DNA of 64,000 bases from Hymenobacter sp. DG25B (lineage in GTDB: Bacteria > Bacteroidota > Bacteroidia > Cytophagales > Hymenobacteraceae): contig NZ_CP010054.1 in NCBI RefSeq assembly GCF_000801315.1, positions 992,001-1,056,000 of the forward strand, read 5' to 3'. A program made the translations under genes and the position numbers. Every line of letters begins with the position of its first letter. Position 1 is the stretch's first letter. The notes beneath the pieces are model-generated. The model ran no database searches. It was given only the letters and a program-made list of their open reading frames with translations, and was not told where the DNA came from. Shown here in pieces: positions 1-64,000 of the stretch.

Positions 1-1455
1 GAGGAGCGTTTGGGCCACCCCAAAGTAATAATCGGTATTCGCCTCCATTTTAATAGGCGAATACAGGGTGAAAGTATGCTCCTGGCCCAGATCATCTGCC
101 AGAACACGGTAGTTAGGCGAACGGCCGATGACTTTGCCGGCGGCATCCAGTACCACGCCATACACCGTCTGGCCCGTGTTATAGGTGCTGTTGCCTACCA
201 GAATTTTGATGGCCTCTATGGCTTTGGGCTGAAGCAGGGCGTGCCGCACCAGCGTAAGCCGCTCATCGTAGCGCCGGGTATTAACCAGAACCGGGGAGTT
301 ATCCGCGTAGCTCAGGAGTGAGGGACTCACCTCCTGCGTTACTGTTAGCGCGTTGTTGGTATTGTCATCATCTTCCGTCACGCGCACAGTAACCTGGTTG
401 GTGCCGCTCTGGGCCGGGGTGTAGCCCTCAAACTCTACCAACACCGTCTCATACTGCGGCAACTCAATAGTGCGGGTGTTGGTGAATTCAGTGGCCCCGG
501 TTACTGTAAGCGTCACTTTCAGGGCGCTTATGGCGTTCATCCCCGTATTGGCAATGCGCGCAGATACTTTGTGCGGCAAGACGCCCGTAAGGGGCAACTG
601 GCCGAGCGTGTAGATATTGGCTACGGTAACATCCTGCAGCGGCGTGCTCTTAAACTGGAATGTGATACCGGGGGTGGGTAATTCCGTGCGGCGCGTACCA
701 AATGCACTGGTATTAGAGGTGTACTTGGTATTAATGGCTTTGGCCGATGCCCAGGTTGCTATGCTGGTTTTGCCAACCATTACCTGCTGGTACTCGGCTA
801 TGCCGGAGCCCTTTATGCCCACCGCAGCCAGCAGAGGACTGACGGCATTGCTGGTAGGCGTAATGGTGTCGTAGATGAACTCAATGGTATTGCTGGTTTC
901 GTAGAGCTTTACCTGGAACGACATGCTCTCAAATTGACGGAGCTTCGTCAATCCCAGGTCGGCTACGTTTTTCCACTGAATGGTGCACACCCGGTTAGGC
1001 GCTGTGCCGGTGGTGGCCACGCGGTATTCGGGCGTTTTGGTAGCGGACCCCGCCAGATTCATGCTGAAGGGCGCAATCAGGTTTACATCGGCAGGGTCAG
1101 CGCTGGTAATGGGGCCACCCATTATAGAACCTTCCTGCTCCGATTTGGAGGTTTTGGGGGCCTCATTGCCCAGCCGCAGAAACCCGTTGGTATTGAAAAT
1201 AAACTGCGTGAAAGCCCGCCCATTGAACTGGAAAGTAAACCCGATTTCCTGCGGGGCCGAGTTGTAAGTATCCGGCGTGGGCAGCGTAATAACTGTTCCT
1301 TCCGGGCCCAGGTCGGTGTAGGTGCCCGCAAACAGGGAGAATCCCCGGCTGGAATAGTTCAGGCGCTGGGCCTGGACTGGCGCAGCCGCCAGGAAAAGTG
1401 CCAGGCAAACCAGTGCCCGGAAGGAAAGCTGAAGTAAAGGGTACAGTTTCTTCAT
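1..1455 (-). CDS. Large secreted protein with CARDB-like domain (partial, C-terminus beyond window)
   Basis: The frame is open from an ATG at 1455 to the left edge, giving 485 codons without a stop. Residues 1-29 form a clear signal peptide (basic MKK start, hydrophobic core, cleavage after VQA). Residues about 30-265 form a beta-rich module with the 'FQFNGRAFTQFIFNTNGFLRLG-like' layout common at the front of Bacteroidota T9SS cargo. Residues about 272-375 resemble a CARDB/APHP Ig-like domain, with an acidic Asn-rich 'TEDDDNTNN' turn. The rest visible is beta-rich and unassigned. A C-terminal T9SS sorting domain is expected but lies outside the window. It is transcribed away from the DUF2520 gene. 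Function unknown; adhesin or extracellular enzyme scaffold are both possible. Confidence 0.8.
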   Translation of the reverse strand, partial: MKKLYPLLQLSFRALVCLALFLAAAPVQAQRLNYSSRGFSLFAGTYTDLGPEGTVITLPTPDTYNSAPQEIGFTFQFNGRAFTQFIFNTNGFLRLGNEAPKTSKSEQEGSIMGGPITSADPADVNLIAPFSMNLAGSATKTPEYRVATTGTAPNRVCTIQWKNVADLGLTKLRQFESMSFQVKLYETSNTIEFIYDTITPTSNAVSPLLAAVGIKGSGIAEYQQVMVGKTSIATWASAKAINTKYTSNTSAFGTRRTELPTPGITFQFKSTPLQDVTVANIYTLGQLPLTGVLPHKVSARIANTGMNAISALKVTLTVTGATEFTNTRTIELPQYETVLVEFEGYTPAQSGTNQVTVRVTEDDDNTNNALTVTQEVSPSLLSYADNSPVLVNTRRYDERLTLVRHALLQPKAIEAIKILVGNSTYNTGQTVYGVVLDAAGKVIGRSPNYRVLADDLGQEHTFTLYSPIKMEANTDYYFGVAQTLL

Positions 1456-1616
1456 ATTAGTAAGTCAATAGGGACAGAATCAAATAAATCCTAAAAGCAA
1501 AGGTGCCGGTTTTAGCGCAAATTCGGGCAATAACTTTTAGCACTCGGCCAAGTTGAATAGCAAACCTCTGCGTTGAAAAAATAAGTCGATTCTTTCGGCG
1601 CATTTTTGTGCCCTCT

Positions 1617-2450
1617 ATGACAATGATTTCTGATTTGGGGCAGCGCGTGCTGGTAGTAGGAGCGGGGAAAGTAGCCGCGCAGCTGGTACCGGCGCTGGCC
1701 CGGGCGGGCTGGGAGCTGGCCGGCGTATGGAGCCGCTCTCCGGCACATGCTGCCGCCGTGGCCGCCACTGTGCCCGGCACTCCCGCGCTTTCTTCCCTCA
1801 ATTTTACCCTGCTGCCTCCCGCGGCCGTTTATCTGCTGGCCGTGCCCGATGCCGCCATTCCGGCGGTATTGCAGGAGGCGCGGTTTCCGGCCGGCAGCGT
1901 AGTAGCGCATACGTCCGGTACGGTGCCGCTGGCAGTATTTACCCCCTATCCAGCCCTGCGTGGGGGCGTGTTCTACCCGCTGCAAACCTTCAGTCCGGGC
2001 CGCCCCATCAGCTGGGCGCAGGTGCCCCTGTGCATTGAAGCCGCCGAGCCGGCCGCCGAGGCCCTGCTGCTGGCCCTGGGCCGTAGCCTGAGCCCCCAAC
2101 GCACCCAGCTGGTGGCCACGCCGCAACGCCAGGCTTTGCATATAGCCGCGGTTTTTGCCTGCAACTTCACCAACCATCTGCTCGGCATCAGTCAGCAGCT
2201 ATTGGCCGAGGCCGGGCTGCCCTTGCCGCTGCTGGAGCCCCTGGTGCGCGAAACCATAGACAAAGCCCTGAGCAACGCGCCGTTTAGCGTGCAAACCGGC
2301 CCGGCCGTGCGCTACGATGCGCCCACGCTGGCCGCGCACCGGGCGGCCTTAGCCGCCCATCCGGCCTGGCAGGCGCTGTATGCCCAGCTAACCACCGATA
2401 TTCAGCGCCAACATCCTCAGCGCCCGAGCATATCCGGCACGCAACTTTGA
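1617..2450 (+). CDS. Rossmann-fold DUF2520 protein
   Basis: The 277-residue product starts with a strand and a glycine loop 'VLVVGAGKVAAQLV' typical of a dinucleotide-binding Rossmann fold (residues about 10-120), with 'YLLAVPDAAIPAV' and 'HTSGTVPL' as in the F420/NADP-reductase-like family. Residues about 125-265 match the helical DUF2520 domain ('GVFYPLQTFSP', then 'NFTNHLL'). The reaction is not known; family members are annotated as putative oxidoreductases. The ATG at 1617 is preferred over an in-frame GTG at 1608; a second ATG at 1623 is possible. A weak promoter-like TTTTTG lies just upstream. In other Bacteroidota this gene is often near kdsC and the UbiA-type gene, as here. Confidence 0.85.
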   Translation: MTMISDLGQRVLVVGAGKVAAQLVPALARAGWELAGVWSRSPAHAAAVAATVPGTPALSSLNFTLLPPAAVYLLAVPDAAIPAVLQEARFPAGSVVAHTSGTVPLAVFTPYPALRGGVFYPLQTFSPGRPISWAQVPLCIEAAEPAAEALLLALGRSLSPQRTQLVATPQRQALHIAAVFACNFTNHLLGISQQLLAEAGLPLPLLEPLVRETIDKALSNAPFSVQTGPAVRYDAPTLAAHRAALAAHPAWQALYAQLTTDIQRQHPQRPSISGTQL

Positions 2451-2476
2451 TTCCGGAGGCTGCCTGCCTACCTTTG
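2446..2476 (+). promoter_or_regulatory. Bacteroidota-type promoter of the ferredoxin gene
   Basis: TTTG at 2446-2449 and TACCTTTG at 2469-2476 are separated by 19 bases, matching the Bacteroidota -33/-7 arrangement (TTTG, TAnnTTTG). The box is about 30 bases before the GTG start at 2508. It overlaps the end of the upstream DUF2520 gene. Confidence 0.7.
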
Positions 2477-2507
2477 TGCCCGCAATTTGCCACTTTACCC
2501 CCACGCC

Positions 2508-2837
2508 GTGAAAGCTGTTAATATCACCTTTAAATTCGAGGACGGACAGCCCGAGCAGACCCATGTGGCCGCAGAAGGAGAATCGGTGCTGGATGTTGCC
2601 CTGAACAATGGAATTCAGCTGCAGCACAACTGCGGGGGCGTTTGCGGCTGCAGCACCTGCCACGTATATGTGGTGCAGGGCGAAAATGACCTGCCGGAAA
2701 TCAGCGACAAGGAAGAAGATTTCATTGACCGGGCCGCTAACCCCCGCATCAACTCCCGCCTGGGCTGCCAGTGCGTGGTGCAGGGCCACGAAGACCTGGT
2801 TATTCTGGTGCCGCCACAGGATTTCCTGGGCCACTAA
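2508..2837 (+). CDS. 2Fe-2S ferredoxin, adrenodoxin/ISC type
   Basis: A 109-residue protein with the cysteine pattern of [2Fe-2S] ferredoxins: 'HNCGGVCGCSTC' followed some 45 residues later by 'LGCQC'. The 'CGGxCGCSTCHVYV' form is that of the vertebrate/ISC-type (adrenodoxin-like) branch, which donates electrons to iron-sulfur assembly and some oxygenases. I chose the GTG at 2508 (KAVNITFKFEDG follows) because the promoter box lies at 2469-2476 and a TTG at 2487 would give an odd N-terminus. The next gene, 100 bases on, is iscX-like, which supports a role in Fe-S cluster assembly. Confidence 0.9.
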   Translation: MKAVNITFKFEDGQPEQTHVAAEGESVLDVALNNGIQLQHNCGGVCGCSTCHVYVVQGENDLPEISDKEEDFIDRAANPRINSRLGCQCVVQGHEDLVILVPPQDFLGH

Positions 2838-2936
2838 TTTTCAGTTTATCCTGCTGATTTGGTATGCGGCCCGTTTATATAGCGCGCCAACTCCCCATCA
2901 GCACAGGGCAGCTGACCACTTTCAACTGATGATAAG

Positions 2937-3176
2937 ATGAATCATTTCGAGCCCCCCATCAAGTGGAGCGACCATGAGGATATTGCCATGGCGCTGTACG
3001 AGAAATTTGGCGACGACTTTTCCGAAGCCAAAATTTACCGCATCCGCTTCACCGATCTGCTGGACTGGGTACTAACCCTGCCCAACTTTGAAGGCACCCG
3101 CGAGCAGGCCACCGAAGGCCACCTGGAGCAGATTCAGGCCAAGTGGGTGTACGAGTGGCGCGACAATCAGAAATAA
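2937..3176 (+). CDS. iscX: Fe-S cluster assembly protein IscX
   Basis: A 79-residue acidic protein. 'IKWSDHEDIAMALYEKFGDDF' (first half) and 'RFTDLLDWVLTLPNFEG' are the two recognisable IscX blocks, and the C-terminal 'EQIQAKWVYEW' matches the family end. IscX binds the cysteine desulfurase IscS and iron, and modulates Fe-S assembly. It follows an ISC-type ferredoxin, but no iscS, iscU, hscA or hscB is seen here, so it is a split piece of the pathway. It has an N-terminal extension of a few residues compared with the enterobacterial protein. Confidence 0.85.
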   Translation: MNHFEPPIKWSDHEDIAMALYEKFGDDFSEAKIYRIRFTDLLDWVLTLPNFEGTREQATEGHLEQIQAKWVYEWRDNQK

Positions 3177-3277
3177 AAAGCCCGGGCCCGGCCCATTAGT
3201 TCTGGTCTGGCAGCCGTTGGTTGCTTTCCTGACCAGGACTTTGTTATATTTTGCCAGGCTCCCTTTATCCCGCTTGC

Positions 3278-3781
3278 ATGTCAGTAGTTGTAGAAATGCC
3301 GGATTTATCGGCAGTGAAGGCCTTTATTTTTGATGTGGACGGGGTGCTGACCGATGGCACGCTGCTGGCCCTGAACTCCGGTGAGCAGGCCCGCGCCTTC
3401 CACATCCGCGACGGATTTGCCATCCGGCACGCTCTGCGCAAAGGCTACCGCATTGTGGTCATTTCCGGCCGCGAGGAAGAAGGTGTCCGCCGCCGGCTGG
3501 AGTCCCTGGATGTCCAGGATATTTACCTGGGCGTCGATGATAAGATGGTCATCTTCAACAAGTACATCAACCTGCACCGGCTGGATCCCGCCCACATTGC
3601 CTACATGGGCGACGATATGCCCGATGTGGAAGTAATGCGCCGCTGTGCCATTGCCGCCTGCCCCTCCGATGCCGCCACCGATGTGCGCGAAATCTGCAAT
3701 TACATAGCTCAGCTGCCCGGCGGCAAAGGTGCCGTGCGCGAGCTGGTGGAAAACGTAATGAAGTGCCAACAGACTTGGTAG
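3278..3781 (+). CDS. kdsC: 3-deoxy-D-manno-octulosonate 8-phosphate phosphatase KdsC
   Basis: A 167-residue HAD-superfamily phosphatase without a cap domain. Motif I is 'FDVDGVLTDG', motif II 'VISGR', motif III the lysine of 'VDDKMVIFNKY', motif IV 'GDDMPD'. Together with the length this identifies the KdsC type, which removes phosphate from KDO-8-P during lipopolysaccharide core synthesis and works as a tetramer in the cytoplasm. The ATG at 3278 gives MSVVVEMPDLSAVKAF; an in-frame TTG at 3251 lies inside a promoter-like TATATTTTG (3245-3253) and is unlikely to be used. Confidence 0.9.
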   Translation: MSVVVEMPDLSAVKAFIFDVDGVLTDGTLLALNSGEQARAFHIRDGFAIRHALRKGYRIVVISGREEEGVRRRLESLDVQDIYLGVDDKMVIFNKYINLHRLDPAHIAYMGDDMPDVEVMRRCAIAACPSDAATDVREICNYIAQLPGGKGAVRELVENVMKCQQTW

Positions 3782-3831
3782 AGAGGGTTTTAGAAGATGT
3801 TTTTGTGAATTTGAGGGCCACAAAACACCGG

Positions 3832-3861
3832 TTGTGTTTTTATAAAATCCCTCTATCTTTA
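3832..3861 (+). promoter_or_regulatory. Promoter of the cold-shock gene
   Basis: TTG at 3832-3834 and TATCTTTA at 3854-3861 are 19 bases apart, one base from the Bacteroidota consensus. The 34 bases to the ATG at 3896 form a pyrimidine-rich leader without a clear Shine-Dalgarno sequence. Confidence 0.5.
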
Positions 3862-3895
3862 CAAAATCATCCATTCACTCTTTCTTATTCTTTTC

Positions 3896-4090
3896 ATGAA
3901 AACAGGAACCGTAAAATTCTATAATGAGTCGAAGGGCTACGGCTTCATTACGGAAGACGGCACGAAGGAAGACTTCTTCGTCCATGTTACCGGCCTTAAC
4001 GGGGGCCAGATTCAGCAAAATGACCGCGTGGAGTTTGACACGCAGGAAGGCCGCAAAGGTGTTAACGCGGTGAATGTGAAGAAACTGTAA
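3896..4090 (+). CDS. Cold-shock domain protein (CspA family)
   Basis: A 64-residue single cold-shock domain. The RNP1 motif appears as 'KGYGFI' and RNP2 as 'DFFVHV', which bind single-stranded RNA or DNA on an OB fold. Such proteins act as RNA chaperones, melting secondary structure and antagonising terminators. It is monocistronic, with its own promoter upstream and a strong terminator downstream. The name cspA is not assigned because Bacteroidota have several paralogues. Confidence 0.95.
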   Translation: MKTGTVKFYNESKGYGFITEDGTKEDFFVHVTGLNGGQIQQNDRVEFDTQEGRKGVNAVNVKKL

Positions 4091-4122
4091 GGCGCTTCGC
4101 CTGACAAGGTTTTTTGCTTGCG

Positions 4123-4158
4123 GAAAGCCTCTCCATCGTGGGGAGGCTTTCTTTTTTT
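4123..4158 (+). terminator. Rho-independent terminator of the cold-shock gene
   Basis: GAAAGCCTC (4123-4131) pairs with GAGGCTTTC (4143-4151), followed by seven T residues. It lies 33 bases after the cold-shock stop codon. Confidence 0.85.
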
Positions 4159-4223
4159 GCGGCCGGTACGTAGTCCGCGGGCCATGTGGCATCTTTGTAT
4201 CTTCCTCTGCGTTGCGCTTGCGT

Positions 4224-5129
4224 ATGGCTGCCCCGTTTCCCCCTGCTTCTGCGGCTACCGCGGCGCCTTCCGGTGCCGGGCTGCGGGAGCTATGGCGGCT
4301 GGTGCGCCTGCCCAATCTGCTCATTATCATGCTGTGCATGGCGCTGGTGCGCATGGGTCTGCTGCGGCCGCAGGTACCCCAGATAAAGCCGCTGGATGTG
4401 CCCTTTGCCCTGCTCATGCTGGCTACGGTATGCGTGGCGGCGGCCGGCTACATCATCAATGATTATTATGATGTAAAGATTGATGCCATCAACCGGCCTG
4501 AGCGCCTGGTGGTGGGCCGGGCCATCAACCGGCGCCACGCCATGCTCACGCACCTCATCCTGTCGGGGCTGGGTATTCTCATCAGCGGGGCACTGTCGCC
4601 GCTGCTGGGGCTGGTGCATATGGGCTCGGCACTGCTGTTGTGGGGCTATTCTGTACGGTTTAAGCGCGTGGCTTTGGTTGGCAATGTCAGTATTGCCGCC
4701 CTCACGGCTGCCTCGGTGCTACTGCCGGAATTGCAGCTGCGCACCGGCAACCAGGCCGTATGGGCCTATGCCCTGGCCGCTTTTCTGCTTTCCGTGGTGC
4801 GCGAAATCATTAAGGATATCGAGGATATGCGCGGCGATGCCCAGCACGACTGCCGCACACTGCCTATTGTGGCCGGCGTGGCGAAAGCCAAATGGGTGGC
4901 CGGCTTTTTCCTGCTGAACCTGGCCGTACTCCTGACCGGCGCCATTTGGCAGAGCCTGCAAATGCACCGCTGGGCACTGGGCGCCTGGCTGGCGGCGCTG
5001 GTGCTTTTCCCGCTGCTGGCCTTCGCCCGGCAGCTGGCCCGCGCCGACCGCAAGCAGCACTTTTCCCAGCTGAGCCTCTGGTGCAAAATGCTTATGCTGG
5101 CCGGTATCCTCTCCATGCTGCTGGTATAG
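4224..5129 (+). CDS. UbiA-family prenyltransferase (geranylgeranylglycerol-phosphate geranylgeranyltransferase-like)
   Basis: A 301-residue polytopic membrane protein with 7-9 hydrophobic segments. The first prenyl-diphosphate/Mg site is 'NDYYDVKIDAINRPER' (NDxxDxxxDxxNRP) and the second is 'DIEDMRGD', both required in the UbiA superfamily. The sequence is of the type annotated in Bacteroidota as geranylgeranylglycerol-phosphate geranylgeranyltransferase; the true substrate is not proven. ATG 4224 is chosen over an in-frame TTG at 4212. A CATCTTTG box at about 4190 resembles a -7 element. Next to kdsC and the DUF2520 gene, as in other Bacteroidota. Confidence 0.85.
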   Translation: MAAPFPPASAATAAPSGAGLRELWRLVRLPNLLIIMLCMALVRMGLLRPQVPQIKPLDVPFALLMLATVCVAAAGYIINDYYDVKIDAINRPERLVVGRAINRRHAMLTHLILSGLGILISGALSPLLGLVHMGSALLLWGYSVRFKRVALVGNVSIAALTAASVLLPELQLRTGNQAVWAYALAAFLLSVVREIIKDIEDMRGDAQHDCRTLPIVAGVAKAKWVAGFFLLNLAVLLTGAIWQSLQMHRWALGAWLAALVLFPLLAFARQLARADRKQHFSQLSLWCKMLMLAGILSMLLV

Positions 5130-5223
5130 CTAAGCTCAACAGTAAAACTTGGCTGCGGCTGGTACGTTAGGAATTGCGGCGGAGCTTTTGGCCCCTGCCG
5201 CTCACCTTATGTATTCCTGACTC

Positions 5224-6423
5224 ATGCGAATAATTACCCTGTTGCTGGCTGCCCTGTGGCTGGCACCGGCTGCTTTTGCCCAAACAACTGCTCCTGCCTC
5301 CGATTCTCTCCAAACCGTGCCGGCGGCGCCCGCCCCGGCGCAGCCAGCAGCCCCGGTAACGGCCGCCCCTGCGCAGCCACCCAAAAACCCGGCCGACCGG
5401 CCCAGCTTTATTCCGGCCCCGGTGGCCTTCTATGAGCCGGAAACCGGCTTTGCGGTGGGCGCAACCTTCCTGCCCACCTGGCGGCACGGCCGCGATACCA
5501 CCGTGCGCAAATCAAATGGGCGCCTGGGGGGCTGGGTTTCGCAGAAAAAGCAAGTAAACCTGCAGCTCTCGCACACCATTTTTACCCGCCAGGAGCGCTA
5601 CCTGCTTATCGGCGACATTCAGTATTTCGACTACCCTATTTTCTTCTACGGCATCGGCAATGATACCCGCAAGGAGGATGAAAGTGAAATTTCCTACAAG
5701 CTCATCACCATTACCCAACGGGCTCTGAAAAGCATCCGGCCCTACACTTTTGTAGGCGCCCAGTACCGCTTTACTGATCTGCGGGATATTCAGTCAGACG
5801 AGCGCACCACCACGGATGGGCAGCGGCCCAACCTTTTGCGTACCCTTTCAGCCCGTGATACGCTGAAAACCCGCATTTCCGGTTTCGGTCCCACCTTTAT
5901 CTATGATAGCCGCGACGTTATTCTCAGCACTTATCAGGGCCGTTATTTGGATCTGCAGGCCATTTTCAATACCAAAGGTTTGGGCAGCGACTACACCTTC
6001 ACGCGCTATGTGGTAGATGGGCGCTATTTCCTGCCTTTGGGCTCTAACCGCACCATCTGGGCCAGTCAGGTGGTGGGTATGTTTCATAATGGCACGGTGC
6101 CTTTCCGGGAGCTGGCTAATCTGGGGGGCGTGAGCCTGCTGCGGGGAATTTACGAAGGCCGCTTTCGCGACCGGCAGCTGCTGGCAGCCCAAACCGAGCT
6201 GCGACACCACCTGTTCTGGCGCCTGAATGGGGCCGTGTTTGCCGGCGTAGGGCAGGTAGCCCCCCATCTGAACGACATGTCCCTGGACGGTATCAAGCTG
6301 GCTGGCGGCGCGGGTATCCGCTTCCAGTTTAACCGCCGCGACCGGCTCAACATCCGCTTTGATTACGGGGTGGGTTCCGGCGGAAATAGCGGTTTATATT
6401 TTGGCGTAAACGAAGCTTTCTAG
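5224..6423 (+). CDS. Outer-membrane beta-barrel protein, BamA/TamA (D15) type, copy 1
   Basis: A 399-residue protein with a signal peptide (residues 1-20, ends AFAQ), a Pro/Ala-rich linker (about 21-62) and then a continuous beta-barrel ending in phenylalanine ('FGVNEAF'), the usual signal for outer-membrane insertion. The segment 'PVAFYEPETGFAVGATFLP' and the 'RGIYEGRFRD' loop are typical of surface-antigen D15/Omp85-like barrels. No POTRA repeats are present, so this is a barrel-only member and unlikely to be the essential BamA. It is followed at 90 bases by a clear paralogue. Substrate and role unknown. Confidence 0.8.
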   Translation: MRIITLLLAALWLAPAAFAQTTAPASDSLQTVPAAPAPAQPAAPVTAAPAQPPKNPADRPSFIPAPVAFYEPETGFAVGATFLPTWRHGRDTTVRKSNGRLGGWVSQKKQVNLQLSHTIFTRQERYLLIGDIQYFDYPIFFYGIGNDTRKEDESEISYKLITITQRALKSIRPYTFVGAQYRFTDLRDIQSDERTTTDGQRPNLLRTLSARDTLKTRISGFGPTFIYDSRDVILSTYQGRYLDLQAIFNTKGLGSDYTFTRYVVDGRYFLPLGSNRTIWASQVVGMFHNGTVPFRELANLGGVSLLRGIYEGRFRDRQLLAAQTELRHHLFWRLNGAVFAGVGQVAPHLNDMSLDGIKLAGGAGIRFQFNRRDRLNIRFDYGVGSGGNSGLYFGVNEAF

Positions 6424-6513
6424 AAACCACGCAGGCAACGGAAGCGGGCGGTAGTTGGTCTGGGTTAAACCTGTACATTTAGCAACCTTCCCTCTCCCAA
6501 CCACGCCCGCCGT

Positions 6514-7665
6514 ATGCCCGCGTTTCATTTTGGGGCCGCACTGCTGCTGAGTCTGCTCACGCTGCCCGCCGCTGCCCAGTCGCCTGCCCCCGATTCGGTA
6601 ACTACCAGTGCCCCCGTTAAAAAGCCGCGCCGCGTAAAAATTGCGGTGTTGCCCATCGTGTTTTCGCAACCCGAAACCGGGCTGGCCTACGGGGCCGCCG
6701 TGCTGCCCGTGTGGCGTTTTGGGGCCGATACCACCACGCGGAGCTCCAATGCCCGGGTGCTGGCCTACCGTACTCAGCGTAAGCAGTCCAGCGCCAGCCT
6801 TACCCATTCTATCTTTACGCCCGGCGAGCGGTGGTTTGTGGGCGGCGAAGCGCAGTACTTCAACTTCCCCATTTACTATTACGGCGTCGGTAACGACACC
6901 CGGAAAAGCGAGAAAAGCGACATTTCCTACGAGGTGTTTATCCTCAACCAGCGGGTGCTGAAACGCCTGCGGCCGGGCCTGTTTGTGGGCGGCCTGTACC
7001 GCCTCACCAACATGTACAATGTGCGCATTGATGATGCCCTCACCGATGACGGCACCCGCCCCAACTGGCTGCTGGAGCGCGACGCCCGCGAGCGGCAGGC
7101 CACGCTTACTTCCGGCATAGGCCCCGCGTTGCTCTATGATACCCGTGACAATATCCTGAGTGCCCACCACGGCCGCTTTCTGGATGCCAGCGTACTATTC
7201 GCGGGCAAAGCTCTGGGCAGCGACTATGGCTTTATGCGCCTGCAGTTTGATGCGCGCCAGTATTGGGTGCTGGGGCCGAAGGACGTAGAGCGTACCGTGC
7301 TGGCCGGGCAGGTGCAGGGCATATTTCATGGCGGCACGGTACCCTTCCGGGAGCTGGCTAACCTGGGAGGCGAGCGGATGATGCGCGGGATTTACGAAGG
7401 CCGCTTCCGGGACCGGCAGCTGGTGGCCGCGCAGGCTGAGGTGCGGCAGCAGCTTTTCTGGCGGCTGCGCGGTGTGCTGTTTGGCGGCGTGGGGCAGGTA
7501 CAACCTCAGGTTACCGATTTCCGCCCCGGCCAGTTTAACCTGGCCGGCGGCGCCGGTTTGCGCATTGATGTCAACCGCCAAGACCGGCTAAGCATCCGGA
7601 TTGATTATGGCGTGGGCTCCGGCGAGTCCAGCGGCGTATATTTTGCCTTTAATGAGGCCTTCTAA
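6514..7665 (+). CDS. Outer-membrane beta-barrel protein, BamA/TamA (D15) type, copy 2
   Basis: A 383-residue paralogue of the preceding gene. They share the block 'GTVPFRELANLGG', the block 'RGIYEGRFRDRQL', a 'YYGVGNDTRK' or 'FYGIGNDTRK' turn, and an identical type of C-terminus ('FAFNEAF'). The signal peptide is residues 1-21 (ends AAAQ) and the linker is shorter. POTRA domains are absent. TACATTTA at 6474-6481 is a near-consensus -7 box, so the second copy may be transcribed separately. The pair looks like an old tandem duplication, since similarity is clear in protein but not in long DNA blocks. Confidence 0.8.
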   Translation: MPAFHFGAALLLSLLTLPAAAQSPAPDSVTTSAPVKKPRRVKIAVLPIVFSQPETGLAYGAAVLPVWRFGADTTTRSSNARVLAYRTQRKQSSASLTHSIFTPGERWFVGGEAQYFNFPIYYYGVGNDTRKSEKSDISYEVFILNQRVLKRLRPGLFVGGLYRLTNMYNVRIDDALTDDGTRPNWLLERDARERQATLTSGIGPALLYDTRDNILSAHHGRFLDASVLFAGKALGSDYGFMRLQFDARQYWVLGPKDVERTVLAGQVQGIFHGGTVPFRELANLGGERMMRGIYEGRFRDRQLVAAQAEVRQQLFWRLRGVLFGGVGQVQPQVTDFRPGQFNLAGGAGLRIDVNRQDRLSIRIDYGVGSGESSGVYFAFNEAF

Positions 7666-7720
7666 CACACCAGCCGCAAAGCAGCAATCCAAAACCAGTT
7701 GATTGGCGTAGACCGCAGGA

Positions 7721-8953
7721 ATGAACCTTGTGGCACCCAATCTATTTCAGGAGGGCAGTGCCCCGGCTGAACTGGCCGTAGCGGCTTTGCAGTTGAGCAC
7801 GCCCCCGCACCCAGCCCTGCTAGCCAGCATCATCATCCCCGCCAAAAACGAAGCCGAAACGCTGCCCGCCACGCTGGCTGCCCTGGCCACGCAGCTGGAT
7901 CTGGCGGGCAAGGCCCTGGCACCGGAGCTGTTTGAGATACTGGTGCTGGCCAATAATTGCGCAGATGCCACAGCAGCAGCGGCCCGGCGGTTTGCCGCCG
8001 CCCATCCGGCCCTGGCTGTGCACGTGGTGGAAATACAGCTGCCGCCGGCGGAGGCCCACATTGGGCGGGCGCGCCGCTTGCTGATGGATGCGGCCTGCCG
8101 CCGCCTGGAGGAGGTGCAGCGCCCCCAGGGCATCATTGTTTCCACCGATGCTGATACCATTCCGGCCCCCACATGGCTGGCCGCTACCCTGGCCGAAATT
8201 GCCGCCGGCGCTGATGCCGTAGGAGGGCGGATCCTAACGCCTGGCATGGCCCCGGTCACGTGCACGGTGCGGCGCAGCCATCTGCGCGATGCCGCTTACC
8301 GGCTGCTATGTGCCCGTCTGGAAAGCCTCCTCGACCCCGACCCGGCCGACCCCTGGCCGCGCCATCATCAGTTCTTTGGCGGCAGCCTGGCCCTCACCCC
8401 GGCGGCCTATCGGCGCGTGGGAGGCCTGCCCGTGCTGCCGTATCTGGAAGACGAGGCCCTGCGCCACGCCCTGCGCCGCCACGACCTGCGCGTGCGCCAC
8501 AGCCCCCAGGTACGCGTGCACACCTCCGACCGGCAGGTAGGGCGCGTGGCCGTCGGGTTGTCCTGGCAGCTGCGCGAGTGGGCCCGGCTAAGCGCGGCCG
8601 GTACCGAGCCGATGGTAGAAAGCAGCACCCATCTCTACGCTCACTTAAAGCTGCGCGGCAAGCTGCGCCGGTTGTGGCAAAGCCGGGAGCATGTAGCAAG
8701 CTGCCCGACGTACCATGCGCAGTATGCTGAATTAGCCACTGCCCTGGCCTGTACTACCCCGGAGCTAATGCAGCAGTTGCTGTCGGCGGAAACGTTTGGG
8801 CAACTCTGGGAAGAGGTAGCGGCGCAACGGCTGCCGCGCTACCCGGCTGTTATGGTACCCCTGGGACAGGCCCTACTGAAGGTGCGGCAGCTGTTGCGCA
8901 CAGTAGAAACTACGCCTGAGGGGCTTTCTCCAGCAGATCCAGCCGGTATGTAG
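7721..8953 (+). CDS. Family 2 glycosyltransferase
   Basis: A 410-residue protein with a GT-A fold from about residue 36: 'ASIIIPAKNEAETLPATL' (nucleotide-sugar binding), 'ANNCAD', the metal-binding 'STDADTIP', then 'FFGGSLALTPAAYRRVGG' and the acceptor-side 'YLEDEALRHAL' (ED motif of the catalytic base). No membrane segments, so cytoplasmic or peripheral. It likely transfers a sugar to a small or lipid acceptor. Its 3' end overlaps the convergent methyltransferase gene by 44 bases, and its neighbours on the other strand encode a deacetylase and a methyltransferase, which suggests a shared glycoconjugate product. Confidence 0.85.
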   Translation: MNLVAPNLFQEGSAPAELAVAALQLSTPPHPALLASIIIPAKNEAETLPATLAALATQLDLAGKALAPELFEILVLANNCADATAAAARRFAAAHPALAVHVVEIQLPPAEAHIGRARRLLMDAACRRLEEVQRPQGIIVSTDADTIPAPTWLAATLAEIAAGADAVGGRILTPGMAPVTCTVRRSHLRDAAYRLLCARLESLLDPDPADPWPRHHQFFGGSLALTPAAYRRVGGLPVLPYLEDEALRHALRRHDLRVRHSPQVRVHTSDRQVGRVAVGLSWQLREWARLSAAGTEPMVESSTHLYAHLKLRGKLRRLWQSREHVASCPTYHAQYAELATALACTTPELMQQLLSAETFGQLWEEVAAQRLPRYPAVMVPLGQALLKVRQLLRTVETTPEGLSPADPAGM

Positions 8954-9518
8954 CCTCGCGCTGGCCCAGTAGATGCCGCCACGGACCATCCGGGCCGGAG
9001 TGCTGCAGGAAGTATTCGTGCACTTGGTCGCCGGTGAGGGGGTAGTCATGGACTGGTGGTGTCCAGTGCACTAGCAGGAGCTGCCCGCCTACGGGAAGGG
9101 CCGCCCGGATAGCCTCCGCCGCTTGCGCCAGCGCCTGCCAGGACCAGTAGTACCCCACTTCCGACACCAGAATCAAATTGAACTGGCCCTCGGGGAAGCT
9201 CTCGGGTACCTGCATTCGGCGAATGTCTACCTGGGGCAGCCCGGTACAGCGGGCCCGGGCCTGGGCCAGTGCCGCCTCTGCCACATCTACGGCCAGCAGA
9301 TAGCCGCAGCGTGAGGCCAGCCGGGCTGTAAGTACTCCCAGCGAACAGCCAATTTCAAACACCCGCTCATACCGCGCCTGGGGCAATGCCGCCAGCGTGG
9401 CGGCGTACTTGGCGTGCTCATAGGGGCTGGTTTCGAAATGCCAGGGGTCCGTATTTGCCTGGTACACCGCATCGAAGTAAGTGGGCGGCAGGCTGGGGTT
9501 ATCGGGGTTCTCACCCAT
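8910..9518 (-). CDS. SAM-dependent methyltransferase, NodS-like class I
   Basis: A 202-residue class I methyltransferase. Motif I is 'VFEIGCSLGVLTARLA', the acidic end of strand 2 is 'LLAVDVAEAAL', and motif IV region is 'FNLILVSEVGYYW'. The N-terminal 'YFDAVYQANTDPWHF' is typical of the NodS group, which N-methylates a deacetylated amino sugar in Nod factor synthesis; here this is family knowledge, not proof of substrate. ATG 9518 (MGENPDN) is chosen because it overlaps the upstream deacetylase stop by eight bases (ATGGGTGA), a typical coupled start. A longer start at 9566 is possible. The 3' end overlaps the convergent glycosyltransferase by 44 bases. Confidence 0.85.
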   Translation of the reverse strand: MGENPDNPSLPPTYFDAVYQANTDPWHFETSPYEHAKYAATLAALPQARYERVFEIGCSLGVLTARLASRCGYLLAVDVAEAALAQARARCTGLPQVDIRRMQVPESFPEGQFNLILVSEVGYYWSWQALAQAAEAIRAALPVGGQLLLVHWTPPVHDYPLTGDQVHEYFLQHSGPDGPWRHLLGQREATYRLDLLEKAPQA

Positions 9519-10281
9519 GTTGTTCTTGGTTTCCGGTGGGCAGTGGTACTTCCAGATACGTTTCAAACGGCTGCGCGAAATGCGCCAGCATCGATTCAGC
9601 TAAAGTAAAACCCGTCGGATCATCGTTGATAGGGCTGCCCGGCAGTTGGGAGGCATGCGCGGCCAGGGCCGCCTGCTTTTGCGCGAGAACCGATTGAATA
9701 TCCAGCCGCCAGCCGGTGGCCTCGCCGGGCAGTGGCAGATCAGCCGGGGCCGCCCGCTCCCAGGCCCATACCAGGTATTCAATTACCCGGGGAGGAGAGG
9801 AGAAGCCGGCCAGCGCCAGTTGCAGCAAGGCGTGGGTGGCTCGATGGTCGGGGTGAGGGTCGCGCCGCCAGGGCACCAGTACCGTTTGAGGGGAATGCGC
9901 CGCAAGAAGCCGGCGGATAGCCTGTGCCGGAACCTCGGTTTCCGGGCCGGTGCCGGGCACGGCCCCGTCCGGCAGCTTCAGGTATAAAACCTGGGCCGCA
10001 TTAGCGCCCAGGCAGCGCAAAGAGGCTTCTAACTCGGCTTGCCGTAAGGCCTGCCGGGCCGCTGGCGGAAATTTTCGGGAGTTAGGGTGAGACATGGTGC
10101 CATCACTCACTAAAACCACACGCACCTCTTGCCCGGCCTGCCGCAGCAGCGCCAGCAGGCCGCCACAGCCCAGGGCTTCATCATCGGGGTGGGGCACTAT
10201 GACGACGGTGGAGCCCAGACTGGCCGCATAAGCCGCCGGGTATAGCGGCAGGGAGTGGAAGAGCGCGGCGGCTTCAGTCAT
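9511..10281 (-). CDS. PIG-L/LmbE family N-deacetylase
   Basis: A 256-residue zinc-dependent deacetylase. The metal-binding motif is 'PHPDDE' (about residue 30) with the third ligand in 'DPHPDH' (about residue 140). Family members remove acetyl groups from N-acetylglucosamine attached to inositol or other aglycones (mycothiol, bacillithiol, GPI). ATG 10281 (MTEAAALFH) overlaps the stop of the upstream dehydrogenase gene by eight bases (ATGACTGA), and its own stop overlaps the methyltransferase start in the same way, so the three genes are translationally coupled. A longer start at 10332 is less likely. A cytoplasmic enzyme; no signal peptide. Confidence 0.85.
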   Translation of the reverse strand: MTEAAALFHSLPLYPAAYAASLGSTVVIVPHPDDEALGCGGLLALLRQAGQEVRVVLVSDGTMSHPNSRKFPPAARQALRQAELEASLRCLGANAAQVLYLKLPDGAVPGTGPETEVPAQAIRRLLAAHSPQTVLVPWRRDPHPDHRATHALLQLALAGFSSPPRVIEYLVWAWERAAPADLPLPGEATGWRLDIQSVLAQKQAALAAHASQLPGSPINDDPTGFTLAESMLAHFAQPFETYLEVPLPTGNQEQHG

Positions 10282-11437
10282 GCCAGAGCTGGTAGGCGGG
10301 TGCGGTGTTATGGAGTACATAGCGGCCGGCATCGGCTACGGCAGCATCGGGGGCGGGCTGGCGCAGGTAGTGGGTCAGGTCGCGGTGCAGGCGCTCAAAG
10401 GGCTCGGGCTGCAGCAGGCCCCGGGCGCCCACGCAGCGCTCGGCCAGCTGTAGTACCCGCAGGCAGATTTCTTCTATGGCCGTGCGCACCAGGTTGGCAT
10501 AGGCTACCGTGGCTTCCGCCTCGGTTTCAGCCGCGGGGCGCGCTGCGTGGTCGGCGGCGCCGCGCAGCCACAGGTTGCCGCTTTCAATCAGCATGGCCAT
10601 TTCTCCCAGCCGCATCCGTTGGTAGGGGTCATCAGTACGGCCCAAATCCTGCAGAAAACGCCGGGTTTCATCAAATACTGCCTCGGCCCCGCCCAACTGC
10701 ACGGCGGCAAACCGGATGGCGCCGCCGCTAAACCACGGCTGCTGATAATAGGCACCGGGCTGACCTACCAGCTCCTCCGGGCTGATTTCCAGGTTCGTTA
10801 AGTCGGCGTGCAGGCTGGCGGTGGCCCGCATACCCAGTGGTTGCCAGAAGGACGCGTCTAAGGCAGGCGGCTGGCTATCGGTAGGTAGTACAAACAGCTG
10901 CCAGCCGCCGTCAGGCAGTGCGCCCGTAATAAGTGGCCGCGTTATGTGGCCGGCGCCCGAGGCAAAGGTTTTGCTGCCCTGCAGGCGGTAACCGCCACTG
11001 GGTAGTGTCTGCAGATGCACGCCGTCCTCAGCTTGGGTGTTCCAAACCCCAAATACATGACCAGCTTGCGCATCAACCGTCCAGCGGGCTTGTTGCGCCG
11101 GGCTGGCAAAGCGCTGAATAAGCTGCAGGGCATTCACGTGTCCCTCGTAAATACGCCCTACGGCCAGGTTGCCGCGCCCAATATGCTTTAGCACGCTCAA
11201 CATTGTGAGCGTATTGGCGGGGGCCATCAGGTCGGCCCCGTTGTCAGCCAGAGGTAGCGGGGCCGTTAGCAGGCCAGCCGTGCGGAGCTGGTCAAGCTCT
11301 TCAGTAGGAAAGCCGCCCACCGTATCGGTTTGCGCGGCGCGGGCTGCCAGACAGGGGACAAGGTGGGCGGCAGCGGCCAGCAGCATTTCCAGAGAAGGGG
11401 GAGCTGCCAATACAGAGGGCGAAGGAGAGGAAAGCAT
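10274..11437 (-). CDS. Acyl-CoA dehydrogenase-like flavoprotein
   Basis: A 387-residue protein with the three-part acyl-CoA dehydrogenase layout: helical N-domain (to about 105), a beta domain with 'VFGVWNTQAEDG' and 'GYRLQGSKTFASGAG' (FAD contact strand), and a C-terminal helical bundle with 'GGAEAVFDETRRFL'. The N-terminal Pro/Ala-rich stretch is extended. I do not see an obvious catalytic Glu in the usual place, so it may be a dehydrogenase, a monooxygenase-like member, or inactive. First gene of a coupled operon with the PIG-L deacetylase and NodS-like methyltransferase. ATG 11437 is chosen over a TTG at 11452. Confidence 0.75.
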   Translation of the reverse strand: MLSSPSPSVLAAPPSLEMLLAAAAHLVPCLAARAAQTDTVGGFPTEELDQLRTAGLLTAPLPLADNGADLMAPANTLTMLSVLKHIGRGNLAVGRIYEGHVNALQLIQRFASPAQQARWTVDAQAGHVFGVWNTQAEDGVHLQTLPSGGYRLQGSKTFASGAGHITRPLITGALPDGGWQLFVLPTDSQPPALDASFWQPLGMRATASLHADLTNLEISPEELVGQPGAYYQQPWFSGGAIRFAAVQLGGAEAVFDETRRFLQDLGRTDDPYQRMRLGEMAMLIESGNLWLRGAADHAARPAAETEAEATVAYANLVRTAIEEICLRVLQLAERCVGARGLLQPEPFERLHRDLTHYLRQPAPDAAVADAGRYVLHNTAPAYQLWHD

Positions 11438-11603
11438 AGCGAAAACCGGCAAGAGGTAGCCACCCGGACTTCCCCGGGTAGCTCACTATAACCTGAGAAA
11501 ATCAGCAAGAGTTGTGCATCAGCGAAATAACCGGGGCAATAGGGGGCTACTTTAACTAAGCGAGGCTGATTTCCCCTGGCGCGGGAACAAATCAGGTAAT
11601 GGC

Positions 11604-11635
11604 TTGCCCCGCTAACCCCGGGCTACCTACCTTCG
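11604..11635 (+). promoter_or_regulatory. Promoter of purH
   Basis: TTG at 11604-11606 and TACCTTCG at 11628-11635 are 21 bases apart, one mismatch from the TAnnTTTG box. It lies 30 bases before the purH ATG. The rest of 11438-11665 contains no other recognisable element. Confidence 0.5.
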
Positions 11636-11665
11636 TGCCGTCGTTCAGCCCAACCTTTTCTTGTT

Positions 11666-13201
11666 ATGATGCAGCCCATTCGCTCCGCCCTGGTTTCCGT
11701 GTATTACAAAGACCGGCTGGAGCCGCTGATTGAGGTCCTCCGTCAGCATGGCGTGCAGCTGTACTCCACGGGCGGCACCCAGAAGTTTATTGAAGACCTG
11801 GGCGTTCCGGTTACGGCCGTGGAAAGCCTGACGGGCTTCCCGGAGGTATTTGGCGGCCGCGTGAAAACCCTGCATCCCAAGGTATTCGGAGGGATTCTGC
11901 AGCGCCGCCACGAAGCCAGTGACCGGCAGGAAGCCGAGCAGCACCAGATTCCGCCCATCGACCTGGTGATTGTGGATCTGTATCCCTTCGAGGAAACTGT
12001 AGCCTCCGGCGCGCCGGAGCAGGACGTAATCGAGAAAATAGACATTGGCGGTATCTCCCTGCTGCGCGCCGCCGCCAAAAACTTCCGCGACGTGCTGGTA
12101 GTGAGCAGCCGCGACCAGTACGCCGCCGTGACCGAGCTGCTGCGCGAGAAGAACGGCGCTACCGAGCTGGCCGACCGGAAACAGTATGCGGCGGCGGCCT
12201 TCGAAGCCACCTCCCACTACGACACGGAAATCTTCCGCTACATGAGCGGGGGCACGGCGCTGGAAGGTGCCGCCCTCAAAATCAGCCAGAAGCCCGCCAC
12301 TGCCCTGCGCTATGGCGAAAACCCCCACCAGGCCGGCACCTTTTACGGCGACCTGAACGCCCTTTTCGACCAGCTCCACGGCAAGCAGCTCAGCTACAAC
12401 AACCTGGTAGATGTGGATGCGGCCGTGCTGCTGATGCAGGAGTTTGCGGCCGATGGCCCGGCGGCCTGCGCTATTCTGAAGCACACCAATGCCTGCGGCG
12501 TGGCCCAGGCCGAAACCCTGCACCAGGCCTACCTCAACGCCTTGGCTTGTGACCCGGTGTCGGCCTTCGGGGGCGTCATCATTGTAAACAAACCCGTGGA
12601 CGTGGCCACCGCCGAGGAGCTAAACAAGCTGTTCTTTGAAGTGCTGATTGCCCCGGAGTTTGCGGCCGAGGCGCTGCCCATTCTGCAAAGCAAGAAAAAC
12701 CGTATTCTGCTGCGCCAGAAGCCGGTGCATTTTCCCGCTAAGCAAGTGAAAACCCTGCTGAATGGCATGATTGAGCAGGATTTCGACCGGAAGACAGAAA
12801 CTGCCAAAGACTTCCGCACCGTTACCAAGTCGACGCCCACGGCCGAGGAAACGGCAGCACTGGAGTTTGCCCTGAAAGTGTGCAAGCACACCAAGAGCAA
12901 TACTATTGTGCTGGCGCGCCCGGGCCAGCTGCTGGCTTCCGGTGTGGGGCAGACCTCCCGCGTAGACGCCCTGCGCCAGGCCATTGAAAAAGCCCGCTCC
13001 TTTGGCTTTGATCTGCACGGCGCTGTTATGGCTTCCGACGCCTTTTTTCCTTTCCCCGACTGCGTGGAAATTGCCGGCGAGGCCGGCATCCGGGCGGTAG
13101 TGCAGCCCGGCGGCTCCATCAAAGACCAGGATAGCATCAACGCCTGCGACCAGTTGGGCATGGCCATGGTGCTGACGGGCGTGCGCCACTTCAAGCACTA
13201 A
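11666..13201 (+). CDS. purH: Bifunctional AICAR formyltransferase / IMP cyclohydrolase
   Basis: A 511-residue enzyme of the usual PurH length. The N-terminal MGS-like IMP cyclohydrolase domain (to about 190) has 'STGGTQKFIEDLGVPVTAVE' and 'FGGRVKTLHPK'. The C-terminal transformylase domain has 'LRYGENPHQ', 'KHTNACGVA', 'FGGVIIVN' and a closing 'PGGSIKDQDSINACDQLGM'. It catalyses the last two steps of purine synthesis, AICAR to FAICAR to IMP, using 10-formyl-tetrahydrofolate. Two ATGs occur at 11666 and 11669; either could start. Alone in its transcript, with a promoter at 11604-11635. Confidence 0.97.
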   Translation: MMQPIRSALVSVYYKDRLEPLIEVLRQHGVQLYSTGGTQKFIEDLGVPVTAVESLTGFPEVFGGRVKTLHPKVFGGILQRRHEASDRQEAEQHQIPPIDLVIVDLYPFEETVASGAPEQDVIEKIDIGGISLLRAAAKNFRDVLVVSSRDQYAAVTELLREKNGATELADRKQYAAAAFEATSHYDTEIFRYMSGGTALEGAALKISQKPATALRYGENPHQAGTFYGDLNALFDQLHGKQLSYNNLVDVDAAVLLMQEFAADGPAACAILKHTNACGVAQAETLHQAYLNALACDPVSAFGGVIIVNKPVDVATAEELNKLFFEVLIAPEFAAEALPILQSKKNRILLRQKPVHFPAKQVKTLLNGMIEQDFDRKTETAKDFRTVTKSTPTAEETAALEFALKVCKHTKSNTIVLARPGQLLASGVGQTSRVDALRQAIEKARSFGFDLHGAVMASDAFFPFPDCVEIAGEAGIRAVVQPGGSIKDQDSINACDQLGMAMVLTGVRHFKH

Positions 13202-13284
13202 TCATTTTATTTTAATCCGTTTGTGGGTACTGCTGTGTGGAACAATGACGCAGCAGTATCCACGAGTGTTTATATGCTGTTTTT

Positions 13285-14298
13285 ATGTCCGTATTTCAAC
13301 GCCGCTATGCTCATTATGCTATAGCGGTTTCAGCGGGACTATTCTTCGCTCTTTTAGGACGTTTTACCTTTGCCAGCAAGGCGTTTAACAATGCGGGAGG
13401 GCTGCTAATGGTATGCTTTCTGGTATTAATTCCAGTGGCCTTAGGAGCAATTACCGCGCACTTTACACCCATTTCAGCATCCCGGAACTGGCGGACTGTT
13501 TTTGCCCCGTGGTTAACGGTTTTCTTGTTCTTGACGGTGGCGCTCCTGTTTCATCTGGAGGGCATGATCTGCGTACTAATTATCTCCCCGCTGTTTCTGC
13601 TAACCTCCTGGCTGGGGGCTGAACTGTATGTAAGACTCACGCGAAAAACAGGTTCTGATAGTCATAAAGCGTACGTAGTTGCTGGCTTTGCGCTGTTGCC
13701 CTTCCTCGCAGCTCCACTGGAGAGTCAACTATCTGCACCCAATGATTTCCGGCGGGTAGAAAACTCTATTGTAATTGACGCGCCCGCCACCGTGGTATGG
13801 CAGAACATTATTCGGGTACCGCCCATATCCGCTCAGGATCTGGGTTCAAGTCTGGTAGATGATATTGGATTTCCTCGCCCGGTAGAAGCCACGCTTTCAT
13901 ATGAAGGAATAGGAGGGGTGCGGCACGCTACCTTTGAACGTGGTGTGGAATTTATTGAAACGGTAGACGCCTGGGAGCCACTCAAGCGTATTTCCTTTAG
14001 CATCAAGCCCAATACGGCCACTATTCCGCCCACCACGTTTGATGAGCATGTAACAGTTGGAGGGCGTTTTTTTGACGTGCTGCGGGGTACTTATGAGTTA
14101 GAGGTTGTCAGCCCCCGGCAAACGCGGCTCCTGCTCTACAGTCAGCAGCGGCTGAGCACACGGCTGAATCCCTATGCCGGCCTGTGGACGGATTATGTAA
14201 TGCGCGAGATTCAGCGCCGCATTCTGCTGGTAGTAGCCAAACGCAGTGAAGCACAAGCGCCGCATACTTACTCGACTTCAATAAGTAGTCAGAAATAA
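13285..14298 (+). CDS. Membrane protein with C-terminal START/SRPBCC-like domain
   Basis: A 337-residue protein. Four hydrophobic segments occupy residues about 10-165. The soluble remainder begins 'IVIDAPATVVWQNIIRVPPI', which matches the opening strand and helix of polyketide-cyclase/SRPBCC domains, and ends with a long helix ('GLWTDYVMREIQRRILLVVAKRS') as in that fold. Such domains bind hydrophobic ligands; tethering to four membrane helices is less usual. Codon use is less GC-rich than in purH next door. I do not recognise a named family. Followed by a strong terminator. Confidence 0.75.
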   Translation: MSVFQRRYAHYAIAVSAGLFFALLGRFTFASKAFNNAGGLLMVCFLVLIPVALGAITAHFTPISASRNWRTVFAPWLTVFLFLTVALLFHLEGMICVLIISPLFLLTSWLGAELYVRLTRKTGSDSHKAYVVAGFALLPFLAAPLESQLSAPNDFRRVENSIVIDAPATVVWQNIIRVPPISAQDLGSSLVDDIGFPRPVEATLSYEGIGGVRHATFERGVEFIETVDAWEPLKRISFSIKPNTATIPPTTFDEHVTVGGRFFDVLRGTYELEVVSPRQTRLLLYSQQRLSTRLNPYAGLWTDYVMREIQRRILLVVAKRSEAQAPHTYSTSISSQK

Positions 14299-14330
14299 AA
14301 GAATAAACTCCTGGCTTCTTTCGCCTATTA

Positions 14331-14370
14331 AAAAAGCCCCTGCTGCCCGTGTTGGCCGCAGGGGCTTTTC
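14331..14370 (+). terminator. Rho-independent terminator
   Basis: AAAAGCCCCTGC and GCAGGGGCTTTT form a 12-bp stem around a 14-base loop, with T residues after it. It ends the START-domain gene. Confidence 0.8.
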
Positions 14371-14463
14371 ACTTTCCGAAGCTTTGGGTGTTGCTCAGGC
14401 AGGAATGCTATGCTTTGCTCACAATGCCAAAGTGCTATAAGTCGTTCTTCCCTGAAATCTGTT

Positions 14464-14471
14464 TACTTTTG
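14464..14471 (+). promoter_or_regulatory. Promoter -7 box of mreB
   Basis: TACTTTTG fits TAnnTTTG exactly and lies 53 bases before the mreB ATG. No convincing -33 box is seen. Confidence 0.5.
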
Positions 14472-14524
14472 CACCTCTTTTAACGGGCGCAACCCGCCCG
14501 TTTTCATTCATTTGCCGCTACTCA

Positions 14525-15550
14525 ATGGGTTTCTTCAATTTCCTGACCAGTGACATTGCCATCGACCTGGGAACGGCCAACACCCTCATCATTCACAACG
14601 ATAAAATCGTGGTGGATGAGCCGAGCATCATTGCTAAAGACCGCACAACCAATAAAGTAATTGCGGTAGGCCGTCAGGCCCAGCAAATGCACGAGAAAAC
14701 CCACGATAACATCAAAACCATTCGTCCGCTGAAGGACGGCGTAATTGCCGACTTCCACGCCGCCGAGGAGATGATTAAGGGGATGATAAAAATGATTGAT
14801 ACCCGGAACCGGCTGTTTCAGCCGTCGCACCGCATGGTTATCTGCATTCCCTCGGGCATTACGGAAGTAGAAAAGCGTGCCGTCCGGGACTCCGCCGAGC
14901 ACGCCGGCGCCAAGGAAGTCTGGATGATTCAGGAGCCCATGGCCGCCGCCATCGGTATTGGTATCGACGTGGAGCAGCCCATCGGCTCCATGATTATTGA
15001 CATAGGAGGGGGCACCACCGAAATTGCGGTTATTGCCTTGTCCGGTATCGTCTGCGACCAGTCCATTAAAACCGCCGGCGACGTGTTCAACCAGGATATT
15101 CTGGACTACATGCGCCGCCAGCACAACCTGCTCATCGGCGAGCGTTCCGCCGAGCGCATCAAGATTGAAGTAGGTGCCGCCCTCACGGAGCTGGACGAAA
15201 CGCCCCCGGACTTTGAAGTACGTGGCCGTGACCTGATGACCGGTATTCCCAAGGTTATCAAAGTAACCTCTTCCGAAATTGCCATTGCCCTGGATAAGTC
15301 GGTGGCCAAGATTGAGGAAGCCGTGCTGAAGGCGCTGGAAATCTCTCCGCCCGAGCTATCGGCTGATATCTACGAAAACGGCATCCACCTGACCGGCGGC
15401 GGTGCCCTGCTGCGCGGCCTGGACAAGCGCCTGGCTGCCAAAACCAAGCTGCCCATTCACATTGCCGAAGACCCATTGCGCGCCGTAGTGCGGGGTACGG
15501 GGGCGGCCATCAAGGATATTCAGGCGTTCCGCAGCGTGCTGCTGACTTAA
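14525..15550 (+). CDS. mreB: Rod shape-determining protein MreB
   Basis: A 341-residue actin homologue. 'AIDLGTANTLI' is phosphate loop 1, 'IIDIGGGTTEIAV' phosphate loop 2 and 'LTGGGALLRGLDKRL' the adenosine motif. It polymerises under the inner membrane and directs lateral wall synthesis by the elongasome. 'FFNFLTSDIAIDLG' at the N-terminus is a short amphipathic segment for membrane attachment. It begins a cluster with mreC, mreD, PBP2 and rodA on the same strand, all subunits of the same machine. Length and motifs are normal. Confidence 0.97.
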   Translation: MGFFNFLTSDIAIDLGTANTLIIHNDKIVVDEPSIIAKDRTTNKVIAVGRQAQQMHEKTHDNIKTIRPLKDGVIADFHAAEEMIKGMIKMIDTRNRLFQPSHRMVICIPSGITEVEKRAVRDSAEHAGAKEVWMIQEPMAAAIGIGIDVEQPIGSMIIDIGGGTTEIAVIALSGIVCDQSIKTAGDVFNQDILDYMRRQHNLLIGERSAERIKIEVGAALTELDETPPDFEVRGRDLMTGIPKVIKVTSSEIAIALDKSVAKIEEAVLKALEISPPELSADIYENGIHLTGGGALLRGLDKRLAAKTKLPIHIAEDPLRAVVRGTGAAIKDIQAFRSVLLT

Positions 15551-15554
15551 GCTT

Positions 15555-15675
15555 CAATTAGCAATTAGTAGTTAAGAATTAGTAATGGCCTCTTCAAAGC
15601 CTGAGTTGCGCCCCCTGCTTCTCACGGATTTTGTGGAGGTCAATTCTTAATTATTAATTCTTAATTACTAATTAG
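15555..15675. repeat. AT-rich imperfect inverted repeat between mreB and mreC
   Basis: The left arm (15562-15587, 'AATTAGTAGTTAAGAATTAG') is nearly the reverse complement of the right arm (15642-15674, 'AATTCTTAATTACTAATTAG' part), around a GC-rich core of about 55 bases. It differs sharply in composition from both genes. It might form a cruciform or attenuate mreCD relative to mreB. Not a simple terminator, as no T-tract follows a GC stem. Confidence 0.7.
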
Positions 15676-15678
15676 TTA

Positions 15679-16602
15679 ATGAAGAATCTTTTCACCTTCC
15701 TTTTCCGCTATCGGGGGGCGCTGGTATTTGTGCTGCTGGAGGTGATAAGCGTGTTTCTGCTGCTGCGCAACAGCTCGTATCAGCGGGCGGCTTTCTTCAA
15801 CTCGGCCAATGAGTACACCGGCCAGATGCTGGCTCTGCGCACGCAGGTGTATGATTATTTCCGGCTGGTAGATGTAAACCGCACGCTGGTGACGGAAAAT
15901 GCAGCCCTGCGCGAGCAGCTGTATCCCACTACCCTAACGCGCCGCGAAGCGCCCGTGCTGCCCGTCAGCCAGGATAGCATCACGCAGGACCGCCTGCAAG
16001 CCAAAGGCCGGCCCGATTCGCTGCTGCTGGGCCTGCGCAACCTGCCCGCCGCCGACCCGGAGTACCCGCTTACGCCGGCCCGCGTCATCAGCAATACCCT
16101 GCAGCGCGTGGATAACTACCTGACCCTGAACGTCGGCAACCGGGAAGGCATCAAGCCGGGCATGGGCGTTATTGCGGCTTCGGGCGTGGTGGGCCGGGTG
16201 AAAGTGGTCAGTGAGCACTATGCCACGGTCAGCTCCCTGCTGCATTCTAAAACCACCATCTCGGCCAAAATCCTGCGCGACGGCACCTTTGGCAGTATTA
16301 AATGGCTGGGCGACGACCCCAAACATGCGCTGCTGGACTATATTCCGCGCCAGAACAAGCTCGTGCGCGGCGATACTATCGTGACCTCGGGCTACAATGC
16401 CGTATTTCCGGAGGGCGTCATGATTGGCACCATTGATGGCTTCCGGCAGGAGCCGGATAAAAACTTCTGGACGGTGCAGGTGCGTCTGGCCACCGATTTT
16501 TCAAACCTGACCTATGTGTACGTGGTGGGCAGCCGCTCGCAGGCCGAGCGGGATACGCTGGCCGTACACGCGGGCATAAAGCCGGAAGGAGCCACCCGCT
16601 GA
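15679..16602 (+). CDS. mreC: Rod shape-determining protein MreC
   Basis: A 307-residue bitopic protein. One membrane helix spans about residues 11-29 ('GALVFVLLEVISVFLLLRN'), followed by a coiled coil ('YFRLVDVNRTLVTENAALREQL') and a periplasmic beta domain with 'NREGIKPGMGVIAASGVVGRV', the hallmark of MreC. It links MreB to PBP2 and activates the elongasome. Its stop codon TGA overlaps the mreD start by one base. A Bacteroidota-type inverted repeat precedes it. Confidence 0.95.
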   Translation: MKNLFTFLFRYRGALVFVLLEVISVFLLLRNSSYQRAAFFNSANEYTGQMLALRTQVYDYFRLVDVNRTLVTENAALREQLYPTTLTRREAPVLPVSQDSITQDRLQAKGRPDSLLLGLRNLPAADPEYPLTPARVISNTLQRVDNYLTLNVGNREGIKPGMGVIAASGVVGRVKVVSEHYATVSSLLHSKTTISAKILRDGTFGSIKWLGDDPKHALLDYIPRQNKLVRGDTIVTSGYNAVFPEGVMIGTIDGFRQEPDKNFWTVQVRLATDFSNLTYVYVVGSRSQAERDTLAVHAGIKPEGATR

Positions 16603-17141
16603 TGCAAGGAGCTATTGGGACTATCCTGATTCAAATACTGCGGTTTGCGCTTTACCTGGCGCTGCAGGTATTTGTGGTGAGCCGGCTGGCGCCCGACGGC
16701 CTTTTTGGGCTGGGCTGGTGCTTTCTGTACCTGGGCTTTCTGCTGTTTCTGCCCATCAATACGCCTATTGTACTACAGCTGGTGCTGGGCTTTGTGATGG
16801 GTATTGCGCTGGATATTTTCTTTGACACCGGCGGCGTGCACGCAGTGGCCTCGGTGCTGGTGGCCTACCTGCGGCCGTGGGTGCTGCGCCTGCTCACCCC
16901 CCGCGACGGCTACGACTCCGCCGACTCCGTGAATATCCACCGCATGGGGTGGCAGTGGTTTATGGTCTACACGGTATTGCTATTGGGGATTCATAATGCC
17001 GCCTTCTTCTTTGTAGAGCTGGGCGGCCTGCGCTCCATTGGCCTTACACTGGGTAAGATTATCGTAAGCACCCTTTTTACAGGAATTGTGCTACTCATTA
17101 TCCAGCTGGTTTTCTTCTCTACGCGGCGCAGCAGCCGGTAA
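16602..17141 (+). CDS. mreD: Rod shape-determining protein MreD
   Basis: A 179-residue hydrophobic protein with about five membrane helices, the usual MreD size. Sequence conservation in this family is low; the call rests on the hydrophobic pattern, the 'MGIALDIFFDTGGVHAVASVLVAYLRP' stretch typical of the family, and its position directly after mreC with a one-base overlap (TGATG). Inner-membrane component of the elongasome. Confidence 0.9.
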   Translation: MQGAIGTILIQILRFALYLALQVFVVSRLAPDGLFGLGWCFLYLGFLLFLPINTPIVLQLVLGFVMGIALDIFFDTGGVHAVASVLVAYLRPWVLRLLTPRDGYDSADSVNIHRMGWQWFMVYTVLLLGIHNAAFFFVELGGLRSIGLTLGKIIVSTLFTGIVLLIIQLVFFSTRRSSR

Positions 17142-17290
17142 ACCTACGGGCGTGGCGGGCTGTTTGGCCCGTGGGAACTGCGGAGGGCCTGAAGTCCGTT
17201 ATGCGGATGCAATCTGCAGTTGGCTGTGCTGTCTGCCCCATTCCGCTTATTGGTTGTGAAAGTAAGGGTGACTGCTAAGCGGCCACCGCT

Positions 17291-17298
17291 TACCTTTG
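17291..17298 (+). promoter_or_regulatory. Promoter -7 box of the PBP2 gene
   Basis: TACCTTTG matches TAnnTTTG exactly, 49 bases before the PBP2 start. It suggests that PBP2 and rodA can be transcribed apart from mreBCD, from which they are separated by 205 bases. Confidence 0.55.
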
Positions 17299-17346
17299 TA
17301 AATCCGGCTGTTAGGCCGTTGCCGCGTACCGTTAGTTTTCTCTGTT

Positions 17347-19188
17347 TTGCAATATCTCGAAGGCCGCAAATACGTGGTTCTGGCCATCTTCCTGGCCGTA
17401 GCATCGATATTTGGCGCCCGCCTTTTCTACATTCAGGTGCTGGACGGCAGCTACAAGCTGGCCGCCGACCGGAATACGTTGCAGCGCATCGTACAAACGC
17501 CCTATCGGGGCCTGATTTACGACCGCAACGGCAAAATACTGGTGCAGAACACGCCGGTATACGACCTGATGGTGGTGCCGCGCGAAGTAAAAACCCTGGA
17601 TACCACCCGCTTTTGTCAGCTGCTGCAGCTATCCGTGGAAGAACTGCGCGAGGGGCTGCTGGCCGCCAAAATTTACTCCCGGGTAAAGGCCTCGCCGCTG
17701 GTGCAGAACCTGAGCACACCCGAGCTGGCTGCCATTCAGGATAACCTGATGGACTTTCCTGGCTTCAGCATCAAAGCCCGCATGGCGCGCTCCTACCAGG
17801 ATACGGTGCTGGCGCACGCCCTAGGCTACGTGGGGCCGGTGTCGCCGGCCATGCTGGAGAAGCCGAAATATGCTAAATACCAGGCCGGCGACAACCTGGG
17901 CATCAGCGGCCTGGAGTCGTTTTACGAGCAGGAGCTGATGGGCCGCCGGGGCGTGCAGTACCGCATGGTAAACGTGCGTGGCATTGAGAAAGGCGCCTTC
18001 CGGGGCGGCGAGTTCGACACGCTTTCCGTGGCCGGGCAGGACCTGCACACCAGCATCGACCTGGAGCTGCAGCGCTACGGCGAGCTGCTGATGAAGGGAA
18101 AGCGCGGCTCTGTGGTGGCTATTGACCCCAAAACCGGCGAGATTCTGGCCTTCGTTTCGGCCCCATTCTACAATCCTAACCAGCTCACGGGCAAGGGCCT
18201 GGGCAACCGCTACATGGACCTGCTCAATAACCCGGAGCGGCCCCTGTTCAACCGCCCGCTGATGGCTACCTACCCGCCGGGCTCGGTGTTTAAGCTGGTG
18301 AACGAGTTGATTGCCCTGCAGGAAGGCGTGGTAACGCCCTACACGGGCTTTCCCTGCAACTGGAAATTGGTGCGCTGCACCCACCGCCACGAGAATCCCA
18401 GCAACCTGAGCATCGCCATTAAAAATAGCTGTAACCCTTACTTCTATCAGGTAATGCGGGCTACCGTGATGCGCGGCCGCTCCAGCAAGAAAAACCAGGA
18501 TGCCGCCCTGGGCCTGGCCGATTGGCGGCAAAACGTGGTGAGCTTTGGTCTGGCCCAGCACCTGGGCGTGGATTTGCCAGGCGAGCGAATGGGTCTGATT
18601 CCTTCCCCCAATTTCTACGACAAGCGCTACGGCAAAAACCACTGGAACTTCCGCACGGTGTATTCGCTGGCCATCGGGCAGGGCGAAATTGGCATTACGG
18701 GCCTGCAAATGGCCAATATTCTGGCCACCATTGCCAACCGCGGCTACTACTACCCCCCGCACTTTGTGCGCGGCATTGGCAAAGACGGCCCCCGGCCGGA
18801 GTATCAGGTAAAGCACAAGACCACCGTAGACCCTCAATATTTTGAGGCGCTCATTCCCGGTATGCAGGCCGTGGTGGATGGGGGCCGGGGTGCTACCGGT
18901 AGCTTTGCCAGCCTGGCCAGCCTGGGCATTTCCGTAGCGGGCAAAACCGGTACGGTGCAAAACCCCCACGGCGAAGACCACGCCACGTTTGCGGCGTTTG
19001 CCCCGGCCGAAGACCCCAAAATTGCCATTGCCGTGTTTATTGAAAATGCCGGCTTTGGTGGGGTTTCTGCCGCGCCGCTGGCTTCGCTCATGATGGAGAA
19101 ATACCTGCGCGGCAGCATCTCGCCCGGGCGCAAACCCTGGGAATATTGGGTGATGAACGGCAAATTCATCAGCAAAAAGAAACACTAA
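17347..19188 (+). CDS. mrdA: Penicillin-binding protein 2, peptidoglycan D,D-transpeptidase
   Basis: A 613-residue elongation-specific transpeptidase. One N-terminal membrane helix (about 8-24) is followed by the PBP dimer domain ('PYRGLIYDRNGKILVQNTP'). The catalytic domain has the three penicillin-binding motifs: 'SVFK' (in PPGSVFKLVN), 'SCN' (in KNSCNPYFY) and 'KTGT'. It cross-links peptidoglycan together with RodA. The start is TTG (17347), giving LQYLEGRKY; no ATG or GTG lies in frame between the promoter box and it, so this non-ATG start is well supported. rodA follows after 44 bases. Confidence 0.95.
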   Translation: MQYLEGRKYVVLAIFLAVASIFGARLFYIQVLDGSYKLAADRNTLQRIVQTPYRGLIYDRNGKILVQNTPVYDLMVVPREVKTLDTTRFCQLLQLSVEELREGLLAAKIYSRVKASPLVQNLSTPELAAIQDNLMDFPGFSIKARMARSYQDTVLAHALGYVGPVSPAMLEKPKYAKYQAGDNLGISGLESFYEQELMGRRGVQYRMVNVRGIEKGAFRGGEFDTLSVAGQDLHTSIDLELQRYGELLMKGKRGSVVAIDPKTGEILAFVSAPFYNPNQLTGKGLGNRYMDLLNNPERPLFNRPLMATYPPGSVFKLVNELIALQEGVVTPYTGFPCNWKLVRCTHRHENPSNLSIAIKNSCNPYFYQVMRATVMRGRSSKKNQDAALGLADWRQNVVSFGLAQHLGVDLPGERMGLIPSPNFYDKRYGKNHWNFRTVYSLAIGQGEIGITGLQMANILATIANRGYYYPPHFVRGIGKDGPRPEYQVKHKTTVDPQYFEALIPGMQAVVDGGRGATGSFASLASLGISVAGKTGTVQNPHGEDHATFAAFAPAEDPKIAIAVFIENAGFGGVSAAPLASLMMEKYLRGSISPGRKPWEYWVMNGKFISKKKH

Positions 19189-19232
19189 TCATTCCAGCCG
19201 GCAGCGGCTGCTCTCTTCAGCTTTCCCTTGTT

Positions 19233-20504
19233 ATGCCCGCACCGGCGCGCTATTCTCGCAGTATAGATTGGGTTACCGTGGGGCTATATGCCTTTATGGT
19301 GCTGCTGGGCTGGCTGAACGTGTACGCGGCCAGCTACTCGCCCGATGCCCCCAGTGGCCTCTTCAACTTCGACTTCAACTACGGCAAGCAGCTGGTCTGG
19401 ATTGGCACCGCCGTGGTGCTGATTGTTATCCTGCTGGTCATCGATTACAAAGCCTACGACACGCTGGCCTACGTGCTGTATGGCGGCATGATTCTGCTGC
19501 TGCTACTCACGCTCTTCATTGCCCGGCCCATTGCCGGGTCGCGCTCCTGGCTGGAGCTGGGTCCGGTGCGCCTGCAGCCGGCGGAGTTTGCCAAGTTTAC
19601 TACGGCCCTGGCCGTTTCGCGCTACATGGCCAGCATTAACCTGCGCCACCAGAACTGGCGCGACCAGCTGATTCTGGCCGGCATGACGCTGCTGCCCGTC
19701 GTGCTCATCATTGCCTCCAATGAAACCGGGCAGGCTTTGGTGTACGCGGCCCTGCTGCTGGCCTACTTCCGGGAGGGCATGTCGCCTTTGATTCTGATTA
19801 TTCTGGCCTCTGCCGGCATCATTCTTATTCTGGCGTTGCTGGTACCCACTATGTGGCTGCTGGGCACTTTCACCCTGATTCTGGTGCTGGTATTCGTGTT
19901 TAACACGCGCATTTTCCGGCACCATCTGCCCGTGGCGCTCAGCGTGTGGGCCATTGTGATTGGGATGGTATTTGGGGTGAATTATTTCTTCAACAGTGTG
20001 CTGCACGAGTACCAGCGCAAGCGTATTGAGGTGCTGCTGAATCCCTCTGCCGACCCCTTGGGCGTGGGCTGGAACGTAACCCAGTCCAAAATTGCCATTG
20101 GCTCAGGTGGTTTTGCCGGCAAAGGCTTCCTGCAAGGCACCCAAACCAAGTTCGACTTCGTGCCAGAGCAAAGCACCGACTTCATTTTCTGTACTGTAGG
20201 GGAGGAGTGGGGCTGGCTGGGCACCATTACGGTGGTCATTCTCTTTATGGCGCTGCTGGCGCGCATTTTATACGTGGCTGAGCGGCAGAAATCGGTGTTT
20301 GGACGCACGTACGGGTACTGCGTGGCCAGCATTATCTTTTTCCACTTCAGTATCAACATCGGCATGACCATTGGGTTGGCGCCGGTGGTAGGTATTCCGC
20401 TGCCGTTTTTCAGCTACGGCGGCTCGTCGTTGTGGTCGTTTACGATTCTGCTGTTTATTTTGCTGGCTATTGATGCCTACCGCAAGCAGGATCTGAACCG
20501 GTAA
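19233..20504 (+). CDS. rodA: Peptidoglycan glycosyltransferase RodA (SEDS family)
   Basis: A 423-residue polytopic membrane protein with about ten helices. 'RSWLELGPVRLQPAEFAKFT' contains the conserved SEDS segment, and 'GIPLPFFSYGGSSLW' is its C-terminal signature; 'FVPEQSTDFIFCTVGEEWG' is the periplasmic loop. It polymerises lipid II and pairs with PBP2, encoded just upstream. ATG 19233 (MPAPARYSRSIDW) is preferred; starts further upstream would overlap the PBP2 gene. Confidence 0.96.
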   Translation: MPAPARYSRSIDWVTVGLYAFMVLLGWLNVYAASYSPDAPSGLFNFDFNYGKQLVWIGTAVVLIVILLVIDYKAYDTLAYVLYGGMILLLLLTLFIARPIAGSRSWLELGPVRLQPAEFAKFTTALAVSRYMASINLRHQNWRDQLILAGMTLLPVVLIIASNETGQALVYAALLLAYFREGMSPLILIILASAGIILILALLVPTMWLLGTFTLILVLVFVFNTRIFRHHLPVALSVWAIVIGMVFGVNYFFNSVLHEYQRKRIEVLLNPSADPLGVGWNVTQSKIAIGSGGFAGKGFLQGTQTKFDFVPEQSTDFIFCTVGEEWGWLGTITVVILFMALLARILYVAERQKSVFGRTYGYCVASIIFFHFSINIGMTIGLAPVVGIPLPFFSYGGSSLWSFTILLFILLAIDAYRKQDLNR

Positions 20505-20535
20505 AAAAAACCCTGCTACGCGGGGCGCAGCAGGG
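20503..20535 (-). terminator. Rho-independent terminator for the minus-strand Pro/Ala-rich protein gene
   Basis: CCCTGCT (20511-20517) pairs with AGCAGGG (20529-20535). On the minus strand the hairpin is followed by eight T residues, so it ends the gene at 20564-21721. It abuts the rodA stop codon. Confidence 0.8.
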
Positions 20536-20563
20536 CAGAAGTATTCTTTCCTAGCAGGCAGGC

Positions 20564-21721
20564 TTACTCAAATTTCCGGTCAATCAGGCGCAGAAGCTTG
20601 TTCACGTGCTCTTCCTTGCGCACCCAGCCGTATTGCTGGGCCAGGTCTTCCTGCACATAGCGGCGGGCCGTGGCAGCGTCGGGCATGGCATCCAGCTTCT
20701 GAATGGCGGCATGGTATTCCATGTTCTCGCCATTGAATAACTCATTAATGAAGCCAAAGCGCTGATTGATGGAAATAGCCTCCCGCAGAGACTCTACTTT
20801 GGGCGCCTTCTCCGCCAGTGTAGCGGCCGTGCGCTCGGTGCGCAGGGTTTCGGCCAAAGGTGGGGTGGCGCGCTCGGTTTTCAGCTTTTCATAGAGCGGC
20901 TTTTCGGTCGCGGCCGGGGCAGATGCTTCTGCTGCCACCGGGGGCCGCACAGGCTCCGGTTGCGTGGGGGCCGGCGTGGGCTCTGGTGCTGGAGCAGGGG
21001 GAGCAGGCGCGGCCGGGACAACCGGCTCCGGCTGGGGTGCTACGGGCGTAGTAACTGCTGCCGGAGCTGCCGGGCTGGGCAGGGTAGCTTCTTCTACCCG
21101 CAAATCAATTTCCGACAAAGGCAGAAGGGCGCTCAGCTCATTCACCACGGTTTCCAACGGATGCAGTGTCTGGTAGTTGGCCTCCTGATACTGGCGAAAC
21201 TGCTTCAAAAGCTCTGCCCGTGGCACGGCGGCCGCGCTGGGTAGGCTCTCCAGAAAGCCCTGGAAAAGGGGCTTCTCTACATCAATATACCGCACCCCTT
21301 CCAGCAGCTGCTCCTTGGTAGCGGCGGCGCGGCCATGCAGCAGCTTTTCATCAAAGCCCACCACCGGGTCGGCGGCTACGCGCAGGGTATCCGTTACGGC
21401 CCGGGCCAGCAGGGGCTCAAAGGCCTCCCGGCCCAGGCGGATGCGACGGGACAGCACGTTCATAAACTGGGTAAGCGCCTGCCGCACCTCCGCATCTTCA
21501 AAATCGAAGTAGGGACTGCGCAGATTGGCCATTTCCTCCGTCCATTTGGCCAGCAGCTGCTGTACCACAAACAGGTTTAACTGCCGCACTGGCGTAAACC
21601 GCAGCACGGCTGGCCCATCAAGCAAGGCCCCCGGCTGGGGACCGAAATGTCGTTCACAGAGCTGGGCAGCCAGGCGGCGGCCGTACTCTTCGAGTTTTGG
21701 TTGGCTATATTTGTCCTTCAT
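20564..21721 (-). CDS. Conserved protein with Pro/Ala-rich linker, function unknown
   Basis: A 385-residue protein with no signal peptide or membrane helix. Residues about 1-220 are helical ('SPYFDFEDAEVRQALTQFMNVLSRRI'). Residues about 222-280 are a Pro/Ala/Thr/Glu linker. Residues about 290-385 are a second helical block with 'SINQRFGFINELFNGENMEY' and 'QEDLAQQYGWVRKEEHVNKL'. The C-terminal block looks like a conserved Bacteroidota unit, present in proteins of unknown role. It is transcribed divergently from a ferredoxin gene only 35 bases away. I cannot assign a function. Confidence 0.7.
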   Translation of the reverse strand: MKDKYSQPKLEEYGRRLAAQLCERHFGPQPGALLDGPAVLRFTPVRQLNLFVVQQLLAKWTEEMANLRSPYFDFEDAEVRQALTQFMNVLSRRIRLGREAFEPLLARAVTDTLRVAADPVVGFDEKLLHGRAAATKEQLLEGVRYIDVEKPLFQGFLESLPSAAAVPRAELLKQFRQYQEANYQTLHPLETVVNELSALLPLSEIDLRVEEATLPSPAAPAAVTTPVAPQPEPVVPAAPAPPAPAPEPTPAPTQPEPVRPPVAAEASAPAATEKPLYEKLKTERATPPLAETLRTERTAATLAEKAPKVESLREAISINQRFGFINELFNGENMEYHAAIQKLDAMPDAATARRYVQEDLAQQYGWVRKEEHVNKLLRLIDRKFE

Positions 21722-21756
21722 CGCAAGCCTTGTTCAGGCGGGAAAGTTAGAGAAAG

Positions 21757-22080
21757 ATGCCCACACTGACGGTGCAAAATATGCCCGGTGCCACGCTGGA
21801 GGTGCCAGTCGGCGCCACTTTACTGGCCGCCTTGCAGGCCGCTGGCTACGATTGGATGCACGCCTGTGGGGCGAAAGGCCGCTGTACTACCTGCCGCATG
21901 ATAGTGCAGGAAGGGGCCGAGCTCCTAACGCCGCCAACCGATGCGGAGTTGCGTTACCGCACGGCCGGCCGCCTGTTGAGCACGGAGCGCCTTACCTGCC
22001 AGACGCGCCTGCCCGCCGGCCACGTAACCGGCCGCGTGCCCCAGGCCACCCAGTTGCCGCACCAGCAGTATATCAAATAG
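21757..22080 (+). CDS. 2Fe-2S ferredoxin, plant type
   Basis: A 107-residue protein with 'ACGAKGRCTTCRM' and a fourth cysteine in 'RLTCQTRL', the four ligands of a [2Fe-2S] cluster in a beta-grasp fold. It belongs to the short CxxxxxCxxC type found alone in Bacteroidota and differs from the adrenodoxin-like ferredoxin at 2508. The partner reductase is not in the window. ATG 21757 follows a weak purine-rich stretch (AGAGAAAG). Confidence 0.85.
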   Translation: MPTLTVQNMPGATLEVPVGATLLAALQAAGYDWMHACGAKGRCTTCRMIVQEGAELLTPPTDAELRYRTAGRLLSTERLTCQTRLPAGHVTGRVPQATQLPHQQYIK

Positions 22081-22085
22081 CGAAA

Positions 22086-22203
22086 AGTAGCGCGAAGTTC
22101 CGGCTTCGCGTACGAGCAACGCGAGTTCCTACGCGTTGTGCAGAGGTGAGCTTACGCCTGCTACTCGCTGCGCTCGTGCGCGAAGCCGGAGCTTCGCGCT
22201 ACT
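22086..22203. repeat. Intergenic inverted repeat, GTAGCGCGAAG family
   Basis: Left arm 22086-22110 and right arm 22179-22203 are almost perfect reverse complements (about 24 of 25 bases) with a 68-base centre. A second member of the same family is at 57317-57420, with the same outer sequence GTAGCGCGAAGCTCC. The centre carries shorter palindromes. Nothing else is seen in the 270 bases between the ferredoxin and thymidine kinase genes apart from a TACTTTAG -7-like box near 22290. Confidence 0.85.
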
Positions 22204-22350
22204 CTTTGCGTTGCAGCCCTAGCAGCTGATACTCTGAACGTAAGCGGTAGTCGGGGTATTTTCCGTTTGAGCTTAGCCGCCGAAAGCCGTACTTTAGAGT
22301 TCTGAGAGCTGTCAGGCCACTGACAACCGCCACCGAAAACTGACTACTCT

Positions 22351-22983
22351 GTGTTTATTGAACCCCGCGTCGGCAATGCCCGTGACACGCCCCGCCGGGG
22401 CTGGATTGAAGTTGTGTGCGGCTCTATGTTTTCGGGCAAAACGGAAGAGCTGATCCGGCGCCTGAACCGCGCCCGCATAGCCCGGCAGCACGTTGAAATC
22501 TTTAAACCCGCCCTCGATACCCGCTACCATGAGCTGGATGTGGTATCGCACAACGCCAACAGCATCCGTTCTACGCCGGTGCAGCTGCCGGAGGAAATGC
22601 TGCTACTGGCCAGCGGCTGCGACGTAGTAGGCATTGACGAAGCCCAATTCTTTGATGCCTCCGTGGTTGACGTCTGCATTCAGCTGGCCAACCACGGCAA
22701 GCGCGTGATTGTGGCCGGCCTCGATATGGATTACATGGGTAACCCTTTTGGCCCCATGCCCGCCCTCATGGCCGTGGCCGAGTACGTAACCAAAGTGCAC
22801 GCCGTGTGCGTGCGTTGCGGCGAAATTGCCAGCTACTCCTTCCGCATTGCCGCTTCCGAAGACAAGATTCTGCTGGGCGAAACTGATTCCTACGAAGCCC
22901 GCTGCCGCCATTGCTTTCTGGAAGGCCTGAAGGATAAGTCGGAAGAGGCAGAGGCTACCGGTACTACCATCAAGCACCCATAA
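22351..22983 (+). CDS. tdk: Thymidine kinase, type II
   Basis: A 210-residue enzyme. P-loop '[15 protein letters not shown]', Walker B/catalytic region 'GIDEAQFFD', '[14 protein letters not shown]' lasso loop, and a four-cysteine zinc site ('CVRCG' and 'CRHC'). It phosphorylates thymidine with ATP for salvage. The start is GTG (22351); no ATG lies upstream in frame. Length is that of the tetrameric type II enzymes. porZ follows at 64 bases on the same strand. Confidence 0.95.
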
Positions 22984-23047
22984 CCAACTGCTTTCCGTTC
23001 TTCTGGTTTCTCCTGGTTTTCGCTCACGCTTGCTGTCTTTGCTGCTG

Positions 23048-25375
23048 ATGCCCTTTCTACACTGTCTGCGGTGGATTTTTGCCGGGCTGGTGGCCAGTCT
23101 GCTGGCCGCCGGCGGAGCGCTGGGGCAGGGAGCAGTAGGCTACGGCGACTGGCAGTTGCACCTGCCAACCAACGGCGCTTACGCACTGGCCGACGCTGGT
23201 GCCAAGGTATATGTGGCGACGAATGACGCTTTTCTGCTGTTTGATAAGGAGCTGAAAAGCATCCGGCTGCTTTCCCGCCGCGACGGCCTGCATGATGTGG
23301 GCGTGCGCACCGTGGCCTATGATTCCCTGACGCAGTCGGTGCTGGTGGTGTACCGCAACGGTAACCTGGACGTGCTGCGGCCCGATGGCTCCATCCACAA
23401 CCTCACCGATATTCTGCGCAAGCAGCTACCCGGCGAAAAAATTATTAACAGCATCTACTTCAATGCCCGGCGCGCTTACCTGTCCGGCAACTTTGGGCTG
23501 GTGGTGCTTGATATGAACCGGCTGGAAGTGCGGGATACGTACACCAATATTGGTGCGGGCGGCGAGGCGGTGCGCGTGCTGGCTACCACCGTATTGCACG
23601 ACTCGCTGTACGCGGCCACTTCCTACGGCCTGCTGCGCGGCCGCCTGACCGATAACCTGGTAGACTACCACAGCTGGCGCACCGATGCCGGTGGCCTTAC
23701 CCGCCCCGGGGACCCGTACCGCACCCTGGCTACCCAGGATGGGCGGGTGTACGCGGGCATAAACGGCATTGGGTTACACCGCTTCACCGGCAAGGAGTGG
23801 GTGCCACTGGGGCCACTGGCCGGCAATGAGTACCGGCAGCTAACGCCCTCTGCCGCGGGGCTGCTGGTAGTTAGTAACATGGGTGTGGCACTGCTGAAAC
23901 CCAATGGTGAGGTGCGCTCGTACCCGAATGCCCTGATACAAAACCCCCGGGCCGCAACCCGTGCCCGCGACGGGGTGCTGTACGTGGCCGATAATGGCAA
24001 TGGCCTGCTGGCTGTAGCTCCTGATGGGCAGCAGGTGACCAATTATGTTACCAACTCCCCGGCCTCGGCGCGGTCTTTCAGTATTCTAACGGAGCCCAAC
24101 GGCCGCGTAACCGTTTTCTCCGGTGGGTACGGCGACCGGTATCTGCAGGCCGAAGTGTACGATGGGTTCTACGAGTATGCCGATGGCCGCTGGCAGAGCA
24201 CCACGCCCCAAACCCTGCCCGACCTGGCCCAGTATCCCCGGCCCAAAGACCTCACGCGGGGCGTGCGCACCCCGGATGGCACGCTCTACATTGGCAGCTA
24301 CGGCAATGGGCTGCTGGAGTGGCAGGGGCCGGGCAGGTTTAAGCTTTTCAACCCGGTCAGTAATCAGCCTAACCCCTTGCTAAGCGTTATTGCCGACCCC
24401 AATTACACCCGCATAAACGATGTGGCCCTGGATGCTGACGGCAACGTGTGGGTGGTAAACCGGCACGAGGTGCCCAATACCTCGGGGTTATTTCTGTATC
24501 AGCCCGCCACCAAGCAGTGGATTACCATACCCTATTTTTCCGGCGCTGAAAACCTGGACCGCATTGCTATTGACGATAATGGGTATGCCTGGCTAACGGA
24601 GTCCCGCAAGAATGGCCGGGGCCTGGTGGTGTATGACCGCAAAACCCAGGCCCGCCGGCTCTTTACCAAGGAAGATGGCGGCCTGCCCGCCGTGGAGCTG
24701 TATGACGTGGTGAAAGACCGGGTCGGCGACATTTGGGTGGCTACTATTGCCGGCGTAGCCGTGTACAACGACCCCAGCCAAGTCTTTTTGCCCGGCAGCC
24801 CCGGCCTGCGCAAGCCGCTGGTCAGCCGGGGAGAGGGTAGTGGCTACGACCTGCTCTTCACGGAAGTAGTAAAAACCATTGCCGTAGATGGGGGCAACCG
24901 CAAGTGGTTTGGCACCGATAATGGCCTTTGGCTTTTCAACGCCGACGGCGACGAGGCCCTGCAGCACTTCACTACCGCCAACAGCCCCTTGCCCTCCAAC
25001 CGCATTGTGGATGTGGCCGTGAACGACAAAACCGGGGAAGTATTTGTAGCCACCGACGCCGGGCTGGTAAGCTACCGGGGCTCGGCTACCGTAACAGAAG
25101 GTGCCCCCAGCTGCGCTAAAGTGTTTCCCAACCCGGTGCGCCGCAGTTTCACGGGCCAGGTGGGTATTTCCGGGCTGGCCAATAATGCCGTGGTCAAGAT
25201 TACGGATGTGGCCGGGCAGCTGGTATACCAAACGCGCGCCAGCGGCGGCACCGTGGTCTGGAACCTGCAGGACTACAATGGCCGCCGGGTGCAGTCGGGC
25301 GTATACCTGGTGCTGAGCTCCGATGCCGATGGCCAGAATGGCTGCATCAGCAAAATTGCCGTAGTGAATGAATAA
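23048..25375 (+). CDS. porZ: PorZ-like T9SS component with beta-propellers
   Basis: A 775-residue protein, very close to the 776 of Porphyromonas PorZ. It has a signal peptide (about 1-27, ends GALGQ), 'GDWQLHLPTNGAYALADAGAKVYVA' at the mature start, then two beta-propellers made of repeats such as 'GVRTVAYDSL', and a C-terminal sorting domain beginning 'CAKVFPNPVRR' and ending 'GVYLVLSSDADG...KIAVVNE'. PorZ sits at the cell surface and hands anionic LPS to the T9SS sortase. ATG 23048 is used (MPFLHCLRW); a TTG at 23030 is less likely. Sequence similarity was judged by pattern and length, not by alignment. Confidence 0.8.
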   Translation: MPFLHCLRWIFAGLVASLLAAGGALGQGAVGYGDWQLHLPTNGAYALADAGAKVYVATNDAFLLFDKELKSIRLLSRRDGLHDVGVRTVAYDSLTQSVLVVYRNGNLDVLRPDGSIHNLTDILRKQLPGEKIINSIYFNARRAYLSGNFGLVVLDMNRLEVRDTYTNIGAGGEAVRVLATTVLHDSLYAATSYGLLRGRLTDNLVDYHSWRTDAGGLTRPGDPYRTLATQDGRVYAGINGIGLHRFTGKEWVPLGPLAGNEYRQLTPSAAGLLVVSNMGVALLKPNGEVRSYPNALIQNPRAATRARDGVLYVADNGNGLLAVAPDGQQVTNYVTNSPASARSFSILTEPNGRVTVFSGGYGDRYLQAEVYDGFYEYADGRWQSTTPQTLPDLAQYPRPKDLTRGVRTPDGTLYIGSYGNGLLEWQGPGRFKLFNPVSNQPNPLLSVIADPNYTRINDVALDADGNVWVVNRHEVPNTSGLFLYQPATKQWITIPYFSGAENLDRIAIDDNGYAWLTESRKNGRGLVVYDRKTQARRLFTKEDGGLPAVELYDVVKDRVGDIWVATIAGVAVYNDPSQVFLPGSPGLRKPLVSRGEGSGYDLLFTEVVKTIAVDGGNRKWFGTDNGLWLFNADGDEALQHFTTANSPLPSNRIVDVAVNDKTGEVFVATDAGLVSYRGSATVTEGAPSCAKVFPNPVRRSFTGQVGISGLANNAVVKITDVAGQLVYQTRASGGTVVWNLQDYNGRRVQSGVYLVLSSDADGQNGCISKIAVVNE

Positions 25376-25389
25376 ACTAAGGGCCGCCC

Positions 25390-25450
25390 TAAAAGCTAAA
25401 CAGCTAGTTCCCCTCCTTAGAAAGGAGGGGAACTAGCTGTTTAGCTTTTA
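25390..25450 (+). repeat. Perfect 29-bp hairpin between porZ and recO
   Basis: Left arm 25390-25418 and right arm 25422-25450 are perfect reverse complements around a 3-base loop. The tip CTCCTTAGAAAGGAG is followed by a CTAGCTGTTTAGCTTTTA arm. It may act as a terminator for porZ and as a dispersed palindromic repeat. recO begins 30 bases later. Confidence 0.9.
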
Positions 25451-25479
25451 GCTTCTAACTCGTATCTACTCCACCAACT

Positions 25480-26199
25480 ATGCTCATTAAAACCCGTGGT
25501 ATTGTTCTGGGCTATATCCGCTACCGCGAAACATCCATTATTGCCCGCGTCTATACCGAGCGGCTGGGGCTGCAGACGTACGTGGTAAACGGCGTGCGCA
25601 AGGCCAAGCCGCCCGGGCGCATTGCGCTGTTTCAGCCCTTCACGCTGCTGGATCTGGTGGCCTATACCTCCCGCACGGGCGGCATCACGCGGTTGTCGGA
25701 ATTCCGATGCTCCGAGTCGTTTTCGTCTATTCCGTATGATGTGCGCAAAAGCAGCGTGGTACTGTTTCTCTCGGAAGTAGTAAGCCGCACGGTGCTGGAG
25801 GAAGAGGAAAACGTGCTGCTGTTCACTTTCCTGCACGATTCTATTCTGGCCTTCGATCAGCAAAAGGAGGGCTTCGAGAATTTTGCGCTGGCCTTTTTGC
25901 TACGCTTGGCCTCCTACCTGGGCTTCGGGGCCGAATCCGGGCAGGAAATAACCTCGCAGGTAGCCTTTGCCGGCGCTGCCCCCACTACCGCCGCCGATTC
26001 CGGCCCTACTGCCCTGCGCTTTCAGGAGTTCGATCAGTATTTTGATGAGCTGCTGCGCGACCCGGGCAGCGCCTCCGTACCCAACGGCCGCGTACGCCGG
26101 GAGCTGCTCCTGGTGCTGATTCGCTACTACCAGCTGCATATTGAGAAGCTGGGGGAGATACGCTCCCTGGCCGTGCTTTCCGAAGTGCTGGCGGAGTAA
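25480..26199 (+). CDS. recO: DNA repair protein RecO
   Basis: A 239-residue protein. It has the N-terminal OB fold ('TRGIVLGYIRYRETSIIARVYTERLG'), the 'VNGVRKAKPPGRIALFQPFTLL' segment, and a C-terminal helical domain ending 'YYQLHIEKLGEIRSLAVLSEVL'. It lacks the four-cysteine zinc motif of many RecO proteins, as usual in this phylum. RecO mediates RecA loading in the RecF pathway and anneals ssDNA. Order porZ-recO on the same strand; a bidirectional terminator follows. Confidence 0.9.
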   Translation: MLIKTRGIVLGYIRYRETSIIARVYTERLGLQTYVVNGVRKAKPPGRIALFQPFTLLDLVAYTSRTGGITRLSEFRCSESFSSIPYDVRKSSVVLFLSEVVSRTVLEEEENVLLFTFLHDSILAFDQQKEGFENFALAFLLRLASYLGFGAESGQEITSQVAFAGAAPTTAADSGPTALRFQEFDQYFDELLRDPGSASVPNGRVRRELLLVLIRYYQLHIEKLGEIRSLAVLSEVLAE

Positions 26200-26252
26200 A
26201 GCCGGCACAAAAGCCTGCTATAGGCTCCCGGAGCTTTTAGCTCATTTTGCAT

Positions 26253-26288
26253 AAAAAAGCCCCGCTATAAGCATAGCGGGGCTTTTTT
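26253..26288. terminator. Bidirectional terminator after recO and the FKBP gene
   Basis: AAAAAAGCCCCGCTAT (26253-26268) and its reverse complement (26273-26288) make a 16-bp stem with a 4-base loop. T-tracts occur on both strands, so it serves recO and the convergent FKBP gene. Confidence 0.9.
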
Positions 26289-26314
26289 AATTCCTGAAGG
26301 TTCTTCGGCGCAGG

Positions 26315-26776
26315 CTACTTCACCTTCACTACCTGCAGCTCAAAGCTGAGGTTAGTATTGGGTGGAATAAGAAAGCGTTGCTGTTCATCATCGGGAAGGA
26401 GCACGCCCTTTGTGCCGTAGGCCAGCTGGGCCGGAATATACACCCAGGCCCGGGTGCCCTCCGACAGTAGCGCCAGTACTTCTTCCCAACCCGCAATAAC
26501 CTCTTTCCGGCCCAACCGAAACTTCACCGGCTTACCTTCTTCCGCCGATGACTCAAACATGCGCCCACTGGGCAAAAAGCCAGTGTAGTGCACGTAAACC
26601 ATCTGCCCCATGCGGGGCACCGCGCCCGTGCCAACCGAGTGGACCACGTAGCGCACGCCGCTGGCCAGCTTCACGGTGTCAGCGGCCGCGCCTGGGGTCT
26701 GAGCGGTGCTTAGGCGGGCAAGTAGCAAGAGAAAGGCCAGCATGGCCAACCTTCCCGTAATCCGGCAAGCAGGCAT
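26315..26776 (-). CDS. FKBP-type peptidyl-prolyl isomerase, secreted
   Basis: A 153-residue protein with a signal peptide (residues 1-25, ends LSTAQ). The single FKBP domain includes 'VYVHYTGFLPSGRMFESS', 'VIAGWEEVLALLSEGTRAWVYIPAQLAYG' and a C-terminal 'LSFELQVVKVK', with the active-site aromatic residues in place (Tyr, Phe, Trp). It helps fold periplasmic or outer-membrane proteins. It starts 3 bases after the stop of another FKBP gene (26780), so the two are one operon. Confidence 0.9.
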   Translation of the reverse strand: MPACRITGRLAMLAFLLLLARLSTAQTPGAAADTVKLASGVRYVVHSVGTGAVPRMGQMVYVHYTGFLPSGRMFESSAEEGKPVKFRLGRKEVIAGWEEVLALLSEGTRAWVYIPAQLAYGTKGVLLPDDEQQRFLIPPNTNLSFELQVVKVK

Positions 26777-26779
26777 ATG

Positions 26780-27367
26780 TTAGCGCTGACTGAGCAGCTG
26801 CATATCAAACACCAGAGGCGAGTCAGCAGGAATGTTGCCTCTTGGGGCAGCGCCATAGGCCAGATAAGAGGGGATAAGTACCAGTTTATGGTCACCCTTT
26901 TCGTCTCCTTTTCCATCCTGGCTGTTACCGGCTGCTTTCATCAGGAGCACGGCCTCTTCCCAGCCGGGAATTACGCCGCCGGCGCCTACTGCAAAGCTAA
27001 AGCAGCCACATACCGAGCCATTATCGAAGGAGCTGTCGAACTTGGTGCCGTCCAGCAGCTTGCCAATGTACTGCACCTGCAGGGTTTTGCCTTTCACTAC
27101 GGCCGGACCAGTTCCGGCTTCCAGCGTTACAATGGAAATGCCCGATTCCGTGGTCTGTACCTGGGAGCCGGAGTAGTTGTTCGTGGTCAGCCATTCCTGA
27201 ATGGCAGCCAGGTCTTTCACCTTCTGCTCTTCCTGATGTTTTTTGGCAGCTTTGATATAATCGGGCTCGGAACTGCCGCAACCGGAAAGGAGGGGCGTGG
27301 TGGCCACCAGCAGTAGCACCAGCAAGCGGAGGAAGAAAGAGCTTTTCAAAGGAAAGGAGCGTACCAT
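26780..27367 (-). CDS. FKBP-type peptidyl-prolyl isomerase, lipoprotein
   Basis: A 195-residue lipoprotein. The signal ends at lipobox 'LLSGC'. A charged helical linker (about 40-70, KAAKKHQEEQK) precedes one FKBP domain with 'VQYIGKLLDGTKFDSSF', 'IPGWEEAVLLMKAAGN' and 'LAYGAAPRGNIPADSPLVFDM'. A 'VCGCF' insertion and a Gly/Asp/Lys-rich loop ('GNSQDGKGDEKGDHK') in the domain are unusual. It forms an operon with the FKBP gene downstream and follows a third FKBP gene upstream. Confidence 0.88.
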   Translation of the reverse strand: MVRSFPLKSSFFLRLLVLLLVATTPLLSGCGSSEPDYIKAAKKHQEEQKVKDLAAIQEWLTTNNYSGSQVQTTESGISIVTLEAGTGPAVVKGKTLQVQYIGKLLDGTKFDSSFDNGSVCGCFSFAVGAGGVIPGWEEAVLLMKAAGNSQDGKGDEKGDHKLVLIPSYLAYGAAPRGNIPADSPLVFDMQLLSQR

Positions 27368-27376
27368 AGTGAGGAG

Positions 27377-27408
27377 AAAAAAGCCGCGCCGCTATTCGGC
27401 GGCGCGGG
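27377..27408 (-). terminator. Terminator between two FKBP genes (minus strand)
   Basis: CCGCGCCGC (27384-27392) pairs with GCGGCGCGG (27399-27407). On the minus strand a run of six T residues follows, ending the 27437-28432 gene. Confidence 0.8.
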
Positions 27409-27436
27409 TATTAAATGCTACTAACTCAAGGGCAGC

Positions 27437-28432
27437 TTAGCGACCCATAGCCGGACCGCCCTGCGGAGCAGCCGGAGCGTTCTGAATGTCTACCAGCTCT
27501 ACATCGAAGCGCAGCGGAGCATCAGCCGGAATATCGGTGCCGGCGCCGCGCTGCCCGTAGGCCAACGACGAAGGAATGAGCAGGGTGCCTTTGGTACCTT
27601 TGCTGAGCAAGGCAATGCCCTTATCCCAGCCTGGAATTACCTGGCCCACGCCCAGGGGGAACTGAATTGGCTTGCCGCCGTTGCTCTTGGCCGAAGAGTC
27701 AAACTCTTTACCATCGAGCAGGGTGCCTTTGTACTGCACCGACACCAGCTGACCGGTTTTAGGCTTGGCGCCCGTGCCGGCGGTGTTTACGATGTAGTAG
27801 ATACCGTCGGGGCTTTTCTGGGCCTTCAGGTTGTTTTTCTTGATGTAGTCCTGCAGAATCACGTCGTCCTTCTTGAGCTGCTGCTCAGCGTAGGCCATCA
27901 TTTTCTGCTGCTGCTCGGCCATCATCTTCTGCTGCTCTACCATGGCTTCGTCGCGCGACATCAGCTTTACAGCCTTAGCATACACGGTCATGGTGTTGCC
28001 GGCTTTCTTCATGAAAGGAGGAACCGGCGTTTTGAAGGAGCGCTCGAAAATGGTGTCCAGGTTAAAGCGGAATACGCCGCTGTCGCCGGGCTGCAGCATG
28101 GAAATAGCTTCTTCCAGGCCGCCTTTAGTGGTTACTTCCTGCAGGGGCACCATAACCGGTACACCTTGCTGCTTGCGGGAGTTGAACAGCACCGAGTCTT
28201 TAGCAGTGCGGTACTCTACGTCCAGGGAAATGATTTTTCCGATGCGGCTTTTGTACGTGGTATCATTTTCATTCACCTCTTTGGAAGTGAATTTGCCGCC
28301 CTCGTTCTTGAAAAGCTTGTATTCAACGCCAGATTTGGTTTTGGCAAAATCCCCGCTGCCGCCTTTGTTGCAGGAGTATAAGCTAAGCGTACCGGCCGCC
28401 AGAGCGAGGTACAGAAAGTTGGTAGAGCGCAT
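27437..28432 (-). CDS. Large FKBP-type isomerase lipoprotein (GldI-like context)
   Basis: A 331-residue lipoprotein with lipobox 'SLYSC' near residue 21. The N-terminal part (about 30-155) is a degenerate FKBP-like module ('ITSLDVEYRTAKDSVLFNS' type, 'LQPGDSGVFRFNLDTIF'). A charged Met/Gln-rich helix follows (about 165-200), and the active C-terminal FKBP domain has 'VQYKGTLLDGKEFDSS', 'VIPGWDKGIALLSKG' and 'YGQRGAGTDIPADAPLRFDVEL'. Bacteroidota that glide have FKBP lipoproteins such as GldI next to the DHH phosphoesterase gene; this gene follows such a DHH gene after 38 bases. Assignment as GldI itself is not shown. Confidence 0.85.
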   Translation of the reverse strand: MRSTNFLYLALAAGTLSLYSCNKGGSGDFAKTKSGVEYKLFKNEGGKFTSKEVNENDTTYKSRIGKIISLDVEYRTAKDSVLFNSRKQQGVPVMVPLQEVTTKGGLEEAISMLQPGDSGVFRFNLDTIFERSFKTPVPPFMKKAGNTMTVYAKAVKLMSRDEAMVEQQKMMAEQQQKMMAYAEQQLKKDDVILQDYIKKNNLKAQKSPDGIYYIVNTAGTGAKPKTGQLVSVQYKGTLLDGKEFDSSAKSNGGKPIQFPLGVGQVIPGWDKGIALLSKGTKGTLLIPSSLAYGQRGAGTDIPADAPLRFDVELVDIQNAPAAPQGGPAMGR

Positions 28433-28470
28433 GAAAAGGAAAAGAGGATGAAGAATAAATTTCAGGCAAG

Positions 28471-29514
28471 TTACACCGAAGGCGGCGCAACTGCCAAAGG
28501 ACTCGTGACCAGCTGCGTTTGATACTGGGGCAGCAGGTCGAGGAAGCGTTGTACGGTAGGTTCCAGCGGCTCGTAGCTGATGCCACCAGCGGCATTATGG
28601 TGGCCGCCGCCGTTGAAATGCTTGCGGGCAAACTCATTCACGGAGAACTCGCCCACCGAGCGGAAGGAAATCTTCACGGCCGGGCCGCGGTCAATCAGAA
28701 TAGCAGCAAACACCACGCCTTCAATGCTTAAGGCAAAGTTTACCAGGCCTTCCGTATCGCCGGTTTTGGAATCGTACTGGCGCAGCTCGTCCTGGGTAAT
28801 GGCAATGTAGGCCGTATTGTACTCGCGCAGCACTGTGAGCTTATCCTTGAGCACGAAGCCCAGAAAGCGCAGGCGCATTTCGGAGTGCGAGTCGTAGATG
28901 CGGCGGTGCACGTCGCTCAGGTTAATGCCGGCGTTCAACAACTCGGCAATAATAAGGTGCACGTTGCGGGAGGTGCTGGGGTGGCGGAACGAGCCCGTGT
29001 CCGTCATAATGCCGGCGTACAGACACTCGCCAATGCCTACATCAATCATGGCCTGGTCGCCCAGGTCCCGGATTACCTCAAACACCAGCTCGGCCGTAGC
29101 GGCAGCTTTGGGGTTGGAGAAGTCCAGGTCGGCAAACTGCTCGGGCTCCAGGTGGTGGTCGATGAGCACTTTGGTGCCGGGCGCGTGGCGGATGTACTCG
29201 CCCATCTCATTGATGCGGCCCAGGCAGCTGAAATCGAGGCAGAAAATAACCTCGGCGCGGTTGATCAGGTCCCGCACCTGCGCATCATTCTGGTTGCGCT
29301 CATAAATGATTACGTCCTCGTTGCCGGGCATCCAGGCCAGGAAGTTGGGGTAATCAGAAGGCGTAACCACCGTTACGTGGTGGCCTTTTTTGCGCAGGTA
29401 GCCAGCCAGGCCCAAAGACGAGCCCAGGGCGTCGGCGTCGGGTTTGTGGTGGGTGGTGATAAATATCTGCCTGGGCTGGGCTAACAGCTCCCGCAGAGCG
29501 TTTATATCGTGCAT
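28471..29514 (-). CDS. nrnA: DHH-family phosphoesterase, nanoRNase/PAP phosphatase NrnA type
   Basis: A 347-residue protein. The DHH domain has 'THHKPDADALGSSLGL' (metal site), 'FCLDFS', the signature 'LIDHHLEPEQ' and 'AGIMTDTGSF'. The C-terminal DHHA1 domain has 'FNGGGHHNAAGG' which binds substrate. NrnA degrades short oligoribonucleotides and dephosphorylates pAp. ATG 29514 (MHDINALREL) is chosen: a GATTTTTG -7-like sequence on this strand lies upstream and the longer start at 29646 would add an unlikely tail. ndk is divergent, and an FKBP lipoprotein gene follows. Confidence 0.88.
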   Translation of the reverse strand: MHDINALRELLAQPRQIFITTHHKPDADALGSSLGLAGYLRKKGHHVTVVTPSDYPNFLAWMPGNEDVIIYERNQNDAQVRDLINRAEVIFCLDFSCLGRINEMGEYIRHAPGTKVLIDHHLEPEQFADLDFSNPKAAATAELVFEVIRDLGDQAMIDVGIGECLYAGIMTDTGSFRHPSTSRNVHLIIAELLNAGINLSDVHRRIYDSHSEMRLRFLGFVLKDKLTVLREYNTAYIAITQDELRQYDSKTGDTEGLVNFALSIEGVVFAAILIDRGPAVKISFRSVGEFSVNEFARKHFNGGGHHNAAGGISYEPLEPTVQRFLDLLPQYQTQLVTSPLAVAPPSV

Positions 29515-29801
29515 TTGCTGCTGATAGGTGGCTGAAATCCGGTGATTTACGCCGTGTACAAGGGGGCAAAAATCGGAAATAATCCGGGTTTCAACAAACC
29601 GGCCTTCAGTTTGGTGCGCCAACTTGGTCACAATCCGGGTGGCCAATTAATAATGGAGTTGGTCCTGCGGGGGCTGAAGGTGGCCCGGAAGGGCGCTGCA
29701 TGCTCTACCGGGGCCCTTCTGCCTGCTAACAGGAGAGGTACCCGGGGAGGAGGGCGGCTAGTAGATTTTTGCGCATGATGTATTCTTCGTTTGCAATCGG
29801 C

Positions 29802-29809
29802 TACTTTTG
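29802..29809 (+). promoter_or_regulatory. Promoter -7 box of ndk
   Basis: TACTTTTG fits TAnnTTTG exactly, 64 bases before the ndk ATG. The intergenic stretch 29515-29872 (358 bases) otherwise holds the divergent nrnA promoter region; no gene is seen in it. Confidence 0.5.
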
Positions 29810-29872
29810 CGGCCGCAAACTTCTTTGCTTCCCCCAAGTCAATTTATTTCAACCCAACCATAAGAAAAGCCC

Positions 29873-30292
29873 ATGGCCACGAACCGCACGTTCACGATGA
29901 TTAAGCCCGATGCCACCCAGGAAAACCACATTGGTGGCATCCTGAACATGATGGAAGAAGGCGGCTTTCGCATCGTTGCCCTCAAAAAAGTAAGCCTCAC
30001 GCCCGAGCGTGCCGGTGAGTTCTACGCCGTACACAAAGAGCGCCCCTTCTACGGCGACCTGGTAAAGTACATGTCGTCGGGCCCCATCGTAGCCGCTATC
30101 CTGGAGAAGGATAACGCCGTAGCTGATTTCCGCACCCTGATTGGCGCTACCAACCCAGCACAGGCGGCTGAAGGCACCATCCGGAAGAAATACGCCAAGA
30201 GCATTGAAGCTAACGCCGTGCACGGCTCTGACTCCGACGAAAACGCGCAGATTGAAGGTGACTTCTTCTTCGCCGCCAACGAGCAGTTCTAA
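29873..30292 (+). CDS. ndk: Nucleoside diphosphate kinase
   Basis: A 139-residue protein of standard length. '[12 protein letters not shown]' begins the fold, '[17 protein letters not shown]' the nucleotide-binding region, and 'NAVHGSDS' holds the phosphorylated catalytic histidine. It balances nucleoside triphosphate pools with ATP as donor. Divergent from the nrnA gene, an arrangement common in Bacteroidota. A perfect terminator follows at 30358-30403. Confidence 0.97.
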
Positions 30293-30357
30293 GTCTTCTT
30301 AGCTGATGGCCGTTAGCTTTTAGCTGATGGCTTTTCAGTTCTGATCCAGAGCGAAAC

Positions 30358-30403
30358 AAACAGAAAACCCCGCTAAGCATCTGCTTAGCGGGGTTTTCTG
30401 TTT
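30358..30403. terminator. Bidirectional terminator with perfect 22-bp stem
   Basis: Arms 30358-30379 and 30382-30403 are perfect reverse complements with a 2-base loop, GC core CCCCGCTAAGC and A/T-rich feet on both sides. It separates ndk from the convergent transporter gene. Two short direct repeats (TTAGCTGATGGC) lie just before it. Confidence 0.9.
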
Positions 30404-30546
30404 GCTAAAAACAGGCTGTTTATAAACTTTTTTTATACCGATTTAAAACTAGCCTATTCCAAAGGGGGGCTTCTGATCCAGAGAATCCATATTCTTTAGC
30501 ATGAGGCAAAAGCTGCTGCCTGCGTAAGGCAAGGTAAGCGTTTAGC

Positions 30547-31890
30547 CTATGCCTGCTCTACTGTCAGCAGTGGCTCTACCTGGGTGGTATCCACTGAGCG
30601 TGGGTCGTGCTTGTGTTTGAACAGAATAACGAACAGCACGGCAATAACCAGCGAGTAGCCAGCAAACGACAGCCAGATGCCGTGCCAGTCTTTGCTGTTA
30701 TCGGGGTTGGTGAAGAAGTGCTGGATAACCAGGCCGCTCACTAAGCTACCCAACACGGCCCCAAAGCCATTGGTCATCATCATAAATAGGCCCTGGGCGC
30801 TGGCCCGAATGGATGGCTTGGTCTGAGTTTCTACGAACAGGGAGCCCGAGATATTAAAGAAATCGAAGGCCATGCCGTACACAATGCACGAGAGGATAAT
30901 CATCCAAAGCCCCGTCTCCAAGTTTCCAAAAGCAAATAATCCAAATCGAAGTACCCAGGCTATCATACTGAAAAACATGACCTGCTTGATGCCAAAGCGG
31001 CGCAAGAAGAAAGGAATGGCCAGAATAAAAAGGGTTTCTGAAATTTGCGAGATAGACATAATAATTGCTGGATATTTCGCCGCTAAGCTGCTAATAGTCT
31101 CAAAAGGATGGGATACTATTAAGGATAAAAACTGTCCCCAAGACTCAATATTGACAAGAGGCACATCCTTGTTAATGTCGTGCAGGTATACGTCGCCGTA
31201 GGCATTAGTCAGCTGCAGGGCAGCGCCCAGCAACAGCGCAAACAGGAAGAAAACTGCCATTTTCCGGTCCTTCAGTAGCGCAAAGGAGTGGAGGCCCAGC
31301 GCATCGGCCAAGGATTTGCTGGATTCTTTAGCGCCCTGTGGCGGGCAGGCGGGCAGCGTAAACGAGTAGATGCCCAGCAGGAAAGCCGCCCCGGCTGCCA
31401 CGTAAAACTGGCTGGCGGAAGTTTCAATATGCAGCAGGCTCACCGTCCACATGGCCACAATAAAGCCCACGGTGCCCCATACGCGAATCGGCGGATAGTC
31501 TTTCACGACATCCAGGCCCTCCTTTTTCAGCACCGAGTACGACACGGCAATGGACAGAGCCAGGGTAGGCATGTAGAAAATCATGTTCAGGAGCATCACC
31601 CAGAACATGGTGCCGGGGTCGTTCACGGAAGGCACCATCATCAGTACGGCCCCGCCCAGGATGTGCAGGATGCCGAAAAGCTTTTCGGCGTTGAAGTACT
31701 TATCGGCCAGAATACCCATGAGCGAGGGCATAAAAATGGCCGCAATACCCATGGTAGAGAAAATAGCCCCAAACTCAGCCCCCGACCATTCCTTGGTTTT
31801 AAACCAATATGCCCCAATGGTTATCAACCACGAACCCCAAATAAAGAATTGCAAGAAACTCAATACAATAAGACGCAGCTTAGTGTTCAT
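30547..31890 (-). CDS. MFS nucleoside transporter, NupG/XapB type
   Basis: A 447-residue polytopic membrane protein with 12 expected helices. The start 'KLRLIVLSFLQFFIWGSWL' and 'VWGTVGFIVAMW' match nucleoside:H+ symporters of the MFS, and 'SLFVETQTKPSIRASAQGLFMMMTNGFGA' is the characteristic eleventh-helix region. It would import purine or pyrimidine nucleosides into the cytoplasm. This fits nearby nucleotide-salvage genes (ndk, tdk) although it is not in an operon with them. The exact nucleoside range is unknown. Confidence 0.85.
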   Translation of the reverse strand: MNTKLRLIVLSFLQFFIWGSWLITIGAYWFKTKEWSGAEFGAIFSTMGIAAIFMPSLMGILADKYFNAEKLFGILHILGGAVLMMVPSVNDPGTMFWVMLLNMIFYMPTLALSIAVSYSVLKKEGLDVVKDYPPIRVWGTVGFIVAMWTVSLLHIETSASQFYVAAGAAFLLGIYSFTLPACPPQGAKESSKSLADALGLHSFALLKDRKMAVFFLFALLLGAALQLTNAYGDVYLHDINKDVPLVNIESWGQFLSLIVSHPFETISSLAAKYPAIIMSISQISETLFILAIPFFLRRFGIKQVMFFSMIAWVLRFGLFAFGNLETGLWMIILSCIVYGMAFDFFNISGSLFVETQTKPSIRASAQGLFMMMTNGFGAVLGSLVSGLVIQHFFTNPDNSKDWHGIWLSFAGYSLVIAVLFVILFKHKHDPRSVDTTQVEPLLTVEQA

Positions 31891-32067
31891 GCGGGGCAGT
31901 TTTGGGGAAAGTAGGAGGTACGTTTTGCACCTAAAGATACAAGAAAACTTCCCAGAGCCGGAAACACCTGCCGCCGCCGAATGACCTATTTATAAGCAAT
32001 GGTAGTGGTACTATATGCCAGCCTGATATGGTGCTCCAATAGCAGGCTGCCGGAGCAGGCAGCAATA

Positions 32068-32102
32068 GAAAAGCCCTTCTACCACTGGTAGAAGGGCTTT
32101 TC
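32068..32102. terminator. Terminator between transporter promoter region and alkene reductase
   Basis: GAAAAGCCCTTCTACC and GGTAGAAGGGCTTTTC form a long stem with a very small loop. It ends the alkene reductase gene (minus strand) and could act in both directions. Confidence 0.85.
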
Positions 32103-32122
32103 AGGCTTAATAAGCCGGATGG

Positions 32123-33235
32123 TTAGCGCGCAGCCTCCGTTTCAGCGAGCACCGGGTAGTCGGTGTAGCCCTGGTGGAAGCCCTCGGGACCGGGGGCGTA
32201 GAACGTAGCCTGGTCGGCCTGGGCCAGCTCAGTGCCCTGCTCCAGCCGCTCCGTGAGGTCGGGGTTGGCAATGAAGCCCCGGCCGAAGGCCACCAGGTCG
32301 GCGCGGCCGCTCTGCAGGTCGGCTTCGGCGCGCTCTACATCGTAGCCACCGCTCAGGATGAGGGTGTTCGTGAATTGTTCGCGGATGCTGGCAACCAGGG
32401 CGGCGGGCACCTCCGGGGCACCCATGCTGCTGTGGTCGGCCAGGTGCAGGTACACCAGGTTCAGCTTTTGCAGCTCGGTGGCCAGGTGCAGGTACAGGTC
32501 GTTCAGGTCGTCGTAAGCAGCGGCTACGTCGTTCATGGCGCCGTGGGGCGAAAGGCGGATGCCGGTGCGCCCGGCGCCGATAGCTTCTACAGTGCCTTTG
32601 GCAATTTCCAGGGCAAAGCGGGCGCGGTTTTCGGTGCTGCCACCGTACTCGTCGGTGCGCTGGTTGCTCTTGGGGTTCAGGAACTGGTCAATCAGATAGC
32701 CGTTGGCGCCGTGGATTTCCACGCCGTCGAAACCAGCTTCGATAGCCAGCTTAGCCGAGGTTACATATTCCCTCACTGCCTGCTTTACTTCCTCGGTGGT
32801 GAGGGCGCGGGGCGTGGGCTGGGGCTGCATCTGCTCCTGGTCCGTCCACATGTCGCCGGCGGCGGCAATGGCCGAGGGGGCAATGATTTCCGCGTCAGCA
32901 GCCATGTTCAGGGGGTGCGAAATGCGGCCGGTGTGCATCAGCTGCACGAAGATGCGGCCGCCTTTGGCGTGCACGGCATCGGTTACCAGCTTCCAGCCGG
33001 CTACCTGCTCCGGGGTAAACAGCCCGGGAATGCGGGCATAGCCCAGACCGTTGGCGGAAGGCGCAGTGCCTTCGGTAATGATAAGGCCGGCCGAGGCGCG
33101 CTGGGCGTAATATTCCGCCATCAGGGCATTGGGCACGTTACCCAGCGCGCGGCTGCGCGTCATGGGAGCCATAACTATATGATTAGAAAGGGCAAGCTGG
33201 CCCAGCTGGGCGGGCGAAAAAAGCTTAGAAGCCAT
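32123..33235 (-). CDS. Alkene reductase, old yellow enzyme family
   Basis: A 370-residue FMN-dependent TIM barrel. 'LALSNHIVMAPMTRSRA' binds FMN, 'VQLMHTGRISHP' and 'FDGVEIHGANGYLIDQFL' contain the active-site residues, 'PKSNQRTDEYGGS' the Tyr-rich substrate loop, and 'VAFGRGFIANPDL' the phosphate-binding C-terminus. It reduces activated double bonds using NAD(P)H, often as a detoxification response to electrophiles such as quinones or nitro compounds. The gene lies 94 bases downstream of an ArsR regulator on the same strand, with a dyad in the gap that looks like its operator. Confidence 0.93.
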   Translation of the reverse strand: MASKLFSPAQLGQLALSNHIVMAPMTRSRALGNVPNALMAEYYAQRASAGLIITEGTAPSANGLGYARIPGLFTPEQVAGWKLVTDAVHAKGGRIFVQLMHTGRISHPLNMAADAEIIAPSAIAAAGDMWTDQEQMQPQPTPRALTTEEVKQAVREYVTSAKLAIEAGFDGVEIHGANGYLIDQFLNPKSNQRTDEYGGSTENRARFALEIAKGTVEAIGAGRTGIRLSPHGAMNDVAAAYDDLNDLYLHLATELQKLNLVYLHLADHSSMGAPEVPAALVASIREQFTNTLILSGGYDVERAEADLQSGRADLVAFGRGFIANPDLTERLEQGTELAQADQATFYAPGPEGFHQGYTDYPVLAETEAAR

Positions 33236-33285
33236 ATGGGGAAGTCAAAGGTTAGTTAGAATGCAGACGCTATAAAGTATCAATT

Positions 33286-33303
33286 CATTCAAATGTTTGG
33301 ATG
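33286..33303. promoter_or_regulatory. Putative ArsR operator in front of alkene reductase
   Basis: CATTCAAATGTTTGGATG is an imperfect 18-bp palindrome (14 of 18 positions symmetric, the rest purine-pyrimidine wobble pairs). It lies between the ArsR gene and the alkene reductase ATG (33235). Its size suits a winged-helix dimer. The regulator might repress the reductase and be released by an electrophile or metal. Inference. Confidence 0.5.
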
Positions 33304-33329
33304 GATTACGGTAAATTTTTTTTCGGGTT

Positions 33330-33599
33330 TCAGCTAAGGCCCCCTAAAAACGAAGCCAGCTCCTGCATAGCGCTCCGGTTCAGGGTTATGCTCACGCAGC
33401 GGCCATTTTTCTGCACCAATACCAGGCCGCTATCGGCCAGAATTTTCAGGTGATGGGATACGCAGGGCTGCGAAAGGCCCGTGAGCTCCTGTACCTGCGC
33501 AAAGGGCAGCGTGGGCTGCTGGCTCAGGGCCAGTACAATGCTAAGACGGTATTTATCAGACAGCGCCCCTGCCGATTTGGCCACAAGTTGGGTATCCAT
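33330..33599 (-). CDS. ArsR-family transcriptional regulator
   Basis: An 89-residue winged-helix protein. 'LSDKYRLSIVLALSQQPTLPFAQVQELTGLSQPCVSHHLKILADSGLV' covers the helix-turn-helix with recognition helix 'SQPCVSHHLKIL', and 'KNGRCVSITLN' is the wing. A cysteine in the recognition helix region and one in the wing could sense thiol-reactive compounds, since the usual metal-site motif (CVC) of ArsR is not present. It directly precedes an alkene reductase gene on the same strand, its likely target. A TATCTTTC -7-like box lies just before its ATG. Confidence 0.85.
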   Translation of the reverse strand: MDTQLVAKSAGALSDKYRLSIVLALSQQPTLPFAQVQELTGLSQPCVSHHLKILADSGLVLVQKNGRCVSITLNRSAMQELASFLGGLS

Positions 33600-33832
33600 A
33601 GGGAAGAAAGATATACTGAACTGGAAAAGGATAAACGGCTATAGCTACAAGCAAAAAGGGAAATGTACGCTACTAATATTTTGATAAAGTTGTAGTAAGC
33701 AGAGCAACAATCACACCGGTTCTTTGGTGCATAAGTGCTGCTTTTTCAGAACCTGAAAGTACAAGGAAAGTACGATGAGAATGATAGAATCTACCGGCGG
33801 CTACGTGCAGCGCAGGCAACGCTAAACAGAAA

Positions 33833-33867
33833 AACGGACCCGGCCGCATGTGCAGGCCAGGTCCGTT
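33833..33867 (-). terminator. Terminator of sodA
   Basis: AACGGACC and GGTCCGTT (33833-33840 and 33860-33867) enclose an inner GGCC/GGCC pair. On the minus strand a T-rich stretch follows. The rest of the 301-base gap 33600-33900 is AT-rich and shows no gene. Confidence 0.75.
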
Positions 33868-33900
33868 CACTAATCCGTGGAAATTATCCGCCGCGGCGGA

Positions 33901-34509
33901 TTAGCCTGCCTCAGCGAAGCGGCGGTTTACTTCATCCCAGTTAATGAGATTGTAGAAGGCAGAAATATAGTCGGGCCGACGGTTCTGGTAGTGCAGGTAG
34001 TAGGCGTGCTCCCACACGTCCAGGCCCAGTACCGGAATGCCTTTGCAGCCGGTATCGGGCATCAGCGGGTTGTCTTGGTTGGGAGTGGAGCAGATTTGCA
34101 CCGAGCCATCGGGCTGCTTGCACAGCCACGCCCAGCCGGAGCCGAAGCGGCCCACCGCGGCTTTGGTGAATTCTTCCTTGAACTTCTCGTAGCTGCCAAA
34201 AGCCGAGGTAATGGCCTGGGCAATAGTGCCGGTAGGCTCACCGCCGCCGTTGGGGCTCATAATAGTCCAGAACAGGGAGTGGTTCCAGTGGCCACCGCCG
34301 TTGTTGCGCACGGCTACCGGAGCGGCCGCAATGTTGTGCATCAGTTCTTCCAGCGAGTGGTTTTCCAGCTCGGTGCCGGCAATGGCGTTATTGAGATTGG
34401 TCACATAGGCCTGATGGTGCTTGGTATGGTGGATTTCCATGGTCCGGGCATCAATGTGCGGCTCAAGGGCATCGTAGGCGTAGGGCAGCTGGGGCAGTTC
34501 GAAAGCCAT
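33901..34509 (-). CDS. sodA: Superoxide dismutase, Mn/Fe family
   Basis: A 202-residue enzyme. The four metal ligands are His in '[11 protein letters not shown]', His in 'NHSLFW', and Asp/His in '[13 protein letters not shown]'. '[11 protein letters not shown]' and 'GSGWAWL' are typical of the manganese or cambialistic branch, but the metal cannot be settled from sequence. It converts superoxide to oxygen and hydrogen peroxide. No signal peptide, so cytoplasmic. The C-terminal '[17 protein letters not shown]' is normal. Monocistronic with its own terminator. Confidence 0.95.
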
Positions 34510-34609
34510 AGGGTAAGGAGTTTTAGTGAAGGATGGAGGGAATTAACTACTAACCGCCACCGGGCCCTTAGGGTTACGCTGGGCGGGCAGCGGCCGTGCC
34601 AAAAGTAGA

Positions 34610-35056
34610 TTATTTACGCTTGCGGGCGAAAAACTCCTGCATCAGGGCGGCACACTCCTGGGCCATAATGCCGCTGACCAGCTCCGTGCGCGGGTGCAGC
34701 AGGTTACCATGCCGCCGGAAGCCGCGCTTATCCTCGGGGGCGCCGTATACCACGCGCTTTACCTGAGCCCAGAAGCTGGCCCCGGCGCACATCACGCAGG
34801 GCTCCACGGTTACATATAAAGTGCAGTCAGAAAGGTATTTGTTGCCTACGTGGTTAGCGGCGGCCGTGAGGGCCAGCATTTCGGCGTGGGCCGTTACGTC
34901 GCGCAGCTTTTCCGTCTGGTTGTACGCGCGGGCAATAATCTGCCGGTCCATCACCACCACGGCTCCAATCGGAATTTCCTCCTCCGCCAGGGCATACTGC
35001 GCCTGCTTCAAAGCTTCCCGCATGTACTGCTCGTCGGAATAAAGGGAAAGGGTCAC
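34610..35056 (-). CDS. tadA: tRNA-specific adenosine deaminase TadA
   Basis: A 148-residue zinc deaminase. 'VTAHAEMLAL' supplies the His ligand and catalytic Glu and 'TVEPCVMCAGAS' the two Cys ligands. It converts A34 to inosine in tRNA-Arg. GTG at 35056 (VTLSLYSDEQYMREAL) is chosen because the sequence upstream contains a cluster of DnaA-box 9-mers rather than coding sequence; a longer ATG start at 35116 would run through them. The alternative, a guanine deaminase-like relative, is less likely given the length and PCVMC motif. Confidence 0.9.
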   Translation of the reverse strand: MTLSLYSDEQYMREALKQAQYALAEEEIPIGAVVVMDRQIIARAYNQTEKLRDVTAHAEMLALTAAANHVGNKYLSDCTLYVTVEPCVMCAGASFWAQVKRVVYGAPEDKRGFRRHGNLLHPRTELVSGIMAQECAALMQEFFARKRK

Positions 35057-35066
35057 GAAAAAAGAA

Positions 35067-35096
35067 TGTGGATAAGTATTGTGGATATGTGGATAA
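35067..35096. other. Cluster of three DnaA-box 9-mers
   Basis: TGTGGATAA (the complement of the consensus TTATCCACA) occurs at 35067-35075 and 35088-35096, with TGTGGATAT at 35080-35088. All three are in the same orientation and are spaced 13 and 8 bases apart. An AT-rich stretch follows (35097-35130) and a weaker TTATCCAAC on the other strand at 35139-35147. This is more than chance would normally supply in 30 bases. Whether it is a replication origin, a DnaA-titration site or a DnaA-regulated promoter for tadA is open. Confidence 0.6.
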
Positions 35097-35159
35097 TTAA
35101 CAGAATAAATTTTCACAAATCAGGAAAACATCTGCTGCTTATCCAACATCAATCATCAG

Positions 35160-35723
35160 CTATTTCATGGAAATGCTCTGCATAATGGCTTGCGCCGTGG
35201 GCTGCCATTTGGGCTGATCATCGGCCGGGGCCGTGAAGGTGAAGACCGTCAGCTGGTCGCCGTCGATGGCATACTGCACCATTTGGTAGCGCCGGATGGG
35301 GGCCAGGTTGCCGTTGCGGCGCGTGTCGGCGAGGGTGGACACGAATTCCAGCACCACAAAATCACGCTTGTTAATAGTGCGGATATCCTCGGCCAGAAAC
35401 TCCACCTTGGTGTACATATTCTGAATGCTGGCCTTGTAGATTTTCAGCAGCAGGCCGTAGTCTTGGCTGGTGAAGGGCGTCTGCTTTTGAGCCACGCTCA
35501 GATCGGTACGGCCGCTGGGGTCGCTGAACACGGCCAGGGGCTTGCGCGGGGCCGGAAACTTGGCGGCAATGCCTTCATCGGGCAGCGGAATAAAGCCCAC
35601 GGGCACGCCCAGGCTGATGCGGTTGTTTACTGAGGTTTTCTTGAGCTTAGGACGCGGGCCGGCTACAGCGGTCAGCGCCAGCAAAAAAACCAGGAACAGA
35701 GACGAAAAAAGGCGAATTTTCAT
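35160..35723 (-). CDS. Secreted protein of unknown function
   Basis: A 187-residue protein with a signal peptide (residues 1-21, hydrophobic core 'LFSSLFLVFLLALTAVAG'). The mature part has 'ISLGVPVGFIPLPDEGIAAKFP' near the start and 'YAIDGDQLTVFTFTAPADDQPKWQPTAQAIMQSI' at the end, a pattern seen in PsbP/DUF1795-like single-domain proteins. I cannot name the family. It is transcribed in the same direction as tadA and is 104 bases upstream of its start, across the DnaA-box cluster. Confidence 0.7.
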   Translation of the reverse strand: MKIRLFSSLFLVFLLALTAVAGPRPKLKKTSVNNRISLGVPVGFIPLPDEGIAAKFPAPRKPLAVFSDPSGRTDLSVAQKQTPFTSQDYGLLLKIYKASIQNMYTKVEFLAEDIRTINKRDFVVLEFVSTLADTRRNGNLAPIRRYQMVQYAIDGDQLTVFTFTAPADDQPKWQPTAQAIMQSISMK

Positions 35724-35825
35724 GAGGCAGAAGAAAGGAAGAGGCCGGGCGGCTAAGCGCTTTGGCGCTGCAATCTGAGAGAAAAACGGGAAAAACAGGC
35801 GCTGGCGTGCGCCCTTCTAAAGAAA

Positions 35826-35856
35826 AGCCTCCGCAACCAGGCTGGCTGCGGAGGCT
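35826..35856 (-). terminator. Terminator of the small sorting-domain-like protein gene
   Basis: AGCCTCCGCA and TGCGGAGGCT form a 10-bp stem around an 11-base loop. On the minus strand the sequence TTTTCTTT follows. Confidence 0.8.
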
Positions 35857-35879
35857 GAAAAATCGGTAGTAGAAGCCGG

Positions 35880-36347
35880 TTAGCGGCGGTGCTTTTTCTT
35901 TTTGGTATTGCTGGAGCTGGCCACCGTGGGGTATTTAATGCGCACCTTCTTCCAGTACACATAGTTGCCGGTTTTGGCCTCTACCAGGTAGGTGCCGGCC
36001 GGAATGCGGCCCAGGTCTACGGGCTGGCCGGTGTTGTTGGCGGGGTCCAGCGGGGTAGTGTAAATCGGCTCGTTTTTGTAGTTGGTCATCACCAGCGTGC
36101 CAGGCACCGTGAACTGCTGCGTAAAGCTGAGCAGAATGGTATTGGTGCCCGCGTTGGGGTACACATCAATGCCGGAGAGGGTTTCTACCCGCCGAATTGG
36201 CCCGCTGAGCACCACGGAATCATTGCCGGAGCTCTTCGATTTCACGGAAGCATCTTCGTCCTTGGCCTTGGTTTTAATTTTAGTCTGGGCCTGCGCGGCA
36301 GAGAAGCTAAGAGCGGTAGCGAGAGCAAGAAGTGCGAAACGTTTCAT
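35880..36347 (-). CDS. Small secreted protein resembling an isolated T9SS sorting domain with a basic tail
   Basis: A 155-residue protein: signal peptide (1-20, ends AAQA), a Lys/Asp/Ser-rich low-complexity stretch (about 22-45), then 'LSGIDVYPNAGTNTILLSF' and 'LDLGRIPAGTYLVEAKTGN...KKVRIKYP' type sequence. The latter has the strand order of a Por-secretion C-terminal domain (VYPNP..., ...GxYxV...KKxxx), although the usual PNP is PNA here. It ends in a poly-basic tail (KKKKHRR). A protein that is almost only such a domain is unusual; it may be a decoy, a periplasmic partner or a degenerate cargo. Function unknown. Confidence 0.7.
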   Translation of the reverse strand: MKRFALLALATALSFSAAQAQTKIKTKAKDEDASVKSKSSGNDSVVLSGPIRRVETLSGIDVYPNAGTNTILLSFTQQFTVPGTLVMTNYKNEPIYTTPLDPANNTGQPVDLGRIPAGTYLVEAKTGNYVYWKKVRIKYPTVASSSNTKKKKHRR

Positions 36348-36486
36348 AGTAAGTAGAGAAGGCTAAGGAAGCGGGCAACCGCCCGTACATAGGTCTTTGC
36401 AGAAGTCGGGCCAAACTTGAAAAAAGCCCCCTGGAAGGATATACGCTAATATTTAGGCTAAGTATAGTAAAGCGTGCTTACAACAG

Positions 36487-36516
36487 GAAAGCCCAGTCCG
36501 TAACGACTGGGCTTTC
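36487..36516 (-). terminator. Terminator after the ABC permease/M1 peptidase gene
   Basis: GAAAGCCCAGTC and GACTGGGCTTTC form a 12-bp stem with a 6-base loop, just after the stop of the minus-strand gene. T residues follow on both sides. Confidence 0.75.
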
Positions 36517-36537
36517 TTACAGGTTCACATTTTGGGT

Positions 36538-39500
36538 TTATACCTTTTTCTCGGTGGGCGCTTTCACGTTGTCATCGGGGTTGCGGTCTACCAGCTTATT
36601 AAAGGGGTCGATGCCCACGCGCTCCGGTTTCTGGGGCACGGTGAACTCCAAACGGTTGCGACCGGGCTTGAGGCGCTGTTTTTGCACCATGAGGGGTACA
36701 TCCAGCCACTTGCCCTTCACTTTTTTGCGGCCCAGCACACCCACATCAATCAGGTCACGAGACTTCAGGTCGGCCGTTTCATTGCCCAGGGAGTCGGCGT
36801 AGAGCTTTTTGGTATCTACGGTGAACTGTACGCGGTACTGGCCGTTGGGCAGCTGGCGGTACGTGGCCGAGTCTACCTTGTTCTCATAAAGCGTGATGCG
36901 CTCAAACAGGTCCGTGACCAGGTATTGCAACGAATCGGGCGTGTGCTTGCGCAGGTAGCCCACAAACTCTACGGAGTTGGTGAATGGGGCGCGCTGGTAG
37001 GCCACTTTGTCGCGGTACTCCTTAATAGCCGCATTCACGGCGGCTTCGCCCACATAATCCTGCAGGGCATACATTACCAGGGAGCCTTTGCGGTAGTGGA
37101 TGTAGGGCTGGTTTTCTACCAGGTACAGGGGCACTTCCTTCTTGCGCTCCGTGGTGCGGCCCGTGAGGTAGGAGTTCAGCTCAAAGCGCAGAAACTTCTT
37201 CATTTTCTCCTCGCCGTACAGGTGCTTCATCACCATGAGGGCGCCATACTGGCTCAGGGTTTCCGACATGAGCGTGCCGCCCTGCACGTTGCCGCCAATA
37301 ATCTGGTGGGCAAACCACTGGTGGGCCACCTCGTGCGCCGTTATATAGAGCGGGTAGTCAATGTCCTTGGGGTCGGTGGAGTCTACCTCGGCAATGAAGC
37401 CAATGCTCTCGGAGAAGGGAATAGTGTTGGGGAAGCTCTGGGCGAAAGAGCTGTAGCCGGGAAATTCCAGAATACGTACCTGCCGGTGCTGATAGGGGCC
37501 AAAGTGCGCGGTGTAGTACTCCAGGCCCTTTTTCACGCCCGTAGCCATGCGCTTCAGGTTATACTCGTGGCCCGGCTGGTAGTAGATTTCAATGGGAATA
37601 TTCTGCCACTGGTCTTTGTACACGGCGTAGCGCGCCGAGAGGAAGGAGTAGAAGTTGAGAATGGGCGCATCCATTTTGTAGTGGAAATAGCGGCGGCCAT
37701 CTTTCGTCCATTCCTTCTGCAGGTAGCCCGGGGCAATGGCAATCTGGTCGGGGGTGGTGCTCACGGTGGCTTCGAATCGAATCCAGTCCCCGTCGTTGCC
37801 GATGTAGGTGTTCATGCGCGCCAGCGAGTCGTTTACCCCGGCCATGCGGGCCTTGGGTTGCAGTCCCTGCTCCTTGCGGGTATCATCGGAGCTCAGCTCC
37901 ACGGCTTCCTGATAGCCAATGTGCGGTAGCATCTGGGAGTTATTCACGAAGGTGCCATTGTACACTACGCTGGTGCTGAGCTCCTCGTTCTTGAACCCCG
38001 GGTTGGTGTAGCTTAGGTCGAAGTTGAGCTGCACGGAGTCGCCGGGCTGCAGGGCCTGGGCCAGGCGCACAATGCGGTAGTCCACGTCGCCAATCTGGTC
38101 GTGCAGCACTTCCTTGCCCGCGCGGCCAAGGGCCAGCTGTTTTACCTGGGCGTCGGCGTTGCTGACGAGGTGCACCGAGTCGATGGGCTGGCCGGAGCGG
38201 TTCAGCAGCCAGTAGGAGCCCCGGAAGCGGATGTCACGCTCCTGCGGGTATAAATCGGCCTGAATATTAACCGCCACAATGCGCGGCTGGGGGCGGCTTG
38301 CAAAGCGCTTGTACGTTTTCTCGTAGCGGGCCGAGAGCTCCTCCTGTTGCTTAGACGTGCGGTAGGTATTAAGCACGTTGGTATTGTAGAAAATGTAAGC
38401 GCCCAGGCCCGCAAAGGCCAGGAATGCCACGCCCGCTACCACGCGCAGGGCCGGCGAGAAGTTGGCGCGCACCTGCTGCCAGCGCCACGAGAAGCGGGTT
38501 TCGGTGCCACGGGGCCAGAGCAGGGAGCTGGCCAGGGCCAGCAGCACGGCAAACATGGCCCAGTACACTTTAAACGTGAGGAAGGGCAGCACAAAATGCC
38601 CATAGCCGTTCATGGCTGAATAGGGCGTGCCCGGGGCGGAGTTAAACGTATACAGGTTATGCTCCAGCCCCAGCGTGCTCTGGAACAGGCTGAAGGCATA
38701 ATAGAGTATCATAATGAAGTGCCCCAGGTACTTGTTGTTGGCCAGCACCTGCACCAGCATAGCCAGCACGCACAGCATCAGCATGCCAACCAGCCGGAAG
38801 CCGAACAGCTCTTTCAGGTACACATCCAGCTCGTAGTTGAAATAGCCTTTAAAGGTCTGCAGCAGCAGGCCGCACACCATGACCACGGCCAGCAGCACCA
38901 CCTGAATGAGCATGAGGGCGCCCAGTTTAGCCACAAACGGCACCCAGCTGGGCATGGGCATGGCATCGTAAATCTGGTGCACGTTGGAATCCCGCTCACG
39001 CCACACCAGCTCGCCGGCGTAGAAAGTAATAATGATGAGTTGAAACAGGGCAAACGTGCCGGCCAGCAGCTGCACCACCACGGGCGTAACCGGGAAGGTA
39101 TTGGTGCCATACATTTTGCCCACCTGCATGCCCGATATCAGCAGAAACAGCACGCCAGCGCCCACAATGCCCATAAAGTACACGCTGCGGATGGTGCTGA
39201 AGAACTCCAGTCGCACCAGGCGGCCCAGCTGCGCCCAGGCTAGGCCGGGCGTGAACTGAGGCTGTATTTGGGGCAGCGTGAGCTGCGTAGGCCGGGCGGC
39301 CACACCCAGGGCTTCGCCCGCTTTGGGACGGGGGCCGGAGTCGGCTTTGTTGGCGAAGGAAAAGCGGAAGAAAACGTAGCAGGCCACCAGCGTCAGTACG
39401 CCCACGCTCATCCAGAGCAGCCGGTTTTGCAGGAGGTAAGTGCTCCAGGGCAGCAGCAGGGTGTTGCGCTCGGCCACCGTCCAGTAGCGCTGGGTCAGGT

Positions 39501-40167
39501 CGATGGCGGCACCGCCCAGGGGGTCGAGGAGGCTGCGCAGGGTTTCATTGTCCATATCCTGCTGCAGGCTGCCGCTGATGGAATACAACACCAGAAACAG
39601 CACGCCACCCAGGTAAATAGCCAGCGCCGAGCGGGTAAGCGTAGCGGCCGTGAAGAAGATGGCGCCCGTCAGAAACAGGTTGGGAATCACAATCTGCAGG
39701 TAAGGATATAGGTAGGCCGCCAGCATATTGGGACCCAGCTTATCAGCCAGCATGGTAGGCCAGTAGGTAGCCAGCCAGGTGCCCAATGCCCCACCCAGAA
39801 ATATGGCCACCGTTACGATAAACGAGCCCAGAAAGCGCCCGCCCAGGTAGCCGGCCTTGCTGATGGGCGCCGTGTAGTACAGGGAGTGGGTGCGGTGGTC
39901 GAAGTCCCGGTACACCGGGGTACCCATCATGGAGGAGGTGATGAACACGCCAAACAGGCTGAGCACCGTGAGAATGGTGTTTACCTGGTAAGCGGAGTTG
40001 GCCAGCACTTTGCCGCCCGCACCGCCAATGGTCACATTAGCCCCAAACACGCCGCCCACCGCCAGCATGAATAGGAAGCCCATCAGGGCCATCAGAAAAA
40101 AGTAGATATAGGTTGCCGGCCGTTTCAGGCGGTAACGGATTTCAAACAGGAAGATTTCCAGGAACAT
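36538..40167 (-). CDS. ABC-2 permease fused to M1 family metallopeptidase
   Basis: A 1209-residue fusion protein. Residues about 1-620 hold two ABC-2-type permease units with about twelve membrane helices ('LFEIRYRLKRPATYIYFFLMALMG' opens the first, 'LEFFSTIRSVYFMGIVG' the second). A last helix at about 605-625 leads into a periplasmic M1 domain: N-terminal beta sheets ('ADLYPQERDIRFRGSYWLLN'), 'HEVAHQWFAHQ' (zinc histidines and catalytic Glu) and 'SETLSQYGAL' (third zinc ligand Glu). The usual GAMEN motif is replaced by 'SFPNTIPFSESIGF', so aminopeptidase specificity is uncertain. The ATPase subunit is the next gene. Confidence 0.9.
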   Translation of the reverse strand: MFLEIFLFEIRYRLKRPATYIYFFLMALMGFLFMLAVGGVFGANVTIGGAGGKVLANSAYQVNTILTVLSLFGVFITSSMMGTPVYRDFDHRTHSLYYTAPISKAGYLGGRFLGSFIVTVAIFLGGALGTWLATYWPTMLADKLGPNMLAAYLYPYLQIVIPNLFLTGAIFFTAATLTRSALAIYLGGVLFLVLYSISGSLQQDMDNETLRSLLDPLGGAAIDLTQRYWTVAERNTLLLPWSTYLLQNRLLWMSVGVLTLVACYVFFRFSFANKADSGPRPKAGEALGVAARPTQLTLPQIQPQFTPGLAWAQLGRLVRLEFFSTIRSVYFMGIVGAGVLFLLISGMQVGKMYGTNTFPVTPVVVQLLAGTFALFQLIIITFYAGELVWRERDSNVHQIYDAMPMPSWVPFVAKLGALMLIQVVLLAVVMVCGLLLQTFKGYFNYELDVYLKELFGFRLVGMLMLCVLAMLVQVLANNKYLGHFIMILYYAFSLFQSTLGLEHNLYTFNSAPGTPYSAMNGYGHFVLPFLTFKVYWAMFAVLLALASSLLWPRGTETRFSWRWQQVRANFSPALRVVAGVAFLAFAGLGAYIFYNTNVLNTYRTSKQQEELSARYEKTYKRFASRPQPRIVAVNIQADLYPQERDIRFRGSYWLLNRSGQPIDSVHLVSNADAQVKQLALGRAGKEVLHDQIGDVDYRIVRLAQALQPGDSVQLNFDLSYTNPGFKNEELSTSVVYNGTFVNNSQMLPHIGYQEAVELSSDDTRKEQGLQPKARMAGVNDSLARMNTYIGNDGDWIRFEATVSTTPDQIAIAPGYLQKEWTKDGRRYFHYKMDAPILNFYSFLSARYAVYKDQWQNIPIEIYYQPGHEYNLKRMATGVKKGLEYYTAHFGPYQHRQVRILEFPGYSSFAQSFPNTIPFSESIGFIAEVDSTDPKDIDYPLYITAHEVAHQWFAHQIIGGNVQGGTLMSETLSQYGALMVMKHLYGEEKMKKFLRFELNSYLTGRTTERKKEVPLYLVENQPYIHYRKGSLVMYALQDYVGEAAVNAAIKEYRDKVAYQRAPFTNSVEFVGYLRKHTPDSLQYLVTDLFERITLYENKVDSATYRQLPNGQYRVQFTVDTKKLYADSLGNETADLKSRDLIDVGVLGRKKVKGKWLDVPLMVQKQRLKPGRNRLEFTVPQKPERVGIDPFNKLVDRNPDDNVKAPTEKKV

Positions 40168-40186
40168 GGGTTGGAGTATTCAGGGT

Positions 40187-40276
40187 CATGCAGAGGCGAA
40201 GCCGAAGGATCTCGCGTGCTGATGTTGCCAAACTATTTACCACACTAGCGAGATGCTTCGGCTCCGCCTCTGCATG
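40187..40276. repeat. Intergenic inverted repeat, CATGCAGAGGCGAAGCC family
   Basis: Left arm 40187-40218 and right arm about 40243-40276 are near-perfect reverse complements, with an AT-rich centre of about 25 bases. The arms begin CATGCAGAGGCGAAGCCGAAG. It fills nearly the whole gap between the permease/peptidase start and the ATPase stop, so the two genes may still be one transcript with this hairpin inside. Confidence 0.85.
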
Positions 40277-40296
40277 CCGGTCTTACTAGTGTCTTT

Positions 40297-41196
40297 TTAG
40301 CCTTTCAGTGCTTCCGAAGCCACGCTTTCGGCCGCGTGAATGCGGGCAAAGTACACGTCTTCCAGGGTGGGCTCTACCGATTCAAAACCGTTGCCGGGCT
40401 GGGCCAGGCTGTGCACGTGAATAATGGTCTGGCCCGCAAACAGACGCGAGGAAATCACCGAAAACTGCTGCTGATAGGCCGTTAGCTCATCCTTGCGGAT
40501 GGTGCGCCGCCAGATCTGGTTGCGCATTTCCTCAATGGCCTGCAGCGGGTCGCCGGTATACAGTACCTGCCCTTTGTTGATGATGGCAAACTGCCGGCAC
40601 AGGTCCGATACATCGGACACAATGTGGGTGCTCAGAATCACAATGCGGTCCTCGCCAATTTCCGCCAGCAGGTTGTGGAAGCGGTTGCGCTCGGTAGGGT
40701 CGAGGCCGGCCGTGGGCTCATCCACAATGATAAGCCGGGGGTTGCCGAGCAGGGCCTGCGCAATGCCGAAACGCTGCTTCATGCCGCCGGAATAGCCGCC
40801 CAGGTTCTTGTTGCGCACATTATAGAGGTTGGTCTGGTGCAGCAGGGCATCTACCACTTGCCGCCGCTCACCTTTATTGCTGATGCCTTTGAGCACGGCA
40901 AAGTGCTCCAGCAGTTCGGCCGCCGTTACTTTGGGGTACACGCCAAACTCCTGGGGCAGATAGCCCAGCACCTGCCGCACTTTCTCGGGCTGCTGCAGTA
41001 CGTCAATATCGCCCAGCTGAATGCTGCCGGCATCGGCCTCCTGCAAGGTGGAAATGGTGCGCATCAACGAGGATTTCCCCGCGCCGTTGGGGCCCAGCAG
41101 GCCAAACATACCCGGCTCAATGCGTAGGGAAACATTGTTGAGGGCCTTAGTGCCGTTGGGGTATGTTTTGGAGAGGTGGTCGATAACCAGTTCCAT
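40297..41196 (-). CDS. ABC transporter ATP-binding protein
   Basis: A 299-residue ATPase. Walker A 'GLLGPNGAGKSSLMR', Q-loop 'LPQEFG', signature 'GGYSGGMKQRFGIAQALL', Walker B 'LIIVDEPTAGLDP' and switch His in 'VILSTHIVSD'. The C-terminal 80 residues are typical of the DrrA/CcmA-like exporter ATPases. It is 129 bases upstream of the permease/M1 fusion on the same strand and is the obvious partner. ATG 41196 (MELVIDHLSKTYPNG) is chosen over the further ATG at 41301, which would add a poor N-terminal tail. Confidence 0.95.
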   Translation of the reverse strand: MELVIDHLSKTYPNGTKALNNVSLRIEPGMFGLLGPNGAGKSSLMRTISTLQEADAGSIQLGDIDVLQQPEKVRQVLGYLPQEFGVYPKVTAAELLEHFAVLKGISNKGERRQVVDALLHQTNLYNVRNKNLGGYSGGMKQRFGIAQALLGNPRLIIVDEPTAGLDPTERNRFHNLLAEIGEDRIVILSTHIVSDVSDLCRQFAIINKGQVLYTGDPLQAIEEMRNQIWRRTIRKDELTAYQQQFSVISSRLFAGQTIIHVHSLAQPGNGFESVEPTLEDVYFARIHAAESVASEALKG

Positions 41197-41459
41197 AGCT
41201 TGGGAAAGTGTTAAGGTTGTGAAGCGGGAGAAGGAGACGAGGAACTGGTAATAGGTTGCAGCCAGTAATGGGCTAGGCTTGTGGGAGTTCCCGACAAACA
41301 TAGGGAATTGTATATGCCTTCGGCGGCTTTTTCTCCGCTATTTCACCTATTTCTTCTCAGAATAACTACAACATCGGCCAGCACAGGGGCGCAGGACCCG
41401 GCGCGGGGTAAAATGTGGCCGCTTGCCAGCCGGGGTGTGGTGCGCCCGCCCCGGTCTTC

Positions 41460-41467
41460 TATCTTTG
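41460..41467 (+). promoter_or_regulatory. Promoter -7 box of aspS
   Basis: TATCTTTG fits TAnnTTTG exactly and lies 40 bases before the aspS ATG at 41507. It is inside the region a longer start at 41423 would need, which supports the downstream start. Confidence 0.55.
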
Positions 41468-41506
41468 CGGCGGGCCGCCGGCTCTTTTCATCTGAATATC
41501 TCTGTT

Positions 41507-43273
41507 ATGCTCCGTACGCACACCTGCGGCGAACTTCGCCCCGACCATATTGGCCAAACCGTTACGCTCTGTGGCTGGGTACAGCGCACCCGCGACGCTG
41601 GCGGTATTTTCTGGATTGTGCTGCGCGACCGGTACGGCCTCACCCAGCTGGCCTTGGAAGAAGGCGTGGAGACCGAAGAAATCCGCGCCAAAGGCCGCGA
41701 GCTGGGCCGCGAGTTCGTGATTTGCGTGACGGGCAAAGTGGCCGAGCGCTACTCCAAAAACGACAAAATGCCCACCGGGGCCATTGAAATCCGGGTGGAG
41801 CAGCTGGAGGTGCTGAACCCCGCTAAGCTGCCGCCTTTCCTGATTGAGGACGAAACCGACGGCGGCGACGACCTGCGGATGAAATACCGCTACCTGGACC
41901 TGCGCCGCAACCCCGTGCGCCAGAACCTGATGCTGCGCCACCGCGTGGCCCAGGCCACCCGCCGCTACCTCGATGGCCAGGAGTTCATCGAAGTGGAAAC
42001 CCCCGTGCTCATCAAAAGCACGCCGGAAGGCGCCCGCGACTTCGTGGTGCCTTCCCGCATGAACCCAGGCGAGTTTTACGCCCTGCCGCAGTCGCCCCAG
42101 ACGTTTAAGCAGCTGCTGATGGTTTCGGGCTTCGACCGCTACTTCCAGATTGTGAAGTGCTTCCGCGACGAAGACCTGCGCGCCGACCGCCAGCCCGAGT
42201 TCACGCAGATTGACTGCGAAATGTCCTTTGTGGAGCAGGAAGACATCCTCAACACGTTTGAAGGGCTGGTACAATACCTGTTTCAGGAAGTGAAGGGCCT
42301 CGATATTGGCACCCTGCCCCGCATGACCTACGCCGATGCCATGCGCTACTACGGCAACGACAAGCCTGACACCCGCTTCGAAATGAAGTTTGTGGAGCTG
42401 AACGACCTAGTAAAAGGCCAGGGCTTCCCCGTGTTCGATAATGCCGGTCTGGTAGTAGGCATCAACGCCATTAACTCCGCTGTGTACACCCGCAAGCAGT
42501 TGGATGAGCTCACCGATTTCGTGAAGCGCCCGCAGGTGGGGGCCACCGGCCTGGTGTACGCCCGCGTAGAGCCCGATGGCCTGGTGAAATCCTCCGTAGA
42601 CAAGTTCTACTCTCAGGAAGAGCTGCAGAAGTGGAAGGCCGCCTTCAATGCCAACCCCGGCGACCTGTTGCTGATTCTGGCCGGCGAGCCTACCAAAACC
42701 CGTAAGGCTCTGAGCGAGCTGCGCCTGGAGATGGGCCAGCGCATGGGCCTGCGCGATAAAGATACTTTCTCCGCCCTGTGGGTAGTCGATTTTCCGCTGC
42801 TGGAATATCTGGAGGAGGAAGGCCGCTACTTCGCCATGCACCATCCCTTCACCTCGCCCAAGCCCGAGGACATTGCGCTGCTCGATAACCCCGAAACCAT
42901 TGGGGAAGTACGCGCCAACGCCTACGACATGGTTATTAACGGCGTAGAAGTAGGTGGCGGCTCCATCCGTATTCACGACCGCGCCGTGCAGGCCCGCATG
43001 TTCTCGCTGCTGGGCTTCTCCGATGAGGAGGCTAAAGCGCAGTTCGGCTTCCTGCTCGATGCCTTTGAGTACGGCGCGCCGCCCCACGGCGGCATTGCCT
43101 TCGGCTTCGACCGCCTCTGCTCGCTCTTCGGCGGCGCCGATTCCATCCGGGACTTCATTGCCTTCCCCAAAAACAACTCCGGCCGCGACGTCATGATTGA
43201 TTCGCCCTCGCAGATTTCTGGTGCTCAATTGAAGGAGCTGAGGATAAAGACGGATGTGGCGATAAAGAATTAA
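41507..43273 (+). CDS. aspS: Aspartyl-tRNA synthetase
   Basis: A 588-residue class II synthetase of bacterial type. The N-terminal OB anticodon-binding domain has '[23 protein letters not shown]', motif 2 is '[23 protein letters not shown]', a large bacterial insertion (GAD domain) lies between motifs 2 and 3, and motif 3 is '[10 protein letters not shown]'. It charges tRNA-Asp. ATG 41507 ([11 protein letters not shown]) follows the promoter box at 41460 and gives the standard N-terminus. Whether it also charges tRNA-Asn (non-discriminating) cannot be seen. Confidence 0.97.
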
Positions 43274-43316
43274 ATATTTTTTTGTGAAGGCCGTCTATAT
43301 AATTTGTTAAATCAAT

Positions 43317-43802
43317 ATGGAGACTCTTCGCAGTGAAATAATAAACCACTCTGAATCTAAAAAATGGTTCAGAGTGGTTTATTATTCAAAGTGGAAGCTA
43401 TTGAAGAGTATCGTTGTTCCGTTACTAGTAATACCAATATTTTTTACTTTGAATAGTAATGAAATAAAATCATCAAATTTTGGAATTGCATTGTTAATTC
43501 TGTGTCTGTTATATGCTGTTGCCGTCGCTCCAGTAATTCTTCCAATACTTCGTCTTCATACACCTCAATTGAAGATTGGAGTAGATGGGATATGGACTAA
43601 AAAGCATTCTTTTATTGAGTGGAAAAAGATATTCACCGTAATAGAAAAGGTAACAAAAGGTTGAACATCAACTTATTGGATTTTCTTTTATGATAGTCCA
43701 GCTAAACAAAAATTAATAGGTGGTGTGGAACTAGAGTATTTAGATATTAGTAAGGCTGAACTGGTGCAACTATTGGATTCGCTCAACATCAACTCTAAAT
43801 GA
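43317..43802 (+). pseudogene. Small AT-rich membrane protein gene interrupted by an in-frame TGA
   Basis: The first part reads 115 codons from ATG 43317 (METLRSEIINHSESKKWF...), with two hydrophobic segments (about 33-47 and 57-78) and 'LKIGVDGIWTKKHSFIEWKK'. At 43662 a TGA stops it, but the same frame continues for 45 more sense codons to a TGA at 43800 ('YWIFFYDSPAKQKLIGGVEL...'), with a composition like the first part. The sequence looks like one gene of 162 codons broken by a nonsense change. It resembles small two-helix proteins of the STM3941 kind, uncertainly. The region has about 20% G+C in places, far below the window, suggesting import. Confidence 0.6.
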
Positions 43803-43914
43803 ATTGTAGTTTTATAAATACTATAGAAGAACAATAAGTAGTGTTGTATTTGAAAGCGGAGTAAATCATTTGATTTGCAAATCAACTGACTATTACGTTA
43901 TTCAAGTCGCAGAT

Positions 43915-44487
43915 ATGCAACCCAGATTCTGCCTGCTTACTTTACTTTTTCTTTGTTCCTGCGCTAGCGCTAGAAAACGGCAGGAGCACCCACTCGAAAT
44001 CAAGTTTACCTTACCACACCGGGAATACAGCTGGCGTGAATACAGCTTAGATTCCGTGAAACTCGCGCGCCCAATGCCTTATACGGTAGACGTCTACCGG
44101 ATTACCTATGTATTGAATGAGCGTGGGGTGGTGCTATACAAAACAGCTTATAGCCCGGAAGCTGCACCTATCCGCATCGGCAGCAAGGGTATAAGTGCAC
44201 AACAGGCCCGGGCGTTTCGGCGAATTCTACGCCGTGCTAATCCAGACTCGTTGGCTTTACGAAGCAATAATGTGGCAGCGGATGATGGGTTTCAGGCAGA
44301 AGTAACGGTAACAAAAGCCGGAAGAATGACCGAGCTATTCTGGAATAATAACTACGTGCCCGAACTGGTAGCGCTGCTGTCAATCGTGAATGCGGCATCA
44401 CCAGCGCCTTTCAGGGTTTATCCTGTTGCAAAGGAGGCCGACTTCATCCAGAGCCTGAAGGCCACCTCAGATTACAAAAGCAGATAG
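43915..44487 (+). CDS. Small lipoprotein of unknown function
   Basis: A 190-residue protein whose signal ends at a lipobox 'LFLCSC' with Cys at about residue 16. The mature part has 'RPMPYTVDVYRITYVLNERGVVLYKTAY' and 'SAQQARAFRRILRRANPDSLALRSNNV', with no known family seen by eye. ATG 43915 (MQPRFCLLTLLF) is chosen over a more upstream ATG because it gives a proper lipoprotein signal. G+C is intermediate between the AT-rich stretch before it and the SdpR gene after it. Confidence 0.7.
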   Translation: MQPRFCLLTLLFLCSCASARKRQEHPLEIKFTLPHREYSWREYSLDSVKLARPMPYTVDVYRITYVLNERGVVLYKTAYSPEAAPIRIGSKGISAQQARAFRRILRRANPDSLALRSNNVAADDGFQAEVTVTKAGRMTELFWNNNYVPELVALLSIVNAASPAPFRVYPVAKEADFIQSLKATSDYKSR

Positions 44488-44532
44488 ATAAGGCGAAGCA
44501 AAATTCCGTAGGACTCTTGCTTATGTGAAATA

Positions 44533-44554
44533 TATTTAGATATTTGCCTAAATA
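44533..44554. promoter_or_regulatory. Putative SdpR operator
   Basis: TATTTAG (44533-44539) and CTAAATA (44548-44554) form a 7-8-7 dyad 11 bases before the ArsR-type gene start, in an AT-rich stretch where its promoter must lie. Members of this regulator type repress their own operon. Inference. Confidence 0.5.
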
Positions 44555-44565
44555 ACTAATCAATC

Positions 44566-44820
44566 TTGAACGCACTCTTCAAAGCCCTCAACGACCCCAC
44601 GCGCCGCGCCATTCTGGAGCTGCTGAGCGAACAGCCGCGCACGGCCGGGGAAATAGCCGACTACTTCCAGTTCTCGAAGCCTACCATCAGTCACCACCTC
44701 GATTTGCTGCGCCAAGCCGATTTGGTGAGTAGCGAAAAGCAGGGCCAGTTTATCCGCTACACCCTAAATATGACGGTGATGGATGAGCTGCTGGGCTGGC
44801 TGCTGCAGTTCAAATCATAG
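44566..44820 (+). CDS. ArsR-type autorepressor, SdpR family
   Basis: An 84-residue winged-helix protein. 'ALNDPTRRAILELLSEQPRTAGEIADYFQFSKPTISHHLDLLRQADLV' contains recognition helix 'SKPTISHHLDLL'; 'EKQGQFIRYTLN' is the wing. No metal-binding cysteines. The start is TTG (44566, then NALFKALNDPTRR), which aligns with the usual start 'MNxLFKALxDPTRR' of SdpR proteins; no ATG lies in frame upstream. In Bacillus subtilis SdpR represses its own operon and is released by SdpI at the membrane. The SdpI-like gene follows 16 bases on. Confidence 0.85.
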   Translation: MNALFKALNDPTRRAILELLSEQPRTAGEIADYFQFSKPTISHHLDLLRQADLVSSEKQGQFIRYTLNMTVMDELLGWLLQFKS

Positions 44821-44836
44821 TGCTATTCCACATCCC

Positions 44837-45493
44837 ATGAAATCTGCCTTTTCTATCTGGAGCTTGTTTACGCTGCTGCTCGTGCTGCTGCCTTCGCTCT
44901 ACTTGTTTTATACCTGGCCCAGCCTGCCGGCCCATGTGCCCACGCACTTTGATACGGGCGGCAATGCCAATGGCTTTACCAATAAAGAAAACATGTGGCT
45001 GCTATGCACGCTGGTGCCGCTTAGTATCTACCTGCTGCTCTGGTTTGCCCCGCGCCTCGACCCTAAGCAGCGCCTAAACGCGGGCAGCGCCAATTACCAG
45101 AAGCTGATGCTGGCCCTGGTGGGTTTGGTGAGTGGCTTGCTTGTTTACTCTTTGTATCTGGCGGTCCATCCGCTGGTAAAAGCAGGGGAGGGTATGGCCA
45201 TTCTGATGGGGCTATTCTTTATGCTGATAGGTAACTACCTGACCACCGTGCCGCCCAACTATTTTATGGGCTTTAAAACGCCGTGGGCCCTGGAGTTTCC
45301 TTTGATCTGGGCCCGTGTCCATCGGGTGGGCGGCTGGCTATTTTTTGCCACCGGCTTGCTTAGCGCGCTGCTGGCCGTGGTATGGTCGGCGCCGTTGGCT
45401 ACGGGGGTGTTAATTGCCGGAGTGCTGGCAACAGTAGTAGTGGTTTATGGCTATTCTTACTACCTGTACCAACAAGTAAGTAAAGCCGCCTAA
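44837..45493 (+). CDS. SdpI/DUF1648 family membrane protein
   Basis: A 218-residue protein with about six membrane helices. 'LPAHVPTHFDTGGNANGFTNKENMW' is the DUF1648 motif near the N-terminus, and 'IGNYLTTVPPNYFMGFKTPWALE' is the SdpI signature in the middle. SdpI gives immunity to the SdpC toxin and anchors the SdpR repressor in Bacillus. Here only the regulator and SdpI-like protein are seen; no SdpC-like toxin gene is near. ATG 44837 (MKSAFSIWS) is 16 bases after the SdpR stop. Confidence 0.85.
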   Translation: MKSAFSIWSLFTLLLVLLPSLYLFYTWPSLPAHVPTHFDTGGNANGFTNKENMWLLCTLVPLSIYLLLWFAPRLDPKQRLNAGSANYQKLMLALVGLVSGLLVYSLYLAVHPLVKAGEGMAILMGLFFMLIGNYLTTVPPNYFMGFKTPWALEFPLIWARVHRVGGWLFFATGLLSALLAVVWSAPLATGVLIAGVLATVVVVYGYSYYLYQQVSKAA

Positions 45494-45556
45494 GGCGCCG
45501 CCAGGCAGAGAAGGAAAGCCTTGGCGGACAGGAGTAGCGTCAGTCGCCTATTTTGC

Positions 45557-45598
45557 TAGCTTTGGCGAGCCCGCCCGGCCATGCGGGCAGGCTCGCCA
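45557..45598 (+). promoter_or_regulatory. Promoter box plus leader hairpin of the histidine kinase gene
   Basis: TAGCTTTG (45557-45564) matches the -7 consensus. It runs into a hairpin: TGGCGAGCC (45563-45571) pairs with GGCTCGCCA (45590-45598), with an inner GCCCGC/GCGGGC pair. The hairpin ends 7 bases before the start codon at 45606, so it would sit in the leader and could hide the start region. Confidence 0.55.
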
Positions 45599-45605
45599 TA
45601 TCAGC

Positions 45606-48600
45606 ATGAATCGTAGCTTGCTACCCGCTTTCTTTCTGCCTTTCCTGGTATTGTGGGCAGGCATCTCGGCTGCCCAAACCGCCATGCCGTTCACATTCCG
45701 CTCCCTCACCGCGGCGCAGGGCCTGTCAGAAAACAGCGTGTACTGCCTGGCCCAGGACCAGCGTGGCTTTCTATGGCTGGGCACCCAGGACGGCCTGAAC
45801 CGCTACGACGGCAGCACCTTCAAAGTATTCCGCAACGACCCGCAACATATAGGTAGCCTAAGCAGCAACTTCATTCTGGCCCTGGCCGTGGATGCCCGGG
45901 GTGGCCTCTGGATTGGCACCGGCGGGGGAGGCCTCAACCGCTACGACCCCATAACCGGTAAATTTCGGGCTTTCAAGCACCAGGAAGGCCAGCCCGGCAC
46001 GCTCACGGATGACTTTGTGCGCACCGTTTTCTGCGACAGATCGGGCTCGATATGGGCCGGCACCGAGGGCGGCCTGCACCGCTATAATCCCAAAACCGGG
46101 CGCTTTCAGCTGTTTACCCATTCAGGTAGTGCCTCTACTAACCCGCGTATCAACTCTATTCGGGCTATTGGGCAGGATGCCCGGGGCCGGCTTTGGGTAG
46201 GCACCGGGGCAGGGCAGGTGTGCCATTTGGATCTGCAAAAACAGGAGTTAGTGGCCTATCCGGAATGGTCATCAGCCTCTTCCATTACCGCCCTGCACCC
46301 CGACCGGGCCGGAATGCTCTGGATTGGCACCGAAGCCAACGGCCTGCGCCGCGTTTCCCTCACCGGCAACCAGCCCATGACCACCTGGCGGTTTGAACCC
46401 GGAAACTCCCGCAGCCTGCGCAGCAATGAGGTAAGGGCCCTCATTGAAGACCCGCAGGAGCGCCTGTGGGTGGGCACTACCGAAGGGCTGCATCTGCTGA
46501 ACCGGACCACCAATGATTTTACCGTTTATCAGCAACGCCCTGGCAATAACTACTCCCTGCCCAATAATACGGTGCAGGCGCTGTTTCAGGACCGGAATGG
46601 GTTGCTGTGGGTGGGTACTGATGCCGGAGTCAGCTCATTTGCACCCCGGCCCAACGCCTTTGTAACGGTGCCGGTTACCGCAGGCCCTGAGCCCGTTTGG
46701 GCAGTGGCCGAAGACGCCCAGCGCCGCCTCTGGGCCGGTACCGAAACGCAGGGCGTAATCTGTTATAACCCGGTCACCGGCCAGCGGCAAGCCTACCGGC
46801 ACAACGCCGGGCGGCCACAAAGCCTGAGCGAGGATTTTGTGCGGGCGCTGTGTTTTGATGCTGAAGGCCGCCTCTGGATTGGCACCCAGCGCAGCGGCCT
46901 CGACTGCCTGAACCCCGCCACCGGCAGCATCACGCACTTTCGCCACCAGCCTGCCAACCCGCAAAGCCTGAGTGATAATGCGGTGCGGGCTATTAGCCGC
47001 GCCAACAATGGCCGCCTCTGGGTGAGCACCGAAGGCGGCCTGAACCTGCTGGACCCCGCTACCGGCCACTGCACCATTTTTCGCCATAACCCCCGGCAGC
47101 CCGCCACCAGCCTGGGTACCAACTACGTGCGCCTGGCATACCAGGACCGCCAGCGGCGCCTGTGGGTGGGCACCGGTGGCGGCGGACTGGTGCTGTTGGA
47201 TGCCGCCACCGGCCGGTGCCGGCCTTACCGTAACATTCCCGGGAACCCCCGTAGCCTGAGCAGCAACTTTGTGCGCTGCATACTCCAGGACCGCCGGGGC
47301 ACCTTATGGATTGGAACCGAAGGCGGTGGCCTCAACCGGCTGGATGATCCGGCGAAAGGCCTCTTCACCACTTTCCGGGAGCCGCAGGGCCTGCCTAATG
47401 ATGTGGTGTATGGTATGCTGGAGGATGAGCGGGGCAACCTCTGGCTATCCACCAACCTGGGTATTGCCTGTTTTACCCCCGCCACACAACGCTTCCGCAC
47501 CTTCGATACCCGCGACGGGCTGCTGCAGGATGAGTTCAACGCTGGCTCCTGCCTGCGGGGGGCTGATGGGCAGCTGTATTTTGGCGGCAGCAACGGGTTG
47601 GTGAGCTTCCGGCCCGCCACGGTGCCGGCCAATACGATAGCCCCGCCGGTGGTGCTCACCGATTTTCGAAAGTTCAATCGGCCCGTGCCCTTGGATACCA
47701 GCATTACCGAGCGGCGCACCCTGCGTCTGGGCCCGCGCGACAACTTTTTCTCCATCGGGTTTGCAGCCTTAAACTATCAGCTGCCCGCCAAAAACAGATT
47801 TGAATACCGGCTGCATGGTTTCGATGAAAAGTGGGTAGAGGCCGGCGCCCGCCAGGAGGCTACCTACACCAACCTGGACCCCGGCACCTATACCTTTCAG
47901 GTGCGCGCCGCTAATAATGACGGGGTCTGGAACCAGCAGGGGGCCCAGCTGAAAATTATGGTGACGCCCCCGTGGTACCAAACGTGGTGGTTTCGGGTGC
48001 TGGCCAGTTGGGCCGCGTTGGCGGTGTTGTTTCTCCTGTACCGCATGCGGGTGCGGCAGCTGCTGGCCCTGGAGCGGGTACGCCACCACATTGCCCGCGA
48101 CCTGCACGACGACATGGGCTCCACGCTCAGCAGTATTTCCATTCTTAGCCAGCTGGCCCGCAACCACCAGCACGAAAACCGCCCGGACCAGGCCGCCGCC
48201 CTGCTGGACCAGATTGGGGACAGCTCGCGCCGGATGCTGGATTCCATGGATGACATTGTGTGGGCCATTAACCCCGCTCACGATACCATGGAGGCCGTAA
48301 CCACCCGCATGCGCATTTTTGCCTCCGAGGTGCTGGAAGCCCGGGGCCTCGACTTCTCCTTTACTGCAACGCCCGAGGTGCAGGGACTGCGCCTGCAGAT
48401 GCGTGCCCGGCGGGAGTTTTATCTGCTCTTCAAAGAAGCCATCAATAACTTGGCTAAGTACGCCCGGTGTCGGCACGCCACCATTCACCTCGACCACCAG
48501 CACCACCACCTGCTCCTGACTGTGCGCGACGACGGCGTGGGGTTTGACCTGCAGGCGCCCGCCCAGGGTGGCGGCAATGGTCTGGCCAACATGCAGGCCC

Positions 48601-48689
48601 GCGCCGCGGCGCTGCATGGCAAGCTGGAAATCCGGACGGCGCCCGGTCAGGGCACCGAGCTGCGGCTGAGCGTGCCCTTAAACAGCTAA
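45606..48689 (+). CDS. Two-component sensor histidine kinase with beta-propeller sensor
   Basis: A 1027-residue sensor of the reg_prop type. Signal peptide (about 1-24), then about 14 two-component propeller repeats ('GLSENSVYCLAQDQRGFLWLGTQDGLNRYDG' type) in residues about 35-680, a Y_Y_Y domain (about 700-775, 'RLHGFDEKWVEAG'), a membrane helix (about 798-815), then HisKA_3 with phosphorylated His in 'IARDLHDDMGSTLSSI' and a HATPase domain ('NNLAKYARC', 'VRDDGVGFD', 'GNGLANMQ'). No receiver domain is fused. The partner LuxR-type regulator gene follows 98 bases downstream. Such sensors in Bacteroidota often monitor glycans, but the ligand is unknown. Confidence 0.93.
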   Translation: MNRSLLPAFFLPFLVLWAGISAAQTAMPFTFRSLTAAQGLSENSVYCLAQDQRGFLWLGTQDGLNRYDGSTFKVFRNDPQHIGSLSSNFILALAVDARGGLWIGTGGGGLNRYDPITGKFRAFKHQEGQPGTLTDDFVRTVFCDRSGSIWAGTEGGLHRYNPKTGRFQLFTHSGSASTNPRINSIRAIGQDARGRLWVGTGAGQVCHLDLQKQELVAYPEWSSASSITALHPDRAGMLWIGTEANGLRRVSLTGNQPMTTWRFEPGNSRSLRSNEVRALIEDPQERLWVGTTEGLHLLNRTTNDFTVYQQRPGNNYSLPNNTVQALFQDRNGLLWVGTDAGVSSFAPRPNAFVTVPVTAGPEPVWAVAEDAQRRLWAGTETQGVICYNPVTGQRQAYRHNAGRPQSLSEDFVRALCFDAEGRLWIGTQRSGLDCLNPATGSITHFRHQPANPQSLSDNAVRAISRANNGRLWVSTEGGLNLLDPATGHCTIFRHNPRQPATSLGTNYVRLAYQDRQRRLWVGTGGGGLVLLDAATGRCRPYRNIPGNPRSLSSNFVRCILQDRRGTLWIGTEGGGLNRLDDPAKGLFTTFREPQGLPNDVVYGMLEDERGNLWLSTNLGIACFTPATQRFRTFDTRDGLLQDEFNAGSCLRGADGQLYFGGSNGLVSFRPATVPANTIAPPVVLTDFRKFNRPVPLDTSITERRTLRLGPRDNFFSIGFAALNYQLPAKNRFEYRLHGFDEKWVEAGARQEATYTNLDPGTYTFQVRAANNDGVWNQQGAQLKIMVTPPWYQTWWFRVLASWAALAVLFLLYRMRVRQLLALERVRHHIARDLHDDMGSTLSSISILSQLARNHQHENRPDQAAALLDQIGDSSRRMLDSMDDIVWAINPAHDTMEAVTTRMRIFASEVLEARGLDFSFTATPEVQGLRLQMRARREFYLLFKEAINNLAKYARCRHATIHLDHQHHHLLLTVRDDGVGFDLQAPAQGGGNGLANMQARAAALHGKLEIRTAPGQGTELRLSVPLNS

Positions 48690-48702
48690 ACCAGCTGGCC
48701 GC

Positions 48703-48718
48703 TCACATGATTATGTGA
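48703..48718. promoter_or_regulatory. Dyad TCACAT-N4-ATGTGA before the response regulator
   Basis: TCACATGATTATGTGA is a perfect 6-4-6 palindrome, 13 bases after the kinase stop and 68 bases before the regulator start. A TATCTTCA -7-like sequence lies about 20 bases after it. The same 16-bp form (TCACAT-N4-ATGTGA) recurs at 49454-49469. It is a candidate binding site for the regulator. Confidence 0.6.
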
Positions 48719-48786
48719 AGCCGCTGTGGCCGTCAGTGCAGTATCTTCAGAAAAAATAGCTGCCTGCCAGTTCTCTTCCCTTTGCC

Positions 48787-49437
48787 ATGGATAAGCCCAC
48801 CCGCGTTCTGATTTACGAAGACAACGCCGACCTGCGCGCCAGCCTGAGTCAGCTGCTGGCGGGCTCGCCGGGGCTGGAGCTGGCCGGCGCCCTGAGCAAC
48901 TGCACCCAGGCCGGGGCCGATATGCTCCGCCTGCAGCCGGATGTGGTCTTGATGGATATTGACATGCCCGGCATGAGCGGCATTGAGGGACTGCGGCGCA
49001 TTAAAGCCACCACGCCGGAGGTAAATGTGGTCATGCTTACCGTGTTTGATGAAAACGACCGGGTGTTTGAGGCCATCTGTGCCGGGGCTGATGGATATTT
49101 GCTGAAGAAAACACCCCCGGCCCGGCTGCTGGAAGCCATTGGGGAGGTGCGGGCCGGCGGCGCGCCCATGACGCCTGCTATTGCCCGGCAGGTGCTCCGG
49201 CTGTTTCCCCGGGTGCCGCCCCGCGCCGTGGCCGAGGAGTCGGCGGCCAACCTGAGCGCCCGGGAGCAGGAGATTCTGGGGTTGCTGGTGGAGGGTTACA
49301 GCTACAAAATGATTGCCGCCGACCGGGGCATCAGTCTGGATACCGTCCGCTCCCACATCAAGAAAATCTACGAAAAGCTGCACGTACGCTCCATGACGGA
49401 GGCCGTCAGCAAGGCGCTGCGCCAGGGCCTGACCTAA
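48787..49437 (+). CDS. Response regulator, NarL/LuxR type
   Basis: A 216-residue protein. Receiver domain: acidic pair 'YEDNADL', phosphorylated Asp in 'VVLMDIDMPGMSG', Thr in 'MLTVFDE' and Lys in 'LLKKTPP'. LuxR-type helix-turn-helix at about 150-212: 'LSAREQEILGLLVEGYSYKMIAADRGISLDTVRSHIKKIYEKL'. It is the likely partner of the propeller histidine kinase just upstream. Two dyads of the same type flank the gene (48703-48718 and 49454-49469), which suggests autoregulation and control of a short transcript downstream. Confidence 0.93.
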   Translation: MDKPTRVLIYEDNADLRASLSQLLAGSPGLELAGALSNCTQAGADMLRLQPDVVLMDIDMPGMSGIEGLRRIKATTPEVNVVMLTVFDENDRVFEAICAGADGYLLKKTPPARLLEAIGEVRAGGAPMTPAIARQVLRLFPRVPPRAVAEESAANLSAREQEILGLLVEGYSYKMIAADRGISLDTVRSHIKKIYEKLHVRSMTEAVSKALRQGLT

Positions 49438-49453
49438 AAAGGGGAGCGGCTTA

Positions 49454-49469
49454 TCACATGTTCATGTGA
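49454..49469. promoter_or_regulatory. Second dyad TCACAT-N4-ATGTGA after the response regulator
   Basis: TCACATGTTCATGTGA, extended by A and T to a perfect 18-bp palindrome (49453-49470). Same half-sites and spacing as at 48703-48718. It lies in a 359-base gap (49438-49796) that also holds a short ORF (49564-49650) and a terminator (49716-49755). Confidence 0.6.
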
Positions 49470-49563
49470 TTGACAAAACCGAGAAAGAACTGCAACTTAC
49501 CCTTACCACTGGCTCCGGCAAATCCGGGTCGTAACGGAGGGTTCCGGGGTTGGTGGCAATGTT

Positions 49564-49650
49564 ATGAGACCAGCCACAGCCTCCTCGTCTACTACCATTT
49601 CCATTATGCTATTAGGCTTGTGGATGCTGCATAAGCCCGCCCTGGCCTAG
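49564..49650 (+). CDS. Possible micropeptide gene
   Basis: ATG 49564 opens 28 codons ending in TAG: Met-Arg-Pro, a Ser/Thr-rich stretch, then a hydrophobic 'ISIMLLGLWMLHKPALA'. It looks like a signal peptide or a single-helix micropeptide. If the TAG were CAG, the frame would go on for 16 more codons with a 'LA-QSQ' cleavage-like site, so it may be a truncated remnant. No Shine-Dalgarno sequence is seen. The case rests on position between a regulatory dyad and a terminator. Confidence 0.35.
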   Translation: MRPATASSSTTISIMLLGLWMLHKPALA

Positions 49651-49715
49651 TCGCAGGGCCGCAAACGGAGAGCTTTATGCAGTAAGTGGCTCGGGTAGTG
49701 GTGGGCACTCCACCT

Positions 49716-49755
49716 AAACGCCCGGCTTAGGATGAGAGTCCTGAGCCGGGCGTTT
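49716..49755. terminator. Terminator after the small transcript candidate
   Basis: AAACGCCCGGCTTAGG (49716-49731) pairs with CCTGAGCCGGGCGTTT (49740-49755) with one G-T pair and an 8-base loop. T residues follow. It ends any transcript starting near the second dyad, and lies downstream of the convergent multicopper oxidase gene on the other strand. Confidence 0.85.
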
Positions 49756-49796
49756 CTATGCTGCCCCATGGGGTGGCTGCCGGATTTCTGGCCGGG

Positions 49797-51821
49797 CTAC
49801 CGGGCCAGCACCAGCCGGCTGTGGTAAAGCTGGTCGTTTACTTTCAGCTCGCACACATAGAGGCCGTTGTCCAGCCCGGCGCCGTTTAGCTCCAGTTGGT
49901 GCTGCCCGGCCGGCAGCTGGCGGGCCGGTACCTCCCGCACCAGGCGGCCACCCAGCGCAAACAGGCGCACGGCCACGGAGGCCGGTTCTGATACGCTCAG
50001 GTGCAGGGTAGCCGAAGTGGAGAAAGGGTTGGGAAAGAAGCTGAAGGCTACATTCCGGCCCGGGCCTGGCTGCGCCGGGTTGCCCACCTGCGGTGCGCCC
50101 GGCATAGCCCCCACATAGAAGGAGCGCATCATATCATGGTCTTCGTGGGAGAGAATATGGCAGTGCCACACGTATAGCCCGGGTCTATCAAAGGTGGCCA
50201 CCAGGCGGGTTACTTCGCCGGGCCGGATGGGGTAGGTATCTTTTCTGCCGTCCTGTCCGCTTTCCGGGCGCTTCAGCGGCCCTTGCAGCTGCACCTGAGA
50301 GAGGGCGCCGTTTTCCGGATTGATAGTGCCCGTGAATTCCTGGGAGCTGAGTACCCGGAAAGACACCAGGTGCAAATGAATGGGGTGGGCATCTTCCGTC
50401 AGGTTATAAATCTCCCAGATTTCCGTGCTGTTCATGGCCGGGTTTTCAGTAATCGGGTCTTCAAACATAAACACGCCGCCATCCATCGTACCCAGCATGG
50501 GTTTCAGGCGGCCATATTCATCTTCGGCTTCATACAGAATCAGCTTTCTGACGTTGGTAGCCGCGGGTAAACTGGGCAGCGGAGCGCGCAGGGTAGCGGG
50601 CACCGGCGTGCGCGGATAGGCCGGGTTCAGCGGCACACACACTTTAAAAGCCATAATCTGTGCCAGGGCATCATCGGCCTCTACCGGGTCGCCGTTTGGG
50701 AAAGGGATGGCGGCATTGTTGGTGAGGATGATGGTTTTGCCTTGCAGCTCTGCCGCCGAGAAGTCAATGATGACGTCTTTCCGCTCGGCGGGCGCTAGCA
50801 ACAGCTGGCCCTGCTCTACGGGTTGCGGCAGCAGGCCATTGTCGGAGCCGATTTGCCACATCTTCAGGCCCCGCGTCAGCTGCAGGTTATAGAAGCGGGA
50901 GTCGGAGCCATTCAGCAGCCGGAAGCGGTACTGGCGGGGCTCCACTTTTAGCAGGGGCCAGGCCTTGCCGTTCACCAGCATAATATCCCCAAAAAACTCG
51001 GGCAGAATGCTGGGTGCCGGTTGGTCGGGCTCCTCCGGCTCTGAGGGGTAAAACAACTGCCCATCGGTGGTAAACATCCGGTCCTGTATGGCCAGGCCAA
51101 TATCATAGGGGCTGGCCGGCAGCTTGTTGCTTTTTTGCAGCCCCTGCTCCACGTTATCGGTCAGCAGATAGAAGCCGGCCAGGCCCGCATACACATTCAG
51201 GCGGGTGATGCCCTGCGCGTGGTCGTGGTACCAGAGGGTGGCGGCCTCCTGGCTGTTATCGTAGAAATAGGGAGTCTGCTCGCCTTTGCGGTAGGCCGGG
51301 CCTTTGCTGCGCCCAAAAGGCGTGTACCAGGCCTGGGAGAGGCCGTCGCTGGCAGATTCGGTGTGGCCCCCATGCAGGTGCGTAACAATGGGGATGCCCG
51401 GCGTAGATGGCGCGGCCCAGTCAATGGTTTTATCAATGGGCAGTAAGTGGGGAAGTGGCGCCCCGTGGGCATCCACCAGCCGGTTCAGCCATTTCACCAA
51501 TACGGGCTGGCCTTTCTTCGCCAGCAGGGTAGGGCCGGGATACTGGCCGTTGTAGCCCCACACCGTAGTGAGCACCGGCTTTCCCGCCTCGTCTTTCAGC
51601 CCCAGTCCCAGATCCTGCTGAAACTGCGAAATGGTCATGGTTATGAGTCGGCTGTTTGCACCGGTTGCGTTAATAACTGCCGGAATGGGTAGCGGGTTAA
51701 CGAATTTGGGCACTGAAGCCGGGGAGAGAAGAGCCTGTCCCTGGCCCACTATGCTGGTAAATAGCAAGGCTACCAGCAGGAGCAGCCTCCGGCGAGTGGA
51801 TGGATAGAGTGGCGGTTGCAT
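49797..51821 (-). CDS. Multicopper oxidase with T9SS sorting domain
   Basis: A 674-residue secreted oxidase. Signal peptide about 1-30. Three cupredoxin domains with copper sites: 'THLHGGH', 'WYHDHA', 'HPIHLHLV' and 'WHCHILSHEDHDMM'. The last includes the type 1 Cys-His pair. The layout (CotA/bilirubin-oxidase-like) suits oxidation of phenols, bilirubin or metal ions with oxygen. The C-terminal about 75 residues from 'FSFFPNPFSTSATL' to the Arg end are a T9SS type A sorting domain, so the enzyme is anchored or released at the surface. Upstream lies the AT-rich gap 51822-52154. Confidence 0.93.
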   Translation of the reverse strand: MQPPLYPSTRRRLLLLVALLFTSIVGQGQALLSPASVPKFVNPLPIPAVINATGANSRLITMTISQFQQDLGLGLKDEAGKPVLTTVWGYNGQYPGPTLLAKKGQPVLVKWLNRLVDAHGAPLPHLLPIDKTIDWAAPSTPGIPIVTHLHGGHTESASDGLSQAWYTPFGRSKGPAYRKGEQTPYFYDNSQEAATLWYHDHAQGITRLNVYAGLAGFYLLTDNVEQGLQKSNKLPASPYDIGLAIQDRMFTTDGQLFYPSEPEEPDQPAPSILPEFFGDIMLVNGKAWPLLKVEPRQYRFRLLNGSDSRFYNLQLTRGLKMWQIGSDNGLLPQPVEQGQLLLAPAERKDVIIDFSAAELQGKTIILTNNAAIPFPNGDPVEADDALAQIMAFKVCVPLNPAYPRTPVPATLRAPLPSLPAATNVRKLILYEAEDEYGRLKPMLGTMDGGVFMFEDPITENPAMNSTEIWEIYNLTEDAHPIHLHLVSFRVLSSQEFTGTINPENGALSQVQLQGPLKRPESGQDGRKDTYPIRPGEVTRLVATFDRPGLYVWHCHILSHEDHDMMRSFYVGAMPGAPQVGNPAQPGPGRNVAFSFFPNPFSTSATLHLSVSEPASVAVRLFALGGRLVREVPARQLPAGQHQLELNGAGLDNGLYVCELKVNDQLYHSRLVLAR

Positions 51822-52154
51822 TTTTCATACCTGGTTAAATTTTTCACATAGCACGTCATCAGTTAACTACAGGGGATTCCTGTGCGGTTAGGGAGTATGT
51901 ATTTAAAATATTTAATTATATATATATAAGAAATGACATAAATCATTGCTATGGCCTGGCAGCTGCTCACTGGTGTGACCAGGAAGGTCCATTAGCATGG
52001 GGAGTGCCGCCGGGATGCAGCAGTAAAACGGGGCTGCCGGGAGCTGCAGCATAGAAAATGGGCTGGGGTGCCTGCTGGTTTTGACAGAGTTTTTACCGCG
52101 GAGCTTGCTAAAAAAAGTATCTTCGGAATCCGAATACCGTTAGCCGCGCCCGTT
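51822..52154. other. AT-rich intergenic gap between divergent genes
   Basis: A 333-base stretch without a gene, between the divergent multicopper oxidase and exonuclease. 51895-51945 is almost all A/T with a run of TA repeats. It should hold both promoters, but I see no clear TAnnTTTG pair. An ATGTGA half-site of the 48703 dyad type lies on the minus strand near 51850. Confidence 0.5.
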
Positions 52155-52949
52155 ATGCAGATTCTGCACAAAGTTTCCCTTGATCAGCTCTTCGTTCTCG
52201 ATATTGAAACCGTGCCCTGCGTAGGCTGCCACGATGAGCTGAATGATATGCTGCGGCTATTGTGGGAGCATAAGTGCCACGCCCTGCGCCGGGAAAAAGG
52301 CTGGCACTCCAGCGCCGCCGACGTCACGGAAATGCCCGACCACCTGCATCCGTCTTCCTTGTTTGAGCAGGCCGGCATTTATGCCGAGTTTGGGAAAGTG
52401 GTGTGTATTTCCGTGGGCTGCTTCTTTTTTGATAAAGAGGAAGAGCGGTGGCGCTTCCGGGTGAAAAGCTTCGCCGACCACGACGAGAAAACCATGCTGC
52501 GCGATTTTGCCGCCCTACTGGCCCGCAAGCCCAATTACCTGCTGTGCGCCCACAACGGCAAGGAATTCGACTTCCCCTACCTGGGCCGGCGTCTGCTGAT
52601 CAACGGCCTGCAGCTGCCGCCGCAGCTGGATGTGGCCGGCAAAAAGCCCTGGGAAATCAACCACCTGGATACCATGGAGCTCTGGAAGTTCGGCGACCGG
52701 AAATCCTTTACCTCGTTGGCCCTACTGGCTGCCATGTTTGGCATTCCCACGCCCAAAGACGACATCAGCGGGGCCGATGTAGCCCGGGTGTATTACAACG
52801 AGAAGGACCTGCCCCGTATCGTACACTATTGCCAGAAGGATATTATCACCACGGCCCGCGTGTTGCAGAAATTCCGGGGCGATGAGCCCTTCGGGGATGA
52901 AGCCGTAGTATATGCTGATGAGGTGGCAGCCGTAATGCGCCGCGTCTGA
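52155..52949 (+). CDS. 3'-5' exonuclease related to the PolB exonuclease domain
   Basis: A 264-residue protein of the DEDDy exonuclease type. 'LFVLDIETVP' supplies the first acidic pair, 'CAHNGKEFDFPYLGRRLL' the second acidic region and 'HYCQKDIITTARVL' the last Asp and the Tyr/Cys region. It is not joined to a polymerase domain. Such stand-alone PolB-like exonucleases degrade or trim DNA or RNA ends; the target here is unknown. ATG 52155 (MQILHKVSLD) is used; a longer start from 52068 would add a poor N-terminus. An AT-rich gap (52950-53084) follows. Confidence 0.85.
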   Translation: MQILHKVSLDQLFVLDIETVPCVGCHDELNDMLRLLWEHKCHALRREKGWHSSAADVTEMPDHLHPSSLFEQAGIYAEFGKVVCISVGCFFFDKEEERWRFRVKSFADHDEKTMLRDFAALLARKPNYLLCAHNGKEFDFPYLGRRLLINGLQLPPQLDVAGKKPWEINHLDTMELWKFGDRKSFTSLALLAAMFGIPTPKDDISGADVARVYYNEKDLPRIVHYCQKDIITTARVLQKFRGDEPFGDEAVVYADEVAAVMRRV

Positions 52950-53084
52950 GGCGTGTCCCACAGACGTTTTTATGAATCGAGAGATAAAATTTGTATATAA
53001 TCATTAATAATTAGTCTTATATATAGTCGTGTAGATGCTTGACTACGTAAGCAGGGAGATTCTTCACGCTAAATCCTGCCTGCC

Positions 53085-54467
53085 ATGAGCCAGAACTTAC
53101 TGGAGCTTGTTGAAAATTATTTCAGCAGCGACACCGTGCACCAGACCAGCACTGCGCTGGGCGAAAGTGAAAGTAGTATTGGTACAGCTTTGCGTAGCGT
53201 CATTCCCCTGGCTCTGGCGGCCCTGTTTGGTCGCGCCCAGCAGCCCGGCGGCGCAGCCGAGGTATTTGGGATGGCTCGCCAGGCGCACAGCACCGGCATT
53301 CTGGGTAACCTGGGCGACTTGCTGGGCGGTATGAGCCGGGGCAGCACCGCCACAGCCGATACTGATGGGGCCCTGTTAAACCGCGGAGCCGAATTGTTGC
53401 GCTCCGTATTAGGCAGCCACTATACCACTGCGGTAGAGCAGGTAGGGCAGCAGGCCGGCGTAAAAAGTTCTTCTATTAATAGCCTGCTAAGTATGGCGGT
53501 GCCGGTAGGGCTGGGCCTAATGGGCCGCCATGCCGCGCAGAATAATTTAGATGAAGCAGGTTTCGGTACCTACCTGAATAGTCAGCGTGGGAGTATTGCC
53601 GGGGCGTTAAGCCGCTTGCCCGGCGGGCTGGGGAATATGCTGGCCGGCCTGGGGCTGGGCGCTGCCGGTACTGCCGCCAGTGTAGGAAATGCCGTAACCG
53701 GTGCTGCCCACAACGTAGGCAATACCATGTCGGCCGCTGCCCACAACACGCAGGATGCCGCCCGGGGGGCAGGGTACGTGCCCGAGCGCGCCGCCACGCC
53801 TTCCCGCTGGCCCTGGCTGCTGCTGGCCGTGCTGGCTTTGGCCGCGTTGTGGTACTTTATGCGCGGCTGCAACCGGGAGCCGGACGCGGTTGATACAACC
53901 ACAACTGAAGCGCCTATGGATACCACCACCCGGATGGCGCCCGCTACTACCGCTACCGGGCGCTACGATGAGGCTACCGGCAACTACATCTATGATACCG
54001 GCTCCACCACGGAAATCAAGCTGTCAGATGGCACCGTACTGAACGTAGGCGCCAACTCCACCGAAGCCCGCCTGTACAACTTCCTCAACGACGCCAACAT
54101 GACGGTGAGCGACGACAAGACGCAGGGCTGGTTTAGCCTGGACCGGGTGTATTTCAACACCGGCAAGTCTACGCTCACGGCCGAATCGCAGGCGCAGCTG
54201 AAGAACATGGCGGCCATACTGAAGGCCTTCCCCAACGCGGCCATCAAATTCGGCGGCTATACTGATAATGTTGGTAAGGCTGATATGAACCTGACTCTCA
54301 GCGCCGACCGGGCCAACGCTGCCCGCAAAGCCCTGATGAATAACGGTATTGACGCCGGCCGCGTGGCGGCCGAGGGCTACGGCCAGGAGCACCCCATAGC
54401 CTCCAATGATACCCCCGAAGGCCGCGCTCAGAACCGCCGGGTAGACGTGCGCGTGACGAAAAAATAA
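53085..54467 (+). CDS. DUF937 and OmpA-domain protein
   Basis: A 460-residue protein. Residues about 1-180 are a DUF937-like helical domain ('VIPLALAALFGRAQQPGGAAEVF', 'SSSINSLLSMAVPVGLGLMGRH'). A Gly/Ala-rich stretch follows, then a membrane helix at about 242-260 ('WPWLLLAVLALAALWYFMRG'), a Thr/Pro-rich linker and a C-terminal OmpA domain with 'VYFNTGKSTLTAESQAQL', 'GGYTDNVGKADMNLTLSADRANAARKAL' and 'NRRVDVRV', which bind peptidoglycan. It would span the inner membrane with DUF937 in the cytoplasm and the OmpA part at the wall. Role unknown. Confidence 0.85.
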   Translation: MSQNLLELVENYFSSDTVHQTSTALGESESSIGTALRSVIPLALAALFGRAQQPGGAAEVFGMARQAHSTGILGNLGDLLGGMSRGSTATADTDGALLNRGAELLRSVLGSHYTTAVEQVGQQAGVKSSSINSLLSMAVPVGLGLMGRHAAQNNLDEAGFGTYLNSQRGSIAGALSRLPGGLGNMLAGLGLGAAGTAASVGNAVTGAAHNVGNTMSAAAHNTQDAARGAGYVPERAATPSRWPWLLLAVLALAALWYFMRGCNREPDAVDTTTTEAPMDTTTRMAPATTATGRYDEATGNYIYDTGSTTEIKLSDGTVLNVGANSTEARLYNFLNDANMTVSDDKTQGWFSLDRVYFNTGKSTLTAESQAQLKNMAAILKAFPNAAIKFGGYTDNVGKADMNLTLSADRANAARKALMNNGIDAGRVAAEGYGQEHPIASNDTPEGRAQNRRVDVRVTKK

Positions 54468-54485
54468 GCGTTGTACCTGACTCAT

Positions 54486-54529
54486 AAAAAGAGTCGGCCC
54501 TTCTGCACGCAGAAGGGCCGACTCTTTTT
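54486..54529. terminator. Bidirectional terminator with 21-bp stem
   Basis: AAAAAGAGTCGGCCCTTCTGC (54486-54506) and its perfect reverse complement (54509-54529) with a 2-base loop. It serves the DUF937-OmpA gene and the convergent S41 pseudogene, whose stop overlaps its end. Confidence 0.9.
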
Positions 54530-55626
54530 ACTTTTTAAGTAACTGCTGCGCTTCAGAAAGTGCCCGTTGCAGCACCGCGTCGCGCTGCTGTTGCAGCTCG
54601 GCCAGCGTGTTTTTCACGGCTACGGTGGGCTGCACGCCTGTGTCTTCCAGCAGCTGTCCGTCGGGGGTGGTGTAGCGTTGGTTCGAAAGGGTAACGTCCA
54701 GGCCGTTAGGCAGGCGTATGCTGTGCATATCGGAAAGCATGCCCTTGGTGGCGGTGCCCACCAGCGTGGTGCGCGGGCGCCGGGCCAGCGAAATGGTTAG
54801 GTCTTCGGCAGCGCTGGCAGTCTGGTCGCTGGTGAGGACCACCAGCAGGCCCAGAAAGCGCGGGCCGGTTGTCGGATTTACGTAGAAGGCCTGTTCCGCG
54901 CCAAACTGCTCGTAACCGCCAGGCTGGCGCAGGGCTTTGTAGTTCACCAGGCGGCGCTCCCGGAGGAAGTGCCCGGCCAGCTCGTAGCCGCTGTGCCCGC
55001 CGCCGTTGTCGCGCAGGTACCCGGCAACCGGCCAGCTGCCGCAGCGCCCGGCTGAACAGCTTTTCCAGCTTGCGGTGGTCTTTAAGCTCCTGAGCCTCGG
55101 TACCGATGGCGCCGGTTACATCGGCGAAGTTGCGGGTGAGGTGCAGGTAGCTGATGGTGCAGTTTCGGCTGGTGTACAGCACCTGCTTACCCTTAAAACT
55201 GGGGCCGAGGCCTTTTGCCGGGGTAAAACCGGCGGCTTGCAGCTGCTGGTAGGCCACGCGCCAGAACTCCGGCTGCACTGCCTTAAACGTTTGCTTGAAG
55301 GTGTTGCGGGCGCTTTCGCCCTTAAACAGAATGGTTTCGCCCCGCGAAATGGTGAGGTGCCCATCGCGCAGCGGCGTCAGCATTTCTCCGAACACGGCTA
55401 CCAGCTCCTCTTCGGTGGTTTGGGCCGAAACCCGGGGGCTGAAGATTTGATAGGAGGCATTCCAATCCACTTTCTTTAGCGGAAAGAAAGCGTAGTTGTC
55501 CCGAAAGGCCTGCCAGAACTGCTCAAAATTTTGTTCCGGGAGGCTAAGGGAGGCTGGTTGCGCGCGAGTGGAATAACTGCTGCTAATTGTAAGCAGCAGG
55601 CAGATCAGAGTAGAAATCAACCTCAT
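54528..55626 (-). pseudogene. S41-family C-terminal processing peptidase, frameshifted
   Basis: The N-terminal part reads from ATG 55626 (MRLISTLICLLLTISSS, signal peptide) through 'FEQFWQAFRDNYAFFPLKKVDW' and a PDZ-less S41 N-domain to about 55035. The frame then changes; the C-terminal part continues in another frame from about 55020 as 'GYLRDNGGGHSGYELAGHF' and ends at 54528, including 'SDQTASAAEDLT', where the Ser of SAxE is the nucleophile. The conserved IxD segment before RDNGGG is missing, so the break looks like a small deletion, not only a one-base error. Unless the assembly is wrong there, the protein cannot be complete. Confidence 0.75.
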
Positions 55627-55750
55627 AAAACAGCGTGGTGGTATAGCAGAGCCAGTCGGGTGTAGTAGGTAGATGCTTTTGGAGGGGCGCAGGTTGGATG
55701 TCGGGGTAAAAAGAATGTTTTGGAAGCCTTTGTGCTGTTCTCTTAAGCCA

Positions 55751-55838
55751 TTGGAAGGTAGAGACGCAATATTTTGCGTCTTAGCGTTGAACGATTCGCC
55801 CGCGAGGAGACGCAAAATATTGCGTCTCTACCTTCCAA
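55751..55838. repeat. Perfect 31-bp inverted repeat, GAGACGCAATATTTTGCGTC family
   Basis: Left arm 55751-55781 and right arm 55808-55838 are perfect reverse complements with a 26-base centre. Each arm also contains its own palindrome-like ACGCAATATTTTGCGT. It lies between the S41 pseudogene start and nuoN. Confidence 0.9.
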
Positions 55839-55841
55839 ATA

Positions 55842-55869
55842 AAAAGAGCGGCCGGAGGGCCGCTCTTTT
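55842..55869 (-). terminator. Terminator of nuoN
   Basis: AAAAGAGCGGCC and GGCCGCTCTTTT form a 12-bp stem with a 4-base loop; on the minus strand T residues follow. It ends the nuo operon. Confidence 0.85.
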
Positions 55870-55895
55870 CAGGAATAACAGGTCATAAAACCGGT

Positions 55896-57305
55896 TTACA
55901 AAATACCGCTTACCAGGCCGGGCAGCACACCCAGCACTACCGTCAGCAAGGCCAGCAACAGCAGCGCGGCCGACTGGAAGCCGCCCACGAAAACAGGTTC
56001 GGCGGTATCCGCGTCTGCATCGCGCATGTACATGGCAATGATGGGGCGCAGGTAGTAGTAAATGCTTACCATCGACATAACCACGGCAAACACCACCAGC
56101 CAGATATAGTCATTCTCCACAGCCGCTGAGAAGATGAAGAACTTGCCGAAGAAGCCACCCGTGAGCGGAATGCCGGCCAGGGAAAGCATGGCCACCGTCA
56201 TCACAAACGCCAGCAGCGGATTGGTTTTGGCCAGGCCGTTCAGGCCGTTGTAGTCCTCGCGCTGGCGGGCATCGGCCACCAGTTTCAGCACCCCGAAGGC
56301 GGCCACCGTAGCTACTGAGTACGCCAGCGAATAGAAGAAAATACCGTTGGCGGAAGCACCCTGCAACTGCCCGTTGAAAGCCACCAGACCAATCAGCAGA
56401 TAGCCGGCGTGCGATACGCTGGAGTAGGCCAGCATCCGCTTCACGCTGGCCTGGGCCACTGCGCCTATGTTACCGATGAGCAGCGTGAGTACGCACATAG
56501 CCGTGAGCGTGGGCAGCCAGATACCCACCGCCGAGGCAGCCGGGAAAGCCTGCACCAACAGCTTCAGGAAAGCCGCGAAACCAGCGGTTTTCACCACCGT
56601 GCTCATAAAGGCGGCGAAGAAAGTAGGCGTGCCCTCGTACACATCGGGCGTCCAGAAGTGGAACGGCGCCGCCGATACTTTAAAGCCAATACCCATCAGC
56701 ATCAGCAGCATGCCGATGTAGAGCATGGGCGTGAGCGAGGCGTTGGTTGGCATCAGCACCGCTTGCCCAATTTTATTCAGCTCAAACGTGCCGGTAGCAC
56801 CATATACCAGCGCCATACCAAAGAGCAGCACGCCGGTGAAGAATGCGCCCATCAGGAAATACTTCAGGGCGGCTTCGTTGGAGCGCAGATTGCGCTTATC
56901 AGAGCCGGCCAGCACGTACATAGCCACGCTCAGGATTTCGATACCCAGGAACAGCATGAGCAGGTGGTTGTAGCTCACCATCATGATGGCGCCCACCAGC
57001 GAGAACAGCAGCAGCGAGTAGTACTCGGCCAGGTTGGCTTCGCCGTCGCGCACGTATTTCTGGGAAAAGGGTATCAGCAGCAGCGCCGTGAGCACGACAA
57101 TACCAGTGAAAGCCACCGAGAAATTATCGATGACCAGCATACCGCTGAAAAAGGTCTGGGTACCGGCGTTCCAGTCGATGAAGTTTACTCCGAACACCAC
57201 GGCCAGCATGAGCATAGCCGCGGGCAGCAGGAGCCGGTTGGAGCGCAGGAACCCGAGAAACAGATTCGCGAGGCCCAGAACGGAAAGTAGAATGATGGAA
57301 TTCAT
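55896..57305 (-). CDS. nuoN: NADH dehydrogenase subunit N
   Basis: A 469-residue antiporter-like membrane subunit with about 14 helices. 'YYSLLLFSLVGAIMMVSYNHLLMLFLGIEILSVAMYVLAG' is the typical N-terminal half (the Glu is essential for proton transfer), and 'LAYSSVSHAGYLLIGLVAFNG' the conserved helix. It pumps protons as part of complex I. It is the last gene of a nuoKLMN unit. An inverted repeat of 104 bases lies between nuoM and nuoN. Confidence 0.95.
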   Translation of the reverse strand: MNSIILLSVLGLANLFLGFLRSNRLLLPAAMLMLAVVFGVNFIDWNAGTQTFFSGMLVIDNFSVAFTGIVVLTALLLIPFSQKYVRDGEANLAEYYSLLLFSLVGAIMMVSYNHLLMLFLGIEILSVAMYVLAGSDKRNLRSNEAALKYFLMGAFFTGVLLFGMALVYGATGTFELNKIGQAVLMPTNASLTPMLYIGMLLMLMGIGFKVSAAPFHFWTPDVYEGTPTFFAAFMSTVVKTAGFAAFLKLLVQAFPAASAVGIWLPTLTAMCVLTLLIGNIGAVAQASVKRMLAYSSVSHAGYLLIGLVAFNGQLQGASANGIFFYSLAYSVATVAAFGVLKLVADARQREDYNGLNGLAKTNPLLAFVMTVAMLSLAGIPLTGGFFGKFFIFSAAVENDYIWLVVFAVVMSMVSIYYYLRPIIAMYMRDADADTAEPVFVGGFQSAALLLLALLTVVLGVLPGLVSGIL

Positions 57306-57316
57306 AGTCGGCTGCG

Positions 57317-57420
57317 TTGTAGCGCGAAGCTCCAGCTTCGCGTATCGTTAAACGAATTCGTTGAACGATACTCGTTATGACGGTGCGTAGGAGGCGCGAA
57401 GCTGGAGCTGCGCGCTACAA
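57317..57420. repeat. Intergenic inverted repeat, GTAGCGCGAAG family, second copy
   Basis: Left arm 57317-57342 and right arm 57395-57420 are near-perfect reverse complements. The outer sequence TTGTAGCGCGAAGCTCC is that of the copy at 22086-22203. The centre has an AACGAATTCGTT palindrome. It sits in the nuoM-nuoN gap. Confidence 0.85.
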
Positions 57421-57425
57421 GCGAA

Positions 57426-58895
57426 TTAGCGTTTTACTACCTCGTTCAGAATATTCAGCACGCTGCCTTCCGACAGGTGCAGGAAGGTGTTCGGGAACAG
57501 GCCAATCCAGAAAACCAGTACTATGAGCGGCACCAGCAGGGCCAGCTCGGCGCCGGTCAGGTCGGTGAAGGTAGCAGTGTGCGCGGAGTCGGGGCCCAGC
57601 ATCACGCGCTGGAACATGCGCAGCAGGTACACCGCCCCCAGAATGATGGTAACACCGGCTACGGCGCCCATCCAGGCGTTGTACTGGTACACGCCGGCCA
57701 GCAGCAGAAATTCACCCACAAAGCCGTTGGTGAGTGGTAAGGCTACGATGCCCAGCAGCAGCACCAGGAAGCAAACCGTGAGAACAGGAGCCTGGCGCGT
57801 GAGGCCGCCCAGATCAGGAATAAGGCGGGTGCCGGTGCGGCGCTCAATGGCGTCAGCAATGAAGAACATACCTACCACGTTGATGCCGTGGGCCAGCATC
57901 TGAATGCTGGCGCCCTGCAGGCCGATTTGTGTGAGCGAGAATACGCCGGCCGCCATCAGTCCCACGTGCGAGAGGGACGAATAGGCAATCAGGCGCTTCA
58001 TGTCCTGCTGACGAATGGCAATGATAGCGCCGTAGATGATGCCGATGATGGAGAGAATCAAAACCAGATTCTGCCACTGACTCACGCCCATGGGTACCAC
58101 CGGCAGCAGCCAGCGCATAGTGCCGTAGATACCCATCTTCAGCATAATGCCCGAGAGCAGCATGGTAGCCGGGGCCGGGGCCTCGGTGTAGGTATCAGGC
58201 TGCCAGGTGTGGAAGGGGAAGATGGGCATCTTCACGGCGAAGGCCGCGAAAATCAGCCAGAACAGCCAGGATTGGGTTTCGGCCGGCAGGTTCAGGTTAT
58301 AGAACGAGGCCAGTTCCGAGTTATGCGCCGCAAGGCCGTTAGCCGCAGGGCCAGTCTGGAAATACAGGTACACAAAGCCCGCCAGCATAAACAGCGAGCC
58401 AACAATAGTGTAGAGGAAGAACTTGAAGGTGACGCGGGCCCGGTTAACGCCGCCCCAGATGCCGGCCAAGAAGTAAATCGGAATCAGGGCTACTTCCCAG
58501 AAGAAGTAGAACAGGAAAGCATCCTGAGCCGTGAATACGCCAATCAGGCCGGTCTGCATAAACAGCACCAGCGCATAAAAAGCCGACTCATTCTCGAAGT
58601 TGCGGCGGAAGGCACTCAGCAGAATAATTGGCACCAGGAAAGCTGTCAGCAGTACCAGTAGGAGGCTCAGGCCATCCATACCCACGTGGAAGTTGATGCC
58701 CGCGGAGGCAATCCAGTCGTGGTTGAAGGAGAGTTGCGCGGTATTGTTGCCGTTGAATGAAACAGCCGCGTAAACCGCCAGCGCAAATTCAATGAGGGCT
58801 GCGCCCAGCGCCGCCACCCGGGCCGCACGGCCTTTGAAGAAGTGCAGCAGCAGGGCGGCCGCCAAGGGCCAGAGTAAAAGAAGGACAGTGAGCAT
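57426..58895 (-). CDS. nuoM: NADH dehydrogenase subunit M
   Basis: A 489-residue antiporter-like subunit with about 14 helices. 'FFWEVALIPIYFLAGIWGG' holds the key Glu, 'AFAVKMPIFPFHTWQPDTYTEAPAPATM' the lysine and His cluster, and 'LIAYSSLSHVGLMAAGVF' the conserved helix. The gene is complete and starts MLTVLLLLWPLAAALLLHF. A second, truncated copy of its first 19 codons lies at 60207-60266. The first nine codons of the two copies differ in almost every third base, while the next 29 bases are identical, so the start of this copy looks newly supplied by the insert. Confidence 0.95.
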   Translation of the reverse strand: MLTVLLLLWPLAAALLLHFFKGRAARVAALGAALIEFALAVYAAVSFNGNNTAQLSFNHDWIASAGINFHVGMDGLSLLLVLLTAFLVPIILLSAFRRNFENESAFYALVLFMQTGLIGVFTAQDAFLFYFFWEVALIPIYFLAGIWGGVNRARVTFKFFLYTIVGSLFMLAGFVYLYFQTGPAANGLAAHNSELASFYNLNLPAETQSWLFWLIFAAFAVKMPIFPFHTWQPDTYTEAPAPATMLLSGIMLKMGIYGTMRWLLPVVPMGVSQWQNLVLILSIIGIIYGAIIAIRQQDMKRLIAYSSLSHVGLMAAGVFSLTQIGLQGASIQMLAHGINVVGMFFIADAIERRTGTRLIPDLGGLTRQAPVLTVCFLVLLLGIVALPLTNGFVGEFLLLAGVYQYNAWMGAVAGVTIILGAVYLLRMFQRVMLGPDSAHTATFTDLTGAELALLVPLIVLVFWIGLFPNTFLHLSEGSVLNILNEVVKR

Positions 58896-60239
58896 GCTTT
58901 ACTGTGAGGGTGCAGTGTCGAATGGAAGCGGGGTAAGTATTATTTGCGAAGCACCTTTTTTGCAAAATCAATTATCTTCCTTTTGGCTAGATAGTTCTTT
59001 CTTCTTTTTAGAAAAGCGCTAATAGCATCTGCCAAATCGTTGCGGCCTTGTTGGCGGAATATAGGATATAGATCTTCGTAGCAAATTTCGGCGTAACGGC
59101 TGCCAATATTTATAGAGAGCAACATTTGCGGATTAACCGTATGGCTAGGAAAAGCAGTACTATCCTTGAGTTTATTAAGTGCCTCCAATTGAAACATAGT
59201 GCGGACACATTTTTCACACTGTCCACAATTGAGTCTTCCCGTATTCGCAACGCAAACGCGCATGTTATTCAGACCAACCGGCCATTCGGCGACTATCCTA
59301 GTCTTTTCCAAACGGGATAATTCCGCTCCATCATGACGGATATTAAGATATTGGCTACTAAAGTTGGTATCTAAAATGGGGTGGGAACCCCAAGGCTGCA
59401 TATTAGGGATATCATAACTAGAGCCGATATAAATTGAGTCAATTTTATTGGCTAATGCTAATCCAGTAGCTGCCAGAGCGGCACCATGTGATTGATGCAT
59501 CCAGAATGTAATATTATCATTCAGATAACGGATGTTAGTATAAATAGGGACTAAGTTGATACCTGCTCCGGTGGCAATTTGTTCAAGTGCCTCTAATGCT
59601 ATTTCAAACTGTTGCTCATGATCGGTGTTGAGTTCATGAGATTGACCAGCAATGTCAAACCCAAAAACCATTACTCCTTCTTTTATGCGTTGGGGATGTC
59701 CTTCAGGAAATTGTAGATGATTGAGTCGCAGTGTACAGAGCGAATCTATACCACCCGAAAGGAATGAGGCCGCATATCTGGTATCACCAAGATTGTAGGA
59801 TAGAGTAGATCCTGCTTCAATCTCAGGAATTGAATGACCCGGTTTGTACCAGTAAGACAACCACTGCATATTGAGAAGTAAGCCACGCTTCAGTACTGGG
59901 CAAACTACACCCTCAACTTTAATTCTCTTCTCACCGGCAAACATTGCCGGTACTATAGCCCCGGATAAAAAAGGGTCGTAGGACTTGTATAAATGGTCAG
60001 TATACTTGTTGGGTACATCGAAATAGATTGTTTGGGTCACTTGCTTACTAGTTTCCCAAACGATCTGAGCAGAAAGACGGGTCAGATTCCCGTGTGAGTT
60101 GATGGAAAGTTCCTGAATGATCATGGCGCTGAGAAGCTTGTAAATTAATGGTCAACTATAAATAATATAATGTTGAATAAGATTGATAAGTGATGGTTTT
60201 TTTCAATTAAAAGTGCAGCAGCAGGGCGGCCGCCAAGGG
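58840..60239. mobile_element. 1.37-kb insert in nuoM bounded by 29-bp direct repeats
   Basis: An identical 29-base sequence occurs at 58840-58868 (inside nuoM codons 10-19) and 60211-60239 (inside the nuoM fragment); it begins AAGTGCAGCAGCAGGGCGG. Both copies sit 27 bases from an ATG in the same frame, so recombination between them would restore nuoM exactly (Trp9 would become Tyr). The segment between carries a fresh nuoM start and one AT-rich gene (58940-60124). No integrase, transposase or terminal inverted repeat is seen. This fits an insertion that replaced the 5' end of its target gene. Its mechanism is unknown. Confidence 0.6.
58940..60124 (-). CDS. PP-loop ATPase-like protein, QueC-like, inserted in the nuo operon
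   Basis: A 394-residue protein. Residues about 1-110 are a beta-rich N-domain ('LTRLSAQIVWETSKQVTQTIYFDV'). A PP-loop follows with 'ASFLSGGIDSLCTLRL' (SGGxDS, ATP pyrophosphate binding), then 'HQSHGAALAATGLALANKIDSIYIGSSYD' and 'NTGRLNCGQCEKCVRTMFQL' (CxxC zinc knuckle as in QueC or tRNA thiolases). The C-terminus is basic ('KRRKNYLAKRKIIDFAKKVL'). G+C is about 42% in a line counted by hand, against about 60% for nuo genes. Related proteins occur alone or in polysaccharide and defence loci. It activates a substrate by adenylation, but which is unknown. Same strand as nuo, so probably cotranscribed. Confidence 0.75.
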   Translation of the reverse strand: MIIQELSINSHGNLTRLSAQIVWETSKQVTQTIYFDVPNKYTDHLYKSYDPFLSGAIVPAMFAGEKRIKVEGVVCPVLKRGLLLNMQWLSYWYKPGHSIPEIEAGSTLSYNLGDTRYAASFLSGGIDSLCTLRLNHLQFPEGHPQRIKEGVMVFGFDIAGQSHELNTDHEQQFEIALEALEQIATGAGINLVPIYTNIRYLNDNITFWMHQSHGAALAATGLALANKIDSIYIGSSYDIPNMQPWGSHPILDTNFSSQYLNIRHDGAELSRLEKTRIVAEWPVGLNNMRVCVANTGRLNCGQCEKCVRTMFQLEALNKLKDSTAFPSHTVNPQMLLSINIGSRYAEICYEDLYPIFRQQGRNDLADAISAFLKRRKNYLAKRKIIDFAKKVLRK

Positions 60240-60266
60240 ATAAAGCAAGAGTAAGACAGTCAGCAT
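60207..60266 (-). pseudogene. Truncated 5' end of nuoM
   Basis: From ATG 60266 it reads MLTVLLLLYPLAAALLLHF and stops at TAA 60207, 20 codons. It matches the first 19 residues of intact nuoM except Tyr9 for Trp9. It lies 61 bases after the nuoL stop, where nuoM should begin, so it is probably the original nuoM start cut off by the insert. Confidence 0.8.
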
Positions 60267-60327
60267 ACGTAATCTGGATGCGGAAGAAACCGGTAGAAAA
60301 ATGCCCGGCCCGGCCGTCAGAATAGAA

Positions 60328-62310
60328 TTAGAATTTCACGAAGTTCAGCGCCAGTACCAGCACGATACCCACCACCATCAGGATGAGGTAGGTTTCCACG
60401 GAGCCGGTTTGCACGTAGCGTAGCAGCTGTCCGCCGCCCATAGTCACGCGGCCGAAGCCGTTGACAATTGGGTCGATGATGCCGTTTTCCACGAAGCGGT
60501 AGAGACCCCGCGAGAGCCACATGATGGGGCGCACGATCAGAGCATTATACAGCTCGTCGATGTAGTACTTGTGGTAAATCAGGTTTTCGAGGAAGCCGCG
60601 CGACTCACCATCTTCCACTGGGCGCACGCCGCGGCTCACGTACTGCACGTAGGCCAGGATAATGCCCAGCAAGCCGGCACCCACGGAAAGCCCAATGAGC
60701 ATGTACTCCGTAGCATGGTCAACCTCGGCACCGAAAGCAGCCGGGTTCAGCTTCTGTGAGTAAGCAAAGAGGGGAGCGAGGTAGTCGGCTAGGTAGCCTT
60801 TGCCCAGCACCAGCGGCGCATTCATGAAACCACCCACGGCGGCCAGAATAGCTAGGATAATGAGCGGCAGCGTCATGCTGGCCGGTGATTCGTGCAGGTG
60901 GTGCTTCTGCTCCTCGGTGCCCCGGAACTCGCCGAAGAAGGTGAGGAACAGCAGACGGAACATATAGAAGGCCGTCAGGAAAGCGGTGAACAGGCCCACG
61001 GCGTACAGCACTTTGTTATGCTCGTACACGTGCAGCAGGATTTCATCTTTCGAGAAGAAGCCCGCGAAGGGCGGAATACCGGCAATGGCCAGGCAGCCAA
61101 TCAGGAAGGTAATAAAGGTGATAGGCAGCGCCTTGCGCAGGCCACCCATGCGGCGCATGTCCTGCTCATTGCTCATGGCGTGAATCACGGAGCCCGCGCC
61201 CAGGAACATCAGCGCCTTGAAGAAGGCGTGGGTAAGCACATGGAACAGGCTGGTGCTGTACCCCATAACGCCCAGCGCCAGGAACATATAACCCAGCTGC
61301 GACACGGTGGAGTAAGCCAGCACCTTCTTAATATCGTTCTGTGCCAGACCAATAGTAGCGGCAAACAGCGCCGTGGCCGCCCCAATAATGGCAATAACTT
61401 CCAGCGTATGGGGAGCCAGTGTGAAGAGCACGTTGGCGCGCAGAATCATGTAGATACCCGCCGTTACCATGGTGGCGGCGTGAATCAGTGCCGAAACCGG
61501 GGTGGGGCCGGCCATAGCATCGGGCAACCAGGTGTAGAGCGGCAGCTGAGCCGATTTACCGGCGGCACCCACGAACAGCAGCAGCGTAATGGCCGTCACG
61601 GTCATGGTGCCAATCTGCAAGGCGCTGGCCTTCTGGAATACCTCGGCGTACTGCACCGAGTCGAAGGTGAGGTAAATCAGGAAGATGCCGAGCAGGAAGC
61701 CCAGGTCACCGATGCGGTTGATAATGAAGGCTTTCTTGGCGGCGTTGTTGTAGCTGGTGTTCTTGTTCCAGAAGCCGATAAGCAGATAGGAACAGAGCCC
61801 CACGCCTTCCCAGCCGATAAACAGAATCACGAAGTTGGCGCCCAGCACCAGCACCAGCATTGAGAAAACGAACAGGTTCAGAAAGGAGAAGAACTTGCCC
61901 ACGTTCTCATCGTGGTGCATGTACCCGATGCTGTACACGTGAATCAGGAAGCCCACGCCCGTTACCAGCAGCAGCATAATCAGGCTGAGCTGGTCAATCT
62001 GGTAGGAGAAAGGAATCTGTAGGGAGCCGACGGAAATCCAGTCGAACAGCTGCACCGTGTAGGCCTGGTGGGCAGTAGCGCCGGGGGCAATCCACTGGGC
62101 CGTGGGGTGCTGAAACTCCCAGAACAGCAGGACTGAAATCAGGAAGGAGCACAGTACGGTGGCGCTGCCGATGAAGCCGGCCACGGTGCCGGAGAGCCGG
62201 CGGTTGAGCAGGCCGTTAATCAGGAAGCCCAGGAACGGCAACAGCGGAATGAGCACGTACAGCAAAGCAGAGTACGGGGCGCCGGCAGCGGGTATAACAG
62301 TTTCTTGCAT
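60328..62310 (-). CDS. nuoL: NADH dehydrogenase subunit L
   Basis: A 660-residue antiporter-like subunit with about 16 helices and the C-terminal lateral helix extension typical of NuoL. 'FFSFLNLFVFSMLVLVLGANFVILFIGWEGVGLCSYLLIGFW' holds the conserved acidic residue, 'AGKSAQLPLYTWLPDAMAGPTPVSALIHAATMVTAGIYM' the lysine/His helix, and 'LAYSTVSQLGYMFLALGV' the antiporter motif. It pumps protons in complex I. nuoK lies 88 bases upstream. Confidence 0.96.
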   Translation of the reverse strand: MQETVIPAAGAPYSALLYVLIPLLPFLGFLINGLLNRRLSGTVAGFIGSATVLCSFLISVLLFWEFQHPTAQWIAPGATAHQAYTVQLFDWISVGSLQIPFSYQIDQLSLIMLLLVTGVGFLIHVYSIGYMHHDENVGKFFSFLNLFVFSMLVLVLGANFVILFIGWEGVGLCSYLLIGFWNKNTSYNNAAKKAFIINRIGDLGFLLGIFLIYLTFDSVQYAEVFQKASALQIGTMTVTAITLLLFVGAAGKSAQLPLYTWLPDAMAGPTPVSALIHAATMVTAGIYMILRANVLFTLAPHTLEVIAIIGAATALFAATIGLAQNDIKKVLAYSTVSQLGYMFLALGVMGYSTSLFHVLTHAFFKALMFLGAGSVIHAMSNEQDMRRMGGLRKALPITFITFLIGCLAIAGIPPFAGFFSKDEILLHVYEHNKVLYAVGLFTAFLTAFYMFRLLFLTFFGEFRGTEEQKHHLHESPASMTLPLIILAILAAVGGFMNAPLVLGKGYLADYLAPLFAYSQKLNPAAFGAEVDHATEYMLIGLSVGAGLLGIILAYVQYVSRGVRPVEDGESRGFLENLIYHKYYIDELYNALIVRPIMWLSRGLYRFVENGIIDPIVNGFGRVTMGGGQLLRYVQTGSVETYLILMVVGIVLVLALNFVKF

Positions 62311-62398
62311 AAGAGAGATGCAGAATTGTTTCAGTCCTGCAGAGCAGCGTAGGAAGCCTTAGGAGAGCTTCCGGCTGCTCAGCAAAGCAGAAGCGAAA

Positions 62399-62731
62399 TC
62401 AGAACTTCAGGCGGTTAAGCAGATTAACGTCAGTATTCTGCAGGTTCCGGTAAATCATTACAATAATAGCCAAGCCCACCGCCACTTCGGCCGCGGCCAC
62501 GGCCATAATGAAGAACACGAATACCTGTCCGTTGGGGTCGGCGCGGTAGGCGGAGAAGGCCGTCAGCAGCACGTTTACGGCGTTGAGCATCAGCTCCACG
62601 CACATAAAGATGATAATGGCATTGCGCCGGGTGAGTACGCCCAGCACGCCAATAGAAAACAGGGCAGTAGCGAAGAAGACGTAGTACTGAAGAGGAACCG
62701 TTTGGATGACCTGCGGTATGTTCTGGTCCAT
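62399..62731 (-). CDS. nuoK: NADH dehydrogenase subunit K
   Basis: A 110-residue membrane subunit with three helices: 'YYVFFATALFSIGVLGVLTRRNAIIIFMCVELMLNAVNVLL' has the two conserved glutamates of NuoK, and 'ILNAVAAAEVAVGLAIIV'-like sequence the third helix. ATG 62731 (MDQNIPQVIQ) is chosen; a longer reading from 62875 is not conserved and would cover the promoter. It heads this cluster without nuoA-J in front, so those genes must be elsewhere. Confidence 0.93.
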   Translation of the reverse strand: MDQNIPQVIQTVPLQYYVFFATALFSIGVLGVLTRRNAIIIFMCVELMLNAVNVLLTAFSAYRADPNGQVFVFFIMAVAAAEVAVGLAIIVMIYRNLQNTDVNLLNRLKF

Positions 62732-62795
62732 GCGGGAAGGCTGACGGCGGAACGAAAGTCCCGCACTACCTGGGCAGGGCGGGGCAATTAGCTGG

Positions 62796-62803
62796 CAAAG
62801 GTA
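62796..62803 (-). promoter_or_regulatory. Promoter -7 box of nuoK
   Basis: On the minus strand the sequence TACCTTTG (complement of CAAAGGTA) fits the consensus, 65 bases before the nuoK start. It supports nuoK as the first gene of the nuoKLMN transcript. Of the gap 62732-63180, the remainder is AT-rich with no gene seen and should hold the promoter of the secreted protein at 63181. Confidence 0.6.
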
Positions 62804-63180
62804 TCCTGAAAATCGGGAAATCCATACCGCCGCACTAGGGCTTTTGCCTTTGTAGCACATTAGCGGGATAAACAAATCCAGTAGCCTTTATATTCCTGCC
62901 GCTGGCTTGAACTTTACTAACATACACCTGGTTAGCATTTCCATTTTGCTATTGAATAGCTCGTAATTATACACCCGATAGAAAGGCCGCATATTACGGC
63001 GGGGCTATAAATTATACTTGTATTATATCAATGTAAGGAATGATTAAAATTATAAAAAAATGATAAAATTATAATTTCCTTACCCAGCACTATACCAAGT
63101 CATACGTTATCCAAAGTAAAGTCGCCAAATTGCACTCTGAATCTGATTTTGACTTTTCTAATTCCACTTACCTATTGCTT

Positions 63181-64000
63181 ATGAGAAGATTACTTACTCT
63201 GTTACTGCTGATTCTCAGTAGTACATTGGCGCATGCTGCTACCTATTATACCTATATAGGTGGGGGCACGAATGGCCCGTGGAATAACGCGGCTAGCACC
63301 AAAACCTGGACAACAGACCCCACAGGCTCTGTTCTGACGAATTCTGGTGTGCCGGCTAATGGGGACGCGGTAGTAATCCTAAACGGATACACGGTTAAAC
63401 TAACAGCCAGCGTTGCCACAACCGGCTTGAGCATCACTATTCAGAAAGGTGGCGTGCTGGACATGCAGAACTTTGGCTTCAGCAGCACCATTACCAAGCT
63501 GGATGGCCAGGGTCTGTTGCGTCTGGCTAGTGTGAACTTTCCTGGTATCACCACCAACAATTTTGATGATGCGGGCACCGGTACGGTAGAATACTATGAT
63601 CTGGGCACGGAGAATCTGCCTACAATTGCGCAGTATAATAACCTGCTGTTCAGTAATAGCAAGCCAACGGCTATGGAAGCTTCGGTCAGAACCGGTACTA
63701 CGGTGCTGGGTACCCTGACCACTAAGAAGACCGGTGCAGGCGCCCTCACACTGTCTTTAGGCGCAAATGATATAGCCGTTACTGGGGATATGACCCTGGC
63801 AGCTGGTACAATGCTTACGGGAAGTGGAGACATTACCAGCAGCGGGAATATAACCAATAACGGAACTATCAGCAGTACGGGCTCTATTACTTTCACGGGT
63901 GCCGCTAACCGCACCTTTGCAGTTAATGGCGCTACATCGTTAAAGTCCATTATAATTAACAAGGGTAGCAACGCACAGTATATATTATCCGTCACTGCCG
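63181..64000 (+). CDS. Secreted repeat-rich protein, partial (C-terminus beyond window)
   Basis: From ATG 63181 the frame is open to the right edge (273 codons). Residues 1-19 are a signal peptide (MRRLLTLLLLILSSTLAHA). The mature part opens 'YYTYIGGGTNGPWNNAAST' and has many short Gly/Thr/Ser beta-strand repeats ('GTMLTGSGDITSSGNITNNGTISSTGS'), as in beta-helix or adhesin-like T9SS cargo. The C-terminal domain lies outside. Family uncertain. Confidence 0.8.
   Translation, partial: MRRLLTLLLLILSSTLAHAATYYTYIGGGTNGPWNNAASTKTWTTDPTGSVLTNSGVPANGDAVVILNGYTVKLTASVATTGLSITIQKGGVLDMQNFGFSSTITKLDGQGLLRLASVNFPGITTNNFDDAGTGTVEYYDLGTENLPTIAQYNNLLFSNSKPTAMEASVRTGTTVLGTLTTKKTGAGALTLSLGANDIAVTGDMTLAAGTMLTGSGDITSSGNITNNGTISSTGSITFTGAANRTFAVNGATSLKSIIINKGSNAQYILSVTA

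Follow-up and report, generated by a model that had tools for sequence, protein, structure and literature searches.

A gene-turnover slot behind nuoL in Hymenobacter and the probable recombinational origin of a PP-loop gene within the complex I operon

The spot behind nuoL in the complex I operon of Hymenobacter is a slot of gene turnover, and the insert carried there by Hymenobacter sp. DG25B is one of its occupants. The window, a stretch of 64,000 nt from this strain (contig NZ_CP010054.1, positions 992,001 to 1,056,000), holds on its minus strand, in the order of the ORF list, nuoK, nuoL, a stub of nuoM, a gene for a PP-loop protein, a complete nuoM, and nuoN. Pfam was applied to nuoK, the PP-loop protein, and nuoM only; the remaining nuo names were assigned by reading. 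The insert probably derives from DNA of a related species, which would have entered by homologous recombination in nuoM at one end and by an illegitimate joint at the opposite end. Judged by orientation and spacing, the inserted gene may plausibly be part of the complex I transcript.

All 120 genomes searched in the genus, that of DG25B included, possess both nuoM and nuoL. Sixty-nine stretches were fetched, one of which, from another genus (G254), was left unused; the other 68 represent 67 genomes, G129 being present twice. nuoL lies directly before nuoM in 63 of the 68, and the remaining five, with one of the two genes missing, were dropped. The window and the 63 relatives form a set of 64 junctions, weighted towards near relatives; the junctions of G492 (occupied) and G023 (96 bp) stand outside the counts. 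Within the set the nuoL-nuoM gap ranges from 27 to 1432 bp, against 72 to 166 bp for the nuoK-nuoL gap at the same loci. The slot is empty (62 bp or less) in 19 junctions, occupied (at least 200 bp) in 41, and between these states (92-132 bp) in four. The median G+C is 0.44 for occupied gaps (range 0.29-0.60, below 0.40 in 18 of 41) and 0.60 for nuoM. The longest ORF is co-oriented with the operon in 38 of the 41 occupied slots, and the 38 cargo proteins, the window's included, fall into 13 clusters at E 1e-3, the biggest having 18 members. The other three occupied slots are those of G482, with short ORFs only, G035, lacking an ORF of 40 aa, and G017, where a minus-strand ORF exceeds a gene resembling the G031 cargo. 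Pfam, run on ten cargo proteins, gave two matches over cut-off, Imm_superinfect with SHOCT and Glyco_transf_25. Even the three nearest states differ: the window has the PP-loop gene, its closest relative G501 an empty slot, and G015 an Imm_superinfect-SHOCT gene. Of six junctions from other families of the order, four were readable; three of the gaps measure 8, 14, and 50 bp, and the fourth spans 1300 bp with a 399-aa ORF of 37% G+C. Variable gene content between conserved core genes, a mark of turnover hotspots, is found at nuoL-nuoM. A literature search, judged partly by title or the start of the abstract, found no description of this slot. That the window's arrangement is an assembly artefact or chimera is very improbable: the genome (4.36 Mb in 4 contigs) is 100% complete with 0.79% contamination, and genes occupy the same junction in 40 relatives.

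The window's occupant has left a scar. All features given here lie on the minus strand. Behind the complete nuoL (660 aa, 60328..62310, from the ORF list) comes a resident nuoL-nuoM junction of 61 bp (60267..60327), which on comparison matches the empty sister G501 at 59 of 61 bases, i.e. with 2 differences. It is followed by what remains of the resident nuoM, a stub with 19 codons plus TAA (60207..60266), recognised by repeat search and comparison with G501; its translation from 60266 to 60207 is MLTVLLLLYPLAAALLLHF, then stop. An AT-rich leader of 82 bp (60125..60206) precedes the cargo gene (58940..60124), and the complete nuoM (489 aa, 57426..58895, from the ORF list and Pfam) lies beyond it. 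The start of nuoM is accordingly present twice, as a direct repeat of 56 bp (58840-58895 and 60211-60266), 86% identical and 1371 bp from start to start. The first-pass annotation had reported a 29-base sequence shared by nuoM and a truncated nuoM start, with a single AT-rich PP-loop gene and no recombinase between them, and had expected empty sites in relatives. Each of these points holds. The exact 29-bp stretch lies within the repeat at 58840-58868 and 60211-60239; the cargo, with 42% G+C against about 53-63% in the flanks and the motif SGGIDS, is a 394-aa ORF and the sole ORF of at least 80 aa between the two repeat copies; and G501 has a single nuoM and no PP-loop gene. The copy of the nuoM head in the window's gap scores z = 22 against shuffles of the gap and is therefore not due to chance. 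It is the sole convincing copy among the 42 junction gaps of at least 120 bp. A candidate in the G474 gap (z 4.6 over 21 nt) proved to be the start of that genome's own cargo gene; among the remaining gaps G504 reached z 3.9 and the others less, and no nuoL tail within the 42 gaps exceeded z 3.8.

The 29 bp fall in codons 10-19 of nuoM. No other stretch of ten codons in the gene is as codon-conserved as codons 11-20 (0.90 same-residue codon agreement in 43 sequences), and 25-29 of the 29 bases are present in 42 relatives that have no duplication. The exact match would reflect strong conservation of this stretch of nuoM, perhaps together with gene conversion between the copies. The idea that selection maintains a special DNA site where nuoM begins was considered and is unnecessary, since other ten-codon windows reach up to 0.85.

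The two copies of the nuoM start have different affinities. They mismatch at 8 of their first 27 nt, and those of the stub are nearest to G501 (22/27, the next best of 42 relatives having 21). Over the last ~200 nt of nuoL and across the junction, G501 is the nearest to the window of six relatives, with identities of 0.98-1.00; farther upstream in nuoL, G015 is sometimes nearer to the window than G501. By these comparisons the stub and the junction upstream of it are G501-like and would be of the resident type. The working copy behaves otherwise: its identity to G501 and G015 rises from 0.53 and 0.60, respectively, to 0.97 and 1.00 at alignment column 180 (nt 162 of nuoM in the window). Of the sites at which G501 and G015 have the same base, the window differs at 2 of 54 in columns 1-60, 24 of 118 in columns 61-198, and 53 of 1173 beyond. 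The resulting P of 7.5e-8 for columns 1-198 is too strong, since it assumes a uniform rate along the gene while the mosaic lies in a variable stretch of nuoM in which G501 and G015 are unusually alike (118 of 120 sites of columns 61-198). Below column 181 the working copy carries the base commoner among 40 other genomes at most of the differing sites, and at column 57 it shares a C with those 40 genomes, G501 and G015 having T. The stub also has T at column 57, though the position falls in the joint there.

These comparisons support a mosaic and its probable direction. Foreign-looking DNA would span the left joint, the cargo, and about 160 nt of nuoM, the remainder of nuoM being apparently native; the foreign-looking start of the working nuoM would then be nt 1 to ~162 (58734..58895), with the exchange point placed by the mosaic comparison within nt 163-236 (58660-58733). 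An exchange in the G501/G015 lineage is a possible source of the mosaic instead. It belongs to a group of other histories, which further includes two separate events (e.g. exchange of the nuoM allele and later insertion) and a donor that already carried the stub. Taken together these histories are rather improbable. In their favour are the unusual likeness of G501 and G015 in a variable region and codon 11 (TTG) of the working copy, which is native-like in the midst of neighbours that are not, is common to both window copies and G015, and misfits a single clean tract; it may be a trace of gene conversion between the copies, or may indicate a donor from the same clade. The G501-like character of the stub and of the junction before it, and the commoner bases carried by the working copy below column 181, speak against these histories.

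The borders of the insert point the same way as the proposed origin. The right border, GCACCCTCACAGTAAAGC (58896..58913), lies directly before nuoM, and GCACCCTCACAGTAAAGCATGCT, allowing up to 2 mismatches, occurs in 11 of the 120 genomes, once each and by its coordinates at the nuoM start; a variant in G507 was excluded from the 11. In G517 and G489 the right-border bases encode the last codons of the cargo gene, APSQ and stop. In the other nine genomes the cargo gene stops upstream of these bases, and one of the nine, G030, has a cargo related to the gene of G517 and G489. The simplest reading of these sequences is that the right border is the trace of an earlier occupant, retained before nuoM. 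An attachment site, suggested by unlike cargos sharing GCACCCTCACAGTAAAGC before nuoM, was rejected on the same comparison, the bases being the APSQ tail of the G517/G489 cargo; a second recurrent border (such as AACAACCTGATTAGCTA) was likewise rejected as a site, being the NNLIS-stop end of the Imm_superinfect-SHOCT gene. On the left, nuoL ends in TTTTAA or TTTTAG in 31 of 41 occupied against 2 of 19 empty slots (Fisher P 2.7e-6, relatedness ignored). The stub reads CAC TTT TAA and passes into the AT-rich leader where G501 and G015 read CACTTTTTC; the window's left joint is TTTTAA as well. The joint sits at a run of four T's (60209..60212), at which resident nuoM (CACTTTTTC) would give way to a TTTTAA resembling the nuoL end of occupied slots; a 4-bp match is weak by itself. 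The incoming fragment may have started at the TTTTAA of a donor nuoL and been joined to the resident T run; among the genomes examined, none had the left end predicted for the donor.

Some integrases target the 5' part of a gene and furnish it with a new 5' end, e.g. those of SXT-type elements in prfC. The window is like these in that the 5' end of the working gene arrived with the insert, and unlike them in having neither integrase nor attachment site and in the foreign-looking DNA that enters the gene body. A site-specific mobile element or cassette of this kind, moved by a recombinase in trans, placing single genes into the nuoM start at a 29-bp core and supplying the new 5' end, was in essence what the first-pass annotation had proposed. 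Part of that proposal survives: there was an insertion, it appears to have brought the working start of nuoM, and one of the two 5' ends does seem to come from a diverged source, the stub being G501-like and the working start foreign-looking. An element bounded by the 29-bp repeats is improbable. Direct repeats at both ends, the replacement 5' end, and a recurrent border sequence before nuoM are what such an element would leave, but foreign-looking DNA extends past the 29 bp to about nt 160 of nuoM, and the border sequence that recurs belongs to the end of a cargo gene. Moreover, the insert has no second ORF of at least 80 aa and thus no recombinase gene, the cargos are unrelated to one another, the 41 other gaps lack a convincing copy of the nuoM head, and the 29-mer occurs at no further site in the genome (up to 3 mismatches allowed).

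The preferred origin, by recombination with DNA of a related species, would involve a donor fragment running from a nuoL stop codon through the PP-loop gene and the APSQ remnant into nuoM. On the nuoM side, ordinary homologous recombination would have taken place at about nt 163-236; the other end would have been attached within the resident nuoM, at the T run after codon 18, with no real homology. The resident nuoM start would thereby have been left as a 19-codon stub, and the working nuoM would have gained a foreign start, neither recombinase nor attachment site being necessary. DprA and ComEC domains are found in the genome, as in most control genomes; they allow DNA uptake and do not show it.

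Hotspots of gene turnover without mobile elements are known, according to PMC5635113; homologous recombination in their flanking core genes is raised relative to that in other core genes. As described there, they have in common with the window rapid gene turnover at a single site, a flanking core gene in which recombination took place, a source in related DNA, and an insert with no visible recombinase; the window differs from that description in that the slot is within the operon of an essential-type enzyme and mostly holds one gene. In homology-facilitated illegitimate recombination, a RecA-dependent process, joints usually comprise 3-10 bp of matching bases and resident DNA is generally deleted (PMC3240628). 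The window resembles this in homologous exchange on one side, and may do so on the other in a joint, at the run of four T's, with at most a few matching bases. Unlike the events outlined there, it has lost no resident DNA: the nuoL end, the junction, and the nuoM start are all kept, the last in two copies; its donor end is a proposed one. The window fits the hotspots in kind and resembles homology-facilitated illegitimate recombination minus the deletion. As a variant of the known hotspots, a slot for single genes inside a complex I operon, its scar still readable, is unusual.

The PP-loop gene is present in 3 of the 120 genomes, the window's, G129, and G499, and lies behind nuoL in all three. 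In G129 it begins 63 bp after the nuoL stop codon and in G499 1337 bp after it, with an Acyl_transf_3 gene in between; in neither does nuoM adjoin it. A decayed nuoL tail (43/60 nt, z 6.1) lies between the acyltransferase and PP-loop genes of G499, the only case above z 4.5 among 41 nuoL-downstream loci. By its sequence this duplicated nuoL tail presents itself as the mirror image of the window's scar.

The cargo is likely a stand-alone QatC/QueC-like PP-loop enzyme, predicted from its ORF, motifs, and structure comparison, and its fold and motifs make ATP-dependent chemistry likely. Its cysteines (C291-x8-C300-x2-C303-x2-C306), invariant in 20 sequences, fit the QueC zinc motif C(x)8CxxCxxC as worded in PMC13329287. 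Pfam, PADLOC, and NCBIfam gave no family over cut-off for the protein: PF06508 (QueC) was absent, DUF6395 alone appeared at E 0.065, under its cut-off, and the PADLOC defence-system library returned no family at E up to 1. The single sequence matched no solved structure, and a profile of the 20 sequences reached QatC at E 0.52 only. By Foldseek alone the best match was 6scy_A at E 0.053, and none reached 0.001; when 1000 Foldseek candidates were rescored with VIA-align, QatC came first, about 1 Z unit over QueC. The genome, which has two PTPS-domain genes, yielded no clear canonical QueC. Two ORFs of ~419 aa gave borderline QueC matches of 21.8 and 21.5 bits (22.6 and 22.2 with neighbours; cut-off 22) and are presumably other PP-loop enzymes.

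QatC, of the qatABCD defence system, and Cap9, of type IV CBASS, are QueC-fold enzymes reported to act on a protein N-terminal glycine (PMC13279940, PMC13329287). The cargo is like both, as they are described there, in its SGGxDS motif, its four cysteines, and a QueC-like core with N- and C-terminal extensions, and QatC is its best structural match by VIA-align. Unlike QatC, it has no PADLOC match and no adjacent qatA, qatB, or qatD at the locus, where its direct neighbours are nuoL and nuoM, and its cysteine spacing is that of canonical QueC and not that of QatC as described. A role in modifying a protein or some compound of the cell surface would be a guess.

The back of nuoL might, as a tentative and rather doubtful generalisation, serve as a docking port at which single foreign genes are placed and swapped between species by recombination of the nuo flanks and sheltered in a well-expressed transcript without a mobile element; one such passenger would then be an undescribed stand-alone QatC-like branch, possibly of cell-surface chemistry. 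How single foreign genes come to be added to essential operons in the absence of mobile elements is mostly deduced from averages taken across many genomes. This junction keeps the scar of what is apparently one event, and an empty sister, a mosaic flank, and a mirror scar elsewhere accompany it, so that the route can be followed at the level of single bases. The cargo points to a branch of QatC/QueC-like enzymes beyond the known defence systems.

The cargo recovered most often between nuoL and nuoM falls into a single cluster, the largest, with 18 of the 38 cargo proteins, distributed over the slots of genomes G015, G018, G525 and 15 others. An Imm_superinfect-SHOCT protein belongs to this cluster, most of whose members end in a stop codon that overlaps the start of nuoM.

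PP-loop relatives are present at loci L036 and L040, each accompanied by a second similar gene at short distance, and by eye there are flippase, ABC-transporter or sulfotransferase-like genes nearby. A clear canonical QueC was not found in the genome of Hymenobacter sp. DG25B itself, which gave two borderline matches, both ORFs of about 419 aa; despite this, two PTPS-domain genes are present in the same genome.

Elsewhere in the window, the nuoM-nuoN intergenic region holds an inverted repeat (57317-57420) with arms of 26 nt that are 96% complementary and spaced 52 nt apart. Two overlapping ORFs on the minus strand, 54706-55815 and 54528-54947 (together spanning 54528-55815), read by eye like one frameshift-broken S41-type peptidase.

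In part of the genus, including G129 (locus L071) and similar genomes, nuoM does not adjoin nuoL. On a single contig of G129, about 25 kb separates nuoL, encoded on the minus strand, from nuoM, encoded on the plus strand, an arrangement that indicates that an inversion or move broke the operon at the same nuoL-nuoM junction. At locus L182 of G046, a genome from a different family of the order, 1300 bp separate nuoL from nuoM and hold a membrane-like ORF of 399 aa at 37% G+C. Judged from this gap and its ORF, the slot may therefore be older than the genus.
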